Source of the DNA: Subsaxibacter sp. CAU 1640
GTDB lineage: Bacteria > Bacteroidota > Bacteroidia > Flavobacteriales > Flavobacteriaceae
DNA: 64,000 bases
NCBI RefSeq assembly: GCF_023156585.1
Contig: NZ_JALNMI010000006.1
Location: 62,001 to 126,000, forward strand
Direction of reading: 5' to 3'
The position numbers were made by a program, and so were the translations under genes. Shown here one piece after another: positions 1 through 64,000 of the stretch (position 1 is the stretch's first letter; each line of letters starts with the position of its first letter). The notes under the pieces were generated by a model. It had not been told where the DNA came from. It did not search any database and saw only the letters and a program-made list of their open reading frames with translations.

Positions 1-2
1 GT

Positions 3-515
3 GTCATCACTTTTTTGTATGCCATCCCATTTTTTCCGAAGCGATTTTTTATGGACAAGCAAAAAAATCTTCGTAGTATTGGTGGTTTGAAAGTTTATGT
101 GATCGGATTGGTTTGGTCTGGAGTTACGGTGTTGCTTCCTCTTTTGAATGGTAATTTTCAGTTTAATGATGATGTGTGGCTGACCGCATTTCAGCGTTTT
201 ATTTTTGTGATAGTTTTAATGCTACCTTTTGAAATACGCGATTTGAAATATGACAGCCTAAAACTATCTACGATTCCTCAAACCATCGGTGTCAAAAAGA
301 CAAAGACCATAGGTGTTTTGTTGACTATGGTATTCTTTTTCATTGAATTTTTTAAAGATGAATTAAATTCCAACGAAATTTTGATGTCTTTGATGATTAC
401 GGTTTTATTGATGATGTTCGTGATATTTTCGAAGAAGGAGCGAAGTGATTACTATAGCTCTTTTTGGGTAGAAGGAGTGCCGATACTCTGGCTAGGATTG
501 CATTTCATTTTTTAA
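3..515 (+). CDS. UbiA-like membrane protein, 5' end outside window
   Basis: The frame is open to the left edge of the window, so the true start lies upstream; only about the last 170 residues are visible. They hold four or more hydrophobic segments and the motif EIRDLKYD, which looks like the second Asp-rich motif of UbiA-type prenyltransferases. Flavobacteria commonly carry a membrane protein of this type annotated as UbiA-like, but whether it transfers prenyl groups is not known to me. Its 3' end overlaps the tail of the convergent small gene at 492-770 by 24 bases. Confidence 0.6.
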   Translation, partial: VITFLYAIPFFPKRFFMDKQKNLRSIGGLKVYVIGLVWSGVTVLLPLLNGNFQFNDDVWLTAFQRFIFVIVLMLPFEIRDLKYDSLKLSTIPQTIGVKKTKTIGVLLTMVFFFIEFFKDELNSNEILMSLMITVLLMMFVIFSKKERSDYYSSFWVEGVPILWLGLHFIF

Positions 516-770
516 ATGCTCATTGAAACGTTCAACAAGCACTTCACGCTCTGACTTGTGGAGGCATTCTACTCTTGAAGTTTTGATGGTAGTCGTAAGT
601 TGATTATTTTTCTTAACATAACTCTTTGTCATATTACACCAAATAAGTCGCAGATTCAGTTTGAGCATTTCCCAAAATGATGCTTCGCCATATTGTTTTT
701 TATCACAAATATGAAATGCCTCTTCGCAAGAAATAAACAAAAGACTTTTTCGTTTCGATATCTCTTCCAT
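492..770 (-). CDS. Small possible zinc-binding anti-sigma protein
   Basis: This 92-residue soluble protein follows the ECF sigma gene after 21 bases on the same strand, the usual place for an anti-sigma factor. Near its N-terminus it has a Cys/His cluster (SCEEAFHICDK) and a further Cys at 'IWCNMTKSY', which could form a small zinc-binding fold like that of ZAS-type anti-sigma factors. No membrane segment is visible, so it would act in the cytoplasm. Similar short proteins sit behind ECF sigma genes in other flavobacteria, sometimes under misleading names. The function is inferred mainly from position. Confidence 0.6.
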   Translation of the reverse strand: MEEISKRKSLLFISCEEAFHICDKKQYGEASFWEMLKLNLRLIWCNMTKSYVKKNNQLTTTIKTSRVECLHKSEREVLVERFNEHLKNEMQS

Positions 771-791
771 TTTGAAAGAATTAATTGTTAG

Positions 792-1343
792 TTAGAGCCA
801 TTTTTTTTCAAGACATTCGGCCAATTGTGTCCTGGCACGATGCAAGATAACCCATAGGTTAGACGCAGTGATGCCCAATTCATTACAAATGGTTTCTGTT
901 TCATAGCCCAAAATGGTCTTCATTTTAAAAACGGTGGCCTCTTTTTCGGAAAGCTTATCCATACAATTATAGATGGCATCTCCAAGTTCTGAATTCTCAA
1001 TTGTTTCTTCAGCATTCAATTGACCGTCATCTTCCGCACGTTCTTCGAGCCAATCACCTTCTTGGTCATCATTCACATAGGTCATTCGCACTTCGGCTTT
1101 GCCTTTGTTCGAATTGATTTTTCGGTAATAATCAATGATTTTACGTTTAAGGATAGAGATCAACCAGGTGCGTTCGTTGGCTTCACCTTTAAAATTTTTC
1201 ATAGACTTCAATCCAGCAACAAACGTGTCCTGTATTAAATCCTTGGCAATCTCTCTATCATTTACACGAGTGATGGTGTAATTAAAAAGATAATCGGAAT
1301 ACAGGTCTATCCAGTTATTGGGATTGAGCTGATGGTTTGACAT
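792..1343 (-). CDS. ECF-type RNA polymerase sigma factor
   Basis: This is a 183-residue sigma-70 family protein of ECF size. The sigma-2 region lies at about residues 14-80 (REIAKDLIQDTFVAGLKS, then ERTWLISILKRKIIDYYRK), and sigma-4 at about 125-182 with the helix-turn-helix around GYETETICNELGITASN. An acidic linker rich in Asp and Glu joins them. The next gene downstream is a small Cys/His-rich protein that could be its anti-sigma partner. A TATTTTTG box 20 bases upstream of the start may be its -7 element. The regulon cannot be read from this window. Confidence 0.93.
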   Translation of the reverse strand: MSNHQLNPNNWIDLYSDYLFNYTITRVNDREIAKDLIQDTFVAGLKSMKNFKGEANERTWLISILKRKIIDYYRKINSNKGKAEVRMTYVNDDQEGDWLEERAEDDGQLNAEETIENSELGDAIYNCMDKLSEKEATVFKMKTILGYETETICNELGITASNLWVILHRARTQLAECLEKKWL

Positions 1344-1363
1344 TTAGGTATCGCAATTTTTAT

Positions 1364-1371
1364 CAAAAATA
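1364..1371 (-). promoter_or_regulatory. Candidate -7 box of the ECF sigma gene
   Basis: Read on the minus strand the sequence is TATTTTTG, matching the Bacteroidota -7 consensus TAnnTTTG, 20 bases before the sigma factor start. No good TTTG -33 box is seen at the usual distance, so this is a partial promoter match. Confidence 0.4.
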
Positions 1372-1433
1372 GGATAAAAAAGTGAATGTTTTTAATCGAA
1401 TGAAAAATCGTTTTGCCGCATTAAAGAGTATTG

Positions 1434-2318
1434 TTATTGATTTGCTTTTTTAGCAGTTATGATATAGTATCCAAAGCTTTTCATATGCAAACCAGATACT
1501 AATGCATAGAATGAACCTTTTAAGTTGTGCAGACTTTCACGTTTTAGCGAACCTTTGCCAAATAAACTCTTCAGCATAAAACCAAGGATGGCAAAAGGCA
1601 CGTGAAGTACGGATGGTGCCACTCTAAACGAAGCGTCTTCGACTTTGATTTCTGAAAAACCTTCTGCTTTGAGTTTAGCGACCATTTTATCAATAGTTTC
1701 CAGTTTTGAAAGACTCCAATGGTCACAAAGTTTTTTATAGGAAAGATGGCTTCCATAGCAAAGCTCTTCTTCCTCCTTCTTTAAAAAGGCATCTGCAATA
1801 ACCAGTTTGCCATTTGGTTTTAGTATCCGATAGGCTTCTTTTAAAGATTCACTGCTATGTCCTGAATGGCAAAAGCTCTCGATGGCCACAGCTGCATCAA
1901 ACGTGTTGGATTGAAAAGAGGTGTGGTTGTAGTTTTCTTTTAGAATCGTTCCTTTTTGATTTTTTAAAAGTTGGTTTCCTTTGGTCACTTGAAAATCAGA
2001 TAAAGTCACACCGAAAGCTGAAAGATTCGAATGTTTTTTAAGGGCGTATCGCATCGTGCCACCCATTCCGCAACCTAGATCGGCTAGGAGGGAGTGGTTG
2101 TTTGAAATACCTAAACGGTTAATCACTTGATTGTTCATTTCATTCAGCATTGCATCTCTTTTGAAAACGCAGGTTTTAAATGGGATGAAATAACCAAAAT
2201 GCATATTAAAATCTTGGCTCCAGAATTGATAGTCTTCGGTTGCTTCATTATAGAAGTCAACCATTTCTATTTGTTTCGACTTTGAAAGGTCTTTTATGTT
2301 GATGGCTGCTGTTTTCAT
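1434..2318 (-). CDS. SAM-dependent class I methyltransferase
   Basis: The start is taken at the ATG giving MKTAAINIKD. A longer frame begins further upstream with a hydrophobic stretch, but it lies inside the preceding gene. The 294-residue protein has the Rossmann motif I DLGCGMG at residues 80-86, the acidic motif II region (FGVTLSDFQ) and a post-I 'ILKPNGKLVIADAF' segment. The pattern resembles gamma-tocopherol or sterol-type small-molecule methyltransferases; the substrate is unknown. It is the last gene of a run with two membrane proteins (gap 4 bases), downstream of a GbsR operator, so it may modify a lipid or isoprenoid. Confidence 0.85.
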   Translation of the reverse strand: MKTAAINIKDLSKSKQIEMVDFYNEATEDYQFWSQDFNMHFGYFIPFKTCVFKRDAMLNEMNNQVINRLGISNNHSLLADLGCGMGGTMRYALKKHSNLSAFGVTLSDFQVTKGNQLLKNQKGTILKENYNHTSFQSNTFDAAVAIESFCHSGHSSESLKEAYRILKPNGKLVIADAFLKKEEEELCYGSHLSYKKLCDHWSLSKLETIDKMVAKLKAEGFSEIKVEDASFRVAPSVLHVPFAILGFMLKSLFGKGSLKRESLHNLKGSFYALVSGLHMKSFGYYIITAKKANQ

Positions 2319-2322
2319 TGTT

Positions 2323-2754
2323 TTAGTGATTAAAGACGTTAGTAATGAATAGAAGAGAATAAACGACGGCAAATAGAACAAACAAGGCATTCATTCCATA
2401 ATTTCCGATTTTGAACAATTTTCTCTTCGGAATCTCGTACATTGGGTAGTAGGCTATTTGTGTAGCAACTTTTCCAACCCAATAAGCGGCAATCAAACCT
2501 GTGATAGCGATGGCGAGGTTAGTGGCATTTTTTAAATCATTTGGAATCAAAATGGCAATCAAACCAAATGAAAAGTTGAGTCCTTGAATGTATCGACCAT
2601 AAGTTTTGGCAATTTCTTGATTCAAAGGTTTTAATTGTTTCACATCATTATACCAATCAAAAACTTGATGCCGAATATATGGATAAATCAGTGCTGTGAA
2701 GATTTGCCCACATCCTCCAAGAACGATAAGCCAATTTGGAATTTGAATGTTCAT
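2323..2754 (-). CDS. Four-helix membrane protein of unknown function
   Basis: This 143-residue protein has about four hydrophobic segments (near residues 8-26, 58-74, 80-98 and 122-140) separated by short charged loops with Lys and Tyr. I do not recognise the family. Its start codon overlaps the stop codon of the upstream membrane-protein gene in an ATGA arrangement, which suggests translational coupling, and the methyltransferase follows after 4 bases. All three are probably one transcript controlled by the GbsR-type operator at 3104-3131. Confidence 0.75.
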   Translation of the reverse strand: MNIQIPNWLIVLGGCGQIFTALIYPYIRHQVFDWYNDVKQLKPLNQEIAKTYGRYIQGLNFSFGLIAILIPNDLKNATNLAIAITGLIAAYWVGKVATQIAYYPMYEIPKRKLFKIGNYGMNALFVLFAVVYSLLFITNVFNH

Positions 2755-3092
2755 AATAGTTGCTTTTTAATATTTTCAATGATTTTGGTAAAATAGACGG
2801 CTAGACCCATCGGAATTATAGCCAAGCCTATGAAAAAAGATATAAAGTAGTCGCTTAATTTTCCCCAATCAATAAAAAAGCCTAAGGCATATAAAAGGGT
2901 GAGAAACCAGTATATTTTTAGATTCTTTTGTGATTTGTGATTGATTTTTTTCCAGTATAATACTATTATCAATGAGCATAATATTTGAAAACTACCCAGA
3001 ATTATTTCGGCCATAAAACCAAGATAAATTGTTGCAAATAAAATGAACGTAGTTATCAGCAATATTCTATTAATTGAAATCAGTATATTCAT
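2751..3092 (-). CDS. Small membrane protein, first gene of GbsR-linked operon
   Basis: This 113-residue protein has four predicted membrane helices and a basic stretch in the middle (WKKINHKSQKNLK). I see no catalytic motif and do not recognise the family. It heads the operon with 2323-2754 (ATGA overlap) and the methyltransferase. A 28-base inverted-repeat operator begins only 11 bases upstream of its start codon, so binding there would block transcription of all three genes. Confidence 0.7.
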   Translation of the reverse strand: MNILISINRILLITTFILFATIYLGFMAEIILGSFQILCSLIIVLYWKKINHKSQKNLKIYWFLTLLYALGFFIDWGKLSDYFISFFIGLAIIPMGLAVYFTKIIENIKKQLL

Positions 3093-3103
3093 TTCTATAA
3101 TAT

Positions 3104-3131
3104 TAAACTTTCAGAAAATATTGAAAGTATT
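3104..3131 (-). promoter_or_regulatory. Operator copy 2 (GbsR-type site) before membrane-protein operon
   Basis: The inverted repeat TAAACTTTCA - 8 bases - TGAAAGTATT matches the site in front of the regulator gene (3671-3698) at 24 of 28 positions. It lies immediately upstream of the operon at 3092-1434. A shared site strongly suggests control by the adjacent GbsR/MarR-like protein. Confidence 0.65.
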
Positions 3132-3143
3132 ATTTAAAAATTT

Positions 3144-3647
3144 TTACTTTAATAGTTTTACCAATGATTTGGTAATCCAATTTTGTTTTTGATTGACCAA
3201 AGTATTTAGCATCGCATCAGCCGATTCTGTCAATTCGTGCAATGCCTGTGTTTGTTTGATCAATTCCTTCGTCTTTTCTGTGCCATCGTCCTTAATGGAT
3301 GAAACTTCCTGCAATACTTTTACAACAGGCTGAATTTCCCTTCGACTGCGCTCTTTTGCTACAATACGTGCCAACTCCTGAACATCTTTTTGTGTGGTGA
3401 AGAACTCCTTTCGCTCACCAGGCACCAACTCTTTACTTACAATGCCCCAATCCATCAATTGGCGCAAATTCATACTTGTATTGCCGCGAGAAATCTGAAG
3501 CTCTTCCATAATATCTTCCATGGACAAAGCTTTAGGAGATATAAAAAGCAATGCCTGTATCTGCGCCATAGCTTTGTTGATTCCCCATAGCGAACCAAGA
3601 CTTCCCCAAGTATTGATGAATTTTTCTTTTGCTTCTTGATATTCCAT
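3144..3647 (-). CDS. GbsR/MarR family transcriptional regulator
   Basis: This 167-residue winged-helix protein resembles GbsR-type regulators: an N-terminal 'FINTWGSLGSLWGINKAMAQ' helix, then the DNA-binding helices 'SMEDIMEELQISRGNTSMNL' and a wing around 'VPGERKEFF', followed by a helical C-terminus. Such proteins are dimers that bind inverted repeats. A perfect 11-base inverted repeat lies 23 bases upstream of its own start, and a near copy sits before the neighbouring operon. I infer autoregulation together with repression of the two membrane proteins and the methyltransferase. The inducer is unknown; GbsR itself senses choline. Confidence 0.88.
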   Translation of the reverse strand: MEYQEAKEKFINTWGSLGSLWGINKAMAQIQALLFISPKALSMEDIMEELQISRGNTSMNLRQLMDWGIVSKELVPGERKEFFTTQKDVQELARIVAKERSRREIQPVVKVLQEVSSIKDDGTEKTKELIKQTQALHELTESADAMLNTLVNQKQNWITKSLVKLLK

Positions 3648-3670
3648 AGAACAAATGTATAAATAAATTT

Positions 3671-3698
3671 TAAACTTTCAAAAATTATTGAAAGTTTA
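3671..3698 (-). promoter_or_regulatory. Operator copy 1 (perfect inverted repeat) before gbsR-like gene
   Basis: TAAACTTTCAA, six spacer bases, then TTGAAAGTTTA form a perfect 11-base inverted repeat 23 bases upstream of the regulator start. It is the likely autoregulatory binding site. Confidence 0.7.
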
Positions 3699-3704
3699 AT
3701 TGAA

Positions 3705-3735
3705 TAAAAAAGGCTGAAGTTGTAGTTCAGCCTTT
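3705..3735 (-). terminator. Rho-independent terminator of the M3 peptidase gene
   Basis: A perfect 10-base stem (AAAGGCTGAA at 3709-3718, TTCAGCCTTT at 3726-3735) with a 7-base loop is followed on the minus strand by a T run. It sits just after the stop codon of the M3 peptidase gene. Confidence 0.85.
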
Positions 3736-3744
3736 ATCAATATT

Positions 3745-5778
3745 TTATTTTTCTATTAGACCTGCTCGTTTTAACAAGGCATCAGGTCTTGGCTCTTTAC
3801 CTCTAAAGCGCTTATAAAGCACCATTGGGTCTTCGATGCCTCCTTTTGAAAGCACATTGTCCTTAAACTTGGTCGCAACTTCTTGATCAAAAATACCTTT
3901 TTCCTGAAAAAACTCAAAAGCATCCGCATCCAAGACTTCCGCCCATTTGTAGCTGTAATATCCTGAAGAATAACCACCTTGAAAAATATGTGAGAAAGAA
4001 GTACTCATACAATTTTCAGCAACATCCGCAAATAATTGTGTGCCTTCAAACGCCTTCAGTTCGTGTGATTTGACATCTACAACATCAGTTGGGTCAATAC
4101 CGTGCCACGCCATATCCAAAAACCCGAAGCTCAATTGTCTCAACGTTTGCATTCCTTCGTGGAAGGCTGCGGAATCTTTTATTTTCTGAACTAAATCCAT
4201 CGGAATCACTTCACCTGTCTGGTAATGCTTCGCAAATAATTCCAACACTTCTTTCTCGTAACACCAATTTTCCAATACTTGGCTTGGTAATTCTACAAAA
4301 TCCCAAAATACGCTCGTTCCAGAAAGACTAGGGTAGTTGGTATTCGCTAACATACCGTGGAGTGCGTGGCCAAACTCGTGAAAAAGTGTGGTCACCTCGT
4401 TAAAGGTTAAAAGGGAGGGTTTGCTTTTGGTTGGTTTTGTAAAGTTGCACACGATAGAAATATGCGGACGTTCATTCTCACCATTTTTCACAAACTGTGG
4501 CTTGTAAGACGTCATCCAGGCACCATTGCGTTTGCCAGGTCTTGGGAAAAAGTCGGCATAAAAAATCGAAACCAACTGACCCTTTTCATCCGTCACTTTA
4601 TAAGTCAACACTTCTTCGTGATATTTGTCAATAGTTGTAATTTCTTCAAAATGTAAACCATATAACTTTTGAGCAATCGTAAACGCACCATCAATGACGT
4701 TTTCCAGCTTGAAGTAGGGTTTGAGCTTTTCATCATCCAAATCAAATAACTTTTGCTTTAATTTTTCAGCATAGTAAGCGGAATCCCATTTCTCCAATTG
4801 ATTGATACCATCAGCATCATTGGCAAATTCTTGTAGCTCGACGAACTCTTTCGTAGCGGCAGGTTTTGCTTTCTGAAGTAATTCATCTAAAAATGATTCA
4901 ACTTTTTGAGGTGTTTTCGCCATACGTTCTTCAAGTACAAAGTGCGCGTGCGTTTGATAACCTAACAATTGTGCGCGTTCAAATCGAAGTTTTGCAATTT
5001 GAAGCACATTGTTTTGATTGTCTAATTTATCACCTTTAAACGCCTTTTTTCCTGCTGCAATCGATAGTTTTTTACGCCACTCACGATTATCGGCGTATGT
5101 CATAAATGGAATGTAGCTTGGATAATCCAACGTAAACATCCAGCCATCCTTGTTCTTGCTTTCGGCAAGCTGTTTTGCTGCCTCCACTGTGCCTTCTGGC
5201 AAACCTGACAGGTCGTCTTCATTGGTGATTAACATTTCGAAATTATTCGTTTCTGCCAGGACATTTTCGCCGAACTTCAGTTTCAACTGACTCAACTCTT
5301 TATCAATTTCGCGGAGACGTTTCTTTTTTACTTCGGATAAATTTGCGCCATTTCTTGAAAAACCTTTGTATTTCTTGTCAAGAAGGGTTTGCTGTTCAAC
5401 CGTCAAATCCAACGAATCTTTTTGGTCATAAACCGTTTTGACGCGTTTGAATAATTCTTCATTCAAAGTAATGTCATTGCTGAATTCTGATAACAATGGT
5501 GACACTTCTTGAGCTATTTGTTGCAGCGTATCATTAGTTTCAGCTGAATTCAGATTGAAAAAAATACTGGAGATTCGGTCCAATTGCTGTCCTGAAAATT
5601 CCAAAGCTTCTATGGTATTTTCAAAAGTTGGCTTCTCTGAAGAATTTGTAATGGCATCTATTTCATTTTTAGCTTCTTCAATGGCACTTTTAAACGCAGG
5701 CATAAAATGGTCATTTTTTATCTTTGAAAAAGGTGCGGTATTATAAGTTGTTGAAAATGGAGTATTTAAAATATTCAT
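3745..5778 (-). CDS. M3 family zinc oligopeptidase (Dcp/oligopeptidase A-like)
   Basis: This 677-residue protein matches the length of peptidyl-dipeptidase Dcp or oligopeptidase A. The zinc motif HEFGH lies at residues 467-471, with the downstream 'ELPSQVLENWCYE' segment supplying the third metal ligand Glu, and the conserved 'FQGGYSSGYYSYKWAEVLDADAF' region near the C-terminus. No signal peptide is seen, so it probably degrades short peptides in the cytoplasm. The gene stands alone with its own terminator. A perfect 8-base inverted repeat (5810-5829) lies upstream and could be an operator. Confidence 0.93.
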   Translation of the reverse strand: MNILNTPFSTTYNTAPFSKIKNDHFMPAFKSAIEEAKNEIDAITNSSEKPTFENTIEALEFSGQQLDRISSIFFNLNSAETNDTLQQIAQEVSPLLSEFSNDITLNEELFKRVKTVYDQKDSLDLTVEQQTLLDKKYKGFSRNGANLSEVKKKRLREIDKELSQLKLKFGENVLAETNNFEMLITNEDDLSGLPEGTVEAAKQLAESKNKDGWMFTLDYPSYIPFMTYADNREWRKKLSIAAGKKAFKGDKLDNQNNVLQIAKLRFERAQLLGYQTHAHFVLEERMAKTPQKVESFLDELLQKAKPAATKEFVELQEFANDADGINQLEKWDSAYYAEKLKQKLFDLDDEKLKPYFKLENVIDGAFTIAQKLYGLHFEEITTIDKYHEEVLTYKVTDEKGQLVSIFYADFFPRPGKRNGAWMTSYKPQFVKNGENERPHISIVCNFTKPTKSKPSLLTFNEVTTLFHEFGHALHGMLANTNYPSLSGTSVFWDFVELPSQVLENWCYEKEVLELFAKHYQTGEVIPMDLVQKIKDSAAFHEGMQTLRQLSFGFLDMAWHGIDPTDVVDVKSHELKAFEGTQLFADVAENCMSTSFSHIFQGGYSSGYYSYKWAEVLDADAFEFFQEKGIFDQEVATKFKDNVLSKGGIEDPMVLYKRFRGKEPRPDALLKRAGLIEK

Positions 5779-5809
5779 TTGTTTTGTAAGAATTTTAATT
5801 GTCCGGATG

Positions 5810-5829
5810 TTAAACTTTGTTAAGTTTAA
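5810..5829. repeat. 8-base inverted repeat upstream of M3 peptidase
   Basis: TTAAACTT - TGTT - AAGTTTAA is a perfect inverted repeat 32 bases before the M3 peptidase start codon. It may be a binding site for a regulator. In this AT-rich context chance is possible. Confidence 0.35.
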
Positions 5830-5881
5830 AACATTGTTCTAAATTAATTTCGATTTTTTTTAAATCATTAAAATATATTTC

Positions 5882-5977
5882 TATTTTTGCCACAGTTATA
5901 TAGGAACATTTGTAATGTTATTCATATATAATTGATTAATAGCGGTGAAAACCTCGGCCAAAAGCCGAGGTTTTTTT
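5882..5977 (+). ncRNA. Candidate small RNA between M3 peptidase and purE
   Basis: A TATTTTTG box at 5882-5889 fits the Bacteroidota -7 element on the plus strand. About 6 bases on, a transcript would begin; it contains a small hairpin (AACATT-TGT-AATGTT, 5905-5919) and ends in a strong terminator hairpin. The longer T run (seven T, 5971-5977) is on the plus strand, although both flanking genes are on the minus strand. No ORF is present. The -33 box is not clear. This is an inference and was not compared with Rfam. Confidence 0.4.
5948..5977 (+). terminator. Strong terminator hairpin, better in plus direction
   Basis: An 11-base stem (AAAACCTCGGC at 5948-5958, GCCGAGGTTTT at 5964-5974) encloses the loop CAAAA and is followed by T's to 5977. 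On the minus strand only four T follow, so it can also end the purE transcript but works best for a plus-strand RNA. Confidence 0.8.
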
Positions 5978-6455
5978 ATAAGTTTTTTGAAGATTCAATC
6001 ACTTTTTCTTTCAGCGATTCTTTATAAGCAATGACTTTATTTCGAACCACTTCATCAGAACTTCCAACGATTTGTGCTGCCAAAATCCCCGCATTCTTTG
6101 CGCCATTTAATGCCACAGTCGCCACAGGAACGCCTCCAGGCATCTGAAGTATTGATAAAACAGAATCCCAACCATCGATACTGTTACTGCTTTTTACGGG
6201 TACACCTATGACTGGTAACGGAGAAAGCGATGCCACCATTCCTGGCAGATGGGCTGCGCCGCCTGCACCAGCAATAATCACAGAAATGCCTCTAGTATGA
6301 GCGTGTTTCCCATAATCAAAAAGTTTTTCTGGCGTACGATGTGCAGATACAATATCTACTTCGGTGTCAATACCAAATTCCTTTAAAATGTCAATGGCTT
6401 CCTGCATAATCGGTAGGTCGCTCCTGCTTCCCATAATGATTCCTATTTTGCTCAT
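5976..6455 (-). CDS. purE: N5-carboxyaminoimidazole ribonucleotide mutase
   Basis: PurE converts N5-CAIR to CAIR in de novo purine synthesis. The 159-residue protein shows the class I PurE signature: 'GIIMGSRSDLPIM' at the N-terminus, 'SAHRTPEKLFDY' and 'IIAGAGGAAHLPGMVA', which form the nucleotide site. The length is normal for the family. It follows purK by 22 bases on the same strand, and the two enzymes act in sequence, so they form a short operon that ends at the hairpin at 5948-5977. Confidence 0.97.
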   Translation of the reverse strand: MSKIGIIMGSRSDLPIMQEAIDILKEFGIDTEVDIVSAHRTPEKLFDYGKHAHTRGISVIIAGAGGAAHLPGMVASLSPLPVIGVPVKSSNSIDGWDSVLSILQMPGGVPVATVALNGAKNAGILAAQIVGSSDEVVRNKVIAYKESLKEKVIESSKNL

Positions 6456-6477
6456 AAAATCACAATTCTATAATTGA

Positions 6478-7632
6478 TTATTCACTTATCACTTTAATAC
6501 TGTTCTTCACATCTTCCGCAATAGACCTTGCCATATTCAAATCTTCATTTACAATAGTAACGTGGCCCATTTTTCTGAATGGACGTGTCTGCTTTTTTCC
6601 ATAAATATGAGGTGTTACGCCTTCCATTTGCATAATGTAAGCAATATTTTCATACACCACATTGCCTGTATATCCTTCGGCACCAACCAAATTCACCATT
6701 ACGCCAGCCACTTTATTATCCGTCTTTCCCAATGGTAAATCCAAGATGCATCTCAAATGTTGTTCAAACTGTGAGGTAAAACTCGACTCAATGGTATGGT
6801 GACCAGAATTATGAGGTCTGGGCGCAACTTCGTTCACTAAAATATAATCATCTTCGGTTTGAAACATTTCAACAGCCAGCAACCCAACGTGATTAAATGC
6901 TTTGGATACTTTCATTGCAGTTTCCTGCGCTTTTAAAGCCACCTTGGTGGGAATTCTCGCAGGACAAATCACATACTCAACCTGATTTGCTTCGGGGTGA
7001 AATTCCATCTCCACCACAGGAAACGTTTTTACTTCACCGCTTGTATTGCGACTTACGATGACTGCCAATTCATTTTTGAACGGCACCATTGTTTCTGCAA
7101 TGCATTCGCCATCCTTTAAGTCTTTTAAATCGTCTTTGCTCCGTACAATTTTTACGCCATTGCCATCATAGCCAAATTGTGCAGCTTTCCAAACAAATGG
7201 CAATTGTATTCCGCCATTGTCAATGGCATCTTCAATTTCTGAAACATAAGCAAAACGCACAAAATCAGCAGTTGGAATGCTGTTGTCTACGTAAAACAAC
7301 TTTTGTGTGGCTTTATTTTGAATGGTGCGTAAGGTCTTGGATGCTGGATAGATTTTTTTGCCTTCTTTTTCCAAGGTTTCGAGAGCGTCCACATTCACAT
7401 TCTCGATTTCTATGGTCAGCACATCCACTTTCCTTCCGAAATCAATAACAGTTTGGTAATCCATTAAATCTCCTTGGAAAAATTCATTGCAGGCAATCTT
7501 GCAAGGCGCATCAGCACTCGGATCCAAAACACAGGTGTAAATGTCAAATTTTCGGGTGTCATTGAGCAGCATTTTCCCCAATTGTCCACCACCTAAAATA
7601 CCGAGTTTGAAATCTGAAGAAAAATAATTCAT
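6478..7632 (-). CDS. purK: N5-carboxyaminoimidazole ribonucleotide synthase
   Basis: PurK is an ATP-grasp enzyme that makes N5-CAIR from AIR, ATP and bicarbonate. The 384-residue protein begins with the Rossmann-like 'LGILGGGQLGKMLL' and has ATP-grasp segments 'FVWKAAQFGYDGNGV', 'LAVIVSRN' and 'VNEVAPRPHNSGHHTIE'. It is first in the purK-purE operon. The gene diverges from the hpt-adk fusion with 162 bases between the starts, so de novo synthesis and salvage of purines share one regulatory region. Confidence 0.97.
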   Translation of the reverse strand: MNYFSSDFKLGILGGGQLGKMLLNDTRKFDIYTCVLDPSADAPCKIACNEFFQGDLMDYQTVIDFGRKVDVLTIEIENVNVDALETLEKEGKKIYPASKTLRTIQNKATQKLFYVDNSIPTADFVRFAYVSEIEDAIDNGGIQLPFVWKAAQFGYDGNGVKIVRSKDDLKDLKDGECIAETMVPFKNELAVIVSRNTSGEVKTFPVVEMEFHPEANQVEYVICPARIPTKVALKAQETAMKVSKAFNHVGLLAVEMFQTEDDYILVNEVAPRPHNSGHHTIESSFTSQFEQHLRCILDLPLGKTDNKVAGVMVNLVGAEGYTGNVVYENIAYIMQMEGVTPHIYGKKQTRPFRKMGHVTIVNEDLNMARSIAEDVKNSIKVISE

Positions 7633-7704
7633 GATGTATTGCTACTAAAGCGAAAGATTTTTTGTTTAAAAGATAGTTGAGAAAAGGTTTGACCTTTAAT
7701 CCTA

Positions 7705-7712
7705 CAAAAATA
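7705..7712 (-). promoter_or_regulatory. Candidate -7 box of purK-purE
   Basis: On the minus strand this reads TATTTTTG, fitting TAnnTTTG, about 72 bases upstream of the purK start. A CAAA (TTTG on minus) occurs at 7738-7741, but with 25 bases spacing, longer than usual. Confidence 0.35.
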
Positions 7713-7723
7713 CATTTAAACTG

Positions 7724-7765
7724 TGAAAATCGTAAATCAAAAATCGTAAATCGTGAATCAAAATC
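7724..7765. repeat. Degenerate AAATCGTAAATC repeats between purK and hpt-adk
   Basis: Short near-repeats of 'AATCGTAAATC' and 'ATCGTGAATC' fill the middle of the divergent promoter region. They resemble the other short-period degenerate repeats found between genes in this window. Confidence 0.5.
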
Positions 7766-7766
7766 T

Positions 7767-7774
7767 TATCTTTG
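7767..7774 (+). promoter_or_regulatory. -7 box of hpt-adk
   Basis: TATCTTTG is a full match to the Bacteroidota -7 consensus TAnnTTTG. It lies 20 bases before the TTG start codon of the fusion gene. No clear -33 TTTG is seen. Confidence 0.55.
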
Positions 7775-7794
7775 TTGTTTAAAAGCTATTTTTC

Positions 7795-8904
7795 TTGATT
7801 AAATTACACGATTTATACTTTAAACCTTTTATTTCTGAACAAGAGATATTGGATGTTGTGACGCGCATGGCGAATGACATTGCCAATGACTTGGGAGATG
7901 AAATTCCGGTGTTTATTGGGATTCTTAATGGATCGTTTATGTTCGTGAGTGATTTTGTGAAGAAATTTCCAAAACCTTGTGAAGTCACATTCATTAAATT
8001 AGCATCTTACGAAGGATTGAAATCGACAGATGATATTCAGCGTTTGATAGGTTTGACACAAGATTTGACGGGACGAACTGTCATTATTCTTGAAGACATT
8101 ATTGATTCGGGTAAAACGCTTGCTGAAGTGCACCGAATTTTTAAAAATGAGAACGTCAAGGAACTAAAAATAGCAACGCTTTTTTACAAACCAGAAGCAT
8201 ACAAAAAAGATTTTAAATTACATTACGTTGGTATCGAGATTCCGACCAAATTCATCGTAGGTTACGGTTTGGATTTCGACGGATTGGGAAGAGACCTTCC
8301 CGAAGTGTACCAACTCAAAACAACGCAACACATGACAAACATTGTCCTCTTCGGACCTCCAGGTGCTGGAAAAGGCACGCAAGCCAATTTTTTAAAGGAA
8401 AAATACAATCTGATCCATATCTCTACAGGCGATGTGTTCCGATTTAACATCAAGAACGAAACAGCTTTAGGAATGTTAGCGCAGTCCTATATGGATAAAG
8501 GCGAATTGGTGCCTGATAAGGTGACCATTGATATGTTGGCTGCTGAAGTTGAAAAAAATGCAGATGCTAACGGCTTTATCTTTGATGGTTTCCCACGTAC
8601 GGATGCGCAGGCCAAGGCGTTGGATGATTTGCTAGATGAAAAAGATTCTGAGATCAATGCTATGATTGCACTTGAGGTTAATGATAAAATTTTAGTAGAG
8701 CGTTTGTTGGAAAGAGGCAAAACAAGTGGTAGACCAGATGATGCTGATGAAAATATCATCAGAAATCGCGTTAAGGAATACTACAAAAAAACGGCTATTC
8801 TTAAGGATTACTACAAGGCACAAGATAAATACTATGGTGTGGACGGTGTAGGGAGCATTGAGGAAATCACTCAAAGATTGAGTAAAGTTATAGACCAATT
8901 ATAA
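7795..8904 (+). CDS. adk: Hypoxanthine phosphoribosyltransferase-adenylate kinase fusion
   Basis: This 369-residue protein joins two enzymes. Residues 1 to about 175 are a purine phosphoribosyltransferase with the PRPP-binding motif 'VIILEDIIDSGKTL'. From Met180 follows a complete adenylate kinase: P-loop 'GPPGAGKGTQ', 'DGFPRT' and a short lid (GRPDDADENIIRNRV). Together they salvage hypoxanthine or guanine and interconvert adenine nucleotides. An in-frame stop at 7780 leaves the TTG at 7795 as the only good start; an ATG at 8332 could also give separate adenylate kinase. Related flavobacteria carry this fusion under the name adk. Confidence 0.93.
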   Translation: MIKLHDLYFKPFISEQEILDVVTRMANDIANDLGDEIPVFIGILNGSFMFVSDFVKKFPKPCEVTFIKLASYEGLKSTDDIQRLIGLTQDLTGRTVIILEDIIDSGKTLAEVHRIFKNENVKELKIATLFYKPEAYKKDFKLHYVGIEIPTKFIVGYGLDFDGLGRDLPEVYQLKTTQHMTNIVLFGPPGAGKGTQANFLKEKYNLIHISTGDVFRFNIKNETALGMLAQSYMDKGELVPDKVTIDMLAAEVEKNADANGFIFDGFPRTDAQAKALDDLLDEKDSEINAMIALEVNDKILVERLLERGKTSGRPDDADENIIRNRVKEYYKKTAILKDYYKAQDKYYGVDGVGSIEEITQRLSKVIDQL

Positions 8905-9116
8905 TGGATTTAGTAACTTCTGAATTGGGATTATTCTTTTGGATTTTTTTTATAGTTTTTGTCATTGTATTTCCACTATTTGCCTTGATTTCAGTGCTTT
9001 CAAATCGTTTTCCAAATAATGAAAAACTTATTTGGGTGTTAGTTATTTTATTTGCTCCTTTGTTTGGTGCAATAGCTTACTTTATAATTGGAAAATCAAG
9101 ACGGATAACAAAATAA
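8904..9116 (+). CDS. Small PLDc_N-type membrane protein
   Basis: This 70-residue protein has two hydrophobic helices with the pattern of the phospholipase D nuclease N-terminal (PLDc_N) family: first helix about residues 8-30, then 'NEKLIWVLVILFAPLFGAIAYFIIGK'. It has no catalytic part, and its role is unknown. Its start codon overlaps the stop of hpt-adk by one base (TAATG), so it is cotranslated with that gene. Confidence 0.75.
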   Translation: MDLVTSELGLFFWIFFIVFVIVFPLFALISVLSNRFPNNEKLIWVLVILFAPLFGAIAYFIIGKSRRITK

Positions 9117-9183
9117 ATAGATCAAGTAGCTAATGTTGTTTGCTTTCGAAAAGGATATAATAACTTTTTAAAATAAATTTCTG

Positions 9184-9196
9184 CTTTCGCGGAAAG
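9184..9196. repeat. CTTTCGCGGAAAG palindromic element
   Basis: CTTTC-GCG-GAAAG is a short imperfect palindrome just upstream of obgE. Similar 'CTTTCGCG' palindromes are, as I recall, frequent between genes in flavobacteria. Its function is unknown. Confidence 0.35.
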
Positions 9197-9201
9197 AACT
9201 C

Positions 9202-10200
9202 ATGACTGAAGGGAATTTTGTAGATTATGTAAAAATGCATGTGGCTTCTGGAAATGGAGGCAAAGGCTCTATGCACTTACATCGCGAGAAATTTGTGGCT
9301 AAAGGTGGCCCTGATGGTGGCGATGGTGGTAGAGGAGGTCATGTCATTGTCAAAGGAAACGAAAACCTTTGGACGTTGCTTCATTTGAAATTTCAAAAGC
9401 ATGTGAAGGCAGGTCATGGTGAACACGGTAGTGCGTCAAGAAGTACAGGTGCCGACGGTGAAGATGTCTATATTGAAGTGCCTTTGGGAACTGTTGTCAA
9501 AGATTCTGAAACAGACGAGGTACTCTTTGAAATTACCGAACATAATGAAGAGAAAATAGTGGTAGAAGGCGGTAAAGGCGGTTTGGGTAATTGGCATTTT
9601 AAAACCTCTACCAATCAAACGCCACGCTATGCACAGCCTGGTCTTCCGAAGACTGAAAAGGATATCTTGATGGAGCTAAAAGTTCTTGCGGATGTTGGCT
9701 TGGTTGGTTTCCCAAATGCTGGAAAATCTACATTGTTGTCGGTAATCACGTCTGCAAAGCCAAAAATTGCAGATTATGAGTTCACCACATTAAAACCAAA
9801 TCTTGGCATTGTAGAATATCGCGATTTCCAAACCTTTGTAATGGCAGATATTCCAGGTATTATTGAAGGTGCGGCTGAAGGGAAAGGACTTGGTCATTAT
9901 TTTTTGCGTCATATTGAACGCAATTCAATTTTGTTGTTTTTGATTCCGGCAGATGCAAAAGATATTAGTAAACAATACGAAATTCTTCTGGATGAACTGC
10001 GCCGTTACAATCCTGAAATGTTGGACAAAGAGCGGTTCATTGCTATTTCCAAATGCGATATGCTTGATGCCGAATTAAAGGCTGAACTCAAAGCTGAACT
10101 CGATAAAACCTTGCCAATTGACTATATGCTGATTTCTTCAGTGGCGCAGCAAGGCATTACCGAACTAAAGGACCGGTTGTGGAAAATGCTGAATGATTGA
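9202..10200 (+). CDS. obgE: GTPase Obg, ribosome assembly and stress factor
   Basis: The protein has 332 residues. The N-terminal glycine-rich Obg fold (about 1-160, with [14 protein letters not shown]) is followed by a GTPase domain with G1 'GFPNAGKS' at 169-176, G3 'DIPGIIEGA' and G4 'SKCD'. Obg proteins bind the large ribosomal subunit and link its assembly to growth and the stringent response; they are essential in most bacteria. The variable C-terminal OCT domain of some homologues is absent. The gene stands alone behind an 85-base gap. Confidence 0.97.
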
Positions 10201-10234
10201 TTTTTTATTCTTCTCACATTGTTTTTTTTAGAAT

Positions 10235-11143
10235 ATGAAAAGCAAGAAAAATTTTGAAGTGATTATTATAGGAGGCAGTTATGCAGGACTTTCAGCAGCG
10301 ATGTCACTTGGCCGCACCTTACGAGATGTTTTAGTAATCGATAGCGGACTTCCTTGCAACAGGCAAACACCTCACTCACAAAATTTTTTGACACAAGATG
10401 GCGAAGCACCTGCCGCCATTGCCAAAAAAGCCAAAAAGCAAGTGTTGAAATATAAAACCGTTACTTTCTACGATGGATTGGCAATAAAAGGAAAGAAAAC
10501 GAAAAGTGGCTTTTCCATAACTACTGAAAAAGGAGACGTGTTCAATTCAAAAAAATTGATTTTTGCAACAGGAATTAAGGATATAATGCCAGGCATAACG
10601 GGTTTTTCAGAATGTTGGGGCATTTCTGTGGTGCATTGCCCTTATTGTCATGGTTATGAACTCCGCGGCAAAAAAACGGCTTTATTTGCAGAGCCACATA
10701 AAGCCTTTCATTTGGCATCCTTGGTATCAAATCTAACCGACGATTTGAGTATCATAACCTCCGATAAAGTTGATTTTCCAGAAGAGCAATTGGAAAAATT
10801 GAAAAATAACAAACTTCGAATCATAGAAAAATCAGTCAAGGAAATCATTCACAGAGGCGGACAAATTGAAAAGGTTATTTATACTGACGATAGTGAGGAA
10901 GAGTTTGACGCTATGTATGCAGCACTTCCTTTTGAGCAACATTGTTCTGTTCCAGAAGAAATGGGTTGTGAATTGACAGAACTCGGACATTTGCGAATCA
11001 CAGCTTTCCAACAAACAACAATCGAAGGGGTGTATGCCTGTGGCGACAATTCTGCGATGATGCGTTCCTTGGCAAATGCAGTGTATACTGGTAACCTCAC
11101 GGGTGCTATTATTAATAAAGAACTTTCAGAGGAAGCCTTCTAG
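10235..11143 (+). CDS. Thioredoxin-reductase-like NAD(P)/FAD oxidoreductase
   Basis: This 302-residue flavoprotein has an N-terminal FAD-binding 'IIIGGSYAGLSAAMSLGR', a CPYC redox motif at residues 135-138 within 'VVHCPYCHGYELRGK', and a C-terminal 'GVYACGDNSA' FAD motif. The layout is that of thioredoxin reductase, but such small homologues often act on other disulfide partners or with a redox protein not known here. The NAD(P)-binding stretch after the CPYC is divergent, lacking a clear GxGxxG. It starts 34 bases after obgE; I see no operon partner with a related role. Confidence 0.85.
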   Translation: MKSKKNFEVIIIGGSYAGLSAAMSLGRTLRDVLVIDSGLPCNRQTPHSQNFLTQDGEAPAAIAKKAKKQVLKYKTVTFYDGLAIKGKKTKSGFSITTEKGDVFNSKKLIFATGIKDIMPGITGFSECWGISVVHCPYCHGYELRGKKTALFAEPHKAFHLASLVSNLTDDLSIITSDKVDFPEEQLEKLKNNKLRIIEKSVKEIIHRGGQIEKVIYTDDSEEEFDAMYAALPFEQHCSVPEEMGCELTELGHLRITAFQQTTIEGVYACGDNSAMMRSLANAVYTGNLTGAIINKELSEEAF

Positions 11144-11257
11144 TTTTAGATTCTGAATACGAGCTGATTTTTGAAACGTTAAACTATCTTTAATATCCAA
11201 GGTATTTCACCTGCAATTCTGATTAATTGCTTAACTTGTTGGTAAAACCAATAGATA

Positions 11258-12316
11258 ATGAGCACTACACAAGTTAAGGCCTATGGCACGCAAGCTGCTG
11301 ATGCCGATTTAAAAGAAATTATTATAAAAAGAAGAGAACTTACACCTAAAGATGTCGAGATAGACATCCTTTATTGTGGTGTTTGCCATTCTGATTTACA
11401 CACTGCCAGAAATGATTGGCAGAATACAGTATACCCAGCTGTTCCCGGTCACGAAATAGTTGGTAAAGTCACAAATGTTGGTGACAGCGTTACCAAATAC
11501 AAAGTTGGCGATACGGTGGCTGTTGGATGTCTGGTAGATAGCTGTAGAGCATGTTCAAGCTGTAAAGATGATTTGGAGCAATATTGCGAAAATGGATGGA
11601 CAGGTACTTATAACGGTCCTGATAAGCATTTGGAAGGACAGCAAACATACGGAGGCTATTCGCAAAAAGTGGTAGTTGATGAACATTTTGTACTCAAAGT
11701 GCCTGAAAATCTAGACCTCGCTGCGGTGGCGCCAGTATTATGTGCTGGCATTACGACTTGGTCGCCTTTACGTCATTGGAATGTCAAGGAAGGTAGCAAA
11801 GTGGCGGTTGTGGGCCTTGGCGGACTAGGTCATATGGCGATTAAGTTGGCTAAAGGCCTTGGTGCTGAAGTGTTTTTGTTCTCCAGAAGTCCAGAAAAGA
11901 AGCAGGATGCGAAAGAGTTGGGCTGCGATGCCGTAATCATTTCAACCGATGAAAACCAGATGGAGGCTGTAGCAGGTAAGTTTGATGTCATCATCGATAC
12001 GGTTCCTTATGAGCACGACTTGAATCCTTACATTGCAACATTACATCATAGCGGAACTTTAGTTCTCGTAGGTTTTCTAGGTCCGTTGGAATCAATCCTG
12101 AACACAGCACCCATGGTGATGGGGAGAAAAGCAATTTCGGGTTCTTTGATAGGTGGTATTGCGGAAACACAGGAATTATTGGATTTCTGCGGAGAAAAAA
12201 ATATCGTATCAGATATAGAAATGATTGACATACAAAACATTAATGAAGCCTATGAACGAATGCTAAAAAGTGATGTAAAATATCGTTTTGTCATTGATAT
12301 GAAGTCGCTCAATTAA
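11258..12316 (+). CDS. Zinc-dependent NAD(P) alcohol dehydrogenase
   Basis: This is a 352-residue medium-chain dehydrogenase. Catalytic zinc residues are Cys43 (GVCHSD), His65-Glu66 (GHE) and a later Cys (VLCAGITTW). Structural zinc is held by Cys96, Cys99, Cys102 and Cys110. The nucleotide motif is 'GLGGLGHMAIKLAKGLG'. The overall pattern resembles the YahK or cinnamyl-alcohol type that reduces aldehydes with NADPH. The transcript ends at the strong hairpin 12333-12363. The physiological substrate is unknown. Confidence 0.92.
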   Translation: MSTTQVKAYGTQAADADLKEIIIKRRELTPKDVEIDILYCGVCHSDLHTARNDWQNTVYPAVPGHEIVGKVTNVGDSVTKYKVGDTVAVGCLVDSCRACSSCKDDLEQYCENGWTGTYNGPDKHLEGQQTYGGYSQKVVVDEHFVLKVPENLDLAAVAPVLCAGITTWSPLRHWNVKEGSKVAVVGLGGLGHMAIKLAKGLGAEVFLFSRSPEKKQDAKELGCDAVIISTDENQMEAVAGKFDVIIDTVPYEHDLNPYIATLHHSGTLVLVGFLGPLESILNTAPMVMGRKAISGSLIGGIAETQELLDFCGEKNIVSDIEMIDIQNINEAYERMLKSDVKYRFVIDMKSLN

Positions 12317-12332
12317 TTCTATACTTAACATG

Positions 12333-12363
12333 AAAAAAGCCATCTATATAAGATGGCTTTTTT
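12333..12363. terminator. Bidirectional terminator
   Basis: A perfect 12-base stem (AAAAAAGCCATC at 12333-12344, GATGGCTTTTTT at 12352-12363) lies between the convergent alcohol dehydrogenase and SDR genes. T runs follow in both directions, so it can stop both transcripts. Confidence 0.9.
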
Positions 12364-12383
12364 CATTCATAGAGTTTCATTCA

Positions 12384-13151
12384 CTAAACAAAAATTCCTC
12401 CAGAGACTTCAATGCGTTGATTGTTCACCCATTTTGAATCATCTGAACAAAGGAAAGCAACCACGCCACCGATGTCATCAGGAAGACCCACACGACCCAA
12501 TACCGTTAAGGATGCAATATTGTCATTTAACTCTTTGTTGTCACGAACGGCACCTCCACCAAAATCAGTTTCAATGGCACCTGGAGCAACCGTGTTCACA
12601 CGGATTTTACGACCACCCAATTCTTTCGCCTGATAACTGGATAATGTTTCCACACCGCCTTTCATAATGGCGTATGCCGAATAGCCAGGGAAAGAAAAAC
12701 GCGTCAATCCTGACGAAATGTTCACAATGCTACTGCCATCCTTTAAAACGGTAAGCAACTTTTGAGTCAAGAAGTAAGGTGCTTTTAGATGGATGTCTAC
12801 CATTTGGTCAAAACCTTCTTCGGTGGTTGATTTGAAATCGGAGTGGTAACCAACGCCTGCATTGTTCACCAAAGCATCGATACCATTCACTCCAAGGTTG
12901 TTTTTCAAAACCTCTGTTAGTTGTTCTTTGAAGCTATCAAATGTTTCGCTTTTTGCAACGTCCAATTGAAGTGCCGCGGCATTTTGCCCAAGACTTTTAA
13001 TCTCTTTTACCACAGATTCTGCCTCATCCGATTTACTGTGATAGGTGAGCACAACGTTGAATCCTTTGAGTGCCAATTGAAGTGCCATATCTCTGCCTAA
13101 ACCTCTACTGCCTCCTGTTACCAAGGCCGTTTTGTTTGCTGTTGTTGTCAT
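12384..13151 (-). CDS. Short-chain dehydrogenase/reductase
   Basis: This 255-residue SDR has the cofactor motif 'TGGSRGLGRDMA' at about residues 12-23, 'NNAG', and a catalytic Ser (NISSGLTR) with Tyr-x-x-x-Lys (YAIMK). It belongs to the classical family of NAD(P)-dependent oxidoreductases with a broad range of alcohol or keto substrates. The AraC regulator gene lies 96 bases upstream on the same strand and may control it. Confidence 0.9.
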   Translation of the reverse strand: MTTTANKTALVTGGSRGLGRDMALQLALKGFNVVLTYHSKSDEAESVVKEIKSLGQNAAALQLDVAKSETFDSFKEQLTEVLKNNLGVNGIDALVNNAGVGYHSDFKSTTEEGFDQMVDIHLKAPYFLTQKLLTVLKDGSSIVNISSGLTRFSFPGYSAYAIMKGGVETLSSYQAKELGGRKIRVNTVAPGAIETDFGGGAVRDNKELNDNIASLTVLGRVGLPDDIGGVVAFLCSDDSKWVNNQRIEVSGGIFV

Positions 13152-13247
13152 CGTTTAAAGTTTTAAAATTAATGATGGTACAAAGTTCAGCAATAGGTTG
13201 TGATTCGAGTTATGAATTTCAAACCGATGTTTATTAAATTCAAATAA

Positions 13248-14174
13248 TCATTCTCTGAATGCCATTGGGGAGATATCTGTGTTTTTCTTGAAGAAGTTTG
13301 AAAAGTTGGAAACTTCATCAAATCCAAGACTATATGCAATTTCCGAAATATTCCAAGAAGTTTGACGTAAAAGCACCTTGGCTTCTTGGGTTACACGACT
13401 GGCAATAATTTCCGTAGTGGTTTTTCCAGTGGATTCTTTTAAGACTTTGTTGAGGTGGTTCACGTGAACGCGCAACGTATTGGCAAAATCCTTGGCGGTT
13501 TTTAATTGTAGACTTTGCGTGGTAGATTCTATGGGGAATTGTCGCTCCAGCAGTTCGATGAATAAGGTGAAAATGCGTGTGGAAGCATTCTGGTTAGTAT
13601 TATCATATGCCATCGGCTCCAGTTTTTGCCCTTGCAGAATCAGTTCCATCACTTGGTTGCGAAGTAGGTCATATTTAAATGGATAATCGGAGCTCATTTC
13701 CTCGTGCATCTTCTTAAAAATGTGCTTATAGATATCGACTTGATTAGGTGCCAACTGATAAATAAAGTTGCTTTGCGGTTGAAAAACTGGTAGCTTGTCT
13801 ATGTTGAATCCTGTTTTTGATTTCAATAAAAATTCAGGAGTGAAGACACAAAAATGCCCAGTTTGCTGCTCGCTCAAAGGGACATACCGATACGGAATCT
13901 TCGGAGTGGCAAACAAAATAGCCGAATCCTTAATGTCAATCACCTTATCTGCATATTCCACACGGTTTTCACCGATGATGAGACTGATTTTGTAATAGCT
14001 CCTCCTATTATAAGGCATACTGCCTTTACTACAGTAATTTTTAAGTTTTTCAATATCAAACACATTAAAGTGCCCAATATTTTGACCGTTCTGTTGCTCT
14101 AAAAACTGCGAAAGGTCATTACAGGGTTTCCCAAAAACTTCCTGATAAAACGCTTTTACCGATACCGATTCCAC
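13248..14174 (-). CDS. AraC family transcriptional regulator
   Basis: This 308-residue protein has a divergent N-terminal sensing region and two helix-turn-helix motifs in the last 100 residues (LKTAKDFANTLRVHVNHLNKVLKESTGKTTTE, then WNISEIAYSLGFDEVSNFSNFFKK). The second matches the AraC signature well. It precedes the SDR gene on the same strand, and that gene is the natural target; the effector is unknown. The 73-base gap upstream to the terminator region holds its promoter, which I could not pinpoint. Confidence 0.9.
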   Translation of the reverse strand: MESVSVKAFYQEVFGKPCNDLSQFLEQQNGQNIGHFNVFDIEKLKNYCSKGSMPYNRRSYYKISLIIGENRVEYADKVIDIKDSAILFATPKIPYRYVPLSEQQTGHFCVFTPEFLLKSKTGFNIDKLPVFQPQSNFIYQLAPNQVDIYKHIFKKMHEEMSSDYPFKYDLLRNQVMELILQGQKLEPMAYDNTNQNASTRIFTLFIELLERQFPIESTTQSLQLKTAKDFANTLRVHVNHLNKVLKESTGKTTTEIIASRVTQEAKVLLRQTSWNISEIAYSLGFDEVSNFSNFFKKNTDISPMAFRE

Positions 14175-14244
14175 AATCTGTTATTAAAATCAAATAATGC
14201 AAAGATAGAAATTTATTATTTGAGAATCTTGACATTGCGTTTTT

Positions 14245-14276
14245 AATAAAAAAAACCCTCCGCAAAAACGAAGGGT
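14245..14276 (-). terminator. Terminator of the FISUMP lipoprotein gene
   Basis: On the minus strand ACCCTTCG, a 6-base loop and CGGAGGGT form an 8-pair stem (one G-T pair), followed by eight T's. It ends the gene at 14301-15701. Confidence 0.85.
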
Positions 14277-14300
14277 CTTGGATTTCATTAAAGGAAACAA

Positions 14301-15701
14301 TTAATCTCTCACACAACGAATGCTCAATCCTGACTTTTTATTTTGTACTCCGGGGTCTGCTGACGCTTGATTGTAATACATCGTAAATTTAAAGGCATTT
14401 TGAGGGTTGGAAACCGTTGCTGAAGAAGTCCACCAGACTCCATTGTTGCCAATGCCACTTGACGCGCCATTATTGTTCACTAAACCTCCCGGCAGGGCTG
14501 AATAGCCAAACTCGTTGGTCGCACCAGTATTAGGAGCATTCCAGCCCGTCGTGCTTTTTAGTTTACCGCCCGCTACAGTTGCACCTCCTAAAAACTGTGC
14601 TGTATCAGACAGTTCTTCAACAGTTGGTATATGCCATCCTTCTGGTGCTAAACCTCTTGGGTCATTTGCGGCATACCAGTTATAAAGCTTACCGTAGGTA
14701 GCTTCATTGCTAGGGTCATTGTTGTAATAGCGCCACGCACCAGTAGTTAAACTGGCCCATGCTGCTGCATCTTGTACATGAGGTATAGGGTCGCCATTTC
14801 GATAGTGCGATACATTAAGATTAGAACTTAACCACGACATCCCATCGATTGTGACATAAGTGTAGACATTACCATCAACATCCACCACATTTAAATTACA
14901 ATCGCTATCGCTTACAAAACTACCTTGAGCACCAGGAGCCGAGCCGTAATTTGGTGCTGCCCAAGTTCCTGATATTTCAGAGCAATCTGCATAAACACCA
15001 TAGGTGTGAGTGCCACTCCATGTCACATCATATCCTAAAATGCTAAATGTGCCATCAACGTCACAGTCGGTTTTTAAAGCGCCCGCAGTGCAGTTGCTTT
15101 GAGAGCCTGTAGAAGCTGTATAAACACGACCTCCATATGCCACTTGGGTCATGATGTTTTGTTGATCGCCTTCGCCAATGGTCATCACATTCCATGTCAG
15201 GTTGGTGTTCGGAAACCCGACACCTATACTGCCGCAATTATCACAGTTGTAACTTCCAGTGACAGGAGTTGCGGGAGCTGCTGCTGTAGAACGTGCCATC
15301 AGCACATCCGCATCTTCATTATTAAATCTTACATCTGTTACGATAGGATTGTTGCCATCGCTGTCAGTAATCAACATCCATGAGACATCAGAAGAACCTG
15401 TACTATTAAAAAGTATAGGGTCATTACTGCCATATAGGGCCGCCGTACTTCTCAATTCGATAGTTGCACCTGATTTTAAAGTCAATACGGCAGTTGCCAT
15501 ACCATCAGTGTCATTTACCGTCATTTCAATAGAGCCTCGTTTAGTGCCTTCGGTGTTTGTAAACACACCTCTATAAAGAGTATTGGATGTGGGCGTTTCA
15601 ACAGGATTGTTGCTTGTCGGATCGTTTTGGGTTACAGGGTCGTCAGAGCACGAAAAGAGTGTCAATGCTACTAAAGACGCTGCCGTCATCAGTTTTTTCA
15701 T
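14301..15701 (-). CDS. Surface lipoprotein with FISUMP domain
   Basis: This 466-residue protein has a lipoprotein signal with the lipid-anchored Cys at residue 18 (TLFSC). A Ser/Thr/Gly-rich middle part carries Cys pairs. The last 200 residues match the Fibrobacter succinogenes major paralogous domain: 'LYNWYAANDPRGLAPEGWHIPTVEE', 'STTGWNAP', 'FGYSALPGG' and the end 'GLSIRCVRD'. Such proteins are exposed on the cell surface of Bacteroidota and are thought to take part in adhesion. No partner gene is adjacent. Confidence 0.88.
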   Translation of the reverse strand: MKKLMTAASLVALTLFSCSDDPVTQNDPTSNNPVETPTSNTLYRGVFTNTEGTKRGSIEMTVNDTDGMATAVLTLKSGATIELRSTAALYGSNDPILFNSTGSSDVSWMLITDSDGNNPIVTDVRFNNEDADVLMARSTAAAPATPVTGSYNCDNCGSIGVGFPNTNLTWNVMTIGEGDQQNIMTQVAYGGRVYTASTGSQSNCTAGALKTDCDVDGTFSILGYDVTWSGTHTYGVYADCSEISGTWAAPNYGSAPGAQGSFVSDSDCNLNVVDVDGNVYTYVTIDGMSWLSSNLNVSHYRNGDPIPHVQDAAAWASLTTGAWRYYNNDPSNEATYGKLYNWYAANDPRGLAPEGWHIPTVEELSDTAQFLGGATVAGGKLKSTTGWNAPNTGATNEFGYSALPGGLVNNNGASSGIGNNGVWWTSSATVSNPQNAFKFTMYYNQASADPGVQNKKSGLSIRCVRD

Positions 15702-15863
15702 AGGTTAAGTATTTAAAAATTGGGTTTAGACGCTAAAATAAAGAAAACACTGGTGTTTGGAAAATATCTCAATGGGTTTTCGATGAAGCGATGGTACTTA
15801 AATTTAGTGAAATGTATATCTGATTGGAAGTGAGTGTTTTGCTAAAAATGAAGTATAAAATTC

Positions 15864-16559
15864 TTAATCCTCAAACACCGCTACTGCTCTAACAGGAGAG
15901 CCTGTGCCACCTCTTATTTTTAAAGGAAGTCCAATAAACCGAAAGCGTCCTCGTCCAATCAACAAATGAAGATTAACCATATTTTCGTAATGTGTAAAAT
16001 TCAGTTCTCCACAAATATGATGCACTTCCTTATTGGACACACCGGGCACTCCGGGCGACATGGTTTCAACCCCAAAAGCTGATACGCCCTGTTCACCTAG
16101 CCATCGAGCGGTAGCTACAGAAATACCGGGTCCGTTCCCCCAATCATCACTATTAAAATACTTTCGAAAATGATCCGTATAAATCAATACTGTATCACCT
16201 TTCTTAATCTCAAGATGATCTTTTGTGCAAGCTTTCTCAATCTCAAAAGGCTCTATCAATTCCTTTAGCTCTTTATGCGAGAAGTCTAAACAAATACCTT
16301 CCGTATAAAACATAGATAAAGGCATCGTGTCTATCGACTGTCCTTCATACTGTTTCGCCATATGGTTAATGGCATCTACATGTGTACCTGTATGCTCCCC
16401 AAGTTCTAGTTTATGCACAGCTGGAGTTCGTTTATCGGGATGTTTAACGCCTTCCCATTCCTCATGCGAATTATGAACCGACATCTTCACTTGGGGAAGA
16501 TCTTTATATACAGGCATCCCTTCGTATATTTCTTGACTTAAGTCTATAATTTCGGGCAT
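15864..16559 (-). CDS. Cyclase/kynurenine formamidase-like metal hydrolase
   Basis: This 231-residue protein carries the metal-binding motif of the cyclase family: 'HTGTHVDAINH' at residues 56-66 (HxGTHxDAxxH). The family includes bacterial kynurenine formamidase (KynB) and other amidohydrolases that act with zinc or manganese. Lack of tryptophan-breakdown genes nearby leaves the substrate open. The gene stands alone with 190 bases to the next start on the opposite strand. Confidence 0.88.
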   Translation of the reverse strand: MPEIIDLSQEIYEGMPVYKDLPQVKMSVHNSHEEWEGVKHPDKRTPAVHKLELGEHTGTHVDAINHMAKQYEGQSIDTMPLSMFYTEGICLDFSHKELKELIEPFEIEKACTKDHLEIKKGDTVLIYTDHFRKYFNSDDWGNGPGISVATARWLGEQGVSAFGVETMSPGVPGVSNKEVHHICGELNFTHYENMVNLHLLIGRGRFRFIGLPLKIRGGTGSPVRAVAVFED

Positions 16560-16747
16560 CTATGAGTACTTTTCAAATTTAAATTTGATACTGTTCAAAG
16601 ATAAATGATTTTGGATTGACGGTAAATCAAAACACAAGATCTGTGCAATGTCATCAAATTTTATGTTTTTTTTTAAAGGGTTTTATGTGACCAGCTTATA
16701 TGTTTAATTACTTATTTATTTTATATCTTTAAAAAAAACCTTTTGGA

Positions 16748-18817
16748 ATGAAACACTTATACTTTTACTGCTCTTTATTTTTACTGCCCTTTCTAGGATT
16801 CTCACAATGCCCTGAAGGGAATCTTTTGTTGTTCAGTCAATCGGATATTGATAATTTTAGTAATACTTACCCAAACTGTACGGCTATCCAAGGTTTTGTT
16901 ATTATACAGGGCAGTGATATAGTAGATGTGTCATCCTTATCTATGTTAAATTCGGTGGGTAGTCTGTTAATCAACCAGACATCGTTAACAAACATAGTTG
17001 GATTAGAAGATCTAACTATCACAGGCTTGGATAACGAAGACGCATTTTTAGTTATTGACAATAATCCTATGCTGCAAAATCTTCAGTTTTTAGATAATTA
17101 TTTAGCCAATGTACCACTCGTTTTTGTCATAAGGGATATGTCTTCTCTAACATCATTGGCAGGCGCTGACAGTATCACAGAGTTTGTAACTCTTTATTTA
17201 GAAAACAATGATGCGCTAACGAGTCTAAATGGCCTAAATGAGAATTTAAATTTTGTTACCGGATTTCAATCTCCATTATTGTACATTACTGAAAACGATA
17301 TGCTTTCTGATATTACAATGCTTGAAACGGCACAATGGAACAATGCTCTCACAGCCGAGATTACTAACAATTCCCAATTGTTCGTTTGCAGTAATGCATT
17401 GGTCTGTTCTTTGGCATCAATTGATGCGATTACCGTATCTAACAACGCTCCGGGCTGTAATAGCCTAGCAGAAGTTTCTGCTTCATGCGGCACATGTCCC
17501 GAAGGACCATTAGTCTTAAATTCACAGGCACAGGTTGATGCTTTTGCCACCATGTATCCAGATTGCACAGCACTTTCAAATGGTCTTTATATCACTGGTG
17601 CTGACATTACAGATTTATCACCGCTGTCTTCTATTACATCAATTTCCTCTGATATATTAATAGAAAGCAACCCATTATTGACCAATCTCACTGGATTGGA
17701 AAATGTGGTTGAACTAGATACCAATTTTGAGAGTTTGATGCTCATAGACAATCCACTATTAAATGATATCAGTGCACTTCAAAATATGGTGCATAGTGAA
17801 TTCGGCTATTATATAGTCATTGATAATAATGATTCATTGACGAATTTAGTCGGTTTGGAGAATATTTACACAGAAGAAATTTATATTACAGATAATGAAG
17901 TATTACAAACTTTGAATGGTCTTACAGGTAATATGCCAATACAGATTTATATTGAAAATAATCCAATTTTAAATGATATTTCTGCATTCGAAGGCCTGAA
18001 TTTCGATCCTCTGTACTACCCACTATTGTCTATTAGAAACAATCCTAATTTGAATGTTTGCAACATTGCACCATTTTGTACATCTATAGCCTCTTATTAT
18101 AGCGAAAACGTTAATAATTCAAATTATCGAATCGAAAACAATGCTCCTGGCTGCACTAGTATTCCAGAAGTAGCATTGGCATGTGGCATTATACCCAGCA
18201 ATGATGAATGTAATGATGCTGTGGCTCTCATGTTCGGTACACCCATCAATGCCTATACAAATTATAGTACAGCATCTACTCAAACGCCAAGTTGTAACGA
18301 TGCTATAGACCGTCAGGATGTTTGGTTTGCGTTCTATTCTGGAGATGTTACTTCCGTAGATATATCAGTAGATGGTGGATATTACCTACAGTTGTGGCAA
18401 GGAGATTGCACTAGCCTCAACCAAGTAACTGATGCTTGTGGTGCGATGTCACTGCAAGATATCCCTATCACTGCAAATACCACATATTATGTTCAGGTAT
18501 GGTCTATCGGAGAACCAAGACTCGGCAACAACACATTGTTCGAGCTCCTTGTGGAAGATGCCACACTTTCCGTGCCTGAAGCGAATCTCGAAAACATATC
18601 TATCTATCCAAATCCGGTCAAGGATAAATTGGTCATAGAAGCTAACAGTATTACAGAAAGAATAGAACTCTACAATATGTTAGGTCAATTGGTGATGATA
18701 TCTCACCCAATAGCTGCACGTACTGATTTAGACACCAAACAACTTCAGTCCGGTATGTATATCCTAAAGATTATTAACGGTAATCAAGCAGCAACCTTTA
18801 GGGTCATGAAAGAATAA
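16748..18817 (+). CDS. T9SS-secreted protein with two receptor-L-like modules
   Basis: This 689-residue protein has a signal peptide (residues 1-19). Two similar modules of about 220 residues start at 'CPEGNLLLFSQSDIDNF' and 'CPEGPLVLNSQAQVDAF', each with beta-solenoid repeats (NNPMLQNLQ, ESNPLLTNLTGLENV) like receptor L domains. A pre-peptidase-like beta domain follows (NDECNDAVAL ... DVWFAFYSGD), and then the T9SS sorting tail (ISIYPNPVKDKLVIE ... LQSGMYILKI). It should be secreted and attached to the surface, probably for adhesion or carbohydrate binding. Confidence 0.85.
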   Translation: MKHLYFYCSLFLLPFLGFSQCPEGNLLLFSQSDIDNFSNTYPNCTAIQGFVIIQGSDIVDVSSLSMLNSVGSLLINQTSLTNIVGLEDLTITGLDNEDAFLVIDNNPMLQNLQFLDNYLANVPLVFVIRDMSSLTSLAGADSITEFVTLYLENNDALTSLNGLNENLNFVTGFQSPLLYITENDMLSDITMLETAQWNNALTAEITNNSQLFVCSNALVCSLASIDAITVSNNAPGCNSLAEVSASCGTCPEGPLVLNSQAQVDAFATMYPDCTALSNGLYITGADITDLSPLSSITSISSDILIESNPLLTNLTGLENVVELDTNFESLMLIDNPLLNDISALQNMVHSEFGYYIVIDNNDSLTNLVGLENIYTEEIYITDNEVLQTLNGLTGNMPIQIYIENNPILNDISAFEGLNFDPLYYPLLSIRNNPNLNVCNIAPFCTSIASYYSENVNNSNYRIENNAPGCTSIPEVALACGIIPSNDECNDAVALMFGTPINAYTNYSTASTQTPSCNDAIDRQDVWFAFYSGDVTSVDISVDGGYYLQLWQGDCTSLNQVTDACGAMSLQDIPITANTTYYVQVWSIGEPRLGNNTLFELLVEDATLSVPEANLENISIYPNPVKDKLVIEANSITERIELYNMLGQLVMISHPIAARTDLDTKQLQSGMYILKIINGNQAATFRVMKE

Positions 18818-19110
18818 TACTAAAGACTGTACAATTTCATTATGATTTTGCAATTTTATAAATAAACATGCAAGTTATATAACAACTAATGAAAATTGTG
18901 TAAGACGAACCAGTTTAGATTATCGCATCTTTGTAATGGTTGGTTAGTTATAAAAGACCAAATGACACTTATCATTTGGCATATAAAAAAAAGCAGACAT
19001 CTTTGTCTGCTTTTTTTTATGGTTACGTGTCGATATAATTTGTTGATAATGAACTATTGTAAATCACAATCCAAGCAATAGAATTACAAACTTGTTGATT
19101 ATTTCAAAAT
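18818..19110. other. Gene-free stretch after the T9SS gene
   Basis: Together with the attC-like element at 19111-19252 this gives 444 bases without a real gene. Near 18866-18885 'AAGTTATATAACAACT' resembles the module ends found at 21160-21190 and 39317-39350. A stem-loop CCAAATGA/TCATTTGG (18958-18979) precedes the strong terminator at 18985-19018. The small ORF here overlaps that terminator and is not convincing. Confidence 0.6.
18985..19018 (+). terminator. Long perfect terminator hairpin
   Basis: A perfect 15-base stem (18985-18999 with 19004-19018) around the loop TCTT ends in eight T's, and the A run on the other side makes it bidirectional. It lies 168 bases after the stop of the T9SS gene, far for its own terminator, so a separate short RNA may end here. 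Confidence 0.85.
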
Positions 19111-19252
19111 TGCGTACAACGTTTATGTATATGAGCTGTGTCGTGTCTCGGCACGAACCATTAAAAGTACAAAACTCCGCTGGCAAATCCGATAGGATTT
19201 TCCAGATAAGCGATGACCAAGCAATGGTTTATACGCGGTGTTAGCAACTGGT
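19111..19252 (-). repeat. attC-like element after the metalloprotease gene
   Basis: It begins 9 bases past the metalloprotease stop. On the minus strand it starts TTGCTAACACCGCGTATAA and ends with TATACATAAACGTTGTACG. GTATA and TATAC in the two ends are complementary, as in an imperfect stem about 140 bases long. The first part matches the element after the DUF6090 gene (GCCAACAATGTATAACC). It looks like a cassette recombination site, but no covariance search was possible. Confidence 0.45.
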
Positions 19253-19261
19253 ATTTTATTA

Positions 19262-20206
19262 TTAAGTTTTATTCCAATTTAAATAAACATTTGCCACAGA
19301 TGGATGAACTTCTTTATATAACATATCAATAAATTCTTCATCGGTCATCTCTTCCTGATGCTTTTCTAAAGCATTCCAAAGTTTTTTCAATACTATTTCC
19401 CCTCCACTATGATAAATATCTTTTGCGGCTGAATGTAGCATGCATTGGTACCACCCGTAATTTTTAGGTCCCATTCCCAAAGTTGGATACAACTCCTCAA
19501 AGTCTTCTAGACTTGTGAATTTAAACTCTGCCTTACCCATTCCGATTACCATATTTGGAAACGTCTCTAGAGCAGGCAAAAGTTCAGGTTGTTTTTCGGC
19601 TATATAGGTATGCAACATTATGTTCACAAACAATTCGCCCATCCAATAGCGATGCATGTTCAGACCCGCTTGCGATGTATAGGAATGTCCCATTTCGTGA
19701 AGGGCAAGCAAATCAAAGAAGGGCATCATGCTGAACGAACCATCTAGTTTGCCATATGCTGTTGTGACATCTGCGGCTATTGAAGGATGAAGGCTGTCAA
19801 CAGGCGGTAAGAAACTGCGCCAAAAGTCATTGTCTTCAGCTGCAATGACCAATTGCCCGCTTGTTGCATTATGTGGAAATCCATACACCTCACGGAGAGG
19901 TTTGGCAGCAAATTCTTTCCAGTGTTTGGGAGCTAGTATGTACAGTGTCGTTTTGGGTGTAAATCCTATCTCTTTTTGAAAATAAGTGCCTGCGTCCTCC
20001 ATAAACATCGCAATGCTTATGGCTCTTTCTTCATAACCCTGACTGTAATAGAATGTTTGGGTATAGTCCTTTAATTCTTCGAGTGGGAAAGACTCGTTGG
20101 TGGACTTTAACGTGTCTTGTGCAAAAGCAATATTGCAAAGCAAAAGCACTCCTACAATGATGCGAATACTGCGGTGCTTAATGTGATGTTTAGAATGTGT
20201 TGTCAT
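19262..20206 (-). CDS. Exported gluzincin-type metalloprotease-like protein
   Basis: The start is taken at MTTHSKHHIK because a TATCTTTG promoter box lies 12 bases before it, inside the longer frame. The 314-residue protein has a signal peptide (cleavage after 'CNIAFA') and a zinc motif HEMGH at residues 170-174; a later Glu in 'WMGELFVN' could be the third ligand. I do not recognise a named family. It is expected to act in the periplasm or outside. The AraC regulator gene lies directly upstream, and both lie inside an inverted-repeat-bounded module. Confidence 0.8.
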   Translation of the reverse strand: MTTHSKHHIKHRSIRIIVGVLLLCNIAFAQDTLKSTNESFPLEELKDYTQTFYYSQGYEERAISIAMFMEDAGTYFQKEIGFTPKTTLYILAPKHWKEFAAKPLREVYGFPHNATSGQLVIAAEDNDFWRSFLPPVDSLHPSIAADVTTAYGKLDGSFSMMPFFDLLALHEMGHSYTSQAGLNMHRYWMGELFVNIMLHTYIAEKQPELLPALETFPNMVIGMGKAEFKFTSLEDFEELYPTLGMGPKNYGWYQCMLHSAAKDIYHSGGEIVLKKLWNALEKHQEEMTDEEFIDMLYKEVHPSVANVYLNWNKT

Positions 20207-20218
20207 GATTTTTTTTAG

Positions 20219-20226
20219 CAAAGATA
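20219..20226 (-). promoter_or_regulatory. -7 box of the metalloprotease gene
   Basis: The minus strand reads TATCTTTG, a full TAnnTTTG match, 12 bases upstream of the chosen ATG. It supports the shorter start, with a leader of only about 5 bases. Confidence 0.5.
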
Positions 20227-20266
20227 TGTGGCACACCTATCGTTGGCATAGTAAAAAATCGACAAC

Positions 20267-21094
20267 TTAATAGTTCAGGTCTTTTTGCATACGCAAAGGC
20301 GTTGAAAGCAATTGCTGTTCAATAACGGAAGGATTTGCTCCTGCAAAGGTTTTGAAATCCCTTATCATATGCATGTGGTCAAAGTAACCTGCGTCATATG
20401 CTACTTGTGTCCAGTTAAGTTGCGGACAAGATTCGTGCAATCTGTAGGCTTTTGAAAATTTCAGAATGCGTGCAAAGAGCTTTGGATTCATCCCAATCCG
20501 TTCTTTGCATTTTCTTTCAAATTGTTTTAAGCTTAAACAGGAAAACGAGGCCGTTTTTTCGATAGTCATCGTTCCATGATAGCTTAACAGCATACCCAAA
20601 GCGGAATCAATAGGTAAAATTCCTTTAAGGTTTTTAACCTCATTTAAAAGGAATTTTTCTACAATGTTTTTTCCCTCTTCCAGGCTGGGTGTGTTTTGTA
20701 GTTGTTCGTTGATAGACTTCATTTCTCTACCAAAGAAGTCAAGGGCATCAAATCCACCATCGAACAGTTCGTGCATGGGAATGCCCAACATTCGATACAT
20801 ACCACCCGGAAGAAAATCAACGCGTATGGCCGATAATTGACGATGCACTTTTATATTCACACGTGAAAATTGTGGACCTACCAATACCGTAAGTGGTTGT
20901 TTACGAAAATCGCCTTTTTCTACCCTTCCAATAGATACGGCATGATTACAATAAAACATCAGTGATTGAAAAGGCGTAGGAGGATAAGGTGTCACCACAT
21001 CTTTAATTCCTTCAGGAAGTAAGACGTTTACAGTAGATATGTTCAAGACATATTCTTGTAGAGCTGGATGCGGTATATATATCTTTACTTCCAA
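20267..21094 (-). CDS. AraC family regulator with DUF6597-like sensor
   Basis: This 275-residue protein has an N-terminal beta-rich region of the DUF6597 type ('YVLNISTVNVLLPEGIKDVVTPYPPTPFQSLMFY') and a C-terminal AraC helix-turn-helix: 'LNWTQVAYDAGYFDHMHMIRDFKTFAGANPS'. It lies directly upstream of the metalloprotease on the same strand and probably regulates it. Both genes are flanked by GTTAGCAAC/GTTGCTAAC inverted repeats, so the pair may have been acquired together. Confidence 0.9.
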   Translation of the reverse strand: MEVKIYIPHPALQEYVLNISTVNVLLPEGIKDVVTPYPPTPFQSLMFYCNHAVSIGRVEKGDFRKQPLTVLVGPQFSRVNIKVHRQLSAIRVDFLPGGMYRMLGIPMHELFDGGFDALDFFGREMKSINEQLQNTPSLEEGKNIVEKFLLNEVKNLKGILPIDSALGMLLSYHGTMTIEKTASFSCLSLKQFERKCKERIGMNPKLFARILKFSKAYRLHESCPQLNWTQVAYDAGYFDHMHMIRDFKTFAGANPSVIEQQLLSTPLRMQKDLNY

Positions 21095-21159
21095 ATATAC
21101 GCGTCTTAAATTTTAACAATATCCCTAACGATTTTTCGTGTTCAAATTGATGTTGTATG

Positions 21160-21190
21160 ATTTGCTTGTTGCTAACTTGTTATATGTGGA
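21160..21190. repeat. Right end of module 1 (GTTGCTAAC and AACTTGTTATAT)
   Basis: GTTGCTAAC at 21168-21176 is the exact inverse of GTTAGCAAC at 19240-19248. The following AACTTGTTATATGTGG nearly matches AACTTGTTATATCTGC upstream of the DUF6090 gene (39333 region). The site sits between the AraC gene and the integrase remnant. Confidence 0.5.
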
Positions 21191-21204
21191 ATAAATATAC
21201 ACAT

Positions 21205-21425
21205 TTACCCCATAATTTCACCGGATATATGCACCTTTTGTGCCTCATTATCAATTTTTTTTAATTTCTCTATCGCCTGGTCTAATTGCTTCTTATCACT
21301 ACCTAATCTTTTCTTGTTACATGGGTATAGATCATGGTGGTTTCTGGCCGTGCATGGCCCAATAAGCTTTGTAAAAAGTGCAGGGCCTACATCATTTTCA
21401 AGTAAATGTGTGGCATGGCTCTAGC
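21205..21425 (-). pseudogene. Decayed C-terminus of a tyrosine recombinase
   Basis: Translation in two frames recovers the conserved end of a phage-type integrase/XerD-like recombinase: ATHLLENDVG in one frame, then LHFLQSLLGHARPETTMIYTHV in the other, including the box 2 His and the catalytic Tyr in IYTHV. It then continues 'LGSDKKQLDQAIEKLKKIDNEAQ' in the first frame to a stop. At least two frameshifts break the frame, and the N-terminal three quarters are missing. It is a relic of a site-specific recombinase next to the module end at 21160-21190. Confidence 0.85.
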
Positions 21426-21465
21426 AAGTGTTTTGTGTTCAGAAAAAATAGAATAAGAGGTCGTT

Positions 21466-21783
21466 TTATGCCCCAAAAACCGAGATCAAATCGGTAACAT
21501 TCGCAAGCATAAGCGAGCCCACAAGAGCCAGAAAGCCGAGGTTAAGAAACAGACCAACTATTTTTTGAAAGGTATTGGTGTCTTTAAGTCCGCGAATCGA
21601 TGCCACCAGCCCTACCATGGCCATGATGATGACCGTAAGCGTCATCAATCCATACAGTATGCTCGATAGCTGTATGCCCTCAATAAAAAGCACCGAACTG
21701 ATAAGGGTAAACCCCGCCAACAATGCGAGTGCCAAAACAGCAAACTTAAAACCGGTATGAGAAAGAGGAATGTTCATATTCAT
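21466..21783 (-). CDS. Small three-helix membrane protein
   Basis: This 105-residue protein has three or four hydrophobic helices (about residues 10-30, 38-62 and 78-100) and no recognised domain. It looks more GC-rich than most neighbours. The start could be Met1 or Met3 (ATG at 21783 or 21777). A TATCTTTG -7 box ends only 4 bases upstream of the first ATG, so the message may be leaderless. It sits by the decayed recombinase and the orphan gene at 21940. Confidence 0.7.
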   Translation of the reverse strand: MNMNIPLSHTGFKFAVLALALLAGFTLISSVLFIEGIQLSSILYGLMTLTVIIMAMVGLVASIRGLKDTNTFQKIVGLFLNLGFLALVGSLMLANVTDLISVFGA

Positions 21784-21787
21784 ACCT

Positions 21788-21795
21788 CAAAGATA
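21788..21795 (-). promoter_or_regulatory. -7 box almost at the start codon
   Basis: TATCTTTG on the minus strand fits TAnnTTTG. Its last base is 4 bases from the ATG at 21783, leaving no room for a leader. Confidence 0.45.
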
Positions 21796-21939
21796 CCATG
21801 TTAAAGCCTTGTTAAATTACATTTAAATATTTAACTGTTATATAATTATAATATTTTAAATTAATTGTACATAACAACCTATCATTTTATTTCCTACATT
21901 CACATTTAAAATCTTTAACCTACTAATACCCAAAGTCCC

Positions 21940-22674
21940 ATGTCTAAAAAGAAACGTGTCTATCAGGAAACAGGCCACGCCGTAAACCTTGACAATTTCG
22001 GTCTGCAAATTAGTTTTGTTCGCAACTATGGCGCTCCGTATAATCCAGCTGCCATTAGGCTTACGCTTAACGCTCTCGAGAATTTTTTTGAAGATGCCAA
22101 GGCAGCCCTAGAAATGGTAACTGCCAAGGTCGGGGCATTTAAGAATGTAGCAGGGGAACGCCAGTTGGCATTTTTGGCTCTTGAGCCACTCACCACGCGG
22201 CTTATGGGTTTGATGCAAGCGCTAGGGGCCAGCACGGCAATGCTCGAAGATGCTCGGTTTTATAAACGCAAGCTAGAGGGGCGGCGTGCCAAAGCCATCG
22301 ACCCAAACAGTTCACAAAAAGCCATCAGTGCTTGCCAGCGTTCGTATGGCAACAGATATTTTCATTTCCAAGGCTTCCTGGGAGTCTTAAAGAGTCTGGA
22401 AGGCTATGCATCCAACGAAGCCGATTTGACCATTGAGGCACTTGAGACTAGGCTAGAGGAGTTGCTTGCCTATAATGCGGCTGTAGATACTGCCAATGCC
22501 GAGTTAAAGTTGGCGCGCGTCAACCGAAATAAGGTTTTTTACGCACCTGTCACGGGCATGCTTTCGCTTGCAGCCGATGTCAAAGCCTATACTAAAGCCG
22601 TCTTTGGGTTCAGCAGCGGCTTTTATCAGGCTATGCATGGCATACGCTTTACGAGGATTGTTAGGAAGTTGTAG
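21940..22674 (+). CDS. Helical protein of unknown function, GC-richer
   Basis: This 244-residue protein has no signal peptide or membrane segment and is largely helical, rich in Ala, Leu, Lys and Arg ('YKRKLEGRRAKAIDP', 'LEALETRLEELLAYN'). I do not recognise a family. Its codons are visibly richer in G and C than the flanking genes. It stands alone: a small membrane protein diverges upstream, and 748 gene-free bases follow. With the nearby recombinase relic this suggests acquisition by transfer. Confidence 0.7.
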   Translation: MSKKKRVYQETGHAVNLDNFGLQISFVRNYGAPYNPAAIRLTLNALENFFEDAKAALEMVTAKVGAFKNVAGERQLAFLALEPLTTRLMGLMQALGASTAMLEDARFYKRKLEGRRAKAIDPNSSQKAISACQRSYGNRYFHFQGFLGVLKSLEGYASNEADLTIEALETRLEELLAYNAAVDTANAELKLARVNRNKVFYAPVTGMLSLAADVKAYTKAVFGFSSGFYQAMHGIRFTRIVRKL

Positions 22675-23422
22675 ACTAGTTTTCAGGATGATGATAGTTT
22701 AAGATTTGCTGTCATGCTGAACTTCTTTCAGCATCTCACGTAATCAATATAATACTTCGGGCAGTCTCATTATTACAGATGGAATACTATTGGATGCATG
22801 TATCAAGAACTACTTCACATTCACAATTCATGGTATTAATATTTGCAGTTGTAAAATGACTGTACCACTGTAATTCCGTACCCCTCGAATGCACATCCCT
22901 AGATATGCAATGTACTTTGGTAAACCTCTTTTGCACAAACCTACATGATGGTTGTATATCCTTAAACCTCTAATGAGATATCGATACACCTTTGATTAAT
23001 TCAAAGACACGTTTGATGAATACTGACAGATGATTCTTGCACCTTAAAACAGCATCAAGGTATATGAATACACATACAATATGTATTATTAAACAGTTGT
23101 TGCACATCCTAACACCGTTCAGTAAATACCCAATGTATCGCAAGTAATTTGTCTATGCTTGGTATTATTATAGGAATGCTTGAAAGCAAAGGTTAACGTC
23201 CCTTGAGAATTGGGCAATGTCTTGTGCACAACCGCCGCACGTTCGAATCTAACGCTGTAATGCTTGGCATCATGATGTAGAAGCTTTTATGCTATAAGCA
23301 ATCACTTTATAGAAACACCTAGCCCCTCAATAACCAAAGCTGTCCCCTCGCAAGGTATAAGTGATGACTGTTAAGATCTTTCTAGGGTTCCCCAATTTTC
23401 CCTATCTTTAAAATAAAAAATT
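22675..23422. other. 748-base gene-free stretch
   Basis: I find no ORF of protein-like composition on either strand. It begins with the hairpin repeat at 22711-22740. The rest is of mixed composition with no tandem repeat and no clear promoter except near the DUF4136 gene (TATCTTTA at about 23402). It may be decayed accessory sequence or hold an unrecognised RNA. Confidence 0.6.
22711..22740. repeat. REP-like hairpin (ATGCTGAA/TTCAGCAT)
   Basis: ATGCTGAA (22714-22721) pairs perfectly with TTCAGCAT (22727-22734) around a 5-base loop. The text 'GTCATGCTGAAC' followed by 'TTTCAGCATCTCA' is, as I recall, a frequent intergenic repeat in Bacteroidota genomes. Confidence 0.6.
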
Positions 23423-23950
23423 ATGAAAAAGTTACCTTATCTACTCATCCTGTTTTTGGTACTGTCTGCCTGCGCACCCGTACGTGTGGACTACGATTAT
23501 GACAAAACCACCAACTTCAGTACCTACAAGACTTACAACTACTATTCGCCGCTTAACACAGGCTTGAGCGAGCTCGATACCAAGCGTTTATTGACGGCCT
23601 TTGATACCGCCATGCAAGCCAAAGGGTTTACCCTCTCTGACACCCCGGATTTTCTGGTGAACATTCAAAGTCAAGAATTCCAAGACGTTCAGAGAAATAA
23701 CGTTGGCGTTGGCGTAGGTGGCGGCGGCGGTAATGTAGGAGGTGGCATCTCCATCGGTATTCCAGTAGGGCAACCAGACATCAACCGCGAGATTATTTTT
23801 GATTTTGTAGATGATAGTAAAACAGGCCTCTTTTGGCAAGCCGTAAGTGCAAGTGGCTACAGTCCAAAAGCCACCCCCGAAGCACGCGAAGCACAATTTC
23901 AAAAAATCGTCACCAAAGTATTGGCTCAATATCCACCCGAAGTGAAGTAA
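23423..23950 (+). CDS. DUF4136 lipoprotein
   Basis: This 175-residue protein has a lipoprotein signal with Cys17 (VLSAC) and the DUF4136 pattern: 'VDYDYDKTTNFSTYKTYNY' at the start, a Gly-rich loop (VGVGGGGGNVGGGISIGIP) in the middle, and 'WQAVSASGYSP ... VLAQYPP' at the end. These proteins lie at the outer membrane; their function is not established. It stands alone after the gene-free stretch. Confidence 0.9.
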   Translation: MKKLPYLLILFLVLSACAPVRVDYDYDKTTNFSTYKTYNYYSPLNTGLSELDTKRLLTAFDTAMQAKGFTLSDTPDFLVNIQSQEFQDVQRNNVGVGVGGGGGNVGGGISIGIPVGQPDINREIIFDFVDDSKTGLFWQAVSASGYSPKATPEAREAQFQKIVTKVLAQYPPEVK

Positions 23951-23951
23951 G

Positions 23952-24082
23952 CGGTGTTCAATATTCAGTGTTCAGTTGGCAGTGTATAGTGATCAGTCAT
24001 TAGTATTTAGTAGACGGAGTTCGTTAGGTCGTGTGTTCTCTAAGTGATTTAACTGTAAACCGTCAACTGTAAACTGTAAATC
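23952..24082. repeat. Degenerate short-period repeats after DUF4136 gene
   Basis: Starting one base after the DUF4136 stop, runs such as TTCAATATTCAGTGTTCAG, GTGATCAGTCATTAGTA and AACTGTAAACTGTAAATC repeat motifs of 6 to 9 bases with drift. The same kind of text appears at 24942, 25080, 33783 and 46131. Confidence 0.55.
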
Positions 24083-24217
24083 ATCAGCCATCATCTCTTT
24101 CTTATGAAAAGTTTAACCCTTTTGCGTTAATGGGTGTGCAATGTATATCGTAATTTTAGGGTGAATTCAATTAGAAATCGCCAATGGCACGCAGTCAATG
24201 GCTAAAATCAACACAAA

Positions 24218-24937
24218 ATGAAAGAATTAAAAGATAAAGTAGCCCTAATTACAGGTGGTAGTAAGGGTATAGGATATGGTATAGCTTTAAGCCTGATGAA
24301 TGAAGGCGTTAAAGTCGTTATAACCAGTCGAGATGAAGACCGTGCCCTGGAGGCATCGCAACGTTTGGACAAAGAAACTACCAGCGATGTAAAGGCCTAC
24401 GGTATTCAAGCCGATGTGCGCGACTTTGAAAGTCAACAACAGGCGGTTAAACAAGTGGTGGAACAGTTTGGCCAACTTGATATTGTCATTGCCAATGCAG
24501 GTTTGGGGCATTTTGCATCTATTGAAGACTTAACGGCAGAGCAGTGGCAAGAAACCATCGACACCAATCTTACAGGAGCGTTTTATTCCATCAAAGCCAG
24601 CGTGGACGCCTTAAAAAAATCGAAGGGTTATTACATCACGATCTCCAGTTTGGCAGGTACTAACTTTTTTGCCAATGGATCTGCTTATAATGCGAGTAAA
24701 TTTGGAGTGACAGGTTTTACCCAAGCTGTGATGCTTGATTTAAGAAAGTATGGTATCAAGGTAAGTACGATTATGCCAGGGTCAGTAGCGACACATTTCA
24801 ACGGCAACGAACCCGATGATAGCGATGCCTGGAAGATCCAGATAGAAGATATAGGACAATTGGTAGTCGATTTATTAAAAATGAATGAAAGAACCTTGCC
24901 TAGCAAAATCGAGGTAAGACCCACCACACCCAAATAG
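24218..24937 (+). CDS. Short-chain dehydrogenase/reductase
   Basis: This 239-residue SDR has the motif 'TGGSKGIGYGIA' at about residues 13-24, 'ANAG', a catalytic Ser (ISSLAG) and Tyr-x-x-x-Lys (YNASK). It resembles 3-oxoacyl-ACP reductase-like and sepiapterin-type enzymes; the substrate is unknown. It stands alone, ending before repeats and a bidirectional terminator at 25022-25057. Confidence 0.9.
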   Translation: MKELKDKVALITGGSKGIGYGIALSLMNEGVKVVITSRDEDRALEASQRLDKETTSDVKAYGIQADVRDFESQQQAVKQVVEQFGQLDIVIANAGLGHFASIEDLTAEQWQETIDTNLTGAFYSIKASVDALKKSKGYYITISSLAGTNFFANGSAYNASKFGVTGFTQAVMLDLRKYGIKVSTIMPGSVATHFNGNEPDDSDAWKIQIEDIGQLVVDLLKMNERTLPSKIEVRPTTPK

Positions 24938-24941
24938 ATTA

Positions 24942-24966
24942 GTTAGACGGATGAGAACGTTAGACG
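24942..24966. repeat. Two GTTAGACG motifs after the SDR gene
   Basis: GTTAGACG occurs at 24942-24949 and 24959-24966. It is the reverse complement of the CGTCTAAC unit in the array at 33783-33824. The pair starts 5 bases after the stop codon. Confidence 0.5.
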
Positions 24967-25021
24967 TTTGAGAAAGTGAGACTCGTTAACCGAGTTGAAC
25001 ATATTACTACTTTAAAATTAA

Positions 25022-25057
25022 AAAAGACCTGTAAGCTCAAATACCTACAGGTCTTTT
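25022..25057. terminator. Bidirectional terminator between SDR and A2M genes
   Basis: A perfect 12-base stem (AAAAGACCTGTA and TACAGGTCTTTT) with a 12-base loop lies between the convergent SDR and alpha-2-macroglobulin genes. Confidence 0.85.
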
Positions 25058-25079
25058 ATTTTTGAATTTACCAGTATGA

Positions 25080-25123
25080 ATTACTGATTTCTGCCAACTG
25101 ATTACTGATCACTGACCACTATC
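25080..25123. repeat. Degenerate ACTGAT repeats reaching into the A2M stop codon
   Basis: Near-repeats such as ATTACTGATTTCTG, ACTGATTACTGATCACTG and ACCACTATC run through the stop codon (25109-25111) and encode the last residues of the A2M protein. Confidence 0.55.
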
Positions 25124-28100
25124 TACAGAAACCCTCACACCTTCACTATGACTACTGAATTCTGGAGCATACATACTTTGAATGGTGGTGATGCCATTGC
25201 TCATATTTCCGGCATTGTTGACACGCACATCATATTCAAAAACGTAAGTGCCTTTTGGTAAGTAGTCGAAAAAGAAATTAGTGGCAGCATCTTTGGTGCT
25301 TTCATAATAACCCAAACCATCTTGGTATTTGTATTGCGATAGCACGTTCACCGGCTCAAAGCCCGCAGCACGCATATCTTTCATATGTAAAAACTCCATA
25401 TCTCTATTGCTTCTTAACTCGATACGAACACGAACCAAATCGCCTACATTGAGTTTCGTACTTGAAGTGATTTCAGAAATTTGCTCACCACGATCAGTAT
25501 TGGTTTTTAAGAATAACTTTTTCTTCAGACTCAATGGCGTTTCTGCAGTGGTAATCTTATCCAAATCTTCAAAATACTGCCAATACAACGCGCCCCAAGC
25601 AATGCCTTCACCTTTCTTGGTCATTTGCACTGTTGACATTTCAGGTTTGACTTCGCTGCCATTCCATGCAGTTTTAAAATAGCCTGTGCCAGCTTCGACC
25701 TTGACGTTTTCAAGTTGGCGCGGTTCAATCGTTTCACCACCCACCAATATTTCCACGGCATCCGTGACACTTAACCAATCACTACCTTGCAATAACAAAG
25801 CATACACAGCTTCTGTGGTTGATTTTGTGGTGCTCCAACTGTTGGTTTGCTTGTGTTTCAATAACCATACTTTCAAGTTGTCAATGGTTTTGGTGTCGTT
25901 TTGAATTTCGCCAAAAGCTTCAATCATCAGCGCTTGCGTTTCAATAGGCGCTTGATACCAGAACCAAGAAGCCTTATTGTCTTTCCAGTACATACCTAAT
26001 TCTTCATTGGTGATGCTGGTCTCTTTTAGCGACTTCAGAATTTTATCAGAAGTAGACTTGTCTTTTGCTCTGTGTGAAACCAGTGCCATTAAACCTTTGG
26101 CGTACAGCGAACGGCTCAACCAGTATTTCTGGATTTGCGTTTGGTAATAATCAACAATCGTTTGTACCTCTTTGCTTTTGGCAATCTCCGGGAAGAAACT
26201 GCGCATATACAAATAATGCAACTGCGTATAACTCAAATGGTCTTTAGACAGGTCGACATCTTTGTTATATTTCTTCAGGTCTTTGTATTCCTTAACGAAT
26301 TCAGCATCAAGATAGTTGATGGCGTTTTGAATCATAGGTGAAGCGTCTTTCGAATCTACATTCAAATGCTTTAAATGTCCAAAACCAGTAATGATGTGTT
26401 GCGTAATATAACGATTCGATGGACCGCCTTCAAACCAAGGCCACGCACCATTGTTCATCTGATTGTTTTGAAGTTTACGCTTTGCCGAAGCCAATTCGTT
26501 GTTCATTTTATTTAAGTCGAATAGCAGCGCGATGCGTTTTTTCTGTTCCGTTTCACTTTGTGCATCACGAAGCCAAGGTGTTTCTTGTATAAGGATGTTT
26601 TTCAGCTCTTCGTTCTTTTCAAGATTTGAAAGCAAGGCATCTGTATTTCGCCACTGATTGAAAACTTCTTGAATCCTCGGATTGCTATTCGCAATATGAC
26701 TTGCCAATGCATTCGCATAATAACGAGAAAAGGTTTGCTCGTTGCAATCGTATGGATATTCCATCAAATATGGCAAGGCTTGAACGGCATACCAAGCAGG
26801 ATTAGACGTTATTTCCAACGTCAGTTTGTGGTTCTTTAAGGTGGATGAATTGTTGGTTTTCAACTTGTCCAAAGTGAAGGTTTTGGTTTCGTTGCTACGT
26901 ATCCACATAGGCAAGGTCTCTGTTACCAACATTCGATTGCTTAACACTGGCAAAGCGTTTTGCTCACCATCACTGAAGTCGCCAGCCTTTGCCACCACTT
27001 TGTATTGCACGGCATTGACATTCTCTGGAATGTTGAGGTTCCAAGACACTTGAGTGTTGCCTTTAGCATCAACAGAAAAGGTCTCGACTGCGCTCGACTT
27101 GATAAGCGTCGCCGAAATATCATCACCTGTAAACGCATCCGTCAAAATCAACGTAGCAGAACCAGATAATGCGTTATCGGTAAGATTTGAAATCTTTGTG
27201 CTGATGGTAATTTGGTCGCCGTGACGTAAGAATCGAGGTGCATTTGGGATGACCATCAGTTCTTTTTGGGTAACCATTTCCATTGAGGTTGTGGCGCTTT
27301 CCAAGTTCTTGGTGTGTGCCAAGAGTTGCAATTTCCAAGACGTCAATGCTTCAGGTGTTGTAAAACTAAAACTGACATTACCTTCTGCATCAGTTTGCAA
27401 TTGTGGAAAGAAAAATGACGTTTCGTTGAGGTTTTTACGGACGGCAATGTTGTCGAAAGATTCTTTTTCTTCTTTTTTAATTATTTCAGCCGTGATATTT
27501 CCTCCACTTTGTTCAGTTCTTGAATTAAAAACCAATGCTTTTTTGCTTTCTGTTCTGAAATCTTCATAACCTGCATCTAACTCTGCTTCTTCCACCATCA
27601 TCACAGCATCAGCTTTTACTTGAACTCCACTTGGTGCATAAGCACGCCTGGTTTCATAAAGTAAACCATCATACCCAAAATAAAACCCAAACCAATTCAA
27701 TTCATCATAATATTGTGATGGATAGCCTTTGTAATCAGAATTGTCAAAGTAGATACTGAAACTGTTGATGCCAAAGCTTCGGCCTGCATTGCGTCTAGAG
27801 TACGAATTGTAAATCGGTTGCACAAGAGGCGAAAAACTCCAATCGTGTGGTGTGAACTGATCCAATGATTTATCATACATACTTGCCAAGAGTTCAGCGC
27901 TGACTTTGTCGCCCTTCGGACCTTTGATTTTGAAGCTCCAAGTTTCTTCTGCACCTGGTTGCAATTTATCTCTAAAGGTGACAGTTTCAATTTGCAAATC
28001 TGTTTTTGGATAAGGAACACTAATATTAACCGTTCCCGAATCAAAGCTATTGAATGCGGCATAACTGTAATGCACGGAAAAACCACCCAAGTCTTCCTTG

Positions 28101-31100
28101 GCAACAGGAATGGCAATGGTCTTTTTATTATTGCTCAACGGGATAATAAAGGTTTTGACAATGCTGTGGTCTTTTTCAACATCAACCGTTACCGTCATAT
28201 CTTCTGCGGAAGAACCAAAGGTCAGCAACACGTTTTCACCGATACTGTATGCGTTTTTATCAGTCGTCACACTAAACAATTGTTGGTCAGCAAGTGTTTT
28301 GTCATCATCGTCAAATAAGGTTGTAATCGCCTCTTCTTTAATCTCTTGACCGAATTTATCCTTGCTTTCCAACACAATCACATAGCGACCCGATTCCCAC
28401 TTTTTGATGTTGCCCAATTCCAATTCTTTTGACTTGGAGGTGTCAAACGTGGTATCGAGTACCAACGTGCCTTTCTCCCAAGTGTTTGGGTTATGCTCAT
28501 CATCATAAGCTTCGTGCGGAAACATTACCTTGAACTCCTCTTTGGTCATCGACCTAAAGTCTGGTGCTGCCCAAGGTCGAGGCCTCAAGACTGCTTGAGG
28601 CGCTTTGAGTTTGTAAATTTTAATGCTGCCAGTGGCTGGAACAAATTCACCATTAAGATTACGTGTATCAATGGAGAGTTTATGGTCTTTTTTGGTTTTA
28701 TCCAGTTGCTCGGCAACGTTGATGGTTGCCAACAAGGTATGATAACCAACGTTGACAATGGTTGTGGCGCTTCTGGTTTCACCATTGATATCCGTAACGT
28801 CTGCTGTGACTTCATATTGAAATACAGGCAGGTTATTTTGATCCACACTTTCATCTGGAATGGCTTTAAAGATGATTTCGAACTCACCTTTTTCATTGGT
28901 AACACCTTCACCATAGGCGATTTCTTGCGGTTCACTGTTATACCAAGGGCGTCTCCAATAATACCACGAAGGATATTGCACTTGTCTACTCACACGATAC
29001 ACTACTTTTGCATCCGTTATATTGCTGCCAGCGTAGGCGAGCGCTGTTCCTTTAACGGTAATGGAATCATTGACTTTGAATGTTTCGGTAATAGGTTCAA
29101 ACTTGGTTTCAAATTTCGGACGTTTGTATTCTTCCACCGAAAAATATGTGGCAGCAGTTACACCAGCAAAAAACTCAATGGTAAATTGTCCCGTTAATCC
29201 ATCACTTGGTAAAATAAATTCACCAGCCACAGAACCAAATTCATTGGTCTTCACTTTCAATTCCTTAATGACTTCACGATTGACATTGTATAGTACCACT
29301 TTGCTATCCAAGTTGGGCGTTACCTGCGATTTCCCATTTTCTGTGCTCATCGCAATACCTTTAAAATACACCACTTGACCAGGTCGGTAAATGCTTCTGT
29401 CCGTGAACAAAAAGGCATTGTGCTGAACAGGTTTCTCTTGGTTGTTCTTGTAATATTGGGTCACATAATAGTCTTCAACATAAGCCACATCATCATTGTG
29501 ATGAATCTCCATATCCAAATCAATCAGACGATTGGTATTCTTGGTAATAGTGAATTGCCCATTACTGTCTGTAGTTTTGGTTTCATTCGTAACGGGACCG
29601 TTGTATTTATTTTTATAAGATAGTTTGACGGTTGCCCCAGAAAGTGGTTTGCCGTTATTTCTATCAATGACTTGAAATATTTCTTTGGTGTTTTCAGAAG
29701 TGTTCACCAAAGCAATATTCGTCACCTGAATGGTTCTGTGAGCAAAGAAATTGGAATCACTATTAGGCTTGGAAGCCACGATGAGGTACGTTCCGTTTGA
29801 TAATTTAGGAATAACAACTTCTATGGAATGATCTTGATAATCCGACTCGTTTTTGAGTGTACTTTGAAATTGTTTGGTAGCAGTCAACTTACTGATGAAA
29901 GCCCATTGTTCTTCCTTGCGATATATCTGTTTGAACTTATCTGATTGACTTCTGGAGAAGGCGTATATTTTGAACTGTAGCTGCTCCAGATTTTTATAGG
30001 TCACGTCCATCAACGCATTTTGCTGTATCGGAAGACGGTTTTCAGACAAAATGAGCAAGGACGGTTGAAGTATTTCCTGCTTTAAAACCTCACATTTTTG
30101 TGCGCCAAGGCTTTTGGGGAATTTAGCAATCACTGCATTGCAAAACTCCAAGGCTTCTTTTATTTTCCAACGATGTTCTTCATTGGTTTTAGGTTGATAC
30201 GTTTCGCCTTGTTCGAAGTATAAAGATGCTATCTCAAAATCATACAATCCTGATACGGCATTGTCCTTGTATTGATTACTTGAATTTTTTAAGGTTTGAA
30301 GATAGACTTCATCTTTGTTAGTGACTGTGGTATTTGTTCTGACGAACTTCAATCGGTCGATATCCACATCTACCAAAGCATCGGTATTATTCTCTTTTAA
30401 ATGAAAGGCAATCAGCTTTTGATACAATTTGAGCGCATTCAATTGTAATGAGGTAGAATCTTGAGAAGTGATGCTTAACTTAGTGAAAGCCTTAGCATCA
30501 GACAAATAATCAGCGTTGTCGATAATAAATTTATAAGCTGGCTTGGTAATGCTGTTTTCATCCGATTCATAAAACTCCAGGGCGTTGTGTGCCAACAGGT
30601 CATAAAGCGTTGGCCTAAAAGTTTTTGAGCCCTTTTGTTCCGTAAGAATGGCACTGTAGCTTTCTAATTTTGTTTGTTGCAACAGTGTTTCGCTTGCTAA
30701 CGACTTCTGAAAATAGAGCTGTATTTCATCAAACAAGGTCTGCAAATCCCAAGTCTGAAAGTCGGTTGCATCCACTTTCGAAGCCGTGTTGGTGCGATTG
30801 TAAAACTTCCATCGGTTCTGTTGAAAATACTGCCAATACATCGTAGCCAGCATATTCTCCAGCACATTGGTAGTAGGGGCTTCACTGCTGGCAATAGCCT
30901 TTTTGAAATCATCCATCACTTTTAATTGCGCTTCCTCTTCAAGTGTCATCGCATATTTGCTTTGATAAATGAGCGTCTTTATTTGCTGTGGCGCATTCTT
31001 ATCCTTCTTGGCTTGAACGGCTATTTGATTGACAATGTCCAATGCTGACTTTGGCAAACCATCATTTTCTAACTTTTCGACTTTTTCCCATAGGTCATTG

Positions 31101-31171
31101 TAATCTTTGGATTGAGCTTGTGAAGTGTGTGCAAATAATATAATCATTAGGGTGGATAAGAAATATTTCAT
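25109..31171 (-). CDS. Bacterial alpha-2-macroglobulin family protein
   Basis: The start is taken at MKYFLSTLMI, which gives a signal peptide cleaved after 'HTSQA'; the 2020-residue protein is thus exported. The middle has macroglobulin domains (MG2-like 'SIYRPGQVVYFKG'). The thioester motif CNEQ (CxEQ) lies at residues 1476-1479 within 'YPYDCNEQTFSRYY'. A2M proteins trap proteases that cleave their bait region; in Bacteroidota large forms of about 2000 residues are common. No penicillin-binding protein partner is adjacent. Whether it is anchored is unclear, as no lipobox is seen. Confidence 0.93.
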   Translation of the reverse strand: MKYFLSTLMIILFAHTSQAQSKDYNDLWEKVEKLENDGLPKSALDIVNQIAVQAKKDKNAPQQIKTLIYQSKYAMTLEEEAQLKVMDDFKKAIASSEAPTTNVLENMLATMYWQYFQQNRWKFYNRTNTASKVDATDFQTWDLQTLFDEIQLYFQKSLASETLLQQTKLESYSAILTEQKGSKTFRPTLYDLLAHNALEFYESDENSITKPAYKFIIDNADYLSDAKAFTKLSITSQDSTSLQLNALKLYQKLIAFHLKENNTDALVDVDIDRLKFVRTNTTVTNKDEVYLQTLKNSSNQYKDNAVSGLYDFEIASLYFEQGETYQPKTNEEHRWKIKEALEFCNAVIAKFPKSLGAQKCEVLKQEILQPSLLILSENRLPIQQNALMDVTYKNLEQLQFKIYAFSRSQSDKFKQIYRKEEQWAFISKLTATKQFQSTLKNESDYQDHSIEVVIPKLSNGTYLIVASKPNSDSNFFAHRTIQVTNIALVNTSENTKEIFQVIDRNNGKPLSGATVKLSYKNKYNGPVTNETKTTDSNGQFTITKNTNRLIDLDMEIHHNDDVAYVEDYYVTQYYKNNQEKPVQHNAFLFTDRSIYRPGQVVYFKGIAMSTENGKSQVTPNLDSKVVLYNVNREVIKELKVKTNEFGSVAGEFILPSDGLTGQFTIEFFAGVTAATYFSVEEYKRPKFETKFEPITETFKVNDSITVKGTALAYAGSNITDAKVVYRVSRQVQYPSWYYWRRPWYNSEPQEIAYGEGVTNEKGEFEIIFKAIPDESVDQNNLPVFQYEVTADVTDINGETRSATTIVNVGYHTLLATINVAEQLDKTKKDHKLSIDTRNLNGEFVPATGSIKIYKLKAPQAVLRPRPWAAPDFRSMTKEEFKVMFPHEAYDDEHNPNTWEKGTLVLDTTFDTSKSKELELGNIKKWESGRYVIVLESKDKFGQEIKEEAITTLFDDDDKTLADQQLFSVTTDKNAYSIGENVLLTFGSSAEDMTVTVDVEKDHSIVKTFIIPLSNNKKTIAIPVAKEDLGGFSVHYSYAAFNSFDSGTVNISVPYPKTDLQIETVTFRDKLQPGAEETWSFKIKGPKGDKVSAELLASMYDKSLDQFTPHDWSFSPLVQPIYNSYSRRNAGRSFGINSFSIYFDNSDYKGYPSQYYDELNWFGFYFGYDGLLYETRRAYAPSGVQVKADAVMMVEEAELDAGYEDFRTESKKALVFNSRTEQSGGNITAEIIKKEEKESFDNIAVRKNLNETSFFFPQLQTDAEGNVSFSFTTPEALTSWKLQLLAHTKNLESATTSMEMVTQKELMVIPNAPRFLRHGDQITISTKISNLTDNALSGSATLILTDAFTGDDISATLIKSSAVETFSVDAKGNTQVSWNLNIPENVNAVQYKVVAKAGDFSDGEQNALPVLSNRMLVTETLPMWIRSNETKTFTLDKLKTNNSSTLKNHKLTLEITSNPAWYAVQALPYLMEYPYDCNEQTFSRYYANALASHIANSNPRIQEVFNQWRNTDALLSNLEKNEELKNILIQETPWLRDAQSETEQKKRIALLFDLNKMNNELASAKRKLQNNQMNNGAWPWFEGGPSNRYITQHIITGFGHLKHLNVDSKDASPMIQNAINYLDAEFVKEYKDLKKYNKDVDLSKDHLSYTQLHYLYMRSFFPEIAKSKEVQTIVDYYQTQIQKYWLSRSLYAKGLMALVSHRAKDKSTSDKILKSLKETSITNEELGMYWKDNKASWFWYQAPIETQALMIEAFGEIQNDTKTIDNLKVWLLKHKQTNSWSTTKSTTEAVYALLLQGSDWLSVTDAVEILVGGETIEPRQLENVKVEAGTGYFKTAWNGSEVKPEMSTVQMTKKGEGIAWGALYWQYFEDLDKITTAETPLSLKKKLFLKTNTDRGEQISEITSSTKLNVGDLVRVRIELRSNRDMEFLHMKDMRAAGFEPVNVLSQYKYQDGLGYYESTKDAATNFFFDYLPKGTYVFEYDVRVNNAGNMSNGITTIQSMYAPEFSSHSEGVRVSVDSGQ

Positions 31172-31370
31172 TGTTTGACAGTGTTTGTTGATGTTCGTTT
31201 CATCAGTTCTCTGCAATATAAATGCCAATCTTTAGTTTTCACAAAGAGAATGAGCGAACCTGGGTTTTCAATGAGTGAAGGCAAGGTTTTTGTCATTAAA
31301 GGTTTTATATTTGATTCCTTAAAGTTAAATCAAATAAACCATTCTTGGTCCTTTTTTCGTACCTACTTAT

Positions 31371-32324
31371 ATGAAAGTATTGTTATTTTTTTTGCTAGTG
31401 CCTCTGATGCTTTTGGGACAGTCTGAATTGTCAGATGTTGAACGAATGCTTGAGCAAAAGCAATTCGCAAAGGCACAAACCACAATGGAATCTTATGTTA
31501 AAAACAATCCGAATGATTTAAAAGGGATTGAGCTTTTAGGAGATGCGTACGGTCAGCAACAGAAGTGGGACGATGCCATCACACAATACAAACGTTTGGT
31601 AGACGCCAATCCCAAATCAGCCAATTACCATTACAAATATGGTGGTGCTTTGGGGATGAAAGCGTTAAAAGTAAGCAAGCTAAAAGCGGTAGGGATGATT
31701 GGCGATATCAAAGACGCTTTTCATACGGCTGCAAACCTCGACCCCAAGCACATTGACGCGCGTTGGGCACTTGTGGAACTTTATATACAATTACCTGGCA
31801 TTGTGGGTGGTAGTGTCGATAAAGCGTTGACTTATGCCAATGAACTCGAGAAGCTTTCTAAAGTAGATGGTTATTTGGCGAAAGGCTATATCTACGAATA
31901 TGATGACGAACCAGAACTGGCAGAGAAATACTATAAAATGGCCATCACCGAAGGTGGCTCAATGACCTGTTATGAAAAGTTGACTAACTTCTATGAGAAG
32001 CAAAAGCAACCCGAAAAAGCCATTGCCAACATTCAAGCCAATCATGATGTGCACAAACGCAATGCGCTTCACTATCAAATAGGCAAAGTAGCTGCTGAAT
32101 ACAATGTGGAACTTGCTAAAGGCGAACAATGTTTGCACACCTATGTCAAAAACTATTCGGCTGCAGATGGCGTGCCAAAAGCTTGGGCTTATTATAGATT
32201 GGCCCAAATCTATAAACACAAACGCAACAAATCGGAGGCGTTGAAATATATTGACATTGCCATTGCGGAGCTTCCAGATATCAAACCGTTTAAGGAAGAG
32301 AAAACTGCCATATTGAAATTATAA
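31371..32324 (+). CDS. Exported TPR-repeat protein
   Basis: This 317-residue protein has a signal peptide (residues 1-17) and TPR helices across its length ('LLGDAYGQQQKWDDAITQYKRLVDANP', 'AYYRLAQIYKHKRNKSEALKYIDIAIAELP'). TPR proteins mediate protein contacts; the partner is unknown. It diverges from the A2M gene with 199 bases between the starts, so shared regulation is possible. Confidence 0.88.
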   Translation: MKVLLFFLLVPLMLLGQSELSDVERMLEQKQFAKAQTTMESYVKNNPNDLKGIELLGDAYGQQQKWDDAITQYKRLVDANPKSANYHYKYGGALGMKALKVSKLKAVGMIGDIKDAFHTAANLDPKHIDARWALVELYIQLPGIVGGSVDKALTYANELEKLSKVDGYLAKGYIYEYDDEPELAEKYYKMAITEGGSMTCYEKLTNFYEKQKQPEKAIANIQANHDVHKRNALHYQIGKVAAEYNVELAKGEQCLHTYVKNYSAADGVPKAWAYYRLAQIYKHKRNKSEALKYIDIAIAELPDIKPFKEEKTAILKL

Positions 32325-32388
32325 CCTTTGCTGCGCTTTGTTTTCAAATTCCTGTGGGTTTGCCCTTCAAACTTCCAAAGCAAAATCC

Positions 32389-32396
32389 TATATTTG
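32389..32396 (+). promoter_or_regulatory. Candidate -7 box of mpl
   Basis: TATATTTG fits TAnnTTTG and lies 19 bases before the mpl start. A TTTG at 32359-32362 is 26 bases away, longer than the usual spacing. Confidence 0.4.
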
Positions 32397-32415
32397 AAGA
32401 CTACAAAACAGGAGT

Positions 32416-33771
32416 ATGAATGTACATTTTATAGCGATAGGAGGCAGTGCAATGCACAACCTCGCTTTGGCACTTCACAATAAAGGATATAGAGTTACAG
32501 GAAGTGATGATGAAATCTTCGAACCTTCAAAATCACGATTGAAAGCCAAAGGCTTATTGCCAGAACCTTACGGATGGTTTCCAGAGAAAATCCATACAAT
32601 GCTGGACGCGGTAGTACTTGGTATGCACGCCAAGGCCGACAATCCAGAACTTGTGAAAGCACAAAGCCTAGGACTTAAAATCTATAGCTATCCAGAGTTT
32701 TTGTACGAACAATCCAAACACAAAACCCGTGTGGTGATTGGTGGCAGTCACGGTAAAACAACCATTACCTCTATGATTCTTCACGTAATGCACTATCACG
32801 ATAAGGATGTCGATTATATGGTAGGTGCACAGCTGGAAGGTTTTGATGTAATGGTGAAATTGACTGAAGAGAATGACTTTATGGTCTTGGAAGGTGATGA
32901 GTATTTGAGTTCGCCGATTGATAGACGCCCGAAGTTTCACTTGTACCAACCCAATATTGCCTTATTGAGCGGCATTGCTTGGGACCATATTAATGTGTTT
33001 CCGACCTATGATAATTATGTTGAGCAATTCAAGATATTTGTGGATAGTATCGTAAAAGGCGGAAGCATCACTTACAATGCTGAAGATCCAGAAGTGGTGA
33101 GGGTCGTGGAAGCTTCAGAAAATACTATACGCAAACTGCCATACCATACACCAGATTATGCGGTGGAAGATGGCCAGACGCTTTTGGAAACGCCAGAAGG
33201 ACCATTGCCTATTGAAGTCTTCGGTAAGCATAACCTGAACAATTTAGCAGGTGCCAAATGGATCTGTCAGCATATGGGCATTGATGAAGATGATTTCTAC
33301 GAAGCCATTGCCACGTTTAAAGGTGCCAGCAAACGACTCGAAAAGATAGCCGAAAGTAGAAAAAGTGTGGCTTATAAAGATTTTGCGCATTCGCCAAGTA
33401 AAGTGGAAGCGACTACAAAGGCGGTCAAAGAACAGTACAGTGATCGTACCTTGGTAGCCTGTTTGGAACTGCACACCTACAGCAGTCTCAATGCCGAATT
33501 CTTAAAGGAATACAAAGGAGCTTTGGATGCAGCAGATGTAGCTGTGGTATTCTATTCACCGCATGCTGTTGAAATAAAGAAGTTGGAAGAAGTGACCCAC
33601 GAACAGATTGCCTCTGCCTTTGAACGTGATGATTTGATGATTTATACTAATCCAGAAGCGTTTAAAGATTTTCTCTTTTCGCAAAACTTCGATAACAAAG
33701 CCTTATTGCTGATGAGTTCCGGTAATTACGGTGGATTGAACTTTGATGAGGTAAAGGAGTTGATTAAATAA
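32416..33771 (+). CDS. mpl: UDP-MurNAc:murein tripeptide ligase (Mpl)
   Basis: Mpl reattaches recycled L-Ala-gamma-D-Glu-meso-DAP to UDP-MurNAc, a step of peptidoglycan recycling. The 451-residue Mur ligase starts with 'HFIAIGGSAMHNLALALHNKGYRVTGSDDEIFEPSK', which tells Mpl from MurC, and has the ATP-binding GGSHGKTT at residues 109-116 plus 'HSPSKVEAT' and 'LELHTYSSLN'. The length suits Mpl. It is followed directly by a 7-base repeat array. Confidence 0.95.
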   Translation: MNVHFIAIGGSAMHNLALALHNKGYRVTGSDDEIFEPSKSRLKAKGLLPEPYGWFPEKIHTMLDAVVLGMHAKADNPELVKAQSLGLKIYSYPEFLYEQSKHKTRVVIGGSHGKTTITSMILHVMHYHDKDVDYMVGAQLEGFDVMVKLTEENDFMVLEGDEYLSSPIDRRPKFHLYQPNIALLSGIAWDHINVFPTYDNYVEQFKIFVDSIVKGGSITYNAEDPEVVRVVEASENTIRKLPYHTPDYAVEDGQTLLETPEGPLPIEVFGKHNLNNLAGAKWICQHMGIDEDDFYEAIATFKGASKRLEKIAESRKSVAYKDFAHSPSKVEATTKAVKEQYSDRTLVACLELHTYSSLNAEFLKEYKGALDAADVAVVFYSPHAVEIKKLEEVTHEQIASAFERDDLMIYTNPEAFKDFLFSQNFDNKALLLMSSGNYGGLNFDEVKELIK

Positions 33772-33782
33772 TGAATAGTTTT

Positions 33783-33824
33783 GTCTAACGTCTAACGTCT
33801 AACGTCTAACGTCTAAAGTCTAAT
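33783..33824. repeat. Six 7-base tandem repeats GTCTAAC
   Basis: Four copies of GTCTAAC followed by GTCTAAA and GTCTAAT form an exact 7-base array. It starts 11 bases after the mpl stop, and its last unit supplies the TAG stop of the convergent VOC gene. Confidence 0.95.
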
Positions 33825-34188
33825 CATTAAACTGCCCAAAATGCCACAGCACACCACTTGGGTCGTGTACAAAGCATTCACTGCCCCAATCGAGGTGAAC
33901 GATAGGCTTTACTATCACGTTTCCATATTGTGAAGGCAAATCAAGAGCGATTAATTCTTTATAAAACTGTTCCACGTCTTCAACTTCCATAAAGACCATC
34001 GTATTATCTACCCAATCTTTCACATAATACGCTTGAAGGTAAAAAGACAACTTACCACTATGAAAGACTGAAAAGTCAGGGCCCAATACATTTTCCTTAA
34101 AGCCTAAATCTCTATAAAAACTTCTTGAAATATTAAAATTCTTACTGCCTATAAAAGGTCTCATAGACCTACCGTTGTGTTGCATCAC
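33820..34188 (-). CDS. VOC (glyoxalase/bleomycin resistance) family protein
   Basis: This 122-residue protein has the VOC fold pattern: 'GSKNFNISRSFYRDLGF' in the first half, 'MVFMEVEDVEQFYKEL' in the second and 'HDPSGVLWHF' at the end. Such proteins bind metal and act as lyases, isomerases or antibiotic-binding proteins; the substrate is not evident. The start could also be a later Met (MRPFIGS, residue 9). The PAP2 gene lies 57 bases upstream on the same strand. Confidence 0.85.
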   Translation of the reverse strand: MMQHNGRSMRPFIGSKNFNISRSFYRDLGFKENVLGPDFSVFHSGKLSFYLQAYYVKDWVDNTMVFMEVEDVEQFYKELIALDLPSQYGNVIVKPIVHLDWGSECFVHDPSGVLWHFGQFND

Positions 34189-34245
34189 ATATGTGTTTAG
34201 ATAATCAATCTAAAAATACAAAAAGAATCAATAATACTATAGAAA

Positions 34246-34974
34246 TTAGGTGCGAGGGTCGCGGCGGAATACTTCAATCAAGTCAAACACCAAAATACAG
34301 AAAATAACCCAAATAAACCCAGCAATATAACCACCAGCAATGTCCGACGGAAAGTGAACTCCCAAATAAATACGACTGATGCCAATGCTAAATATCAAAA
34401 TCATAAACAGTAATATCAAACCAGTCTTTAAGTATTTGTTTTTAACAAAACGATAGACCAAATAGGATAAAAACCCGTAGAACGCCATGGCCGCCATCGC
34501 GTGTCCACTAGGGTAACTTAAGGTTTCAACCACCACGAGATGTTCTATATCTGGGCGTGCGCGGTCTACAAAGCGCTTTAATACGACGTTTGATAAGCTG
34601 GCCAATGCCAATACCACAATGGATTGTATCATCAGTTTCCAACGGTTGAGGGCTTTAAAAAACACAAAACTGCACAGCACCAAAACAATGAGATAACCAT
34701 ACACATCACCCAAATGCGTTACGAAAGTTAAATATTCCGTAAGCATGGGAGATCGATAGGAAATCACATATTCTGTAATTTGAAAATCGTAATCAGCTAG
34801 GGCTTTGCTTTTGAGCGTATCCGTTAATTCAATGAAGAGGTTGATGCCACCTACTACCACTATCAATGCGATTACTACAGTGATGATATAGGGCAACTTG
34901 ACATCATACTGATGAAATCTGCGGACTAACACCTCACGGAGTTTTCGTAATAATGCAATAAGCGCCTTTCTCAT
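34246..34974 (-). CDS. PAP2 family membrane phosphatase
   Basis: This 242-residue protein has about six membrane helices and the three PAP2 motifs: K133 with RARP at 138-141, PSGH at 155-158 and SRIYLGVHFPSD at 200-211. The family hydrolyses lipid phosphates such as undecaprenyl pyrophosphate or phosphatidic acid at the membrane; the exact substrate is unknown. An extended N-terminal basic part precedes the first helix. The VOC gene follows on the same strand. Confidence 0.93.
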   Translation of the reverse strand: MRKALIALLRKLREVLVRRFHQYDVKLPYIITVVIALIVVVGGINLFIELTDTLKSKALADYDFQITEYVISYRSPMLTEYLTFVTHLGDVYGYLIVLVLCSFVFFKALNRWKLMIQSIVVLALASLSNVVLKRFVDRARPDIEHLVVVETLSYPSGHAMAAMAFYGFLSYLVYRFVKNKYLKTGLILLFMILIFSIGISRIYLGVHFPSDIAGGYIAGFIWVIFCILVFDLIEVFRRDPRT

Positions 34975-35051
34975 GAAATTGGGACTACGGAGTTTGAAGT
35001 GTTAAAGATAACGCATTTTAGTAATTGAGAAAACATGAGTCATTAGTGACA

Positions 35052-35507
35052 CTATAATTCTTCTGGCTCCCCATGAACCACTGTAATTCCCAGCTCTCGC
35101 ATCAAGCGTTGTTTTTTTGCATGTAACTCCCTTAAACGCAAGCCGTCTTCTATCTTCCAACCGATGTGACCTACAAAGCAAAAGATGGTATAAAGTGAGG
35201 CAATAATTAGTGCGGCTTCCCAATAAGTGGCCTCCATCAAGGTGAGGACGCTGGTGCCTTTGTATTCAAATCCACCAAGTCCCTGTGCAGGGATAGCAAG
35301 CGTGAGAATGGCTCCCAAAGCTACAACGCGCCATAGATTTTTGACAATAAAATTCTCATGCCGACGTATGGTGTCTATCTCTCTTAAGGTAGAGAGCAAT
35401 GCTCGTTTTTTTATAATGCGTTGTTCGGAGTCCAAAGGTGTGTGGGTTATCAGTTTTATAAAGATGCAACATGTGTGGCGAATTTCCAAATTTTGTAGGT
35501 TGAGCAT
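35052..35507 (-). CDS. Two-helix membrane protein of unknown function
   Basis: The start is uncertain. The frame opens at a GTG (35576), but the ATG at 35507 (MLNLQNLEIRHTCC) looks better, giving 151 residues. A cytoplasmic helical part is followed by two hydrophobic helices and a charged tail (LRELHAKKQRLMRELGI). I do not recognise a named family. It diverges from the gene at 35659. Confidence 0.65.
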   Translation of the reverse strand: MLNLQNLEIRHTCCIFIKLITHTPLDSEQRIIKKRALLSTLREIDTIRRHENFIVKNLWRVVALGAILTLAIPAQGLGGFEYKGTSVLTLMEATYWEAALIIASLYTIFCFVGHIGWKIEDGLRLRELHAKKQRLMRELGITVVHGEPEEL

Positions 35508-35658
35508 CTGAAGTAATTTGAATGCAAAAAGAGGATTAATTCTTACAATATTCAACCATATATCGAATAAAAGCACTTATAAACGATAAAAATATACTAT
35601 TTTATTTGGAGCGAGTCGAATAATTTCGTACATATGTAGTACCTAATCTACTGATACC

Positions 35659-36399
35659 ATGTGTAACAACGATTTTACCACCTACATGAAACGTCATCAA
35701 CGTTCCAATCTATGTTTAAAATTGTATAAGGAACTTAAAGACAGCAATCGCTTGCATCCTATTCTGCAACAATTGAAAAACAGTGTTGAAGAAAAGAAAA
35801 AAGGGCAGAAAAGTTTCAGTCAGTGGAAAGAGCCCGTTTATGCCATGGAGTCCATAGTTTATAAAGGAGCAACGATTTATATTATTGTTCATAACAACAG
35901 TTCTTATGACATCGTGTTCAATACAACACCCATTGGTGACTCCAAAATGGAGTTCATTCAAATAGGGGATGATCTAAAAACTAAAACCATCATATACACC
36001 CAGCATGTTTTGGACCGCTATAATCAACGCATACACCGCAATTCTTTAAAAAGCAACATAGACATTTTGAAACATCTGTTGGTCAATAACCCTATAAAAT
36101 CTCAATTTTCAATAGATGAGCGTACAAAGCGAAGTGTTGCAAAACTGAACGAAGGCTTTATATGGGGCGTACGTGATAAACGTCATCAGTGCATCGTCGT
36201 CACCACGTTTTACAACAACGCAGCTCGTAAAGACAAAAAAGAACAAAGGCTGGCGAGGACCATCTATGAAAAAATGACCGAGTTATCTAGCATTCAAATT
36301 GCGATGTACAACGCGTTGCGCAAACAATTGTTTGATAAGATAATTACCGAAGATGAATATGAGTGCTTGTTGATGCAGCATCGACTGCAAATTAATTAG
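35659..36399 (+). CDS. Protein of unknown function with HVLDRYNQR motif
   Basis: This 246-residue soluble protein has a basic N-terminus and a conserved-looking core: 'YTQHVLDRYNQRIHR' followed by 'ERTKRSVAKLNEGFIWGV' and 'VVTTFYN'. The pattern of a His-x3-Arg helix and an Arg-Lys segment could be an active site, but I know of no named family to cite. No signal peptide is seen. A TACATATGTA palindrome (35629-35638) lies 21 bases before the start. Confidence 0.65.
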   Translation: MCNNDFTTYMKRHQRSNLCLKLYKELKDSNRLHPILQQLKNSVEEKKKGQKSFSQWKEPVYAMESIVYKGATIYIIVHNNSSYDIVFNTTPIGDSKMEFIQIGDDLKTKTIIYTQHVLDRYNQRIHRNSLKSNIDILKHLLVNNPIKSQFSIDERTKRSVAKLNEGFIWGVRDKRHQCIVVTTFYNNAARKDKKEQRLARTIYEKMTELSSIQIAMYNALRKQLFDKIITEDEYECLLMQHRLQIN

Positions 36400-36522
36400 C
36401 GTAAGGAAGCCTGCTTAAAGATTTTCGACGATCTGCTTCATAAAGAGCTTGTAAGAATTCTTAATCCGAACATCAGTAATTCTCCTTCTGTTGTTCGGAG
36501 TCCAGGACTTGACGGTTGTTTT

Positions 36523-36861
36523 TTATTTTCTACGAATCATATACTTATTAAATCCTCTGGTAGCGTTCATTTGTTGGTAAGATACACCAAGAGCAATCGC
36601 AACACCCAAGGTGCCAATAAGTCCAAAGAACATCCATAAGAACGCCGTCGCTACAATTGCAACGGCAACGCCTATCCACAATACCGTTTTGTTGGGTTCG
36701 GCTTTGATATCATTGACGTGTTTCTTTTGCATGGCACCGCAGTTTTGACAATTGACGGTGAACTCATCACCCTTTTCCATTTGTAAGTCGGGTCGGGTAG
36801 TAGCATTAGAAGCAATCTTAATGGTGCTTTTACAAGAATTGCAATGGGTGTAGAGCTGCAT
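36523..36861 (-). CDS. Zinc-ribbon membrane protein
   Basis: This 112-residue protein begins with a likely zinc ribbon: CNSC (residues 8-11) and CQNC (about 38-41). Two membrane helices follow (about 60-78 and 80-92), then a basic tail (YMIRRK). The ribbon would face the cytoplasm. The function is unknown. It follows the VOC gene at 36864 with a gap of 2 bases and shares its transcript. Confidence 0.78.
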   Translation of the reverse strand: MQLYTHCNSCKSTIKIASNATTRPDLQMEKGDEFTVNCQNCGAMQKKHVNDIKAEPNKTVLWIGVAVAIVATAFLWMFFGLIGTLGVAIALGVSYQQMNATRGFNKYMIRRK

Positions 36862-36863
36862 GG

Positions 36864-37307
36864 TTATGGATGGCCTTTATGATTCTTGTCAAAGTCTATC
36901 ATCCACTCAATGCCATATTTGTCACGGAACATCCCAAAATAAGAACCCCAAGGGCTGTCACCAATAGGCATTTCAACCTTGCCACCTTTAGACAATCCAT
37001 TAAACAATTGGTCTGCCTCTTCTTTGCTCTCGGCACTGATGGAGATCTTGCTACGGTTCTCATTTTCATTGACGGTGCCCATAAAAGTAGGCACATCACT
37101 TGCCATAAGAACATTATGCTTTCCGATGGGGAGGGCAATGTACATGATCTTGTTGCCTTCGCTTTCATCTATGGGATGATTGTCTTCATTGGCCATGTCT
37201 TTAAAACGAGCGACCTTGGCGAACTCGCCACCAAAAACGGACTTATAAAAGTTGAACGCCTCCTCGGCATTGCCGTTATAGTGGAGGTAAGGGTTTATTT
37301 GCGCCAT
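36864..37307 (-). CDS. VOC family protein, PhnB-like
   Basis: This 147-residue protein matches PhnB-like VOC proteins: 'INPYLHYNGNAEEAFNFYKSVFGGEF' at the start, then 'DEADQLFNGLSKGGKVEMP' type text and 'PWGSYFGMFRDKYGIEWMIDF' at the end. Despite the database label '3-demethylubiquinone methyltransferase' no methylation is implied. The substrate is unknown. The zinc-ribbon membrane protein follows 2 bases later. Confidence 0.9.
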   Translation of the reverse strand: MAQINPYLHYNGNAEEAFNFYKSVFGGEFAKVARFKDMANEDNHPIDESEGNKIMYIALPIGKHNVLMASDVPTFMGTVNENENRSKISISAESKEEADQLFNGLSKGGKVEMPIGDSPWGSYFGMFRDKYGIEWMIDFDKNHKGHP

Positions 37308-37330
37308 ATATTAATTATTAAAGATGATAT

Positions 37331-37356
37331 AAAAAAACACGGATGTTTATCCGTGT
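37331..37356 (-). terminator. Terminator of the exported protein gene 37368-37778
   Basis: ACACGGAT (37337-37344) pairs with ATCCGTGT (37349-37356) around the loop GTTT. On the minus strand a run of seven T's follows. Confidence 0.85.
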
Positions 37357-37367
37357 TGTAATTTATA

Positions 37368-37778
37368 TTAATGCCTAACCAAAGTTTCTTCAACGCCTTC
37401 ATCATATTTCAAGATAAACTTGTCTAATTTACTTTCATCAATCTTACAGTCTTTTAGGACTTCATCAGCAATTAATTTCTTTACCAAAAGACTTTTACTG
37501 AAAATATAAGACTTTGATGTGAACGATTTGTCCTGTTCCACAAAAACTACCTTTGTATATAAGCCACCGTTTTGTCCTACGCCTGTTCTGATGAACTTGA
37601 GTATAAAGGTATTGCTATTGTCTAGGGTGTTGTATTCCACATTGGTGGCACTGCTGTCGTAATTAAGACATTCTACATCATCTACAGTGACCACGCCTTT
37701 TTTAAATTTGATCTTTTGAGCATTCACAGTTGCCATAGCGCCCATAAACAATAGCGCCAGTAAAAGTGTTTTTTTCAT
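37368..37778 (-). CDS. Small exported protein of unknown function
   Basis: The start is taken at MKKTLLLALLFMGAMATVNA, which gives a standard signal peptide; the frame extends 7 residues further up. The 136-residue protein is a small periplasmic or outer membrane protein with a beta-rich middle and an acidic C-terminus. I do not recognise the family. It has its own terminator at 37331-37356. Confidence 0.7.
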   Translation of the reverse strand: MKKTLLLALLFMGAMATVNAQKIKFKKGVVTVDDVECLNYDSSATNVEYNTLDNSNTFILKFIRTGVGQNGGLYTKVVFVEQDKSFTSKSYIFSKSLLVKKLIADEVLKDCKIDESKLDKFILKYDEGVEETLVRH

Positions 37779-37901
37779 TTTAGAGTGTTTTGTTATCAAT
37801 GTTAGTATTACAATGATACTAATAAATCGCGGTACTGAAGGTTTGTTGTTAAAAAGTTTTAGGTGCTAAATGAGTTTGTTTGTATGCATCAATGCCAGTT
37901 T

Positions 37902-38408
37902 TTAATAATTAGCATCCATCCACTGCTGTGCTTCCTTAATCACCAATGATTCTATAGTATCAAGAGTGGCACCTTCATAATAAAACTGAACACCATTCAA
38001 TTGTTTTTGAACATAGTCATCTTCCAGATCCTTCCAAGCATGGTGCAATCTGTAAAACACAAAGCAATCGGTTAGGTCACTATTCATAGAGATTTGATAC
38101 AGACTTTTGAGATGTTTACGTATGTTTTGCTTCTGGATAATTTTAGTGACATGATAGAGCACCAAACTATCGTAAGGGTCATTTACTTCAGTTTCGCTAA
38201 TTCCTAAATCTTTTAAAGCTTGCGACACCAGGTCTTGCATATGCTCTTTGTCAACAGGCTTGCTATAGCCAGCTATCATTGCTAGGCTTATACTGTTATG
38301 ACCATTCATCAATAAACTGACAGCCCAATCAATAACCAAGTTATATTCAAAATCCACAATACGCTTATGGTTTTTTAAATAGTTGTAAAAGTCATTGTTA
38401 TAGGTCAT
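37902..38408 (-). CDS. Protein of unknown function
   Basis: This 168-residue, mostly helical soluble protein has several aromatic and acidic patches ('MAGYSKPVDKEH'-like and 'HHAWKDLEDDYVQKQLNGVQFYYEG'). No motif points to a function. It lies alone between the small exported protein and the DUF6090 module, with 113 bases to the next gene. Confidence 0.6.
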   Translation of the reverse strand: MTYNNDFYNYLKNHKRIVDFEYNLVIDWAVSLLMNGHNSISLAMIAGYSKPVDKEHMQDLVSQALKDLGISETEVNDPYDSLVLYHVTKIIQKQNIRKHLKSLYQISMNSDLTDCFVFYRLHHAWKDLEDDYVQKQLNGVQFYYEGATLDTIESLVIKEAQQWMDANY

Positions 38409-38464
38409 TTACGGTTAATATAATTATTCGACTTGAAAGTTTTATTCAGCAAAACTTAATCCGC

Positions 38465-38519
38465 CGACCCGAGCATAGCATCTGGCAAAGCAAATTGCGG
38501 TTATACATTGTTGGCATTT
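38465..38519 (-). repeat. Left end of module 2 (GCCAACAATGTATAACC)
   Basis: Starting 2 bases past the DUF6090 stop region, the minus strand reads GCCAACAATGTATAACCGC, which matches GCTAACACCGCGTATAAACC after the metalloprotease gene in its conserved bases. It then runs into 'AATTTGCTTTGCC'. Confidence 0.45.
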
Positions 38520-38521
38520 CG

Positions 38522-39304
38522 TTATTTTTTCTCAAGTTCTTTATTAACTATATCAATAATTTTCAAAATTTCTTTTCTAATAGAATAATCTTGCGAAATA
38601 ACATAATCATTATTGTGTTTGTGATGCCAAATTACATTTTCCATTTTCATAAGATTGATTTCATTGTAATCTGGTTTAAAATTTGAATAGGATTTATAGT
38701 TATTAATATATTTCTCATTTAAGCCATTAATGTTTTTCTTATATATGTCTCCGTTTGATAGAGGAAAATATTCTGTAAGAAACGGTATAAGACTTTCATT
38801 ATAATTTACAAACCTAAATTCAACGTCTTCTTCGATGTCATTCAGTTTTCCAGTCCACCCTGTAATTCTATCACGAATTATTTTACTTTTTATAAGTTCA
38901 AGTTTTCCTGAATTTAAAATTTCATCTGTAACACCAGTATTTGCATCAAATGATGAAACGAGTAACATTCGCAGAATAAGGCTGTCGACAATTTTTGTTT
39001 TTTCCTCCAATTCATCAGAACGGATAATTTGAGTAAGTAATGCGCAGGCTTGACTTACATTTTTATTTGCTTGTATTGTGCTGTCAATTGTTATAAGATT
39101 ATTTTGAAATTCGCTTTTTAATCCAATTAAGATTGCTCTTTCAGAATTGCTTGCTTTTTTATTTTCATTCCAGTTGTTGATTTGTAATGCAATCAAAATT
39201 CCAATTACCACAAGAATTATTTCTCCAATCGCATAAATCAGGTACTTACTGAATTTGTTTTCAGCGAGAAGGTTTTGCCTAATTTTTCTAAAGAATTTTA
39301 TCAT
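38522..39304 (-). CDS. DUF6090 family membrane-anchored protein
   Basis: This 260-residue protein has the DUF6090 N-terminus: 'MIKFFRKIRQNLLAENKFSKYLIYAIGEIILVVIGILIALQINNWNENK', with one membrane helix, then a long helical extracytoplasmic part. Many paralogues occur in flavobacteria; the role is unknown. It is flanked by sequences that match the ends of the metalloprotease module, so it may be a separate mobile cassette. Confidence 0.88.
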   Translation of the reverse strand: MIKFFRKIRQNLLAENKFSKYLIYAIGEIILVVIGILIALQINNWNENKKASNSERAILIGLKSEFQNNLITIDSTIQANKNVSQACALLTQIIRSDELEEKTKIVDSLILRMLLVSSFDANTGVTDEILNSGKLELIKSKIIRDRITGWTGKLNDIEEDVEFRFVNYNESLIPFLTEYFPLSNGDIYKKNINGLNEKYINNYKSYSNFKPDYNEINLMKMENVIWHHKHNNDYVISQDYSIRKEILKIIDIVNKELEKK

Positions 39305-39316
39305 TGGTTAGCGGTT

Positions 39317-39350
39317 GGTTATAATGATGCACAACTTGTTATATCTGCAC
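39317..39350. repeat. Right end of module 2 (AACTTGTTATAT)
   Basis: AACTTGTTATATCTGC, upstream of the DUF6090 gene, differs from AACTTGTTATATGTGG at 21175-21190 at only two positions. Confidence 0.45.
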
Positions 39351-39359
39351 TAAAATAAT

Positions 39360-39582
39360 GTTTTTTACCTCTTATTGGCGGGATATCTGCACTTTTATTG
39401 GCTCTTTTCCCTTTTTTGTTATTGGCCCATTTACTTGCTAAAAACCTTAAATCTCCACACATTGTCTACCCATCACCCCACCATCCTTCGGTAAACGACC
39501 CATCTAAACCATATACACCCAACCCTTACCCGAACAACACCCGAACAAAACTGCAACAAAACCCCCTAAAAATCGCTCAAAA
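39360..39582. other. Gene-free part of the region before DUF6266
   Basis: This stretch is rich in short C/A runs (ACCCAACCCTTACCCGAAC) and contains no convincing gene; the frame at 39398-39592 has no protein-like pattern. The stretch from 39305 to 39715 has no gene apart from the module end and the 10-base repeat. Confidence 0.55.
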
Positions 39583-39639
39583 GGGACAATAGGTGACAAT
39601 TAGGGACAATTAGGGACAAAAAGGGGCAGTTAGGGACAC
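39583..39639. repeat. 10-base tandem repeat GGGACAATTA upstream of DUF6266
   Basis: Five full units of 10 bases (GGGACAATAG, GTGACAATTA, GGGACAATTA, GGGACAAAAA, GGGGCAGTTA) and a partial GGGACAC stand in register, 76 bases before the DUF6266 start. Confidence 0.95.
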
Positions 39640-39715
39640 TCTCTTGCGCATTGAAAAACAGTCGTCTACATTCGCTGAAAATCAAAAAAATATTAACTTT
39701 TTAAATCTTAAAATT

Positions 39716-40357
39716 ATGGCAACATTTGAAAAAGGGATCCTTGGAGGATTTTCAGGCAAAGTAGGTAATGTGGTAGGTGCACGCTGGCGTGGCAAAGACA
39801 TCATGCGCAGCTTGCCACAGCGTGGCAGCTATGTGCCTACACCGGCACAGCTAGACCAGCGCATGCGTTTTGCGCTGGTGGCACACTTTCTGTATTGGCT
39901 AAAACCCATTGTGGGCAAATACTTTGGCAAAAAACAGGGTGACAAATCGGTGTATAACTTGGCTACGGGCTATCATCTCAAAGAGGCCATCACTGTGGTG
40001 AACAATACCTATGAGATGGATTATGAAAAGGTGCTCATCAGCAAGGGCGAACTGCGTGGTCTGGTAGACGTTACTGCTACGGCTGCTGCTGACCAGGTGA
40101 TACAACTGGCATGGACAGACAATAGTGGGCAAGGCTATGCCTCTGAAGAAGACCAACTGTGGGTGGCTACCTATGCGCCAGATACTGATTTGTACCAACT
40201 GTTTGAAGACGCTGCCAAACGCAATGATAGGGGTGCCGACCTGCAGATGCCTGCCTATTTTTCGGGTCAGGTGGTGCATGTTTGGGCCACATTTATTGCC
40301 AGTAATGGCAAGGATGCTGCCACCAGTAGCTATCTGGGTGTAGTGACCGTTAGTTAA
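39716..40357 (+). CDS. DUF6266 family protein
   Basis: The start is taken at MATFEKGILGGFSGKVGNVV, the family's typical N-terminus. A longer frame exists upstream but runs through leader sequence. The 213-residue protein has the DUF6266 pattern ('WRGKDIMRSLPQRG', 'QRMRFALVAHFL', then a beta-rich second half with 'YFSGQVVHVWATF'). The function is unknown. The gene is visibly GC-rich compared with its neighbours, suggesting transfer, and sits between a 10-base tandem repeat and a strong terminator. Confidence 0.85.
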   Translation: MATFEKGILGGFSGKVGNVVGARWRGKDIMRSLPQRGSYVPTPAQLDQRMRFALVAHFLYWLKPIVGKYFGKKQGDKSVYNLATGYHLKEAITVVNNTYEMDYEKVLISKGELRGLVDVTATAAADQVIQLAWTDNSGQGYASEEDQLWVATYAPDTDLYQLFEDAAKRNDRGADLQMPAYFSGQVVHVWATFIASNGKDAATSSYLGVVTVS

Positions 40358-40387
40358 AAGAGACCGCTTGGGTTTCCGTAAAAAGAG

Positions 40388-40432
40388 ACCGCTCCTCCAT
40401 AGGCTTTTTAAGCTGGGAGGAGCGGTTTTTTT
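40388..40432 (+). terminator. Strong terminator of the DUF6266 gene
   Basis: ACCGCTCCTCC and GGAGGAGCGGT form a perfect 11-base stem (40388-40398 with 40416-40426), followed by a T run. A second copy of 'AAAAGAGACCGCT' stands 25 bases upstream. Confidence 0.9.
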
Positions 40433-40490
40433 GTTGCTGGTTAGCGTGGCTTTGTTAGTGCCGTGTGTTTCTACTACAAATGTATGGTGG

Positions 40491-40775
40491 CTAGATTTTT
40501 CGCCAATAATCGCTTTGCACCTTGGCAAGCATCAACTCATTGGTGAGTTTTAAAGGATGTAGAATGACGCCGCCCATTTTATAGAACGGTAGGCATCCTT
40601 TTTTGCGCAGACGTTTAACGGTGCGCTCATCCACTCCTAAAAACTTCATGATTTCGGCAGTGTTGATCCAGATTTCAATACCATCTGTAGAAGAACTGAA
40701 TTGATTTTGAGAAACGTTGGCATGGGAGACCGCGCCTTTAGGCGCCACTAAAAAAGTTTTAGCGTTTGTTTTCAT
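40491..40775 (-). CDS. Excisionase/MerR-like DNA-binding protein
   Basis: This 94-residue protein has a helix-turn-helix of the HTH_17 type: 'IWINTAEIMKFLGVDERTVKRLRKKGCLPFYKMGGVILH'. Such proteins usually accompany mobile elements or toxin systems in Bacteroidota. None is present here apart from the DUF6266 gene on the other side of the terminator. The -7 box TATCTTTG lies 30 bases upstream. The role is unknown. Confidence 0.85.
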   Translation of the reverse strand: MKTNAKTFLVAPKGAVSHANVSQNQFSSSTDGIEIWINTAEIMKFLGVDERTVKRLRKKGCLPFYKMGGVILHPLKLTNELMLAKVQSDYWRKI

Positions 40776-40804
40776 TTAAAATCAATGTTTATTGGTTATT
40801 AACC

Positions 40805-40812
40805 CAAAGATA
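40805..40812 (-). promoter_or_regulatory. -7 box of the excisionase-like gene
   Basis: The minus strand reads TATCTTTG, a full TAnnTTTG match, 30 bases before the start. No -33 TTTG is seen. Confidence 0.5.
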
Positions 40813-41072
40813 GAGAAGCCGTAGAATCTATAACTGCTGTAAAAACAAGTTATGAGCAATGTTTTGAACAGTTATGTAGTAGTATTCTGAATATTTTATG
40901 TAGCCAACAGCACTTTTAAATTGGTGATGTTTGACTTTTAAATTGAATGTTGATTTTTAATAGGAATGCTTAACATAAATTCGATAGATTTATAGTATTC
41001 ATACCATTAGAGCTGTAGGATGATGTAACATTTAGAAAGAATACGGTACTTATCTTATAGACACAATACACC

Positions 41073-42503
41073 ATGACCATCAATCGACGCTTTCATACCA
41101 CCAAGCTAGATTTAAGTGCCATCAGCAAAGAGCGGTGGATACTTGCCGTTGTCATTGGATTGGCATATGCCTTTATGATTTACGCATTCATTTACGTGCT
41201 TATCGAAGGGCTGCGCCGTATGTCTTTTGTGATGCAAAATGATCCGCTCATCATAAGTGATGCTAACCGTTCGCTGTATAATCTGTTCTTTGCAGGTCTT
41301 TCATTGATTTTTGGCAATAGCATTGCCATAAACTACATTTTTAGTACATCATACAGTTCTTTCTTTAAGCCAAACAGATACAGACATCGTATTTTAAATG
41401 ACCAGTCATTTCTTAATGGTGGATTTGTACATTGGTTTCTTCGTATGGCTCTAACTTTTGGTGTGTTTTCAATAGGTATGATGGATTTTGAATATTTACC
41501 TTATTTGTTTCCTGTTGGTATACTGATATTACTGGTGCTCTATTTAAATGGTTGGATGTCATTATTGAGAATATTGAGCAAGAAAAAATACATCTATCTT
41601 TTATTGCATTTTGTTGCTATGTGTGTGTTAAGCTTTGGTCTTTCTAAAATAAATATTGTAGATTATAAAGCCTTGGATGCGGGGATGCTAGAAGCAAACC
41701 CGATTATTGATGTGCCATCTTCATCATTTTATATAGAAGAGAAATCTCGTTCAGATCTATACTTGTATTATAAATTACGATTGGATAAAAATGGGGAATT
41801 GGAAATTATCAGTGAAGATTATAAGCATTATAAGATAGATGATATGTTTAATGTCATACAATCTGAATTGCAAAGCAGAAGGGAAGAATTAAGATCCTAT
41901 CACATTGCAGGTATCATTGCCGACAGGCATTTACCAATGAAACATATTATTGAGTTTCAAAATATGGTTTGCAGAGGTGGTATTAATAAATATACATACG
42001 TTATCAATGATGGTGACAATGTTGCTATGCGCTTTGATTATAATGGCATAGAAGTAAGAGGATGTTTACCCTATTATTGTAATGATTTGATGGTGATGAC
42101 ATCACCCGTTTATGTACCTGAAGACATCGGTTTAGAACAACTAAACTTTGTGAATGAAAGATATCAAGGCTTTGATAGGCTGGTTTTCTCCATTGGTGAA
42201 ACCATTACCATTGATGATGTGGCTATACCAAATGATATGTTGGCACGAAAGTTTAAAAACACCATCAATGACCATACGCTGTTTGTTTATAGCTATACAG
42301 ATGCTACCGAATACCAAAATTATATAAAGGTGCTCTCTGCACACTTTGAAGCCACTTATAGTTTAAGAGAAGCTAATGAAACCATCAAAATAAATGGGAG
42401 CCTATATGACTTTGATGCGGAAACAAGGAAAAAGTATGAAGCGCAACAAGATTCTTTAAAAGAATTGTTTCCCATCATAAAGCTAGATAGCATTCGAAGG
42501 TAA
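41073..42503 (+). CDS. Membrane protein with two ExbD-like domains
   Basis: This 476-residue protein has about five membrane helices in the first 200 residues. The rest is outside the membrane and contains what looks like two ExbD-type folds. One spans about 220-320, with 'LRLDKNGELEII ... LRSYHIAGIIADRHLPMKHIIEFQNMVCRGGINKYTYVIND'. The other spans about 380-450, with 'ITIDDVAIPNDMLARKF ... LFVYSYTDATEYQNYIKVL'. ExbD is part of the TonB energy system. Here no exbB is adjacent. The ExbD reading is my inference. Confidence 0.65.
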   Translation: MTINRRFHTTKLDLSAISKERWILAVVIGLAYAFMIYAFIYVLIEGLRRMSFVMQNDPLIISDANRSLYNLFFAGLSLIFGNSIAINYIFSTSYSSFFKPNRYRHRILNDQSFLNGGFVHWFLRMALTFGVFSIGMMDFEYLPYLFPVGILILLVLYLNGWMSLLRILSKKKYIYLLLHFVAMCVLSFGLSKINIVDYKALDAGMLEANPIIDVPSSSFYIEEKSRSDLYLYYKLRLDKNGELEIISEDYKHYKIDDMFNVIQSELQSRREELRSYHIAGIIADRHLPMKHIIEFQNMVCRGGINKYTYVINDGDNVAMRFDYNGIEVRGCLPYYCNDLMVMTSPVYVPEDIGLEQLNFVNERYQGFDRLVFSIGETITIDDVAIPNDMLARKFKNTINDHTLFVYSYTDATEYQNYIKVLSAHFEATYSLREANETIKINGSLYDFDAETRKKYEAQQDSLKELFPIIKLDSIRR

Positions 42504-42532
42504 AATACTTCTTTGAGATGATATAAAATACA

Positions 42533-42562
42533 AAAGACCAAAGAGGCCAGTCTTTGGTCTTT
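42533..42562 (+). terminator. Terminator-like hairpin after the ExbD-like gene
   Basis: AAAGACCAAAGA and TCTTTGGTCTTT form a perfect 12-base stem with loop GGCCAG, 29 bases after the stop codon. T runs after it are short. Confidence 0.75.
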
Positions 42563-42613
42563 AGTTCACTTTCAACAGGTGGCTTTTTAAATCTGCTGTC
42601 GGTTGTTATCTTC

Positions 42614-43501
42614 TTATTTCAACTTCTCCTTAAAAAACGCCACTGTACGCTCCCAAGCCAAGTCTGCGGCTGGTTTGTCATAACGCGGTGTTGTGGTGTT
42701 ATGGAATCCGTGGTTGACACCAGGGTAAAAATGAACGGTGTATGCCTTATCGTGTTCTTTTAAAGCGGCTTCGTAAGCAGGCCAACCTTCATTGACGCGT
42801 GTGTCGAGTTCTGCATAGTGTATAAGCAACGGCGCTTGTATCTGTTTGGTTTCTTCGGCTGTGGGCTGCCCGCCATAGAAAGGTACTGCCGCTTTTAGGT
42901 CTGGCACACGCACGGCCATCATATTGGATATCCATCCGCCAAAACAAAAGCCTACCACGCCGATGTTGCCATTACAACTAGGGTGCTTTTTAAGATAATC
43001 AAAAGCAGCAATAAAATCTTCGAGCATCTCGTTACGGTCGCGCTGGCGTTGCAGTTCACGGCCTTCGTCGTCATTGCCAGGATAGCCGCCCAACGGCGTT
43101 AAAGCATCGGGAGCAATGCTGATAAACCCAGCCAAAGCAGCCTGTCTGCCCACGTCTTCTATATACGGATTCAATCCTCTGTTTTCATGTACCACAATGA
43201 CGCCAGGCAGTTGTGCTTTTATGTTGTCGGGTGTCGATAGCAAGGCTTTGATAGTACCACCACCTTTTGGAGACTCGTAATTGACATAATCAGATGCCAC
43301 ACGTGGGTCGTCCTTGGGCACCAATAGCGTGGTGACATAATCGGGCGACATAAAGCTCAAGAGCGAGCCTACGGTGAGTCCGCCCACGGCATAGAGCGAC
43401 AGCTTTTCTACAAACTGCCGACGGGTGAGCTTGTTATGGGCATAATCGTCATAAAGGTCAAACACTTCCTGGCTGATGTCTTCTTTTTTGATGGGTTTCA
43501 T
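42614..43501 (-). CDS. Exported dienelactone hydrolase-like enzyme
   Basis: This 295-residue alpha/beta hydrolase has the Cys nucleophile in 'GVVGFCFGGWISN', the Asp in 'YAELDTRVNEG' and the His in 'GVNHGFHN'. The N-terminus carries 'TRRQFVEKLSLYAVGGLTVG', a twin-arginine signal, so it may be folded in the cytoplasm and exported by Tat. Dienelactone hydrolases cut lactones or esters; the substrate is unknown. It is last in a four-gene minus-strand run (PaiB, DUF2007, DUF486, this gene). Confidence 0.9.
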   Translation of the reverse strand: MKPIKKEDISQEVFDLYDDYAHNKLTRRQFVEKLSLYAVGGLTVGSLLSFMSPDYVTTLLVPKDDPRVASDYVNYESPKGGGTIKALLSTPDNIKAQLPGVIVVHENRGLNPYIEDVGRQAALAGFISIAPDALTPLGGYPGNDDEGRELQRQRDRNEMLEDFIAAFDYLKKHPSCNGNIGVVGFCFGGWISNMMAVRVPDLKAAVPFYGGQPTAEETKQIQAPLLIHYAELDTRVNEGWPAYEAALKEHDKAYTVHFYPGVNHGFHNTTTPRYDKPAADLAWERTVAFFKEKLK

Positions 43502-43557
43502 GGCTTGAGAATTTAATGTTCTACAAGTTATGAAATATTGAAGTGCAGAACAATAGT

Positions 43558-43926
43558 CTATTTCTTAAACATAAAATACACCGCCAAAACCAAAAAGATA
43601 AAAGAAATGATATGGTTGGTGCGGAAGGTTTCTGTTTTAAAGACCAATAAGGTAAAAACCGCAAAGACCGACAGGGTAATGACTTCCTGTAACACTTTAA
43701 GCTGAATAAGGGTAAATGGTCCGCCATTGCCCTTAAAGCCCATCTTATTGGCAGGCACTTGAAAGATATATTCAAACAAGGCAATTCCCCAACTGATAAG
43801 GATGATGGCAAGCAGTCCAAGCTTGCTGAACCATTTCCATTCACTGAACTTTAGGTGCCCATACCAGGCAATGGTCATAAAGATATTGCTCAATACCAAT
43901 AGACCGATGGTTGCAAAGGCTTTCAT
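43558..43926 (-). CDS. DUF486 (DMT-like) membrane protein
   Basis: This 122-residue protein has four membrane helices and the DUF486 pattern 'LSNIFMTIAWYGHLKF ... EYIFQVPANKMGF ... FTLIQLKVLQEVITLSVF'. The family is related to small drug/metabolite transporters; the substrate is unknown. It is in the run with the DUF2007 gene (gap 26 bases) and the hydrolase (gap 56 bases). Confidence 0.92.
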   Translation of the reverse strand: MKAFATIGLLVLSNIFMTIAWYGHLKFSEWKWFSKLGLLAIILISWGIALFEYIFQVPANKMGFKGNGGPFTLIQLKVLQEVITLSVFAVFTLLVFKTETFRTNHIISFIFLVLAVYFMFKK

Positions 43927-43952
43927 CGTTAAGACGTGCTACAACCTGACTA

Positions 43953-44162
43953 TTAGTACTTCAATGATTTTAAAATGGCCAATGCTTCTGCTTCGTCTTT
44001 AGCATCTACATAAATCTGTATCTCATCAAAGAGACCGATATAAGCCGAATCAGTTTTATCAACTTCATGATAGTCGATACCAGCTTCTGTAAGTGCATTT
44101 TTAAAACCCATGGCCTGAACTTGTGAGGTGCCATGATATACATTTTTTTTATCGTCTTCCAT
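43953..44162 (-). CDS. DUF2007 putative signal-transducing protein
   Basis: This 69-residue protein matches the DUF2007 family: 'GTSQVQAMGFKNALTEAGIDYHEVDKTDSAYIGLFDEIQIYVDAKDEAEALAILKSL' in content and length. The family has a ferredoxin-like fold and is thought to be a ligand-binding or signalling module. It follows the PaiB gene by 13 bases. Confidence 0.85.
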   Translation of the reverse strand: MEDDKKNVYHGTSQVQAMGFKNALTEAGIDYHEVDKTDSAYIGLFDEIQIYVDAKDEAEALAILKSLKY

Positions 44163-44175
44163 AGTATGTGTGTGT

Positions 44176-44775
44176 TTATATAGTAAATACGCTATCCAAA
44201 AATCTTTGGATGCTTTCTTGATTGGCTCGTATCAGTTCTGCACGAGCGTTGCGAATATCTTTTGGATTTTTATCCTGTGATAGTTTGAATTTGCCTTCCC
44301 AGTGGCTTATGGTTATTTCAAAACCCTTGATGTAATCGATAAGGGCATGCATACGTGGGTGGTCTAAGGGCAACTGAAATTTGTGGGTTGGAGCTTCCAA
44401 ATGTTCGGTCATGCTTACAATCGACTGTTTTACTGCCATGGGGTCGTCTATAGCCTGTACGGTGCCTTTAAGGTGTACCTTTACATAATTCCATGTGGGC
44501 AGTTGCGTAGTGCTGTAAATACTTGGTGAAATATAGCACTGTGGCCCTGAAAAAATAACGGTCACCTTGTGGCCATTAGCCATAAGTGCGGCCTGTGGAT
44601 TGTTGATGTCGATGTGACCTATCAATTTATTGTTGGCATAAATCAATGGTAAATGCGTCACCAAGGGCTCATCATCCTTCACCGAAATGACCGCGGCAAG
44701 CGGGTACGTTTTAATGACTTCTATAAGATGGTCTCTATGATCGTCTTGATGATGTGGTGGTGGATACATATTCAA
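44176..44775 (-). CDS. PaiB family FMN-binding protein
   Basis: This 199-residue protein has the PaiB pattern: 'YPLAAVISVKDDEPLVTHLPLIY', 'GHIDINNPQ', 'VIFSGPQCYISPSIY' and 'PTWNYVKVHLKG'. PaiB binds FMN-like ligands in a split-barrel fold and in Bacillus acts as a negative transcription regulator; activity here is unproven. It is the first gene of the run down to 42614. Confidence 0.93.
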   Translation of the reverse strand: MNMYPPPHHQDDHRDHLIEVIKTYPLAAVISVKDDEPLVTHLPLIYANNKLIGHIDINNPQAALMANGHKVTVIFSGPQCYISPSIYSTTQLPTWNYVKVHLKGTVQAIDDPMAVKQSIVSMTEHLEAPTHKFQLPLDHPRMHALIDYIKGFEITISHWEGKFKLSQDKNPKDIRNARAELIRANQESIQRFLDSVFTI

Positions 44776-44884
44776 TCAATGATTTACAATGAACAACAAA
44801 AACATAAGTGGTGATTAGAAATTGGACGTCATTATGCGTAATCTATCATTAACCATTAATTGGTAATTGTTCATTCTTCCTTGT

Positions 44885-45337
44885 TTAAACTCCAAACTGT
44901 CTTAAGTGATGGTCGAGGTGTTTGTATTGCATTTTGCCCCATTGGTCGGTAGTAAACTCTCCAAAGAACGGATGCTTGGGCCAATGCAGGTTGAGGTCTT
45001 TTTTCTGAAACTCGTTGATGCATTCGATAAGGCCTTCTTTTTCCTTTTGAAACGTATCAAATTCGACCACTTTAAAGTCCTTTACTGTGGGAATATTTTG
45101 TTTCCAAGGCTTATCATTATACATTTCAGATTTGTAAAATCTGAATATCAACCGCATAAAAGCATTGGGACTTTCAGTAAGCGTCATTCTACCATTGGCG
45201 ACCTTTAAAGGGCGTTGGCTATGGTTAAGCATCTCGGCCACATTCATTTTGCCCCAAAGCGGCTGCTTGTGCTCGTCTAGTTGATCGAGACGTTTTAAAA
45301 CCTCTTCATGAGTATCAGAATCAAACAAAGATTTCAT
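44885..45337 (-). CDS. DUF1569 (DinB-like) protein
   Basis: The start is taken at MKSLFDSDTHEEVLKRL; the frame extends 18 residues upstream. The 150-residue protein has the DUF1569 pattern 'LWGKMNVAEMLNHSQRPLKVANG' and ends with 'WGKMQYKHLDHHLRQFG', whose His residues could bind metal as in DinB-type four-helix bundles. The function is unknown. It diverges from radC with 54 bases between starts. Confidence 0.85.
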   Translation of the reverse strand: MKSLFDSDTHEEVLKRLDQLDEHKQPLWGKMNVAEMLNHSQRPLKVANGRMTLTESPNAFMRLIFRFYKSEMYNDKPWKQNIPTVKDFKVVEFDTFQKEKEGLIECINEFQKKDLNLHWPKHPFFGEFTTDQWGKMQYKHLDHHLRQFGV

Positions 45338-45391
45338 AATATTGCTATTAATAGTTTTGGTTCTGAAATTTACAATATTTATAGTTATCAT

Positions 45392-46090
45392 ATGTCAGAA
45401 AAAATGCCTTCTTTTTCCATCAAACATTGGTCGGAAGATGACCGTCCGCGGGAAAAGTTACTCAACAAAGGCAAGGATGCCTTGAGCGATGCCGAATTGG
45501 TAGCCATACTCATTGGGTCTGGCAGCCGTAATGAAAGTGCGGTAGATTTGTGCAAACGTATTCTGGCAAGCACCAATAACAATTTGAGCAGTCTAGGCAA
45601 GCTTTCCATTAAACAGTTGATGGACTTTAAGGGCATAGGCGAAGCAAAGGCAATCACCATTGTCGCCGCGATGGAATTAGGTAGGAGAAGACGAGGAGAG
45701 GAGGCGCTACAGTTGCATAAAATAGACTCGAGTCAGTCGGTATTTGAGCTCATGCAGCCCATCATTGGCGAACTGCCTCATGAAGAATTCTGGATTGTCT
45801 ATTTGAACAATTCAAACAAAGTCATTTTGAAAAGCCAATTGAGCAAGGGTGGCATCACAGGGACTTTGGTAGATGTGCGCTTGGTAATGAAAACTGCCAT
45901 TGAAGTGGGTGCCACGGGATTGATTCTGGCACATAATCATCCATCAGGAACCTTAAAACCTAGTGAAGCCGATAAGCAAATCACAAAAAAGCTAAAAACG
46001 GCATCAGAAAGTTTGGACATCAAAGTGTTGGACCACCTCATTGTGACAGAAAAGGCTTATTTTAGCTTTGCAGATGAAGGCTTGTTATGA
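45392..46090 (+). CDS. radC: RadC family JAMM protein
   Basis: The start is taken at MSEKMPSFSIKHWSEDDRPREKLL; the frame continues upstream without support. The 232-residue protein has an N-terminal HhH region (LSSLGKLSIKQLMDFKGIGEAKA) and a C-terminal JAB/JAMM domain with His181, His183 and Asp194 in 'HNHPSGTLKPSEAD'. RadC proteins are widely annotated in DNA repair, but the role remains uncertain. The gene stands alone. Confidence 0.95.
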   Translation: MSEKMPSFSIKHWSEDDRPREKLLNKGKDALSDAELVAILIGSGSRNESAVDLCKRILASTNNNLSSLGKLSIKQLMDFKGIGEAKAITIVAAMELGRRRRGEEALQLHKIDSSQSVFELMQPIIGELPHEEFWIVYLNNSNKVILKSQLSKGGITGTLVDVRLVMKTAIEVGATGLILAHNHPSGTLKPSEADKQITKKLKTASESLDIKVLDHLIVTEKAYFSFADEGLL

Positions 46091-46130
46091 TGAAATTAAA
46101 CTGTCACATCAATAGATAGATAAAACAACA

Positions 46131-46160
46131 GCAACTGCCCACTGAATACTGAATACTTAA
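46131..46160. repeat. ACTGAATACTGAATACT degenerate repeat
   Basis: 'ACTGCCCACTGAATACTGA' then 'ATACTTAAG' stand just before the next gene. They resemble the other short-period repeats in the window. Confidence 0.45.
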
Positions 46161-46164
46161 GACC

Positions 46165-47466
46165 ATGTTACTCGTCTACACCCATAAAATAACGCCACGC
46201 GTCAGCTATATCTTTAAACATATCTGCACACGTATATTGGGTATAAAGGTATCCTTAACGACCTCTGTCGAAGAATTTATTGCACACGATAGCTTAAAGA
46301 TGTCCTATACCAAACAACCGCTTGGCAATGAGTTCTTTATCCGTAGTCATGAGTTGTTGTATGAGCAAGGTCTATCAGATATCGATATACACGTACAAGA
46401 GTGGGAACATACCAAAGGGTTTTTTCCAACCAATGAAAAAAGCGGCTTGCCTTACGATATTTTCGCAGCGTCCTTTTATTTGTTGAGCCGTTATGAAGAA
46501 TATTTACCGCATGTTAAAGATGATTACGGTCGCTTTGTTGGCACCGAAAGTTTGGGCTACAAAGAAGGCTTTTTGCGTCAACCTGTTGTAGATATTTGGG
46601 CTTATCTTTTTAAAGATGCCTTGCAAGCGCTTTATGGTGAATATGAATTTCCAACACGAAAGTACAAGGTGCAGCCGATTATCGATGTGCCAATGGCGTT
46701 TTATTATGACCAAAAAGGTTTGTTGCGCACGTTTGGTGGCACTGTAAAAGACTTGTACAGATTACGATTGCGTCATTTTTATAAGCGCTATTTGGTGCTT
46801 GCAGGTTTGCGTCGCGACCCTTACGACACTTTTAAATGGATCATTACCAAGCAGAAACAATGCGATTTTAAGTTCATTGTCTTCTTTTTGATAGGAGATT
46901 ATTCCACCTATGATAAAAACATCAATATTAATAAAAAGGAGTTCGTAAGCTTGATAAAGTCGGTGGCAGACTATTGTAAGGTAGGGCTGAAGGTGTCCTA
47001 TTTTGCGTTGGATAGTTTTGAAGTCATCAAAAAAGAAAAACGAATGATGGAATCAGTAGTCAATTATGAGTTGGAAGCCAGCCGCAACTCGTTCTCTAAA
47101 CTCAATTTGCCTGAAACCTATCGCAACTTGATTGAACTCGAAGTGAAACAGGATTTCACCATGGGTTATATCAATCTTTTAGGTTTTAGGGCAGGTACCT
47201 GTACGCCATTTCAGTTTTATGATCTTGATTATGAAGTACAAACACCATTGCAAATCAATACATTTCATTTGTTTGATAGCGCACTGTTAAGCAAAGCATC
47301 GTTATTGGACAAAAAAGAAGAACTACAACGGCTTATGGATGAAGTAAAAAAAGTAAATGGTACATTTGCACCTGTATTTCACAACCATTCATTTAGCAAT
47401 GAAGAACGATGGAAGGGATTTAGGGAATTATTTTCAGACGTATTAGATTCAGTCAATGAAGCTTAA
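46165..47466 (+). CDS. Polysaccharide deacetylase-like protein with DUF7033
   Basis: This 433-residue protein has the DUF7033 N-terminal region (about 1-140, with 'NEKSGLPYDIFAASFYLLSRYEEYL') and a polysaccharide deacetylase-like C-terminal barrel ('QPIIDVPMAFYYDQKGL', 'FRAGTCTPFQFYDLDYE', 'FHNHSF'). The canonical Asp-Asp/His-His metal pattern is only partly visible, so the catalytic status is uncertain. No signal peptide is seen. It overlaps the following yjjG gene by 11 bases. Confidence 0.85.
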   Translation: MLLVYTHKITPRVSYIFKHICTRILGIKVSLTTSVEEFIAHDSLKMSYTKQPLGNEFFIRSHELLYEQGLSDIDIHVQEWEHTKGFFPTNEKSGLPYDIFAASFYLLSRYEEYLPHVKDDYGRFVGTESLGYKEGFLRQPVVDIWAYLFKDALQALYGEYEFPTRKYKVQPIIDVPMAFYYDQKGLLRTFGGTVKDLYRLRLRHFYKRYLVLAGLRRDPYDTFKWIITKQKQCDFKFIVFFLIGDYSTYDKNININKKEFVSLIKSVADYCKVGLKVSYFALDSFEVIKKEKRMMESVVNYELEASRNSFSKLNLPETYRNLIELEVKQDFTMGYINLLGFRAGTCTPFQFYDLDYEVQTPLQINTFHLFDSALLSKASLLDKKEELQRLMDEVKKVNGTFAPVFHNHSFSNEERWKGFRELFSDVLDSVNEA

Positions 47467-48145
47467 GCACATCAAGCATATTTTTTTCGATTTAGACCAT
47501 ACCTTGTGGGATTTTGACAAGAACTCTGCCTTGGCATTTGAGAAAGTCTTTTCCCTCAATAATGTTGAAGTGGACATCAGAAGTTTTTTGAATATCTATG
47601 AGCCAGTAAATCTAAATTATTGGAAACTCTATCGTAATGCCGAAATAGACCAGCAGCAGCTTCGTTATGGACGTTTGAAGGATACTTTTGATGCTCTGGA
47701 ATTTACTGTAGAAGAAGAGTTGATTCATCTGCTTTCTGAAGATTACATCACGCACTTAACCACATTTGACCATCTGTTTGAGGATACCATTGATGTGTTG
47801 AATTATCTACAGCCCAACTACCAGTTGCACATCATTACCAATGGATTTAGTACGGCACAAGAAAAGAAACTGACAGTTTCAAACATTTCACATTACTTTA
47901 AAACCGTTACAAATGCGGAAATGGCCGGTGTCAAAAAGCCCAATCCGATTATTTTCAATCATGCCTTGCAATTGGCAAATGCAAAACCAGCAGAAAGCAT
48001 CATGATTGGCGACAACTATGAAGCCGATGTATTGGGAGCCCTCAATGTGGGCTATGATGCGATTTTTTTCAATTATCGAAAAGATGAAAGTGAGCCACAT
48101 GTCAAACAAGTCTCGAAATTAATAGAGTTAAAAAAGTATCTGTAA
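47456..48145 (+). CDS. yjjG: YjjG family HAD nucleotidase
   Basis: This 229-residue HAD hydrolase has the nucleophile Asp12 and acid Asp14 in 'FFDLDHTLWDFD', the Ser/Thr motif 'HIITNGFS' and motif III/IV 'MAGVKKPNPIIFNHAL ... MIGDNYEADVLGALNVG'. YjjG-type enzymes remove phosphate from noncanonical pyrimidine nucleotides. It overlaps the deacetylase-like gene by 11 bases and is probably cotranslated with it. Confidence 0.92.
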   Translation: MKLKHIKHIFFDLDHTLWDFDKNSALAFEKVFSLNNVEVDIRSFLNIYEPVNLNYWKLYRNAEIDQQQLRYGRLKDTFDALEFTVEEELIHLLSEDYITHLTTFDHLFEDTIDVLNYLQPNYQLHIITNGFSTAQEKKLTVSNISHYFKTVTNAEMAGVKKPNPIIFNHALQLANAKPAESIMIGDNYEADVLGALNVGYDAIFFNYRKDESEPHVKQVSKLIELKKYL

Positions 48146-48167
48146 ATACTTTTAATGACTTCCTTAC

Positions 48168-48183
48168 GTTATGCATGCATAAC
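48168..48183. repeat. Perfect 16-base palindrome
   Basis: GTTATGCATGCATAAC is fully palindromic and lies 8 bases before the start of the lipoprotein gene at 48192. It could be an operator. Confidence 0.7.
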
Positions 48184-48191
48184 CAATCCAA

Positions 48192-48752
48192 ATGAAGGTA
48201 TCTAAATTTTTCGTGTTTTGTGCGCTCTTGAGCCTTTTTATGGCTTTTAGTTCCTGTGTAAAAGACAGCGTATCACTGCAAGAGGATTCTCTTGAGCCTT
48301 CAGCCATTATAACATCAGATGTTATTGTTTCTTCTTTGGAAAAGTCAGCATTTCAGCCTGATATCGATGTGAATGAATTTACAGTGTATTCCGATACAAC
48401 CTACCTTGAACAATTGGGATTCAATTATCTAAAAGGTGAATTGAATAAAATCAGTATGACCTTTTTGTTTAAAAACAGTTTGAACACAGATTTCAATGTT
48501 CAATTTGAATTTTTGAACGATTTTGATAAGCTTCAATTTTCTTTTCATACGCCAGTATCGGCAGGTTCAAAACTTCACCCTTCAAAAGTTGAAACTTCTG
48601 TGGTGATAGAAATACCAGAGTTGACAACTTTCAAGGAAGCTACAAAAATGATTTACAAAGTAGTGCCACAACCCAATGAAAAGGAAGTGATAATGGAAGA
48701 CGATGGCTCATTTGAGTTGTATTCTACAGCCACGCGTTATTTCAATCTATAG
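48192..48752 (+). CDS. Lipoprotein of unknown function
   Basis: This 186-residue protein has a lipoprotein signal with Cys22 (MAFSSC) and a Ser/Asp-rich linker. The C-terminal part is beta-rich ('FNVQFEFLNDFDKLQFSFHTP') and could be an immunoglobulin-like fold. I do not recognise the family. It is 46 bases downstream of yjjG behind a 16-base palindrome. Confidence 0.72.
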   Translation: MKVSKFFVFCALLSLFMAFSSCVKDSVSLQEDSLEPSAIITSDVIVSSLEKSAFQPDIDVNEFTVYSDTTYLEQLGFNYLKGELNKISMTFLFKNSLNTDFNVQFEFLNDFDKLQFSFHTPVSAGSKLHPSKVETSVVIEIPELTTFKEATKMIYKVVPQPNEKEVIMEDDGSFELYSTATRYFNL

Positions 48753-48839
48753 CCTTATACTTTTTTTGACCATTTGAAAATAGTTTTACGCTACAAAGCG
48801 TATCTTTACGATTCACAACATTTTTAATTTTTTTATCCA

Positions 48840-49685
48840 ATGACTAAAACGCTTTATATTCTTTCAGTCCTTTTTGTTGTTTCTTTCAGTTCGTTTTCAC
48901 AAAACAGCATTAATGATTATAAATATATTCTTATCCCAGAACAGTTCGAGTTCCAAAAAGAAAAGGATCAATATCAAATCAACTCGCTTGCAAAGTTTTT
49001 GTTCAACAAATACGGATACACTGCCTATATGGAAGGTGAGGATTTACCGGCAGATTTACATAATAACGGCTGTTTGGCTCTGTTAGCAGATGTAAATAAA
49101 GATAGCGGTCTTTTCAAAACAAAACTTAGGATAGACCTCAAAGATTGCAATGGAACAATTATCCAAAGTTCTAAAGTAGGGGAATCAAAAGAGAAAGAAT
49201 TTGCGAAAGCCTATAATTTGGCTTTAAGAGATGCCTTTGAGACGTTTCAAAATATGCCTTATGAATATCATCCAAACGAAGAAATTGTATCTAAATCTAC
49301 AGTAAAAGTAGCAACCGTCGAAGACAAAAAGCAGCAGCAAGAGATAGAGAGGTTAAAAGAGGAAATAAAATCACTAAAACAGGAACAGCAAAATATGGAG
49401 GTGAAGGAGGACATAAAAGTTATAGAATCCAAAGATGAGACAACAACTGTAACTATTCGAACCGATAACCCTTTAGATGCAATACTTTATGCACAACCTA
49501 TAGATGAAGGCTATCAGCTGGTAGATAGTACTCCAAAAGTGGTCATGCTATTGGTCAAAACAGGAGTGAAGGATGTCTTTTCTGTAAAAGAAAGTGATGC
49601 CATTGTTTACAAAAAAGATGATGTTTGGATGTATTCTAAAGACGGAAACATTTTAAGAGGAAAAGCGATAAACATTAAATTCTAA
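48840..49685 (+). CDS. Exported protein with coiled-coil segment
   Basis: This 281-residue protein has a signal peptide (residues 1-20, cleaved after 'SSFSQ'), a globular N-terminal part ('YILIPEQFEFQKEKDQYQINSLAKFLFNKYGY'), a coiled coil at about 155-185 (EDKKQQQEIERLKEEIKSLKQEQ) and a beta-rich end. I do not recognise the family. It is on the same strand as the lipoprotein upstream and overlaps rarA tail-to-tail by 4 bases. Confidence 0.72.
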   Translation: MTKTLYILSVLFVVSFSSFSQNSINDYKYILIPEQFEFQKEKDQYQINSLAKFLFNKYGYTAYMEGEDLPADLHNNGCLALLADVNKDSGLFKTKLRIDLKDCNGTIIQSSKVGESKEKEFAKAYNLALRDAFETFQNMPYEYHPNEEIVSKSTVKVATVEDKKQQQEIERLKEEIKSLKQEQQNMEVKEDIKVIESKDETTTVTIRTDNPLDAILYAQPIDEGYQLVDSTPKVVMLLVKTGVKDVFSVKESDAIVYKKDDVWMYSKDGNILRGKAINIKF

Positions 49686-50962
49686 TATCCATACTTATCC
49701 TTCCAACGTTGTCTTAAAAAATCCCGTAGAGCATTTTCCCTTTGATTGTTGCCTGGCGAAAATAATTGGGTATTTTTGATATTGTCAGGTAGAAATTCGT
49801 GTGCTATAAAGTTGTTTTCATAATTGTGAGCGTACTGATAGTTATTTCCATAGCCTAAATCTTTCATCAGTTTCGTTGGTGCATTTCTGATGGAAAGAGG
49901 CACCGATAAATCGCCAGTTTCCCGAACTAATTGTTGTGCTTTGTTAATGGCTTCGTAGGATGCATTGCTTTTAGGTGAGGTTGCCAAATAGATGGTACAT
50001 TGACTCAAAATAATCCGTGATTCAGGATTGCCAATAACCGAAACAGCCTGAAAAGTGCTGTTGGCAATAACCAAAGCTGTTGGGTTGGCATTTCCTATAT
50101 CTTCACTGGCCAAAATTAGCAACCGTCTCGCTATGAATTTCACATCTTCACCACCTTCAATCATGCGAGCCAAGTAATAAACTGCCGCGTTTGGATCACT
50201 ACCTCGAATAGACTTTATAAATGCTGAAATGATGTCATAATGCTGTTCACCTGTTTTATCGTACCGAACCATGTTGTTCTGAACACGCTCTTGAACACCG
50301 TCATTCGTAATGGTTATGTTTCCTTTCGGAGGATAGCTTGTGACCACCAATTCAAATACATTGAGCAGTTTTCTGGCATCACCACCAGATAATTGTATTA
50401 ACGCTTCAGTTTCTTTAAGGTCGATGTCCAATTTCGAAAGGATATCATCATCTTTGAGAGCACGCTTCAATAGTAGCTCTAAATCATGTTTCTCAAACGA
50501 ATTGAGAATATATACCTGACAGCGAGAGAGCAGTGCCGAAATTACCTCAAAACTTGGATTTTCAGTGGTGGCGCCAATGAGGGTTACCCAACCCTTTTCA
50601 ACCGCTTGTAATAGAGAATCCTGTTGCGACTTACTGAATCGATGAATCTCATCAATAAACAGAATTGGATTTTTACTAGTGAAAAGTCCGCCACTATGTT
50701 TTGCCTTTTCTATGACATCACGGACATCTTTGACGCCACTGTTGATGGCGCTTAACGCATAAAAGGGTCTGTTGGACTCGTTAGCAATAATATTTGCCAA
50801 AGTGGTTTTTCCTGTTCCAGGAGGTCCCCAAAAAATCATGGATGGAATGACGCCTTGTTTGATGTGTTGTGTTAGTACACCTCTGTCACCAACTAGATGT
50901 TTTTGGCTTACATAATCCTTAAGGTTTTTTGGGCGTAAACGTTCTGCTAAAGGCTCATTCAT
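49682..50962 (-). CDS. rarA: Replication-associated recombination protein A
   Basis: RarA is an AAA+ ATPase that acts at stalled replication forks. The 426-residue protein has the P-loop GPPGTGKT at residues 46-53, Walker B with Asp104-Glu105 ([10 protein letters not shown]), the sensor 'GATTENPSF', and a C-terminal helical region ('[36 protein letters not shown]') typical of RarA/MgsA. The length is normal. It diverges from the rhomboid gene with 86 bases between the starts. Confidence 0.96.
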
Positions 50963-51048
50963 ATGGTAAAATTACAAAATAAGATGTGACAATATTTCAT
51001 ACAATTAACAATTGGTCGACATTTTGAAGGATTGTTTTAAATTTAAAT

Positions 51049-51795
51049 ATGGAAAATCAGCAACAGTTCAAATACTCAACAGGTGTTGTAGGCTATCCGA
51101 CGGCATTTGTAATGCTGATTTGGGTAGTTTTCTGGGCACAGGTTCGCTTTTTTCCAGAGATTAAAAATTTAGGAATTTATCCCAAAACATTCGAAGGGTT
51201 AAGAGGGATTGTTTTCAGCCCTTTTATTCATGGAGATATTCAGCACATTTATCATAATACCATTCCTCTTTTTATTCTCACCATGGCATTGTTTTATTTT
51301 TATCGAGACATAGCCTGGAAAGTAATCTTATATGGCATTTTATTGTCTGGTTTATTAACCTGGTTTATCGGAAGGCCTGCAAACCATATTGGGGCGAGCG
51401 GTTTGATTTATGTATTGGTCAGCTTTATATTTTTCAAGGGAATTTTAGCCAAACATTATCGCCTTGTGGCACTCTCATTATTGGTAATTTTTCTTTATGG
51501 TAGTATGATTTGGTATGTCTTCCCTGTGGAAGAAAAGATTTCTTGGGAAGGACATCTAGGAGGTTTGATAACAGGAATTTTATTCGCATTTATTTTCCGA
51601 AAGACAATTGCAAAACCAGAAAAATATGTGTGGCAACAGCCAGGTTACAATGAAGATGATGATCCGTTTTTAAAACATTTTGATAAAGATGGAAACTTTA
51701 TTGAGAAAATTGAGCCAGAAGTTGAGATTGAATCTGAAATACAATCAAATCAACCACCAAAGATTACTTATTATTTCAAAAAGAAGGAAGATTAG
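51049..51795 (+). CDS. Rhomboid family intramembrane serine protease
   Basis: This 248-residue protein has six membrane helices and the catalytic Ser117 in GASG with His169 in 'WEGHLGG'. Rhomboids cut membrane-spanning helices of other proteins. After the last helix a charged tail of about 55 residues (DDDPFLKHFDKDGNF) faces the cytoplasm. It overlaps the convergent rlmB by 4 bases. Confidence 0.93.
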   Translation: MENQQQFKYSTGVVGYPTAFVMLIWVVFWAQVRFFPEIKNLGIYPKTFEGLRGIVFSPFIHGDIQHIYHNTIPLFILTMALFYFYRDIAWKVILYGILLSGLLTWFIGRPANHIGASGLIYVLVSFIFFKGILAKHYRLVALSLLVIFLYGSMIWYVFPVEEKISWEGHLGGLITGILFAFIFRKTIAKPEKYVWQQPGYNEDDDPFLKHFDKDGNFIEKIEPEVEIESEIQSNQPPKITYYFKKKED

Positions 51796-52526
51796 AGGCG
51801 CTGCCTTACTGCCTCATAGAGAAAAGCTCCGCAAGCTACCGAAACATTTAAGGATTCGATTTCGCCTAAAATTGGAAGCTTCGCTTTTTCATCCACAACT
51901 TTTAAAATAGAAGGGTTGATGCCCTTACCTTCAGAGCCCATGATAATGGCGCAAGGTTGTGTGAATGATATATCATAAAGGTTTTGTTCTGTCTTTTCGG
52001 TAGCAGCTATGACCTTTATGCCAGATGCTTGCATATGGAAAACGGCATCTTTGATATGATCAACTTTACAAATAGGAATTTTGAAAATCGCACCTGCGCT
52101 AGTTTTGACGGTATCACCATTCACAGGAGCGCCACCTTTTTTCTGAATGACAATTCCAGATACACCTGTGCATTCAGCAGTTCTAATAATGGCTCCAAAA
52201 TTTCTGACATCACTTAATTGGTCGAGCAATAAGAATAATGGAGCTTTTCCAGATTCAACGACAGACATTACCAGTTCTTCGAGGTCATGGAATTCAATAG
52301 GAGCTATTTGAGCCACTGCACCTTGATGGTTCATTTTGGTCAATCTGTTGAGCTTTTCAACTGGCACATAAGAGGCATTTAATCGTTCTTTATTGATGAG
52401 TTGTTCCAACTCTATAAACAGTTCGCCTCTCAAACCTTTTTGTAAAAATATCTTATCAATATTTTCTCCTGACTTAATAGCTTCAATGATGGCTCTTATA
52501 CCGAAAATGGTAGTTTCCTTTTGCAT
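51792..52526 (-). CDS. rlmB: 23S rRNA Gm2251 methyltransferase
   Basis: RlmB methylates G2251 of 23S rRNA. The 244-residue SPOUT enzyme has an N-terminal substrate-binding part and motifs 'LLDQLSDVRNFGAIIRTAECTGV', 'IMGSEGKGI' and 'LNVSVACGAFLYEAVRQR'. A TACCTTTG -7 box ends 4 bases before the ATG and overlaps the terminator of the upstream gene, so the message is probably leaderless. Confidence 0.95.
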   Translation of the reverse strand: MQKETTIFGIRAIIEAIKSGENIDKIFLQKGLRGELFIELEQLINKERLNASYVPVEKLNRLTKMNHQGAVAQIAPIEFHDLEELVMSVVESGKAPLFLLLDQLSDVRNFGAIIRTAECTGVSGIVIQKKGGAPVNGDTVKTSAGAIFKIPICKVDHIKDAVFHMQASGIKVIAATEKTEQNLYDISFTQPCAIIMGSEGKGINPSILKVVDEKAKLPILGEIESLNVSVACGAFLYEAVRQRL

Positions 52527-52530
52527 GGCT

Positions 52531-52538
52531 CAAAGGTA
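52531..52538 (-). promoter_or_regulatory. -7 box immediately before rlmB
   Basis: The minus strand reads TACCTTTG followed by AGCC and ATG. With initiation 5-7 bases after the box, the transcript would begin at the start codon. Confidence 0.5.
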
Positions 52539-52569
52539 AAAAAAACCATCCTTAAAAAAGGATGGTTTT
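52536..52569 (-). terminator. Terminator of the arylsulfotransferase-like gene
   Basis: AAAACCATCCTT (52542-52553) and AAGGATGGTTTT (52558-52569) form a perfect 12-base stem with loop AAAA, followed on the minus strand by T's. It ends the gene at 52590 and runs directly into the rlmB promoter box. Confidence 0.88.
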
Positions 52570-52589
52570 GAAAAAGGTTCGATTTTGAG

Positions 52590-54212
52590 CTACTTTTTGA
52601 TTATTTTTTTGATTAAGAATTGCTTGTCGATCTCTAATCTCAAAAAATAAACACCAGAATTTAAATGACTTATATCTAACTCGTGGACATTGCTGGCTGT
52701 AATAATCAATGTTCCCATCATATCTATGATATCTATTCGTTCTATCAAGCCATCGAAATCAAATGTCAATAATTTTGATGTTGGGTTTGGATAAATTTTG
52801 ATATTATTTATATTAGATTCATTGATACTTAAATTTTCACAGTTAATTAAATCAGGATTGATCTCAATTGGATCACCAGGTGTCAAGTCCCTTCCTGTAA
52901 AGGCTGGATAATCAAGTGCATATTTGAAGGCCCTGAATACTAAATTTTGCGTCGATGTTTCGCCTTGAGAAAGAATGCCATCTGCAGAATCCGGATTTAT
53001 ATATTCCCATACAATATTGTTTGAAGGATCAATTTCAAAAAAATAACCAGAATCACCATCACATATAAGAGTATTTCCGTTTGGTAAGCGTTGAGCACTG
53101 GATAATATAGCCGAGAAAAAGTTGGATGGGTCGACGGGATCTGTATATACCCAGTCTGACCCTGAAGGGCCATAACCATTGACAGGGTCATAAATATATA
53201 CTCCAGGAGAAGACATTGGAGGAGAAAAAATGTTAACAGTTGAATATCTTATTGAATTTCCGTTGTTGAATACCATTATTTTACCTGCATCCACTAGTCC
53301 GTTAGGAATCCAATGAGGGTAGTGTTGGCTGAATAACGTTTTATCTGTAGAATCTCCTTTATCGTAGGCTTCAGGATTGCCCCATCTATAAAGAAAATCT
53401 CCACCTTTTCCATATAAGCCTCCTGAATGAGAACTAGCTTCTGCAGTTGTAGTGGAATGATCAATAATGTATATTTCGTCCATTAACCTAGAGCTCAAAA
53501 TTATTTGGTCTAAATCGTTGTTGTATTGGATAGAGTTAATATGTAACCAGTTGGCGTTACCATTATTACCGTTTAAATAGTTGAAATCCAATAACTCCGG
53601 ATGATCACCAACAACACCGAAATTATCTTTTGAGCTGTCAAAATCTTGGATAAGATGATCTTTTATATTCCACTCCCAAACGATATTTACTGAATTTGTA
53701 CCGACTGGTTCTAGCTCCAAAATATGTTCATTATAGATTTTATTATTTAACAGTAAACTTGGATTTCTTCCAGCCTGTATTGCTTGAGCCTGTGTCATTG
53801 TATTAACGGCAAGCATAAGTATATTTCCATTAGGTAATGGATATATATCATGATGTTGTGACAAGACGGGAGATGAATATGTATATTCCCATAGTAAATT
53901 ATTGTCCCAATCATATAATTGTATATGACCACCAACACCTCCAAAGGTTATCTGAGAATTGATTATTTTACCTGTTCTCAAAAGATTACCATTTTCAAGT
54001 AAATAAACAGAGTTGGCTGGTTGATATGTACTAGACCATTGGTTAACAACTCTACCGCAATTATCGATCAGATAAGTTTCAGTGGAGGCATTAGGGGTGA
54101 AAAGGGTTAAACCATCATACATTGCGGTGCTTGAAGTTATAGTGCCAACTGTATTTTGACTAATCAAATTGTTAAAAAAAAGTATTGATATAAAAAAGTA
54201 GAAATATTTCAT
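52590..54212 (-). CDS. T9SS-secreted arylsulfotransferase-like protein
   Basis: This 540-residue protein has a signal peptide, a beta-propeller of the arylsulfotransferase type ('YLIDNCGRVVNQWSS', 'GHIQLYDWDNNLLWEY', 'QHHDIYPLPNGNILMLAVN', 'DPSNNIVWEYINP') and a T9SS sorting tail ('IKIYPNPTSKLLTFDFD ... LNSGVYFLRL'). Catalytic His residues of the family may be those in the QHHD segment. It would be on the surface or outside. The SusC/SusD operon lies just upstream behind a terminator. Confidence 0.85.
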   Translation of the reverse strand: MKYFYFFISILFFNNLISQNTVGTITSSTAMYDGLTLFTPNASTETYLIDNCGRVVNQWSSTYQPANSVYLLENGNLLRTGKIINSQITFGGVGGHIQLYDWDNNLLWEYTYSSPVLSQHHDIYPLPNGNILMLAVNTMTQAQAIQAGRNPSLLLNNKIYNEHILELEPVGTNSVNIVWEWNIKDHLIQDFDSSKDNFGVVGDHPELLDFNYLNGNNGNANWLHINSIQYNNDLDQIILSSRLMDEIYIIDHSTTTAEASSHSGGLYGKGGDFLYRWGNPEAYDKGDSTDKTLFSQHYPHWIPNGLVDAGKIMVFNNGNSIRYSTVNIFSPPMSSPGVYIYDPVNGYGPSGSDWVYTDPVDPSNFFSAILSSAQRLPNGNTLICDGDSGYFFEIDPSNNIVWEYINPDSADGILSQGETSTQNLVFRAFKYALDYPAFTGRDLTPGDPIEINPDLINCENLSINESNINNIKIYPNPTSKLLTFDFDGLIERIDIIDMMGTLIITASNVHELDISHLNSGVYFLRLEIDKQFLIKKIIKK

Positions 54213-54230
54213 TTTTTAAAATCTAGTTAT

Positions 54231-54258
54231 AAAAAAAGCCACCAATTGGTGGCTTTTT
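54231..54258 (-). terminator. Terminator of the SusC/SusD operon
   Basis: AAAAAGCCACC (54233-54243) and GGTGGCTTTTT (54248-54258) form a perfect 11-base stem with loop AATT, followed on the minus strand by T's. It ends the operon that starts at susC. Confidence 0.88.
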
Positions 54259-54274
54259 GGATATAAAATTATGA

Positions 54275-55069
54275 TTATTCACAAGAACTGGTACCACTAG
54301 TAATTAAACCAGGAGTTGGAATACCAGAATAGTCTAAACTGCCATCGGAATATACTGTTCCATCTGGAGCAGTTAGCTCGTAGTAGTTTTCACTTTCCCA
54401 TCCAGGAGCACCTCCAGTTCCCCCTCCAGAAACATATGTAAAAGAGTAATCGGCACCTACGGTAATTGGTATTTCGAAAACATCATTTTCGTCACTTGCC
54501 ATGTAGGTTGTGGTTTCGCCTTCAGTAACTAATTCAATATACCCTCCGTTCCAACCATCACCATATACATCCGTGGCATCTAAAATCCAAAGACAGAATC
54601 TGTAATCATTAATTGTGATGTTGACTTCAGGATAGCTAGTGTCTGGATTGACCAAATATCTGTTTGCTAAAGATGGACCACTTTCAATGGTAAGATTCAA
54701 TGATTCAGCGCCTTCAACTTCAATATCATTATAAATCATGATCATAAGTTGACCAGTTGTTTGATATGCAGGTACCGTTCCATTTACAACGTCAAAATCG
54801 TCATGTTCGGTAGCAGTACTGCTATCTAAAATTACCCAGCTAAAATCAATAGGTCTATCGATAGGTCTATCTAATACAACGTCATAAACAATAACTGTTT
54901 CATTCCTTTCATTGGTTGTTAATTCACCTTCTGAAAGTGTGAAAGTTGGAGTTGGGTAGTTTTCGGTGCTTCCCAAAGCTTCAGGGTCTTGACTAGCCTT
55001 TTCAGCGTCGCAACCAAATATTAGAGCTGAAAGCATAGCTGCACTAAAAATATATTTTAATTTGTTCAT
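54275..55069 (-). CDS. Operon lipoprotein with GDGWNG beta domain
   Basis: This 264-residue protein has a lipoprotein signal with Cys20 (IFGC), a Calx-beta-like N-terminal domain (ERNETVIVYDVVLDRPIDRP ... VEGAESLNLTIE) and a C-terminal domain with 'WILDATDVYGDGWNGGYIEL', a motif of secreted Bacteroidota adhesive domains. It is last in the SusC-SusD run, so it is likely a surface lipoprotein that helps bind the same ligand. Confidence 0.82.
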   Translation of the reverse strand: MNKLKYIFSAAMLSALIFGCDAEKASQDPEALGSTENYPTPTFTLSEGELTTNERNETVIVYDVVLDRPIDRPIDFSWVILDSSTATEHDDFDVVNGTVPAYQTTGQLMIMIYNDIEVEGAESLNLTIESGPSLANRYLVNPDTSYPEVNITINDYRFCLWILDATDVYGDGWNGGYIELVTEGETTTYMASDENDVFEIPITVGADYSFTYVSGGGTGGAPGWESENYYELTAPDGTVYSDGSLDYSGIPTPGLITSGTSSCE

Positions 55070-55097
55070 TTTATCTTCTTTTTAAGTTAAAATTCAA

Positions 55098-56003
55098 TTA
55101 CAATTTTTTCAATACTTGATAAAATTCTCTTGGTCCAGAACCTGGTGTTAAATAACCATAAGACATATGTAGAATTACCTCGTCTCCATTTTGTTCAACA
55201 TAATTTGTGGCACCTGCACCACAAGGTACATTTGACATATCGCCTGGATTCGACTGGCAAGTAATGAAAGGCTGTCCATTTCCGGTTTGAGGATCGCCAT
55301 CAGGAGTTGTTGCCGGATAAGTTATAGTGCCTGATTCACTAACTTCAAAATAAAACTCATTTCCTTCAAATATTCCGAAATATTCCACAACTCTGTAAGT
55401 ATTGTTACAGATGTAAATTATTTCAGTTTCTGCAGGCCAGCTTGACGTAGTAGCATTTAAAACACCAATTCTCCAATATTCACCTTCTAGAGCTTCATAT
55501 TTACCTGTAATATCAGAATAGCACAGATATTCAATTCTGACAGATATTGAAGAAGTACGACCATTTGGTACAATAGATGAATTAGAGATGTCAACTATAT
55601 TTAACTTTAAAACTGGTGCAGGATCTAAAGGTGGATCAATTCCATCGGTTATGATTGTAATAGGGAAAGTAGCTATAAAGTTACTATCTGGTGACATTGT
55701 CACAGAAGTACTAGATAGTGTATAGTGCACACCTTCAATCGCAGTTGATGATGGATCTACAGCAATAGTGGCGGTAAATTCACTAGGGAATGATGCTGCT
55801 GTTGGTCCCGAAAATGTCACTGGCAACATTACTTGAGATGTGCTTCCATCTGCCACCACAGACGCATTAACTGTTGAACTTGTAAATCCAACAAGATTAG
55901 GTCCTTCATCATTATTATCGCTCGGTGCAGAATCATCGACTAAACAAGACGTCATCATGAACGATAGACATAGAATTCCAAAATATTTAATATAATTTTT
56001 CAT
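55098..56003 (-). CDS. SusE/F-position surface lipoprotein
   Basis: This 301-residue protein has a lipoprotein signal with Cys20 (MMTSC) and a Calx-beta/DUF1735-like N-terminal domain ('VTFSGPTAASFPSEFTATIAVDPSSTAIEGVHYTL'). It follows SusD by 14 bases, the place of SusE-like ligand-binding lipoproteins. The ligand is unknown. Confidence 0.82.
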   Translation of the reverse strand: MKNYIKYFGILCLSFMMTSCLVDDSAPSDNNDEGPNLVGFTSSTVNASVVADGSTSQVMLPVTFSGPTAASFPSEFTATIAVDPSSTAIEGVHYTLSSTSVTMSPDSNFIATFPITIITDGIDPPLDPAPVLKLNIVDISNSSIVPNGRTSSISVRIEYLCYSDITGKYEALEGEYWRIGVLNATTSSWPAETEIIYICNNTYRVVEYFGIFEGNEFYFEVSESGTITYPATTPDGDPQTGNGQPFITCQSNPGDMSNVPCGAGATNYVEQNGDEVILHMSYGYLTPGSGPREFYQVLKKL

Positions 56004-56017
56004 TTTTTCAATTTTTT

Positions 56018-57484
56018 TTAATTAGCCCAAAATATTTTAACTGTAAAAGCATTTGGTTGAGAAGGTACATTAGCAGCGTTTGCTGTTAACTCACTCGAAG
56101 GGTAAAATAATCTTACTGGTCTATCCGGAGTTGAAGCTCTCAAAGAGACTGGTAGATTAGCAGGAAATCCTGTTCTGTTATAGTCAAACCAAGACTGAAT
56201 GGCGTCCACTCCATTTAAAGCGACCCACTTTTGAGTTATAATAGCTCTCATTTTGTTAGATGAAGCATTCCATCCAACATTTGGAAGCGCTTGAGTATAA
56301 TAATCCGTAGCTCCAGGAGCACCTAAATAATCAAAAGATGCAGTTATTCCATTTTCGTAAGCAACTTGGGCATCACCAGGTAAGTAGCCTTTAAATATCG
56401 CTTCAGCTTGTAAAAAATATGAGTCAGCCGCAGTAAAAATAACAGCAGGTTGAGTAGCTGATTTTAATAATCCCGGACCAATGTTCGAGACTCTAATTGG
56501 GTCGTACTGGTCTACAACTGGAATATCATAATCTGCTATTCCTTGAGGTACACCAAGATGACCCGTAGCAGGGTGCTCATAGATATAGTCGACCCTTGGG
56601 TCGTTGTTTCCTTCTAGAAAATCGAGAGCGAAAGGAGTTGCACATGTAGCGTTGTTATTATTAATGATATTACCTCCTGAATCTCTTCCATACGCATTCC
56701 AGAAAGGGCTTTGCTGGTTTTCAGCCATAGCATAGCCAGGATCTACGGTAACGTCATCTGTAATAAATCCAATAGTAGACATCCCTGCAAAACTTGAGTT
56801 TAATGATCCTTCGCCTGATTGACGAACTAGAACTCTTAATTTGATTGTATTTGCAAATTTTTTCCATGTTTCCATATCTCCATGAAACATTGTATCATCA
56901 TCACTAGGAACTATGGCGCTTTCTGTCGCATTGTCAATCATTTCCATCGCAGCATCCAATTGAACTACTAAATCTTCGTAAATGGCTTGGGCGTCATCAT
57001 ATGATGGTGTTGGATTAACACCCCTTCCCAATGCTTCAAAATAAGGAATATCTCCATAAATATCTACTAGTATTTGAAAGTGATAAGACTCCATAATTTT
57101 CCCAATTGCTCGGTAGTTTGAGTAAGTATCACCTTGGTATGCCTGCAATACTCTGTAATTTTTCAAAGCATCACGATAAGTTCTATCCCAGATTTGAGAA
57201 TAGAATGAAGTGGTAACATTGTAAAGGAACTCATCATTATACCAAGAGTAGCCATCTGCCTGGCTCCAGTTCACCATGAACATATTTCCTAATGTGTTGG
57301 TGTATCTATCTCTATTGTGAATTTCAGCTGACCAATATTGTCCTACTGGTAACACTAATTCAGGCCCCAAGACGGCAATTGTCGGGCTATTTGTGTCTTC
57401 ATTCACATCTAAATAGCTATCACTGCACGACGCCAAAAAAAGCGCTGTACAAGCTATACTAATATATTTTAAGTATTTTTTCAT
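56018..57484 (-). CDS. SusD/RagB family lipoprotein
   Basis: This 488-residue protein has a lipoprotein signal with Cys20 (FLASC) and the SusD-like_2 pattern ('YLDVNEDTNSPTIAVLGPELVLP', 'QILVDIYGDIPYFEAL', 'MFHGDMETWKKFANTIKLRVLVR', 'ALNGVDAIQSWFDYNRTGFP'). SusD proteins sit on the cell surface and cap the SusC transporter while binding the nutrient. susC lies 11 bases upstream. Confidence 0.95.
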   Translation of the reverse strand: MKKYLKYISIACTALFLASCSDSYLDVNEDTNSPTIAVLGPELVLPVGQYWSAEIHNRDRYTNTLGNMFMVNWSQADGYSWYNDEFLYNVTTSFYSQIWDRTYRDALKNYRVLQAYQGDTYSNYRAIGKIMESYHFQILVDIYGDIPYFEALGRGVNPTPSYDDAQAIYEDLVVQLDAAMEMIDNATESAIVPSDDDTMFHGDMETWKKFANTIKLRVLVRQSGEGSLNSSFAGMSTIGFITDDVTVDPGYAMAENQQSPFWNAYGRDSGGNIINNNNATCATPFALDFLEGNNDPRVDYIYEHPATGHLGVPQGIADYDIPVVDQYDPIRVSNIGPGLLKSATQPAVIFTAADSYFLQAEAIFKGYLPGDAQVAYENGITASFDYLGAPGATDYYTQALPNVGWNASSNKMRAIITQKWVALNGVDAIQSWFDYNRTGFPANLPVSLRASTPDRPVRLFYPSSELTANAANVPSQPNAFTVKIFWAN

Positions 57485-57495
57485 TTCTTTTTTTT

Positions 57496-60400
57496 TTAAA
57501 ATTCAATATTGACATTTAGACCATAGGTTCTAGTTGGAGGTCCTTGAAAATATCCACCAATACCAATTGCATTCCCAGCAGGTCCAGCATTGTTACTAAA
57601 CTCTGGATCTGAAAATCTATTTTCTTTTGGTAACCAAGTCAATAGATTACGTCCAACTACTCCCAAAGATAATTTTTTAATTGGGGTACGCTCTAAATAT
57701 TTAGCTGGAAGATTATAGCTCAAAGCTACCTCTCTTAATTTCACAGCTGTTGCATCTCTTACGTAGTTTTCTTTGATTTCATTGTAAACATCTGTCCAAA
57801 AATCTTGTCTACCGTCCGTAACAGGAATATTTGTATTTGGTTCAAACACTCCTGGGCTTGTTTCAATAACAGAGTTTGGCCAAACGAAGTCTTGTCTGTT
57901 AGCCGATACACTTTCTTGAGAACGACCAGTAAATTCCATTGCATCAGATCCTTGAGCATAGTAAACATGACCCGTTCTGTAATCAAATGTAGTCGATAAT
58001 CTGAAGTTCTTATAATTTATAGAAGAACTTAAACCAATGATATAATCTGGAGTAGTGGTTCCAAGGTTTTTCAGACCACTTTGAGGATTATCTCCTGAAA
58101 GTTCAGTTGTACTGATAGGATTCCCAGTGGTAGGATTTATAACAACATTACCGTTAGGGTCTCTATAATATGCAGATGCTTGCACAGTTGGAAATTCTTG
58201 TCCAACAACTGCGTAAACACCAAATTCTCCAGACGTAGATAATGCAACTTCTGTTAAATCATCTGTGATTTTGTTTACAACAGTTTTGCTTGAAGAGTAG
58301 TTGATGGTCATATCCCAAGAGAAATCTTCAGATTTAAGAATTGTAGCACCTAAACTCAACTCTAGACCATCACCTTCTAGTTCACCAATGTTTGTTAAAT
58401 AACTATTACCGCCAGAAGAATTCGGAGTGGTTGTTGCTACAATGTTATCTGTTGTTATGGTTTTATAATATGCAGCATCTAAAGTTAAACGGTTACTGAA
58501 GAAACTTAAATTCAAACCAAACTCTGTAGTGTTAATCTTTTCCTTTTTAATGTTAGCATCAATGAATCCATTTTGCAATCCAAAACCGCTGGTATTTTCA
58601 AAAGGAAATCCTAAAGGCGCGGTAAATGATTCTATAATGTCTTCAGCTCCTAAATCATTATAAACTGTTGAGTTACTAACGGTAACTTTTGCGTAATTAA
58701 GAACATTATTTTTTATGCCTGGAAACGCATCTGTTAAAACCGCCGATAAACCAATTGCAGGATAGAAGTAGCTATTGTCTTCTGGTCTTAAAGTAGATGT
58801 AAAGTCGTAGCGTCCAGAAGCATTCAAGAATAACCAATTTTTATAGCCAAATGTCAAATCTGCAAAATAACCATATTGTCTTTCCTCTAAATCATTTGCA
58901 TAAGCTCCACTAGCAAATCCACCTTGAATTGATTGTGCGTTAGAAAGGTCATATAATCCAGGTACAGACAAGTTATCCCCTTGTACTCTACTTTCATGAT
59001 ATTGGAAAGTTCTTGAACTTGCACCCAATACTGTCTTTAATGTTAAATCCTGAAGTATGTTAAAGTTTGCATTTGCTAAAAAGTCAAACGTGTAATCAGT
59101 TCGTTGAAATTCACTATCTCTAACAAAAGATGTATTAGGGGAAGGTCTAGTGTATTCATCTGTAAAGGTTTGGGCATCACGCCATTCTTTACCAGTTCCT
59201 GCGAAAAAGTTACCCCCAATTCTTCCGGTAAGATTCAACCAATCCAATACATCCCATGATGCACTAAAGTTTCCTGTCAAACGGTTTGTCTTATCAGTAT
59301 CTCTACTTGTATCTACCATATAATATGGATTTTGATAGTATCCATTGTAATATCCATCAGGAGAAGAGTATAAGTCATTTCTCCAATCTTTATATCTTGA
59401 GATTGGAATATTGGCTGATTGGTTAAGGATAAACCAATATAAAGTCCTGTCTTGAGAACCTAAAGTGTTCCCCACGGTATTAGTTTCGTCTCTAAAGAAA
59501 GAAGAATTCAAAGCAAGTTCCACCTTACCTAATTTTTGAGTCGCATTCGCTTTTAAGGTAGTACGCTTATATTTATCACTTGGTATGATACCATCTGTAT
59601 CTTGGTTACCAAATGACAGGTATAGACTTCCTGTATCGTTACCACCACTAAAATAAACTGTGTTTTGAGTAGTCAAACCTTTTTCGAAGAAATCACGAGC
59701 ATTATCTTTGACAGGAGAATATGGTAAAGTTTGGAAAGTGCCATCGGCAAAAGTTGGACCAACCTGTCTAATAGTTCCATCAAATCGAGGACCCCAGTTG
59801 GTGTTTTCGATTGGGTCATAAGCACCTTGCCAACCAGTTCCATATTCAGTTTGAAAATCTGGCATGTAAGCAACATCCTCAAAAGTAAGTGTTGTGTTCA
59901 CACCTACTGTGATGGCTTCACCATATTTACCTTTTTTAGTTGTAACGATTAATGCACCATTAGCCGCATCGGAACCATAAATGGCAGCGGCAGTTGCACC
60001 CTTAAGAACGTTTAAGCTTTCAATGTCATTTGGATTTAAATCATCAAAAGCGCCAATGTTTGCGATAGAACCATCAATTACGACTAAAGCCTCATTTGAC
60101 TGGCCAATGGATCTTAAACCACGTAAGATTATTTGCGTATTTGGATTGACACCATTGCTTTGGACGTTAATTTGCAAACCAGCAACCTTTCCTGCAAGAG
60201 CACTTGCAGCTCTAGTTGATTGCGCTTGATTCAGGAGTTCTTCATCAACTTGTTGGGTTTGATAGGTTGTTTCTCTTTTTTCTCTTTTAATACCGAAAGC
60301 TGTTACTACAACCTCATCCAGTACCGCAGTGTCTTCTTCCATAGTCACATTGACAGTGTTGGAAGCTCCGACTGTTACTTCCTTGGATTTTAGACCTAAA

Positions 60401-60624
60401 TAGCTAAAAGATAATACATCACCAGACTTCGCACTGATGGAATATTTACCATCAAAATCAGTCTGTGTTCCTGTTGTTGTTCCTTTAACTAAAATGTTGA
60501 CTCCAGGGAGAGGTAAGCCGGATTCATCCGACACTGTTCCTGAAATCATTTTTTCTTGTGCAAAAGTTAATTGCACAACAAACGCTAGCAATAGCGTTAA
60601 AATTCCACTAAACTTTGTTTTCAT
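57496..60624 (-). CDS. SusC/RagA TonB-dependent transporter
   Basis: This 1042-residue outer membrane protein has a signal peptide (to 'LTFAQ'), a carboxypeptidase-regulatory-like domain ('MISGTVSDESGLPLPGVNILVKGTTTGTQTDFDGKYSI'), a plug region ('TQQVDEELLNQAQSTRAASALAGKVAGLQI') and a long beta-barrel ending in 'YGLNVNIEF'. It imports a ligand with TonB energy and heads the operon. No glycoside hydrolase or sulfatase lies nearby, so the substrate (glycan or peptide) is unknown. Confidence 0.95.
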   Translation of the reverse strand: MKTKFSGILTLLLAFVVQLTFAQEKMISGTVSDESGLPLPGVNILVKGTTTGTQTDFDGKYSISAKSGDVLSFSYLGLKSKEVTVGASNTVNVTMEEDTAVLDEVVVTAFGIKREKRETTYQTQQVDEELLNQAQSTRAASALAGKVAGLQINVQSNGVNPNTQIILRGLRSIGQSNEALVVIDGSIANIGAFDDLNPNDIESLNVLKGATAAAIYGSDAANGALIVTTKKGKYGEAITVGVNTTLTFEDVAYMPDFQTEYGTGWQGAYDPIENTNWGPRFDGTIRQVGPTFADGTFQTLPYSPVKDNARDFFEKGLTTQNTVYFSGGNDTGSLYLSFGNQDTDGIIPSDKYKRTTLKANATQKLGKVELALNSSFFRDETNTVGNTLGSQDRTLYWFILNQSANIPISRYKDWRNDLYSSPDGYYNGYYQNPYYMVDTSRDTDKTNRLTGNFSASWDVLDWLNLTGRIGGNFFAGTGKEWRDAQTFTDEYTRPSPNTSFVRDSEFQRTDYTFDFLANANFNILQDLTLKTVLGASSRTFQYHESRVQGDNLSVPGLYDLSNAQSIQGGFASGAYANDLEERQYGYFADLTFGYKNWLFLNASGRYDFTSTLRPEDNSYFYPAIGLSAVLTDAFPGIKNNVLNYAKVTVSNSTVYNDLGAEDIIESFTAPLGFPFENTSGFGLQNGFIDANIKKEKINTTEFGLNLSFFSNRLTLDAAYYKTITTDNIVATTTPNSSGGNSYLTNIGELEGDGLELSLGATILKSEDFSWDMTINYSSSKTVVNKITDDLTEVALSTSGEFGVYAVVGQEFPTVQASAYYRDPNGNVVINPTTGNPISTTELSGDNPQSGLKNLGTTTPDYIIGLSSSINYKNFRLSTTFDYRTGHVYYAQGSDAMEFTGRSQESVSANRQDFVWPNSVIETSPGVFEPNTNIPVTDGRQDFWTDVYNEIKENYVRDATAVKLREVALSYNLPAKYLERTPIKKLSLGVVGRNLLTWLPKENRFSDPEFSNNAGPAGNAIGIGGYFQGPPTRTYGLNVNIEF

Positions 60625-60724
60625 ATTTAAATTAATTTGAATTAGCCTGCTTCAAAATTCATAATAAAAAGTTAATAAAACAATAATATTTGCTTAAAAT
60701 TTCAAAAACTTGTGATTTTTTATT

Positions 60725-62416
60725 CTAAAAGGTGGCTGTAAGACTTAAATGTATCTTTGAATCTGAAAGTTTAAAAGATTGATTTTGTGTCTTTCCATTA
60801 GAATAGTTAAATCTAAAAAGCCCTGCTTTGTTAATGAGACCAAATCCAAATCCAAATCCAAATAATTTTTCCTTGACATCAAAAGTTTGATTTTCAAAAT
60901 ACGATGCATCCAAAATAGAGTGGACATACAAAGAATTATTAACCCTATACCTATATTCGGTATTTAATACAGAGAAAAGGTTTGCTGCAAGACTATTTTC
61001 TTCGAACCCTCGAATTGAGTTGATTCCACCAAATCTGTATAATTCATTTTCAAAATAGCTGTCGGAATTTATTATTGCTCCCGCAAGCCTCATATAGATG
61101 CTGTTTTTATTATTTAAGTTGAATATTTTGTAGGTGTCTAATCCAAATTTTGTTTGATCCTCATTTAAGTCGGCTACCGTCCTTTTACCAAAACCAAATG
61201 AAATATCTAGTTGCAGATTTATTGGAAAAAGCTTGTCGTATTTTTGTCGTTTGGTATATTGATAGTTTGTGTTGTAAAAAACAGATTTATAATCTTGTAC
61301 AAAATTTGTTGAGTTGTCAAGTAAACTTGTCGAGGTGGTGGCATCGATTCCCACAGAAATCAGATTTCTCGGGTTTATTTGATATTGAACCTTTGCACTT
61401 TGAAATACGGTGACGAACGAAGAATCCCTTTTAAAAATATTTAAACCGAACTCTGTACCAAGGGGCGAGCCAAATAAATAGGGTAAATTCGCTTTAAGGT
61501 CGAATGTTTTTTGCTCGTTTTCATCACTTTTATATATCAATCTCAAGGATTCGCCATAATTGAGATTGTTGATGAGATTCAGGTTCAAATAGCCATTGAA
61601 TTCAATTTTGTTGGTTTCAGTGTTCGTTCCAAAACCTAAAAAGCCATCGAATGAATTGCTTCTTTGTTTTTCAATATATATATATAATAAGGTAGAATCT
61701 TTGGTAAATAATACTTCGGGTTCTTTGATTTGATTGGAAAATTGGAGGTTTTCTAGATCAGATGTCTTGTCCTTGATGGTTTTAAGGTTAAATGGTTGCT
61801 TGCGACGGATTTTTAGGTATCTTATGACAAATGCCTTTGGGAATTTTTCATAACCTTTTACTATGATAGAATCTATCGTGCGTGCCGCTTTCTTTTCAGA
61901 TATCGATACATCTGCTAGTAATGAACCGTCTGCAAGCTTTTTGATGTTTGTTAATTGTAAACTAGAGAAAGGGTCCACTTGATTTGATATTTCTGAATTT
62001 AATTTTTCAAGCGTGCTTTCCAATTCGGCTACTTCAATCTCTAAATAATTTCTATTAGTATCTATCTGAAGAAGCCTCAAAACATTTTTGTCTACATGTC
62101 CATTTAAATTCAATCGGATTTTCTTGTATAGCTGTTTAAGGTCGAATTGTGCTAGATAAGAAGAATCATTCAATTTATTTACTTCGGCTATATCCGTTTC
62201 AATGTATCCGATATTGATCAGTCTTTTTTTTATGAGTTGAATTTCTTCATTTAAAGAAGAAAAGTCAGAAAAGGATTTTTTGTAATAGAGGGAATCTATA
62301 GTTTGTGTTTGTTTCTCATCTGCACCTTGAGCTTTGAGATACAAGGTTTGTGATTGACTCTTCAAAAATGATGTCAATCCTAAAAACGCAAACAACATGA
62401 TTCTTTTTAAAAGCAT
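60725..62416 (-). CDS. Omp85-family outer membrane protein (BamA/TamA-like)
   Basis: This 563-residue protein has a signal peptide, POTRA-like repeats in the first half ('ARTIDSIIVKGYEKFPKAFVIRYLKIRRKQPFNLKTI') and a 16-strand-type barrel with the Omp85 motif 'FGGINSIRGF' (V/IRGF). The short length suggests a TamA-like or accessory assembly protein rather than BamA itself. Another possible start is at MLFAFLG, Met7. It diverges from the str operon. Confidence 0.85.
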   Translation of the reverse strand: MLLKRIMLFAFLGLTSFLKSQSQTLYLKAQGADEKQTQTIDSLYYKKSFSDFSSLNEEIQLIKKRLINIGYIETDIAEVNKLNDSSYLAQFDLKQLYKKIRLNLNGHVDKNVLRLLQIDTNRNYLEIEVAELESTLEKLNSEISNQVDPFSSLQLTNIKKLADGSLLADVSISEKKAARTIDSIIVKGYEKFPKAFVIRYLKIRRKQPFNLKTIKDKTSDLENLQFSNQIKEPEVLFTKDSTLLYIYIEKQRSNSFDGFLGFGTNTETNKIEFNGYLNLNLINNLNYGESLRLIYKSDENEQKTFDLKANLPYLFGSPLGTEFGLNIFKRDSSFVTVFQSAKVQYQINPRNLISVGIDATTSTSLLDNSTNFVQDYKSVFYNTNYQYTKRQKYDKLFPINLQLDISFGFGKRTVADLNEDQTKFGLDTYKIFNLNNKNSIYMRLAGAIINSDSYFENELYRFGGINSIRGFEENSLAANLFSVLNTEYRYRVNNSLYVHSILDASYFENQTFDVKEKLFGFGFGFGLINKAGLFRFNYSNGKTQNQSFKLSDSKIHLSLTATF

Positions 62417-62456
62417 AAAGCCAGTTGAAGTTTCAAATCTAACGGAAATTAGATGC

Positions 62457-62464
62457 CAAAAATA
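62457..62464 (-). promoter_or_regulatory. -7 box of the Omp85 gene
   Basis: The minus strand reads TATTTTTG, 40 bases before the start codon. No matching -33 TTTG is present at 19 bases. Confidence 0.4.
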
Positions 62465-62514
62465 TGTCCAATGTTAAATAAATAAATAAACTTTTGAAAA
62501 TTAATCATTTTCCA

Positions 62515-62545
62515 TTTGAAAAACTGAAATTAATTTCTACCTTTG
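62515..62545 (+). promoter_or_regulatory. str operon promoter (TTTG-N19-TAnnTTTG)
   Basis: TTTG (62515-62518), exactly 19 bases, then TACCTTTG (62538-62545) match the Bacteroidota housekeeping promoter perfectly. Transcription should start near 62551, inside a short CCTCT-AAAT-AGAGG hairpin (62550-62563). Confidence 0.85.
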
Positions 62546-62588
62546 CAGCCCTCTAAATAGAGGATTAAATAAATTTATATAGTAATAT

Positions 62589-62963
62589 ATGCCAACAATT
62601 TCACAATTAGTAAGAACAGGAAGAGCCAAAATAACCAAGAAGAGTAAATCGGCTGCTTTAGATTCTTGTCCTCAAAGACGTGGGGTTTGTACGCGTGTTT
62701 ACACCACTACACCTAAAAAACCTAACTCTGCAATGCGTAAAGTTGCAAGGGTAAGGTTAACAAATGGTAACGAGGTTAACGCTTACATCCCAGGTGAGGG
62801 CCACAATCTACAAGAGCACTCGATAGTATTGGTTAGAGGTGGAAGGGTAAAAGATTTGCCAGGAGTTAGATATCACATCGTTCGTGGTGCTTTGGACACA
62901 GCAGGTGTTGCAGGTAGAACACAACGTAGATCTAAATATGGTGCAAAACGCCCTAAAAAGTAA
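62589..62963 (+). CDS. rpsL: Ribosomal protein S12
   Basis: This 124-residue S12 protein of the small ribosomal subunit has the family pattern ('[12 protein letters not shown]', '[21 protein letters not shown]', '[16 protein letters not shown]'). The lysines at the streptomycin-resistance positions (KPNSA and RVKDLPG) are wild type. It is the first gene of the str operon, with rpsG 23 bases later. Confidence 0.98.
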
Positions 62964-62986
62964 TTAAAAAACTTTAAGAAGAAGAC

Positions 62987-63463
62987 ATGAGAAAAAGAGC
63001 AGCGAAAAAAAGACCGCTTTTGCCAGATCCACGTTTTAACGATCAGTTAGTGACTCGTTTCGTTAACATGATGATGTGGGATGGTAAAAAGTCAGTAGCG
63101 TTCAAAGTATTCTATGATGCAATTGATATTGTAGAAGCAAAGAAAACTGATGACGAAAAAACAGCTTTGGAAACATGGAAAGATGCATTGTCTAATGTTA
63201 TGCCTCACGTAGAAGTACGTAGCCGTAGAGTAGGTGGGGCAACTTTTCAAATCCCTATGCAAATTCGTCCAGACCGTAAAGTATCTACAGCTATGAAATG
63301 GCTGATTAGCTACTCGCGTAAAAGAAATGAAAAATCTATGCCGGCAAAACTTGCTGCTGAAATCTTGGCTGCGGCTAAAGAAGAAGGTGCGGCAGTTAAA
63401 AAGCGTATGGATACTCACAAAATGGCAGAAGCTAATAAAGCATTCTCACACTTTAGATTTTAA
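62987..63463 (+). CDS. rpsG: Ribosomal protein S7
   Basis: This 158-residue S7 protein has the pattern '[38 protein letters not shown]', '[21 protein letters not shown]' and '[13 protein letters not shown]'. It nucleates assembly of the 30S head. It is second in the str operon, and fusA starts 6 bases after its stop. Confidence 0.98.
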
Positions 63464-63469
63464 TTTAAG

Positions 63470-64000
63470 ATGGCAAGAGATTTAAAATTTACAAGAAATA
63501 TAGGTATTGCTGCTCATATTGATGCAGGAAAAACAACCACTACAGAGCGTATATTGTTCTACACTGGTGTATCTCACAAAATTGGTGAGGTTCATGATGG
63601 TGCAGCAACTATGGACTGGATGGAGCAAGAACAAGAAAGAGGTATCACCATTACATCGGCTGCTACTACTTGTACTTGGGTTTTCCCTCGTTTGAACGGC
63701 GAACCAACTCCAGATTCACAATCATATCACTTTAACATTATCGATACTCCTGGTCACGTTGACTTTACGGTTGAAGTAAACCGCTCTCTTCGTGTATTGG
63801 ATGGATTGGTTTTCTTGTTTAGTGCTGTGGATGGTGTTGAACCTCAATCTGAAACAAACTGGAGATTAGCTGATAACTATAAAGTACCGAGAATTGGTTT
63901 TGTTAACAAAATGGACCGTCAAGGTGCTAACTTCATGGAGGTTAACAAGCAGGTAAAAGAAATGTTAGGCTCTAACGCAGTGCCTATTGTTTTGCCTATC
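63470..64000 (+). CDS. fusA: Elongation factor G, 3' end outside window
   Basis: The first 177 codons are visible. The protein starts '[29 protein letters not shown]', with G1 [10 protein letters not shown]2 'RGITITSA', G3 'DTPGHVDF' and G4 'NKMD', the GTPase motifs of EF-G. It catalyses ribosome translocation. It is third in the str operon after rpsL and rpsG; tufA probably follows outside the window. Confidence 0.98.

Follow-up and report, generated by a model that had tools for sequence, protein, structure and literature searches.

In chromosomal (sedentary) integrons, or superintegrons, a recombinase and an attI site are followed by long arrays of mostly unknown genes in one orientation, each gene has an attC hairpin that folds from the bottom strand, and insertion takes place at GTT. 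GTTRRRY is the consensus used for integron comparison, and XerA serves chromosome dimer resolution at dif. A published survey calls the IntI-specific insertion essential for integron function (PMC8138268), attC clusters without an integrase are termed CALINs (PMC9024848), and two reviews count Bacteroidota among the integron-bearing phyla (PMC8618304, PMC9668308). Here, we analysed a stretch of 64,000 nucleotides (hereafter the window) of Subsaxibacter sp. CAU 1640. With a probability of about 0.88, two gene modules in it, modules 1 and 2, each represent the first cassette of a decayed platform, belonging to an integron-like system of Flavobacteriaceae that would collect cassettes at attI-like sites. 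The flavobacterial system resembles chromosomal integrons in each of the respects listed above. Unlike IntI integrons, it has a recombinase without the IntI-specific insertion and with an extra N-terminal domain, its attI overlaps the 3' end of the recombinase gene, its cassette-end hexamers vary freely in a barcode-like manner, and several attI sites without a recombinase can occur per genome. No description of such a system was found in the literature searched (open-licence papers, no preprints), and it is apparently unrecognised so far although very widespread in flavobacteria.

Modules 1 and 2 contain unrelated genes, lie 18 kb apart and are similar in sequence both upstream and downstream, as the original prediction had stated. 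The short motif AACTTGTTATATNTG was not significant by itself, giving 2 matches with up to two mismatches versus 1.55 expected for this 15-nt motif. Elsewhere in the window, the full 64-nt element upstream of module 2 was matched best by the module 1 site, with 44 of 64 matches and one insertion, compared with 38 at the next place, at most 38 off target for 60 random 64-mers, and 36 in the reversed window. Chance similarity together with common intergenic repeats would suffice for the 15-nt motif, but is negligible as an explanation given the covariation, the hexamer matching and the breakpoints reported below. An Rfam scan of the window returned nothing at gathering scores. The features of the two modules are listed below, where R1 and R2 are models of the attI-like and attC-like sites, respectively.

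39333..39396, minus strand: attI-like docking site of module 2, with two direct repeats GTGCAGATAT and the core ATATAACAA-GTT (R1 69.1 bits, as a training member of the model; alignments)
39372..39422, minus strand: last 16 codons and stop of a lost recombinase gene (ITKKGKEPIKVQISRQ, then stop), overlapping attI (by eye against recombinase C-termini)
38522..39304, minus strand: module 2 cargo, a DUF6090 protein of 260 aa (PF19578, 35.9 bits, E 8.8e-9)
38510..39335, minus strand: module 2 cassette, from GTT to an R''-like end (GTTGTGCAT ... AATGCCAAC; from the sequence)
38465..38518, minus strand: truncated attC-like site of module 2, left half only (AACAATGTATAACCGCAATT...; against complete relatives)
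21174..21238, minus strand: attI-like docking site of module 1 (R1 56.9 bits, training member)
21205..21420, minus strand: degraded, frameshifted tyrosine recombinase C-terminus that ends inside attI (three-frame translation)
19121..21176, minus strand: module 1 cassette (GTTAGCAAC ... GTTGCTAAC, ends complementary at 9/9), with attC up to the next GTT
20267..21094, minus strand: module 1 cargo, an AraC-type regulator with a DUF6597 domain (Pfam)
19262..20236, minus strand: module 1 cargo, a 324-aa protein with the HExxH-type motif HEMGH (by eye, from the sequence)
19112..19248, minus strand: complete attC-like site of module 1 (R2 56.9 bits, E 2.7e-12)
19104..19120, minus strand: start of a lost second cassette of module 1 (GTTGTACGCAATTTTGA), resembling cassette starts elsewhere

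Downstream, the two modules end in different subtypes of a single attC-like site. The module 1 cassette is complete, with an intact attC that was recovered by R2, a model trained on other genomes, and module 2 is a decayed cassette with a damaged copy that R2 did not find. The module 2 ends GTTGTGCAT and AATGCCAAC are complementary, by eye, only with a one-base gap; its end 9-mer had no 9/9 partner, and the sole 8/9 partner lies 3,837 nt off without an attC motif. Beside module 1, a TIGR02249 fragment with one stop (E 5.5e-4) was found at C6:83288-83383, that is, window 21288-21383. The 324-aa protein of module 1, a putative metalloprotease, had no Pfam match at E ≤ 0.001. Window 21940-22674 encodes a protein of ~245 aa whose family has no Pfam match; by eye, members of this family seem to precede several attI sites (module 1, C4:62k, C5:238k, and C4:379k); C4:62k and C4:379k have 989 bp upstream of attI in common at 74%. 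A DUF6266 gene (window 39644-40357) adjoins the attI of module 2, with four AGGGACAATT-like repeats of ~10 nt just upstream of the gene (window 39582-39638).

The upstream end proved to be an attI-like element of ~65 nt that contains a pair of direct repeats and ends in GTT. The genome has six exact copies of ATATAACAAGTT, and five of them lie within such an element. R1, a model made from five genome sites, found six more (E 6.9e-11, 3.1e-4, 6.9e-4, 0.023, 0.25, and 0.97), and two other weak matches (E 0.28 and 0.66) were judged to be non-sites. A broader model, R3, whose 30 training sites included 10 of the genome's own 11, gave these 11 at E ≤ 0.01. The upstream end is one of a family of sites in the genome. 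Elsewhere, R3 found 18 sites in G097, a congener, as well as 15 in G144 and 0 to 5 in each of seven further genomes that we chose, and R1 matched in 12 of 148 other sampled genomes of the family. The original reading needs correcting in one respect: the upstream element is a docking site outside the mobile unit and no part of it, and the mobile unit extends from GTT to attC. Its direct repeats matched each other within a site at 3.07 of 5 positions versus 2.31 after permutation (0 of 5000 permutations) in 29 of the 30 sites (the thirtieth being L023), a match that may be partly due to relatedness. A script pattern located the attI core at 10 of 24 R1 loci. At three of those 10 a recombinase frame runs into the element (full-length in L039 and L040, shorter in L052). 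In the Subsaxibacter genome, several attI copies besides those of modules 1 and 2 seem, by eye, to retain the final recombinase codons. Dispersed copies in this genome mostly have 67-95 nt upstream of GTT in common, some pairs less and array duplicates more; we know of nothing in integron biology that explains dispersed attI copies without a recombinase. The element also carries a TATATTTG-like stretch that resembles a -7 promoter motif, and no -33 motif was seen in it at the usual spacing. GTATAAMC was dropped as a site motif, being rarer genome-wide than in the reversed control (212 versus 479). At L028 (C4:362001-382000), three attI sites lie in one array with cassettes after each, and they have about 150-250 nt upstream in common, including an apparent terminator hairpin.

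A search of named genomes (Zunongwangia, Winogradskyella, Mesonia, Mangrovimonas, Xanthomarina, and others) with an alignment of two full recombinases (L039 and L040) yielded 25 loci. In all 25, the attI-like site lies at the 3' end of a gene for a ~400-aa tyrosine recombinase, which at L072 contains one stop and was therefore left out of the protein alignment. The integron arrangement of an attI that adjoins the integrase gene and receives the cassettes is thus present in 25 of 25 loci, with only gene remnants in the Subsaxibacter genome. Cassettes in head-to-tail order, each consisting of a gene and an attC as in integrons, followed attI at 17 of the 20 loci whose sequence was long enough, and tracing behind attI gave none at L072, L074, and L076. 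The cassette tests exclude the other five loci (L057 and L063-L066), whose contigs end 18-121 nt past GTT; contigs would be expected to end at such places if repetitive cassette arrays interrupt assembly. Closely related platforms have the chromosome, the recombinase and attI in common, their homology ends at or near GTT, and the first cassette differs. For example, two Mesonia are 92.0% identical over 7,856 bp with the end of homology at +11 from GTT, and two Zunongwangia are 84.4% identical over 3,474 bp with the end at +7. Winogradskyella pairs mostly end at +4 to +22, with little power for L063, L064, and L066, whose contigs stop 18-77 nt past GTT. More distant pairs lose similarity inside attI or the gene, or continue to +58 through similar cassette starts.

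A cassette starts with GTT and six variable bases, whose reverse complement stands at its end, and then comes the attC site, which behind attI is mostly 115-125 nt long, with a few up to 186 nt. Extraction was limited to a length of 110-125 nt and an L box of at least 6, which gave 62 sites, and 38 of these were aligned for the model. Across the 38 sites and 17 proposed pairs, 93.8% of cells were paired, two-sided changes numbered 87 versus 23.4 in shuffled alignments, and the covariation score was 0.373 versus 0.091 shuffled and at most 0.058 slid. The AAC/GTT pairs are invariant and hence uninformative for covariation, so the support comes from the L box and the stem. When folded as single-stranded DNA, the bottom strand was the more stable one in 61 of 62 sites (mean -25.6 versus -21.7 kcal/mol; -12.7 for dinucleotide shuffles). 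Shuffles favoured the bottom strand as well (71%), by 1.0 kcal/mol versus 3.9 for the real sites. By these folding energies the sites agree with integron attC, that is, imperfect inverted repeats with R and L boxes and a favoured bottom strand.

R2, which was built from loci L055-L079 and leaves the hexamers unpaired, found 88 sites at E ≤ 1e-4 in genome G068, all on one strand of an 80-kb stretch starting with the recombinase and attI; 87 form one run and one lies 6 kb further. The hexamers at the 5' and 3' ends of the cassettes were complementary at 6/6 in 77 of the 88, at 5/6 in 10, and at 3/6 in one, compared with 6/6 in 2 of 88 within one attC and 1.9% for mismatched pairs. Similarly, among the first cassettes of 20 named loci, the own 9-mer recurred exactly downstream in 16 versus 9 of 372 for those of other loci, and with a strict attC motif behind it in 10 of 20 versus 4 of 372. 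One of the 16, at L062, matched off the likely cassette end, which itself matches at 8/9. Matching ends of both kinds are what integron-type excision as a circle predicts. Among 156 cassettes compared, G068 and Winogradskyella sediminis have one in common together with its hexamer, at 87.7% across the cassette, another pair from G068 and Winogradskyella pelagia agreed at 74.6%, and several G068 cassettes recur within their own array. Transposon-like elements of the IS or MITE type, with terminal repeats as the like ends, would account for repeated ends around unrelated genes and for the dispersal of the attI-like site itself. They are very unlikely here, because each module has a different site at either end, the terminal complementarity is specific to each cassette, and the cassettes stand head to tail on one strand. 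The shared mobilisation first suspected from the like ends is supported and can be specified as integron-type cassette recombination at attI- and attC-like sites.

The Subsaxibacter genome contains 32 attC matches at E ≤ 0.01. The ends are not found equally often away from genes, which would have spoken against mobilisation: 24 of the 32 attC matches are clustered behind attI sites, at most about 7 kb away, and a cassette with matched ends lies behind nine of the 11 attI-like sites (eight at 9/9 and one at 8/9), while module 2 and C5_267k showed no matching cassette ends in the 9-nt test. The other eight attC matches, without a preceding attI match, form clusters at C2:177-179 kb and C4:218-221 kb. 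No match to the recombinase of the system at E ≤ 1e-50 and no TIGR02249 match over the cut-off was found in this genome, which encodes two Xer-like proteins (one XerC-like and one XerD-like) and a further tyrosine recombinase frame at C4:499510 (23 bits to TIGR02249). It resembles a CALIN in having attC clusters without an integrase, and differs in that most of its small arrays keep an attI-like site of their own. Given 11 attI sites, nine with at least one cassette, and no intact recombinase of the family found, the platforms may be relics or may be served by a recombinase from outside, supply in trans being our guess. The XerC-like and XerD-like genes, in a genome without a special recombinase, raise the idea of Xer/dif-type modules moved by the housekeeping enzymes. 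We regard this as improbable, since the sites are ~120-nt hairpins together with a ~65-nt attI that overlaps a dedicated recombinase gene in 25 of 25 loci.

The recombinase has a tyrosine recombinase core (Pfam) and is close to XerA and IntI4. In a ranking of PDB sequences, XerA (5hxy) was best for the catalytic part and IntI4 (2a3v) third-best; both were among the top rows of a full-length structure search with a predicted model of pTM only 0.47. XerA is thus the best match in sequence and fold for the catalytic part (NCBIfam NF040815), and differs from the flavobacterial clade, which has an N-terminal domain and cassette arrays. With IntI4 the L055 recombinase shares the core in two aligned blocks, spaced by 20 residues versus 63, IntI4 being 43 residues longer there; from this spacing we infer that the IntI insertion is missing. 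None of 12 recombinases exceeded the cut-off of the TIGR02249 IntI model (179-214 bits versus 265), and six of the 12 passed that of NF040815. The extra N-terminal domain has a confidently predicted fold (pLDDT 87.4), and the N-termini of five recombinases matched no Pfam family above its cut-off. Its closest resemblance was to the N-terminal part of XPB, over 62 residues with Z 7.3 and an rmsd of 2.2, in a tie with aIF1/eIF1; such a Z may reflect a common arrangement only. Foldseek placed the HARP domain of SMARCAL1 first with a weak E of 0.11. The idea of a HARP-like domain found weak structural support, and a link of the predicted domain to DNA-structure reading is a suggestion. In a plasmid search, 7 of 496 matching records covered 80% of the recombinase, and all records were below 60% identity. 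Two other observations concern relatives: G192:C44 encodes a ~280-aa relative with the catalytic part only, on the opposite strand and 6.7 kb from attC matches, which is nearer the classical integron layout, and G100 has eight near-equal matches to ~304-aa tyrosine recombinase frames that look like an insertion-sequence family.

These proteins bear on whether the arrays could be ordinary canonical integrons or CALINs with a merely divergent IntI. The parts are the same (recombinase, attI, cassettes, and attC hairpins with bottom-strand preference), NF040815, which half of the recombinases pass, is named 'site-specific tyrosine recombinase/integron integrase', and the phylum is among those the reviews list for integrons. 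Nevertheless, all 12 recombinases fall under the IntI cut-off and the L055 protein has 20 residues where IntI4 has 63, the five scanned N-termini belong to no Pfam family although the domain folds confidently, attI lies at the 3' end of the gene, and many hexamers deviate from GTTRRRY. We consider a merely divergent IntI doubtful, if still conceivable. On structural tests the system appears integron-like, yet outside the canonical IntI definition because its recombinase would lack the IntI insertion and scores below the IntI cut-off. Most surprising is that the insertion would be missing in a system with such long arrays.

In G068, 76 cassettes have an ORF of at least 40 aa, 11 have none, and one was over the length limit. 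The longest ORF is on the attC strand in 73 of the 76, the ORF fills a median of 91% of the cassette, and the ATG lies a median of 28 nt past GTT. The family scan covered 73 of the 76 proteins, those within one fetched stretch, and gave 39 Pfam families, including KAP NTPase, Imm7, and ParE; of the best 25 of these 39 families, three occur in two members and the rest in one. Furthermore, 17 PADLOC models were matched (e.g., PD-T4-1, PifA, and QatA), and the cargo likely includes phage-defence and toxin/immunity genes. DUF6090 is present in 32 of 60 genomes of the family. That other DUF6090 genes would have the same ends held for five of 27 loci, with an attC just downstream on the same strand (one weak), and not for most; a sixth locus has only a weak match 1.1 kb upstream. 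DUF6090 genes are only sometimes cassette-borne. The second DUF6090 match in the Subsaxibacter genome (C4:372866-373039) lies between two attC sites. Three genomes, G024, G025, and G037, have 28 to 38 DUF6090 matches each.

At E ≤ 1e-6, attC sites were found in 132 of 149 sampled Flavobacteriaceae genomes, Subsaxibacter included, and in 117 of 125 good ones; per-genome numbers from 22 up are lower bounds (at least 22). Twelve of the 17 negative genomes are smaller than 2 Mb. The recombinase profile matched in 103 of the 149 genomes at E ≤ 1e-50, a count that includes distant XerA-like proteins, and 37 reach 1e-130. Across 345 genomes of the phylum, attC at E ≤ 1e-8 occurred in 74 (22 from the family, 10 from the rest of the class, and 42 from the rest of the phylum) and the recombinase at E ≤ 1e-80 in 64.

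Based on these comparisons, the following mechanism seems most plausible for the integron-like system. A tyrosine recombinase would be encoded directly upstream of attI in cassette orientation, with its last codons inside attI, as seen in the relatives. A cassette would consist of a gene and an attC, with a 5' GTT-hexamer and a 3' hexamer-AAC that are mutually complementary and cassette-specific, as the ends indicate, and would close into a circle that regenerates one attC. The attC bottom strand is predicted to form a hairpin with an R stem, an asymmetric spacer, a covarying 6-bp L box and a long stem, which the recombinase would join with attI at GTT. New cassettes would then enter at position 1 in one orientation, in line with the breakpoints and the uniform orientation. 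In the Subsaxibacter genome, this process would have left relics or would draw on a recombinase from outside.

From sequence comparison, the system is best filed as a widespread variant of the integron kind. A further-reaching proposal, to which we give even odds, is a second integron lineage in Bacteroidota, near-universal in Flavobacteriaceae and reaching other families, that would recombine hairpin attC without the IntI insertion. Its N-terminal domain, resembling DNA-damage or fork recognition domains, may read DNA structure, each cassette would have a hexamer barcode of its own, and multiplied attI sites would provide many small parallel platforms. If functional, the system would equip a large bacterial group with its own gene-capture machine, which searches relying on canonical IntI may miss, and its recombinase would allow a natural test of what in IntI is needed to recombine hairpin DNA.
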